7,575 bases of DNA from Lentisphaerota bacterium (GTDB lineage: Bacteria; Verrucomicrobiota; Kiritimatiellia; RFP12; UBA1067): the NCBI GenBank assembly GCA_015061765.1, contig SUVZ01000176.1, positions 1 through 7,575 on the forward strand, in the 5' to 3' direction. Made by a program: the position numbers and the translations under genes. The notes below the pieces were generated by a model. The model worked only from the letters and a program-made list of their open reading frames with translations. It was not told the DNA's origin and ran no database searches. Positions 1 through 7,575 of the stretch are shown in pieces. How positions within the stretch are numbered: the stretch's first letter is position 1; every line of letters starts with the position of its first letter.

Positions 1-44
1 ATGCAATCTTTAATGATTTCCAGCTCTTTTTTGCGTCCTATCAT
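1..44 (-). CDS. AAA-type ATPase, N-terminal end only (runs off the window)
   Basis: Reading the minus strand from an ATG at 44-42 gives MIGRKKELEIIKDC before the window edge. This closely resembles the start of the large AAA/archaeal-type ATPase family (PF01637/AAA_14-like, often with a DUF234 or DUF4143 tail), whose members begin with M-(I/V)-G-R-x-x-E-L and reach a Walker A motif about 30 residues later. That motif would lie outside the window, so no catalytic residue can be seen. The start is supported by an AGGAG on the minus strand (revcomp of 52-56) seven to eight bases upstream and by an extended -10 promoter at 73-81. An ATG six bases further upstream is in another frame and hits a stop after 13 codons. 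The family role is poorly defined and P-loop nucleotide hydrolysis is assumed from the family. The call rests on 14 residues and would fail if the continuation lacked a P-loop. Confidence 0.55.
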   Translation of the reverse strand, partial: MIGRKKELEIIKDC

Positions 45-72
45 ATCTCATTCTCCTGTCCGTTCGCGCCAT

Positions 73-81
73 ATTATATCA
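73..81 (-). promoter_or_regulatory. Extended -10 promoter for the minus-strand ATPase gene
   Basis: On the minus strand these bases read TGATATAAT, a perfect -10 hexamer with the TGN extension that lets sigma-70-type polymerase initiate without a good -35. Transcription would start near base 66, giving a leader of about 22 bases before the ATG at 44. No good -35 lies 17 bases further upstream; that position falls inside the first arm of the inverted-repeat cluster at 91-160. A repressor or activator bound there could therefore control this promoter. Confidence 0.6.
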
Positions 82-90
82 TAAAAGTCA

Positions 91-160
91 AGTTATGGGG
101 ATATTCAAGATTCAATATCGCCATAACTAGATTTTTATTACCGTTATGGCGATTATTGAA
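91..160. repeat. Three alternating copies of a ~17-base motif upstream of the ATPase gene
   Basis: Three related half-sites lie in +, -, + orientation. Copy A (91-105) reads AGTTATGGGGATATT. Copy B (111-128, minus strand) reads AGTTATGGCGATATTGAA. Copy C (143-160) reads GTTATGGCGATTATTGAA. A and B form a 15-base inverted repeat with one mismatch around a short spacer. B and C form a perfect 11-base inverted repeat (117-127 with 143-153), extended to about 17 bases by one single-base indel. Copy A covers the -35 position of the minus-strand promoter. This could be an operator with several binding sites, an RNA hairpin, or the end of a mobile unit carrying the ATPase gene. Confidence 0.7.
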
Positions 161-764
161 CTGGCGCAATCAGGATCAAATATATCTATTCCATTCCTAT
201 CGCCGAGATGGATTCTGTTGAAAACAGGAGTGGCTCTCAAAATCGGCAAAGAAAAGGCAATAATCAAACTCTTTTCAGGGTATGACCCCATGTGTTCCGA
301 CAGCAGAAGATGCCGCCGGAGTTCGTATATATTCACTCTCCACAAATCTCACCAAGCTCCCGTTTGTTCTTGTGTCTCTAGCGCTAGACCGCCGCCTTAC
401 CCCATAACCCAGGAGCTGCACATCCTTATTGACTATGTCCATAGTTTATAAACAACGAACATTGTTTATTGGCTGTGGTGGTGTGTTTTGGGAGGGAAGG
501 ATTGTGTGATTTTGGCTGGAGTTTGAAGATAGAAGTAATGGGGAGATTTGATTTCTGCGATGCGAAAATGCTTCGAGAGGGATGCTTTAAAAAGTACATA
601 CAAGCACCATTAATAGGAATGAGAATATGGTTTGGACTGTTTCTCAAGATTATGGTGCGGATGAAATCTTATATACTACCTGAATTGTGCTATTTGACAA
701 AATCAATCGGTAAATGCGCGAAATTATAATTCTTTTCGAGGTCTATCCCCAGTTGTTCCAACTC
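161..764. other. AT-rich stretch with no supportable gene
   Basis: About 600 bases separate the ATPase promoter region from the transposase remnant. Open frames of 70-100 codons exist on both strands (146-451 plus, 127-345 minus, 469-729 plus, 426-647 minus). None has a convincing ribosome binding site, recognisable motif or coding-like composition, and they overlap one another. The stretch is visibly richer in A and T than the rest of the window. The only ordered elements I see are two adjacent palindromes at 432-469 and a TTGACA-containing sequence at 691-705 that may be one end of the transposase-bearing element. It may be an intergenic region of acquired DNA or eroded coding sequence. Confidence 0.5.
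432..469. repeat. Two adjacent small palindromes
   Basis: ACTATG-TC-CATAGT (432-445) has perfect 6-base arms. Two bases later, ATAAACAA-cgaaca-TTGTTTAT (448-469) has perfect 8-base arms. Neither is followed by a T-run, so neither is an intrinsic terminator. Paired palindromes of this size in AT-rich intergenic DNA are compatible with binding sites for dimeric regulators, but no promoter or gene start beside them tells which gene they would serve. Confidence 0.45.
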
Positions 765-1160
765 TCAACCCGAATCGTGCGACAGCCTCGCTATGCACGA
801 CTGGAGAAGCGGTCGCGACGTGACGGCCTCGTGGTGCATGCCGTCGTCGCCGAGGCGCGTGAACACGTTCCACAGGTTCGCCGCGATCACGGACATCCCC
901 GCGAAGAGCGCGGTCTGTTTCAGCGAATGCGCGGTGAAGCCGCTCCATCCCCACTGGTTCTTCATCTCGTCGAAAATGTTCTCGCAGTCGCCGCGTTCGC
1001 GGTAGAGCGGAAGGACGTCCCTCGCGTCCATGTCGAGGTCGGTGACGAGCGCGTACCACTCGTAGCCGTCCGCGTAGTCTTCGTCCGGCGCCTCCACGAG
1101 TTCGAGGCCGGGAATCTCCAGCTGCGTGAACTTCCTCTGCGGAGGGTTCTTCCTTTCTTG
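765..1160 (-). pseudogene. IS4-type DDE transposase remnant (C-terminal part)
   Basis: The minus-strand frame ending with TGA at 767-765 encodes the C-terminal catalytic part of an IS4-superfamily (DDE_Tnp_1) transposase. The segment YRERGDCENIFDEMK (codons at 1004-960) matches the family signature Y-(2)-R-(3)-E-(6)-K exactly and contains the third catalytic acidic residue (E, codon 983-981). After it come NQWGW and a TSRPLL segment typical of these proteins. The two catalytic aspartates and all of the N-terminal ~250 residues expected for the family are absent, and no ATG with a ribosome binding site opens the frame. The frame is bounded upstream by a TGA at 1202-1200; similarity seems to fade above about 1100. 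At the other end the usual tail after ...IARL is replaced by SHDSG and a stop, so the 3' end is also damaged. It cannot be an active transposase. Confidence 0.85.
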
Positions 1161-1173
1161 CTTGGTCGCTGAA

Positions 1174-1203
1174 AGTATAGCACGATAGGATTTCTTGTGT
1201 CAA
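1174..1203 (-). promoter_or_regulatory. Sigma-70-like promoter reading into the transposase remnant
   Basis: On the minus strand TTGACA (1203-1198) is separated by 18 bases from TATACT (1179-1174), a strong -35/-10 pair. Transcription would start near 1167 and run leftward into the transposase fragment. It may be the original promoter of the insertion element, brought next to the 3' part of the gene by an internal deletion. No translated product with a proper start is evident behind it. Confidence 0.6.
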
Positions 1204-1210
1204 TTATGAC

Positions 1211-1224
1211 TTGTTGGCCAACAA
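1211..1224. repeat. Perfect 14-base palindrome TTGTTGGCCAACAA
   Basis: The sequence is its own reverse complement over 14 bases with no spacer. It lies between the leftward promoter at 1174-1203 and the rightward promoter at 1268-1296. This is a plausible position for a dimeric regulator, although the site could also belong to the edge of the insertion-element remnant. Confidence 0.5.
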
Positions 1225-1248
1225 TCTTCCAAGGGCTGGTTTCCTGCG

Positions 1249-1268
1249 ACCCCCAATTTCTTGGGGGT
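1249..1268. repeat. Tight hairpin: 8-bp stem with 4-base loop
   Basis: ACCCCCAA (1249-1256), loop TTTC (1257-1260) and TTGGGGGT (1261-1268) form a perfect stem, extendable by one G-T pair. No T-run follows on either strand, so a rho-independent terminator is not supported. On the minus strand the loop is GAAA, a stable GNRA tetraloop. Its right arm abuts the -35 box of the rightward promoter, so it lies just outside the expected transcript of the downstream gene. Confidence 0.55.
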
Positions 1269-1296
1269 TGCGGGTGCGGTGATGTTGTGCCATAAT
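1268..1296 (+). promoter_or_regulatory. Probable promoter of the tandem jelly-roll gene
   Basis: TTGCGG (1268-1273), a 17-base spacer and CATAAT (1291-1296) make a reasonable sigma-70-type promoter, with transcription expected from about 1303. The mRNA leader would be only about 35 bases up to the GTG at 1338. The group II intron domain V beginning at 1365 would then lie within the first ~65 bases of the transcript, leaving no room for upstream intron domains. Confidence 0.45.
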
Positions 1297-1321
1297 TCAT
1301 GCATCAGTTTTAAGGCAAAAA

Positions 1322-1341
1322 AGGAGAGGACAATGCCGTGA
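1322..1341 (+). promoter_or_regulatory. Ribosome binding site with two overlapping starts
   Basis: AGGAGAGG (1322-1329) is the best Shine-Dalgarno sequence near the first large gene. It serves either the ATG at 1333, which encodes only Met-Pro before TGA (1339-1341), or the GTG at 1338, which opens the 904-codon frame. The stop of the two-codon frame overlaps the GTG start (GTGA), an arrangement that permits termination-reinitiation coupling. The presence of this site upstream of the intron-derived block supports translation through that block. Confidence 0.55.
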
Positions 1342-4052
1342 CAACAGGAAAAGCACTCGATGGAAAGCCATATGCGGGAAATCCGCACGTACGGTTTGAT
1401 GAGGGGGAAGTCGCACCGGCGGCAACGCCGAGGCGTGGGTCTCTACTCTACGGCAGAACAATGGCGTTGGCGGCGGTCTTTTTGACCCTGTCTGTCTATT
1501 CAGAAACCGTCTATCAGAATGACTTTTCCTTGCGGTCAAGCGCAAAGCCTACGCCTGCAAAAGGGCCGCAGGTACGATATGACTATACGGCAGGTCGCCC
1601 ATTGGCCTTTTCTTATGGCAAGAGCAACTTGATCTATACCGAAAATCTCCCGTGGTCCAATCCTTCCACGATGCAGGACGGTTGGATCCATGGCGCGTAC
1701 GGCACATGGCATCCGGGATCATACGTCACCAACAATGTGGACAGCGATACATCTCGTCCCTTTGCCGCATTTGACATCAATGACGATAAGACAAACTGGA
1801 AGGGACTCCTTTACCAGCCGATCGACAATTCGTTCTCAAACGGCACTCTGACATGCTGGATCGACATGCGCGTACCGACCAGCTGGGGCATTAGCGGTGA
1901 ATCTCCGCTGCTCAGGTTCTTCCCTGCCTATCGCACCTTCCTCGAGAATCCTGACGGGCTTTCCAATGCATTCACATATCCGGCGGTATGCGGAATCCAG
2001 GGCAAGACCGCTGCGCGGTTCTTCGGTTTTGCCACAACTTCGACCGGTGCCGCAAACCTCTCCGGCGCATTCTACAACCAAGGTGTCGTTCCCGCCGGCA
2101 AGTGGGTCCGTTTCCGAATGGAGGTTAATCTTGACACGAAGGGATCATCCTGTTCGGTGTGGACGCTTGGCGATGCGGTGCCGACATGGGACGAACCCGT
2201 GACGGATGAAGGGCTTCACGAGAGCGGACGGTATCTCTATCGTTTCCCCACGGCCGAAAGGGGACCTGTCGAAGGCATTGGCCTGTATGTGGCCGGCGTG
2301 ACGTCCAAGGGGGACATAAGGAAGATGCCGGCGTTCACGAACATCCGCATAGATTGGCAGGCGCCCGGTTCCGCAATTCCCCAACCCTGCTATTCAAACA
2401 ACTTCGTCACCAGCTGGAAGCGCCGTTTGACGGCAGGCACGGTCGCCCACGCATATGATGCCGTCTCTCCGCACGTCGTGACCAACTCCTACGCGCCGGC
2501 GGTGGTCGGGCACATGACGTTCAACGACGGTTCGGCGACGCTCACGCCTGCGCCGAGCAACGCCAGGACAATCGGCATGGATGGCTGGAGCCGGTGCGAC
2601 AACAACGGCGGAACCGTCTATGCCGCAGGGACCGTGCAGCTGACGAACACGAACTTCCTCAAGATGTGCGCACGCACCTCCGGCGGTTCGACTGCGGGGT
2701 ATCGGTATGCCGTCGTGTGCCAGACGCTTGGCGAGAAGATTACGTCCGGCAAAGTGCGGCTGAGCGTGGACGGCCGTACGCCGACCAAGTGGTACTGGGA
2801 CACGAAATCACTCTCCGTGGCGCTCGGCAGCGATGACGTCTATTCGACCGCAACTACACAGAACTACACCAGCTACTTCGCCGCTCAGATCGGTGTGACC
2901 AGCTCCGGTCGCGAATCCAACCCCTACCCCATATACCATAGCGCGGACGGCCAGCAGACGATTGGAACCACCAACGTTGAGTTCAGGACGTGGCAGCGGT
3001 ATGTGATCACGGTCGATCTTGACCGGAAGACATACGACTGGGCGATCTACGATATCGGAGGAGGCGTTGCGAACCGGCCCAACCCGGAAACGCCCGTCGC
3101 ATCGGGGACTGGCGTTTCGTTCGAACATGATGTTTCGGATGTCGCGTCGTTCGTGCTGCTGGGCTATGGCTTCGCCTCTACCGACAACTTCAACGGACAG
3201 ATCCTTTTCGACAACATTCAGGTGTGGAAGAACTGGGACGACACCACGCAGACCGGCGACCTGATCTACTACAACGACTTCGAGATACGGAAGCGCATCG
3301 TATCGTCCGACGAGCGCCGCCTCACCGGCAAGAGCAACGTGTTGCTTACCGAATGCGACGGCTGGGTACGGCGCGGCGCGTGCGACGGCGCCGTTGCGAT
3401 CGTCGGCGATGCGAATCCGGCGGCGACGCTTGAAGGCGAAAGGGAGAGTCTGGCGTTTCACGACCTCGGCACGCATTGGGCGGCATCGGCTACGCGGCAG
3501 ATGACCGTGCGCGTGGATGTGCGCCCGCCAAATTACTGGTACGGGACGGGGCGGAAGCGCGCGATGGCCGTGATCGGCGGCGCGAGTGCGGCGCAGGGCA
3601 ACGCGCTGGACGGCGCGGATCCTTTGGCGAAGGCGGCGATACGCTTCGGCTTTGCCCCGGCCAGCGCGGATGCCGACGGTTGCGGACGATATGCGACCAT
3701 CGCCGCCTGTGCGGCGAACGGCGCGGCTGACGCGGTCGCCGACTTCGCCGTGAACAAATCGGCCTGGTACCGTTTCGTGGTGCGAACGAAGCCGGCGAAC
3801 GGCACCTACGACCTTGACGTCTATCAGCAGGGGACGCATCCAGCCGTCTCGGACGCGAATGGCATGTTGGTCGCGTCGTTCAGGGGATTGGCATACGCTG
3901 ATGGCGCGGACGGGGACCTTTCCGCAATCGGCATTGCCTCCGGCGGCGTTCACGGGTTCGCGCCGTGGGATGCCGAGGATCCGGGCTGCGCGCTGTTCGA
4001 CAACATCGTCGTTGACCGGCAGCCGTACGGAACCTCCATAAACATACGATAG
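1338..4052 (+). CDS. Secreted protein with three tandem LamG/concanavalin-like jelly-roll units
   Basis: The 904-residue product probably binds carbohydrate outside the cytoplasm. Residues 1-41 are encoded by a leader and a group II intron 3' module. A hydrophobic signal segment follows from M42 (MALAAVFLTLSVYS), with cleavage plausible near residue 55. Three ~290-residue units come next. Each opens with a Y-x-N-(D/N)-F motif (residues 59-63, 352-356, 644-648) and ends with an F-(D/T)-N-I strand (333-336, 624-627, 887-890). Each also has an internal DGW and a W-(V/Y)-R-(F/Y)-type strand. This matches concanavalin-like lectin/glucanase sandwiches seen in LamG-type proteins. I see no glycosidase catalytic motif and no anchor after the last unit. 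GTG 1338 is chosen because it has a good ribosome binding site and the intron block is open; ATG 1461 is the alternative but lacks one. The lyase gene downstream suggests shared substrate use. The fold is recognised by pattern only and ligand is unknown. Confidence 0.75.
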   Translation: MTTGKALDGKPYAGNPHVRFDEGEVAPAATPRRGSLLYGRTMALAAVFLTLSVYSETVYQNDFSLRSSAKPTPAKGPQVRYDYTAGRPLAFSYGKSNLIYTENLPWSNPSTMQDGWIHGAYGTWHPGSYVTNNVDSDTSRPFAAFDINDDKTNWKGLLYQPIDNSFSNGTLTCWIDMRVPTSWGISGESPLLRFFPAYRTFLENPDGLSNAFTYPAVCGIQGKTAARFFGFATTSTGAANLSGAFYNQGVVPAGKWVRFRMEVNLDTKGSSCSVWTLGDAVPTWDEPVTDEGLHESGRYLYRFPTAERGPVEGIGLYVAGVTSKGDIRKMPAFTNIRIDWQAPGSAIPQPCYSNNFVTSWKRRLTAGTVAHAYDAVSPHVVTNSYAPAVVGHMTFNDGSATLTPAPSNARTIGMDGWSRCDNNGGTVYAAGTVQLTNTNFLKMCARTSGGSTAGYRYAVVCQTLGEKITSGKVRLSVDGRTPTKWYWDTKSLSVALGSDDVYSTATTQNYTSYFAAQIGVTSSGRESNPYPIYHSADGQQTIGTTNVEFRTWQRYVITVDLDRKTYDWAIYDIGGGVANRPNPETPVASGTGVSFEHDVSDVASFVLLGYGFASTDNFNGQILFDNIQVWKNWDDTTQTGDLIYYNDFEIRKRIVSSDERRLTGKSNVLLTECDGWVRRGACDGAVAIVGDANPAATLEGERESLAFHDLGTHWAASATRQMTVRVDVRPPNYWYGTGRKRAMAVIGGASAAQGNALDGADPLAKAAIRFGFAPASADADGCGRYATIAACAANGAADAVADFAVNKSAWYRFVVRTKPANGTYDLDVYQQGTHPAVSDANGMLVASFRGLAYADGADGDLSAIGIASGGVHGFAPWDAEDPGCALFDNIVVDRQPYGTSINIR
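1362..1451 (+). ncRNA. Group II intron domains V and VI, 3'-terminal module, copy 1
   Basis: Domain V spans 1365-1397. The catalytic triad AGC is at 1366-1368. The lower helix pairs 1366-1372 with 1390-1396 (one A-C mismatch at 1370/1392), a two-base CG bulge lies at 1388-1389, and the upper helix pairs 1373-1377 with 1383-1387 around a GAAAT loop. After the GAT linker, domain VI (1401-1451) pairs GAG 1401-1403 with CTC 1446-1448. It leaves A1445 bulged 7 bases from the end, the expected branch-point position, and is capped by CGGCG-GCAA-CGCCG (1417-1430). The module ends in CTCTAC, fitting the AY rule for group II 3' splice sites. Domains I-IV and any maturase are absent. The block matches copy 2 at 44 of 45 bases over 1362-1406. 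It lies nine bases before the signal-peptide ATG and is translated in frame with the gene. Confidence 0.88.
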
Positions 4053-4062
4053 GAGTTTCGGC

Positions 4063-4341
4063 ATGGTGCGCCAAGCGAAGCTCGGCAGAGCTAGCAGAGT
4101 GAAAGGAATCTGTAGCCGATGCGGGGGCGTTGGTGCGTCTCCGTGGAATCACCGGGATGTCGGGTCCGGATGGAAGGAGGCTCCGCGAGGAAATGCGCGG
4201 ACGCCGACAGGGCCGAGGCAGGCGAGCGGCGACCTGTGCCGGGTGCGGCATGATGACTCGCGGAATCGGGACTTGACAGAAAAATGTGATATCCTATGCG
4301 GCGTATTTTTTTTACGGCACATAAGGTCTCGCGCAAAGTGA
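4063..4341 (+). CDS. Doubtful 92-codon ORF directly behind the jelly-roll gene
   Basis: An ATG at 4063 follows AGGAG (4051-4055), which overlaps the stop codon of the preceding gene, at a good 7-base spacing. Translational coupling is therefore possible. The 92-residue product is basic and unfamiliar. It has a CSRCGG segment near residues 17-22 and a single later Cys in LCRVR, which is not enough to call a zinc ribbon. The 3' half runs across the probable promoter of the next gene and an eight-base T-run, and codon use there is unlike the neighbours. I do not recognise it. A chance frame, or a non-coding leader behind the upstream gene, is at least as likely. Confidence 0.2.
   Translation: MVRQAKLGRASRVKGICSRCGGVGASPWNHRDVGSGWKEAPRGNARTPTGPRQASGDLCRVRHDDSRNRDLTEKCDILCGVFFLRHIRSRAK
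4079..4092. repeat. Small hairpin after the jelly-roll gene
   Basis: AGCTC-ggca-GAGCT is a perfect 5-bp stem with a 4-base loop, 27 bases beyond the stop codon at 4052. No T-run follows, so it is not a convincing terminator. No other terminator is visible between the two large genes, leaving read-through possible. Confidence 0.3.
4273..4300 (+). promoter_or_regulatory. Probable promoter of the GH28-lyase fusion gene
   Basis: A consensus TTGACA (4273-4278) lies 16 bases before TATGCG (4295-4300), a weaker -10. Transcription would start near 4307, about 48 bases before the ATG at 4355 and about 70 before domain V of the intron module. If used, the fusion gene is transcribed separately from the jelly-roll gene, and its mRNA begins with the intron 3' module and nothing of the rest of an intron. 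Confidence 0.5.
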
Positions 4342-4354
4342 AAGGCAAATAACC

Positions 4355-7300
4355 ATGAAAGAGAAAGTCATGCAAGGAAAGCCGTATGCGGGAAATCCGC
4401 ACGTACGGTTTGATGAGGGGACGGGCGCTCCGGCGCGTTCGGGGCGTTCCGCTCTACTCTACATGAGATGTCTGTTTGCAGTTGCGGTCGCAGGCACCGT
4501 ATCGGCGCTCGCCGCCGCCGACCTTGACGTGCGGGCGTTCGGGGCGAAGGGCGACGGTACGACCAAGGACACTGTGGCGCTGCAACGCGCCATCGATGCC
4601 GCCGGAGATGCTGGCGGCGGGCGCGTGGTGCTCCCCGCCGGCAAGTATCTAACCGGCTCCATCTACCTGAAGGACGGCGTGGAGCTTCACCTCAAAAAGA
4701 ATGCGGTGATCTTCGGCAGCCCGGACAGGGAAGACTACAACGCGGCCGACATTTGTCCGCAGAACTGGACGAGCAAAGCCGAATCGGCTTCCGGCGCGCA
4801 CCTGATCCTTGCAATCGAGAAAAAGAACGTGTCGATCACCGGCGAGGGTTGGGTGGACGGCAACTGCCGTGCGTTCCTGCTGGGACCGCACATCGTGTAT
4901 GCCCAGTCGAAGATACCGTGGCGCCCGAGCCAGATGATCTATTTCGTCCAGTGCGACGGCGTGCGGCTGGAGGGGTTCTGCACGCGCAACGCGCCCTACT
5001 GGACCTGTCTGCTGTTCGGCTGCCGCGATGTGGCGGTGAAGGGGCTTACGATGCGGCAGATGCGGTATCCGCACACGCACAACGGCGACGGCCTCGACAT
5101 CGACACCTGCGAGCGCGTGACGGTGGACGACTGCGACATTCTCGCCTCCGACGATGCGCTCACGCTCCGGGCGTGCGCGGGCAGGCTCACGCGTCCGATG
5201 GAGTGCCGGGACGTCACCGTGCGCAACTGCCGGCTTTCGTCGGCCTGCACCGCGTTGCGCATCGGCGTGGGTGACGGGGTGATCCGCGACTGCCACATCA
5301 AGGGGCTCAAGATCTGGCGCACGCGGAGCGGGTTCGACCTCGTCTCTTCGTGGAGCAAGACCTCGCCCGGCACGTCGTTCATCAACCTCACGATCGAAGA
5401 TGTCGAGATGGAGGTGGTGCGGTTCCTCACGCTCCGGCGGAACTTCGGCGCACCCGACAGGCAGGTCGATGGAATCACGTTCCGGAATGTGCGCGGGAGC
5501 GCCGAAATGCCGTCGTTCGCGTATGCCGGTGAAGCGGAGGGGGGCGCGTTTGGCACGGTGGCGTTCGAGAACGTGGACCTCGACCAGCCCATCGAGCTGC
5601 GTGGCGTGAGGAACCCCGTCATCTCCGGCGGCACGCTCAAGGCCGTATCATTCACCGAGGATCAGCGCAGGGCGAACGAGGCGTACTACCGCAGGCGCCA
5701 CATGGAATACTGGCACAAGGCGGACGTCACCGTGCCAAATCCCGTGCGCGTGATCGAGATCACCGACCATCTTGCCGCCGAACCTGGCTTTCCGGGCGAT
5801 CACATCTCGAACCGCAGCCGATGGGCGGCGGAGAGTCTTTCGGAGGGCGAGAAGAACGCCGTCAAGGACGCGAAGGAGCTGCTGGAGGCACCCATTCCGC
5901 CTTGCACTGAGGAGGCCTACATGCGTTGGGCCACGAACAAGTACTACAAAGCATCGACGATCCCGAAAGCCGAGCGCTACGGGATGGGTGAGCGCCAGAA
6001 GAACCTTGACGCGATGACCGTCGCGGAGTGCGTGGAGAACGGCGGACGCTACCTGCCGAAGATCGCGGAGTACCTTGACGCCATTGCCGTCCAGCCGAGC
6101 TGGGTGTGGGCGCCGCACGACCGCAAGCTCACCGCGCTCAAGGGTACGCGGATGGTGATCGACCTCGGCACGGCGGGCTTCGTCCTTTCGCTCGCGACCA
6201 CCCTTGACAGGCTGCGCGGAAGGCTGCCGCAGGAGACGGTGTCGCGCATCCGCGCGGAAATGGAGCGACGTGTGTTCGGTCCGTACCTTGCGGAGAGGCA
6301 AGGGTGGTTCTTCAAGAAGAACAACTGGAATGCGGCGTGCCACGGCGGCGTGGTGCAGGCGGCGCTGCGGGTGGTCGAGGACCGGACCCTGCGCGCGCGC
6401 TTCCTTGAGGCGGCGGAACGCGCGAACAGATGCTATCTCGAAAGCTTCCTCGATGACGGCTTCTGCACCGAAGGCCAGGGCTACTGGAACTACGGATTCA
6501 ACCAATTCCTCGACAACGTGATCCAGTTCCGTGCGTTCACTGGCGGACAGGTGGACTTCGCCCTCGATCCCGTCTGCCGCCTTGCGATGGAGTACCCGAA
6601 GCACTACCTGATTGCGCCCGGCATTTCGCCGCGTTTCGCCGATTCCTCCTCGTCCATATCCTGGAACGTGATGAGGCGTGGGTGCAAGGTGTTCCCGGGG
6701 TTCTCCGACAAGCTGCCGTCTCCATTGCCGGAACGCGACTTCTTCCCGGCGGCGCAGGTGCTGATCTGCAGGCCGGGTGAGGAGGGCGCGACCGGCCTTC
6801 GCGCCGCGTTCATGGGCGGCGCCAACATGTACAGCCACAACCACAACGACGTCGGCTCTTACGACATCATCCTTGACGGCGTGCGTATGGCGGGTGACGC
6901 TGGTGGGATGCCCTACACGAGAGACATGTTCGGCAAGGACCGCTACAAGTGCAGGCTTCTCAGTTCCTACGGGCATCCCGTTCCGCTGATCGGCGGCGTG
7001 GAACAGGCCTTCGGCGAAGGGCGCAAGGCCAAGCTTTTGGGGAAGCGCTTCTCCGCCGAGGAGGACGAGATCACGTTCGACCTCTCGCCCGCGTATCCCG
7101 GATTCAAGGATGGCGCAATCGTCCGCACCTTCCGCTACGACAGGGCTGGCGGCGCCGTGACGATCACTGACGCAGTCCGGAGCGACGCGCCTGCGACGAT
7201 GGAGTTCCCGGTCATGACCGACGGAAAGGTGGAGCCGTGCGCGGAAAAGGGGACGTGGATTCTATCCGCTGGTGGAAAGGCGCTTTGCGTGAGCATTTCG

Positions 7301-7447
7301 GTTGAAGGCGCGCAAGGCTGGTCTTCGCGCATCGAGGACATCGAGCGAACCTTGGCGAACCATCCTGCGCGCCGCCTTGCGGTGGTGATCGACGGGAAGG
7401 CGCAAAATGTCAAGGTAATCACCAAGTTCGGCATCCGGAAACGGTAG
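4355..7447 (+). CDS. Secreted GH28-like beta-helix fused to heparinase II/III-type polysaccharide lyase
   Basis: This 1030-residue protein joins two carbohydrate-active modules. Residues 1-36 come from a leader and an intron module; a signal peptide runs from M37 to about A55 (ending SALAAA). Residues ~57-433 form a GH28/pectate-lyase-3-like parallel beta-helix that opens with FGAKGDGTTKDT. NGDGLDID (N243-D250) and SDDALT (D266, D267) correspond to the NTD and DD catalytic regions of polygalacturonases. The usual GHG histidine region reads RIGVGDG (302-308), so activity may be altered. After a linker (~434-495), residues ~496-1030 resemble heparinase II/III lyases: WVWAPHD (583-589), NNWNAACHGG (656-665), EGQGYWNYG (706-714), then HNHND (828-832) in the C-terminal beta-sandwich. 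E706, Y710/Y713 and H828/H830 are the likely active-site residues. ATG 4355 has a modest AAAGG 9 bases upstream; ATG 4463 is the alternative. The substrate is probably an acidic glycan (pectin-, alginate- or glycosaminoglycan-like); which one cannot be read here. Confidence 0.85.
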   Translation: MKEKVMQGKPYAGNPHVRFDEGTGAPARSGRSALLYMRCLFAVAVAGTVSALAAADLDVRAFGAKGDGTTKDTVALQRAIDAAGDAGGGRVVLPAGKYLTGSIYLKDGVELHLKKNAVIFGSPDREDYNAADICPQNWTSKAESASGAHLILAIEKKNVSITGEGWVDGNCRAFLLGPHIVYAQSKIPWRPSQMIYFVQCDGVRLEGFCTRNAPYWTCLLFGCRDVAVKGLTMRQMRYPHTHNGDGLDIDTCERVTVDDCDILASDDALTLRACAGRLTRPMECRDVTVRNCRLSSACTALRIGVGDGVIRDCHIKGLKIWRTRSGFDLVSSWSKTSPGTSFINLTIEDVEMEVVRFLTLRRNFGAPDRQVDGITFRNVRGSAEMPSFAYAGEAEGGAFGTVAFENVDLDQPIELRGVRNPVISGGTLKAVSFTEDQRRANEAYYRRRHMEYWHKADVTVPNPVRVIEITDHLAAEPGFPGDHISNRSRWAAESLSEGEKNAVKDAKELLEAPIPPCTEEAYMRWATNKYYKASTIPKAERYGMGERQKNLDAMTVAECVENGGRYLPKIAEYLDAIAVQPSWVWAPHDRKLTALKGTRMVIDLGTAGFVLSLATTLDRLRGRLPQETVSRIRAEMERRVFGPYLAERQGWFFKKNNWNAACHGGVVQAALRVVEDRTLRARFLEAAERANRCYLESFLDDGFCTEGQGYWNYGFNQFLDNVIQFRAFTGGQVDFALDPVCRLAMEYPKHYLIAPGISPRFADSSSSISWNVMRRGCKVFPGFSDKLPSPLPERDFFPAAQVLICRPGEEGATGLRAAFMGGANMYSHNHNDVGSYDIILDGVRMAGDAGGMPYTRDMFGKDRYKCRLLSSYGHPVPLIGGVEQAFGEGRKAKLLGKRFSAEEDEITFDLSPAYPGFKDGAIVRTFRYDRAGGAVTITDAVRSDAPATMEFPVMTDGKVEPCAEKGTWILSAGGKALCVSISVEGAQGWSSRIEDIERTLANHPARRLAVVIDGKAQNVKVITKFGIRKR
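4376..4462 (+). ncRNA. Group II intron domains V and VI, 3'-terminal module, copy 2
   Basis: Domain V spans 4379-4411 with triad AGC at 4380-4382. The lower helix is fully paired (the A-C mismatch of copy 1 is G-C here), with a CG bulge at 4402-4403 and a GAAAT loop at 4392-4396. Domain VI (4415-4462) pairs GAG 4415-4417 with CTC 4457-4459 and leaves A4456 bulged at -7; GGG and CGG of the 5' strand then pair with TCT and CCG on the 3' strand. The module ends ...CTCTAC at 4462 and the signal-peptide ATG begins at the very next base, 4463. Domain VI differs from copy 1 in sequence and is 3 bases shorter, so the reading frame is kept. Upstream of it are only about 70 transcribed bases, with no domains I-IV. 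Confidence 0.9.
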
Positions 7448-7488
7448 CCATCAGCGCGTTCCTCGCCAAGGTCGCGTCTGCGTCGCAG

Positions 7489-7575
7489 TTGAGCCTTGAA
7501 GAGCGTCGCCAGCGCATAATCGCCCATGCCTTCCGCGAATACGGCACGATCAGGAGGCTGTTTCCGCCCGACATC
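7489..7575 (+). CDS. Possible start of another gene, cut by the window edge
   Basis: After the fusion gene stops at 7447, a different frame stays open to the end of the window and shows coding-like, G/C-ending codons. It encodes SLEERRQRIIAHAFREYG and then a TIRRLFPPD segment, a basic helical sequence I do not recognise. There is no ATG; TTG at 7489 is the only usual start within it and has no good ribosome binding site. The frame also extends backward through the end of the fusion gene, so this may instead be part of a broken gene. No terminator is visible between 7447 and the window edge. Confidence 0.2.
   Translation, partial: MSLEERRQRIIAHAFREYGTIRRLFPPDI

Follow-up and report, generated by a model that had tools for sequence, protein, structure and literature searches.

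Introduction

Retrohoming of group II introns proceeds by the established mechanism of target-primed reverse transcription. Group IIC-attC introns target attC sites, and Leon et al. reportedly described in 2010 members of this group that carry internal, outward-oriented promoters (cited in PMC4424553). The Azotobacter groEL intron, which Michel et al. are said to have analyzed in 2007 (cited in PMC4465626), reportedly belongs to a lineage specialised for codon/terminator sites. Bacterial group II introns lie mostly outside housekeeping genes, according to PMC4424553. C.te.I1 of Clostridium tetani possesses four near-identical D5/6 motifs within 5.1 kb, each of which precedes an ORF whose annotated start codon falls in the D5/6, as described in PMC3919590. 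In the literature covered, which leaves most subscription journals aside, no start-codon-specific group II intron lineage was found.

The window, i.e., the whole 7,575-nt stretch of DNA analyzed here from a Lentisphaerota bacterium (contig SUVZ01000176.1), contains two modules that resemble domains V and VI (D5 and D6) of group II introns. Judging from the sequences of the window and its relatives, we consider it about 0.74 probable that the modules are degenerate members of a start-codon-inserting intron lineage that carries an in-frame D4-D6 leader.

Structure of the two modules

A single base out of 45 distinguishes the D5 block at 1362-1406 from that at 4376-4420, by eye as well as by sequence comparison. 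In the scan of the window, Rfam family RF00029 matches module 1 (1363-1451, 89 nt) with 46.7 bits (E 6.1e-7) and module 2 (4377-4462, 86 nt) with 53.1 bits (E 1.6e-8), both above the gathering threshold. Both modules are predicted to fold into D5 and an adjoining D6 stem, at lower energies than shuffled sequences (z -2.8 and -2.9), and the D6 predicted for module 1 leaves the A at -7 bulged. The near-identical pair of canonical D5-D6 modules reported in the initial annotation (44 of 45 bases) is thus borne out by the matches and the folds, which agree with the D5 triad, the two-nucleotide bulge and the D6 bulged A of group II introns. Both also end in a common 3' terminus, CTCTACTCTAC. A single base disrupts a helix pair in the D5 of module 1.

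No D1-D4 family was detected anywhere in the window at E 1, and no reverse transcriptase fragment is present upstream of either module, the latter in agreement with the initial annotation. In these two defining respects the window copies fall short of complete group II introns, and their sequences fit remnants of such introns. The features of module 1 are as follows.

1321..1326, + strand: Shine-Dalgarno-like AAGGAG before the module 1 leader start (sequence)
1338..1451, + strand: module 1 leader frame, opened by GTG and continuing across D5-D6 to the host gene (ORF 1338-4052; family frame test)
1363..1451, + strand: module 1 D5-D6, with the intron 3' end at 1451 (RF00029, 46.7 bits; fold)
1452..4052, + strand: module 1 3' exon, encoding a signal-peptide-like protein (ORF; N-terminus rule)

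The GUGYG boundary that would mark the 5' end of module 1 was not found in the 1363 nt upstream, and BLAST matches to family copies start at position 1292 or later among the 90 matches listed. Gene 1, the 3' exon of this module, has no Pfam or NCBIfam match at E 0.001; an ATG is situated 9 nt inside the exon. Module 1 is probably a 5'-truncated intron that is unable to splice and acts as an expression leader.

Module 2 is organized differently:

4051..4055, + strand: 5' exon Shine-Dalgarno AGGAG, overlapping the gene 1 stop codon at 4050-4052 (sequence)
4063..4065, + strand: host start codon ATG, abutting the intron 5' end (sequence; 5'-end survey)
4066..4462, + strand: module 2, an internally deleted group II intron of 397 nt, from GTGCGCC to CTCTAC (match to the L018 intron)
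4273..4278, + strand: TTGACA, -35-like, a putative promoter element (sequence)
4355..4462, + strand: module 2 leader frame, with an ATG start, through D5-D6 (ORF 4355-7447; 38 proteins with similar leaders)
4377..4462, + strand: module 2 D5-D6 (RF00029, 53.1 bits; fold)
4463..7447, + strand: module 2 3' exon, encoding a signal-peptide-like GH28/pectate-lyase-like protein (PF12708, PF00295; ORF; N-terminus)

The related locus L018 contains a 900-nt intron at 2332-3231 with the 5' end GTGCGCCAAGCGAAGCTCGGC, and module 2 matches it at the 5' end, the D4 end and D5-D6. The GUGYG boundary of module 2 lies at 4066 and is followed by about 49 nt of 5' D1 (by eye) and then by the D4 end; at the other junction, the exon opens directly with ATG. 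Module 2, as compared with L018, is an internally deleted intron, again probably unable to splice and acting as an expression leader.

The initial annotation had described both modules as solitary, without domains I-IV, and had placed them 0-9 bases before an ATG. The first description holds for module 1, where no 5' end is detectable, and fails for module 2, which ends a 397-nt internally deleted intron. Likewise, the window yields no match to a D1-D4 family, yet module 2 retains the 5' terminus at 4066 and the 5' part of D1. Attached full-length introns, which the annotation had counted against itself, occur only in part, since module 2 carries the 5' end of a deleted intron. The distance to an ATG is an incomplete account, as the frames are already open through both modules from 1338 (GTG) and 4355 (ATG).

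Distribution of the family

Relatives were reached through D5 matches in public genome contigs. The D5 pattern occurs in 22 stretches of public contigs titled Kiritimatiellae, Lentisphaerae, Verrucomicrobia/Verrucomicrobiia or uncultured bacteria, and the exact pattern occurs in none of the viral contigs. Many of the 22 stretches come from the ruminant gut. Among 114 genomes of one family of Kiritimatiellae-type gut bacteria, D5 with at most three mismatches was located at 121 places in 37 genomes, and the reversed-pattern control gave 0. The dispersed family suspected in the initial annotation is therefore real, and the case of just two copies does not apply. The N-terminal 42 residues of gene 2, searched against proteins of 0.55-1.75 times the query length, retrieved 38 proteins of varied domains, which carry this leader around GKPYAGNPHVRFDEG or one resembling it.

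The family copy set comprises 127 distinct D5 copies; the assemblies examined are mostly metagenomic. D1-D4 families were detected in the relatives L002 and L007, in a scan of 20 of the 22 D5-pattern loci (L013 and L021 were left out), and also on the contigs of L018 and L183.

Insertion after the start codon

A search for the intron 5' end by regular expression gave 53 matches with enough upstream sequence, 50 of which were taken as family ends; the matches in L017, L019 and the minus strand of the window were judged not to be family ends. The 50 ends are preceded by ATG (46), GTG (2) or CAG (2). Both ends after CAG have the sequence GTACGCC and were left out as a different subtype, which leaves 48 distinct GTGCGCC ends at family loci. 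All 48 follow a start codon (ATG 46, GTG 2), so that T and G occupy positions -2 and -1 in every case, and only position -3 varies, between A (46) and G (two). A Shine-Dalgarno-like motif is present at -18 to -7 before 43 of the 48 ends. We also note that the GTG preceding the L018 intron could alternatively be the fourth codon behind an in-frame ATG. When the 5' end was searched without requiring ATG, 46 sites were obtained in 19 of the 114 family genomes, with ATG at 44 and GTG at two.

At the level of the class, the 21-nt 5' end was found at 63 sites in 27 of 345 genomes. ATG precedes 44 of these sites, every one in genomes of the same family, in contrast to the 17 sites outside the family, none of which follows ATG or GTG; the triplets there are CTG, TTG (one), TCG, GTA, CCG, GGA and AGA. 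With 48/48 inside the family and 0/17 outside, start-codon insertion looks like a derived property of the lineage, although the outside sites are not all close relatives, since at least six of the 17 (L310 and L317-L321) diverge soon past the shared 21 nt.

An empty site supports the same position of insertion. In the secretin P0003, the leader ends in RSALLY and continues with KLKLEVLITV. The 33 closest homologues whose N-termini were compared (P0039-P0071, from 120 listed of 737) all lack the leader and start with M followed directly by KLKLE, which places the insertion of the intron between codon 1 and codon 2. The positional rule of the initial annotation, which had set the modules before genes of secreted proteins, thus survives in an altered form: copies are not placed at random, and the rule is insertion right after the start codon.

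Reading frame through D5 and D6

The 3' end was located in 122 of the 127 copies, and 116 of these keep the leader phase at that end. The six out-of-phase copies have D5-to-3'-end lengths of 77 (two), 81, 134, 158 and 201; the ends of the two copies with length 77, L078 and L244, may have been misplaced by the search motif. Of the 117 copies with at least 100 codons of exon available, 95 keep the phase and stay open over 100 codons or more; the other two exon frames are as open in four and 16 of the same 117.

The copies were divided by the bases before D5 into a main type (104) and a CACACGG/CACATGG type (23). In the main type, 96 of 99 are in phase over D5-to-3'-end lengths of 85, 88, 157, 205 and 226, and 88 of 95 lead into an ORF of 100 codons or more. 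In the second type, 20 of 23 are in phase and only seven of 22 enter a long ORF; it contributes 15 of the 22 copies (of 117) whose leader phase does not continue into an ORF of 100 or more codons. The leaders of L100 and L164 are in phase with the junction, yet a different frame holds the long ORF downstream. In L164 an ATG also precedes the 5' end.

The leader starts with ATG in 89 copies and with GTG in 22, and no start was found in the remaining 16 of the 127, some of which lie on contigs that begin too near. A Shine-Dalgarno-like motif precedes the leader start in 92 of 101. The first base of the exon is A in 105 of 122, with AAA or AAG as the first codon in 59. Only four of the 95 in-frame exons start with ATG, 48 have an in-frame ATG within the first 15 codons and 47 have none; the latter would lack an obvious start if the leader start were absent. 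Insertions interrupt D5 in P0035, P0037, L018 and L096, and the frame is preserved in all of them. If no more than one mismatch is allowed, promoter-like hexamers are present in 56 and 55 of 88 copies, as raw counts uncorrected for chance; by eye, the gap between hexamers is frequently below 17.

Conservation of the frame is expected partly without selection, because the copies share ancestry. In solitary copies, 63 of 111 changes in D5 are synonymous against a random expectation of 0.24, a comparison that is dominated by shared polymorphisms. The synonymous excess was dropped as proof of coding selection, since copies that retain a 5' end or reverse transcriptase show it too (19 of 38).

Intact, deleted and truncated copies

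The initial annotation had suggested counting modules that lack domains I-IV and a maturase. Such copies are numerous, and full-length members bearing reverse transcriptase exist in the relatives as well. Both ends and a reverse transcriptase are found on one contig in seven of the 127 copies, two of which belong to the GTACGCC subtype; the reverse transcriptases of L183 and L157 match TIGR04416 with 366 and 363 bits. Four copies have both ends without an ORF, and six, including module 2, have both ends and an internal deletion. A reverse transcriptase without a 5' end is present as remnants in four copies and with at least 300 residues in three. Neither a 5' end nor a reverse transcriptase occurs in at least 2 kb upstream of 39 copies (39/63 assessable), where 5' ends were detected by exact motif, so that diverged ones are missed, and reverse transcriptase remnants were searched separately. 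A further 46 copies are situated less than 600 nt from a contig end, too close for classification, and the remaining 18, including module 1, have 0.6-2 kb of upstream sequence.

The 5' junctions of solitary copies vary by eye and are located before promoter-like hexamers, near the Shine-Dalgarno motif or inside the leader. In L216 and L248 the junction lies inside the leader and abuts upstream coding-like sequence. Target-primed reverse transcription that stops early would yield copies with an invariant 3' end and differing 5' ends, and we infer that the truncated copies are products of this process. Broken helix pairs in D5 were counted in 12 of 56 solitary copies, in one of 25 copies retaining a 5' end or reverse transcriptase and in three of 46 near contig ends, as expected if RNA function has lapsed in solitary copies or if these are older. 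Successive insertions are also observed: the introns of L058 and L173 are inserted behind the leader start of older modules, P0013 and P0021 carry tandem leaders, and older modules lie within the exons of L047 and L096.

Bias toward exported proteins

Native N-termini were called signal-peptide-like by a simple hydrophobicity rule. By this rule, 74 of 95 exons are signal-peptide-like compared with 51 of 188 baseline genes (p 2e-16), the latter taken from 399 kb of mostly the same genomes. These 188 genes superseded a smaller baseline (14/39) that had come from the loci of the modules. The enrichment agrees with the emphasis of the initial annotation on genes with signal peptides, but the bias is partly an effect of the second codon: matching for this codon gives an expectation of 47.3 of 95 against the 74 observed, which accounts for part of the bias and not for all of it. 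With AAA or AAG as second codon, 43 of 51 exons and 22 of 32 genes are signal-peptide-like (p 0.11); the values are 27/39 and 13/44 for other codons starting with A (p 0.0004), and 4/5 and 16/112 for the remaining codons (p 0.003). All 95 exons taken together are similar to the AAA/AAG genes alone (22/32, p 0.34) and differ from all genes whose second codon starts with A (35/76, p 3e-5). What remains after the comparison within codon classes is that genes of exported proteins are preferred or permit better survival of the copies.

Proposed mechanism and alternatives

According to the reading that we favor, a mobile group II intron lineage would insert between the start codon and the second codon of its host gene. 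The end of D4 would bring a start codon, usually with a Shine-Dalgarno motif and often with promoter-like hexamers that may serve as a promoter, and the presumably translated leader frame would cross D5 and D6 and rejoin the host gene at codon 2. The N-terminal extension would amount to about 36-38 residues, or more where D6 is enlarged. Owing to its own in-frame start, an unspliced, splicing-dead or 5'-truncated copy would leave the host gene translatable, so that truncated copies could persist as probable translated leaders; the copies that keep the frame would be those spared by selection. At the sequence level, this reading is supported by start-codon insertion, the empty site, frame conservation and full-length relatives bearing reverse transcriptase, along with truncated copies that have a constant 3' end and varying 5' junctions. 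More tentatively, and with doubt prevailing, D5-D6 may be a bilingual core, acting as ribozyme if the intron is spliced and as N-terminal leader if it is retained, in which case retention would switch the form of the host protein. Retention would then toggle between the native signal-peptide form and a leader-extended form, and the truncated copies would place scattered genes, most of them for secreted proteins, under shared expression signals derived from the intron.

The modules might instead be inert debris, i.e., decaying 5'-truncated copies without a role, the frames being inherited and the native downstream starts being used. Shared ancestry of the copies and the accumulation of broken D5 pairs are consistent with such decay, as are the ATG codons 9 nt into the exon of module 1 and directly at that of module 2, the early in-frame ATG in 48 of 95 exons and the long ORFs of L100 and L164 in another frame. 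Decay does not readily explain why 96 of 99 main-type copies remain in phase over five different lengths, why insertions that destroy D5 preserve the frame and why an in-frame ATG is missing from the first 15 codons of 47 of 95 in-frame exons, and we consider it unlikely. Splicing in trans, in which a 5' piece and a D5-D6 piece would be joined while RNA of intact copies provides the D1-D4 core that they lack, analogous to tripartite organelle introns, appears quite improbable. It draws on module 2 and the five other copies with both ends and a deleted middle, on the intact reverse-transcriptase-bearing copies in relatives and on the reassociating fragmented introns mentioned in PMC2882425. Most copies could not use this route, as 39 of 63 assessable ones have no 5' piece; the four in-frame interruptions of D5 also speak against it, as does the breakage of D5 pairs in solitary copies (12/56 vs 1/25), which may however reflect their age. 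Alternative splicing of the C. tetani type, in which one upstream D1-D4 would find alternative 3' splice sites in several D5-D6 units downstream of it, is very improbable indeed. The two D5-D6 units of the window do resemble the motif series of C.te.I1 in lying 3 kb apart on the same strand, each before an ORF, but a shared upstream D1-D4 is not found in the window, the 48 GTGCGCC ends follow start codons and not an upstream coding exon, and 39 of 63 assessable copies are preceded by at least 2 kb that contain no 5' end.

The start-codon-inserting lineage seems to solve the insertion problem by landing after a start codon and bringing an in-frame start through its catalytic domain, with D5 readable as both RNA and protein. 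This would offer a route by which truncated retroelements become the N-terminal sequence of many unrelated genes, and 48/48 inside against 0/17 outside the family is a clean contrast for studying how introns change target. For annotation, predicted proteins with GKPYAGNPHVRFDEG at the N-terminus should be regarded as intron-derived in that part.

Comparison with known systems

The lineage resembles group IIC-attC introns in that expression signals borne by the intron point outwards; the latter are not known to have an in-frame translated leader through D5-D6. It may share with the Azotobacter groEL intron an insertion at a translational signal that limits harm to the host. The two differ in the sites concerned, which are the stop codon of one gene in Azotobacter and the start codons of many genes here. 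The expansion in Thermosynechococcus elongatus is similar in combining reverse-transcriptase-bearing introns with many ORF-less and a number of deleted copies in one genome (PMC2882425). Its targets are varied, with one family located between two start codons of an intron ORF, whereas neither a start-codon rule across host genes nor an in-frame D5 leader was found for it in the part of PMC2882425 available.

By analogy, C.te.I1 of Clostridium tetani is the closest precedent found. As described in PMC3919590, it shares the multiple, near-identical D5/6 units, each before an ORF with an annotated start in the D5/6, and host genes that encode surface or cell-wall-like proteins. In C.te.I1 a single D1-D4 serves four D5/6 units and fuses the protein of the 5' exon to each of them, in contrast to the lineage of the window, in which the 5' ends follow start codons, many D5-D6 stand without a 5' part, and the intact relatives encode reverse transcriptase.

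In the internally deleted intron whose 3' end forms module 2 (4066-4462), the frame opened by the host ATG (4063) runs into intron sequence and stops at 4341 (window 4063-4341), 14 nt before the ATG of the module 2 leader, the reading frame that stays open through D5-D6 into the host gene. This spacing makes translational coupling between the two frames possible. Upstream of leaders, a homopolymer run of A or G lies between TTGACA and TATAAT; its length varies (e.g. L035, L045, and L005), and it might tune expression via slippage.

Many of the 38 leader proteins (P0001-P0038) carry a hydrophobic C-terminal tail, e.g. GLMIIVK, which is possibly a sorting tail. The tail motif, composed after inspection of the same 38 C-termini on which it was scored, is found in 18 of them, versus 3 of 188 baseline genes.

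D5 or the D6 loop is interrupted by small palindrome-like insertions at seven loci (L018, L096, L002, L014, L017, L084, and L009), and those observed in D5 preserve the reading frame. L005 and L022 share the 5' flank and deleted intron but their 3' exons differ, reflecting either recombination at the modules or an assembly chimera.

Two further elements are present 5' of module 1:
81-138, near-perfect inverted repeat of ~25 bp, with a weak match to Rfam MIR868, far below gathering
765-1097, minus strand, IS1380-type transposase fragment (NF033539, 46.8 bits, below the cut-off of 180)

A related intron subtype is represented by L078, L085, and L064, where the 5' end reads GTACGCC. The sequence preceding it is ...AAGGGTCAGA..TTGATACAG or similar, and these sites are not start codons.
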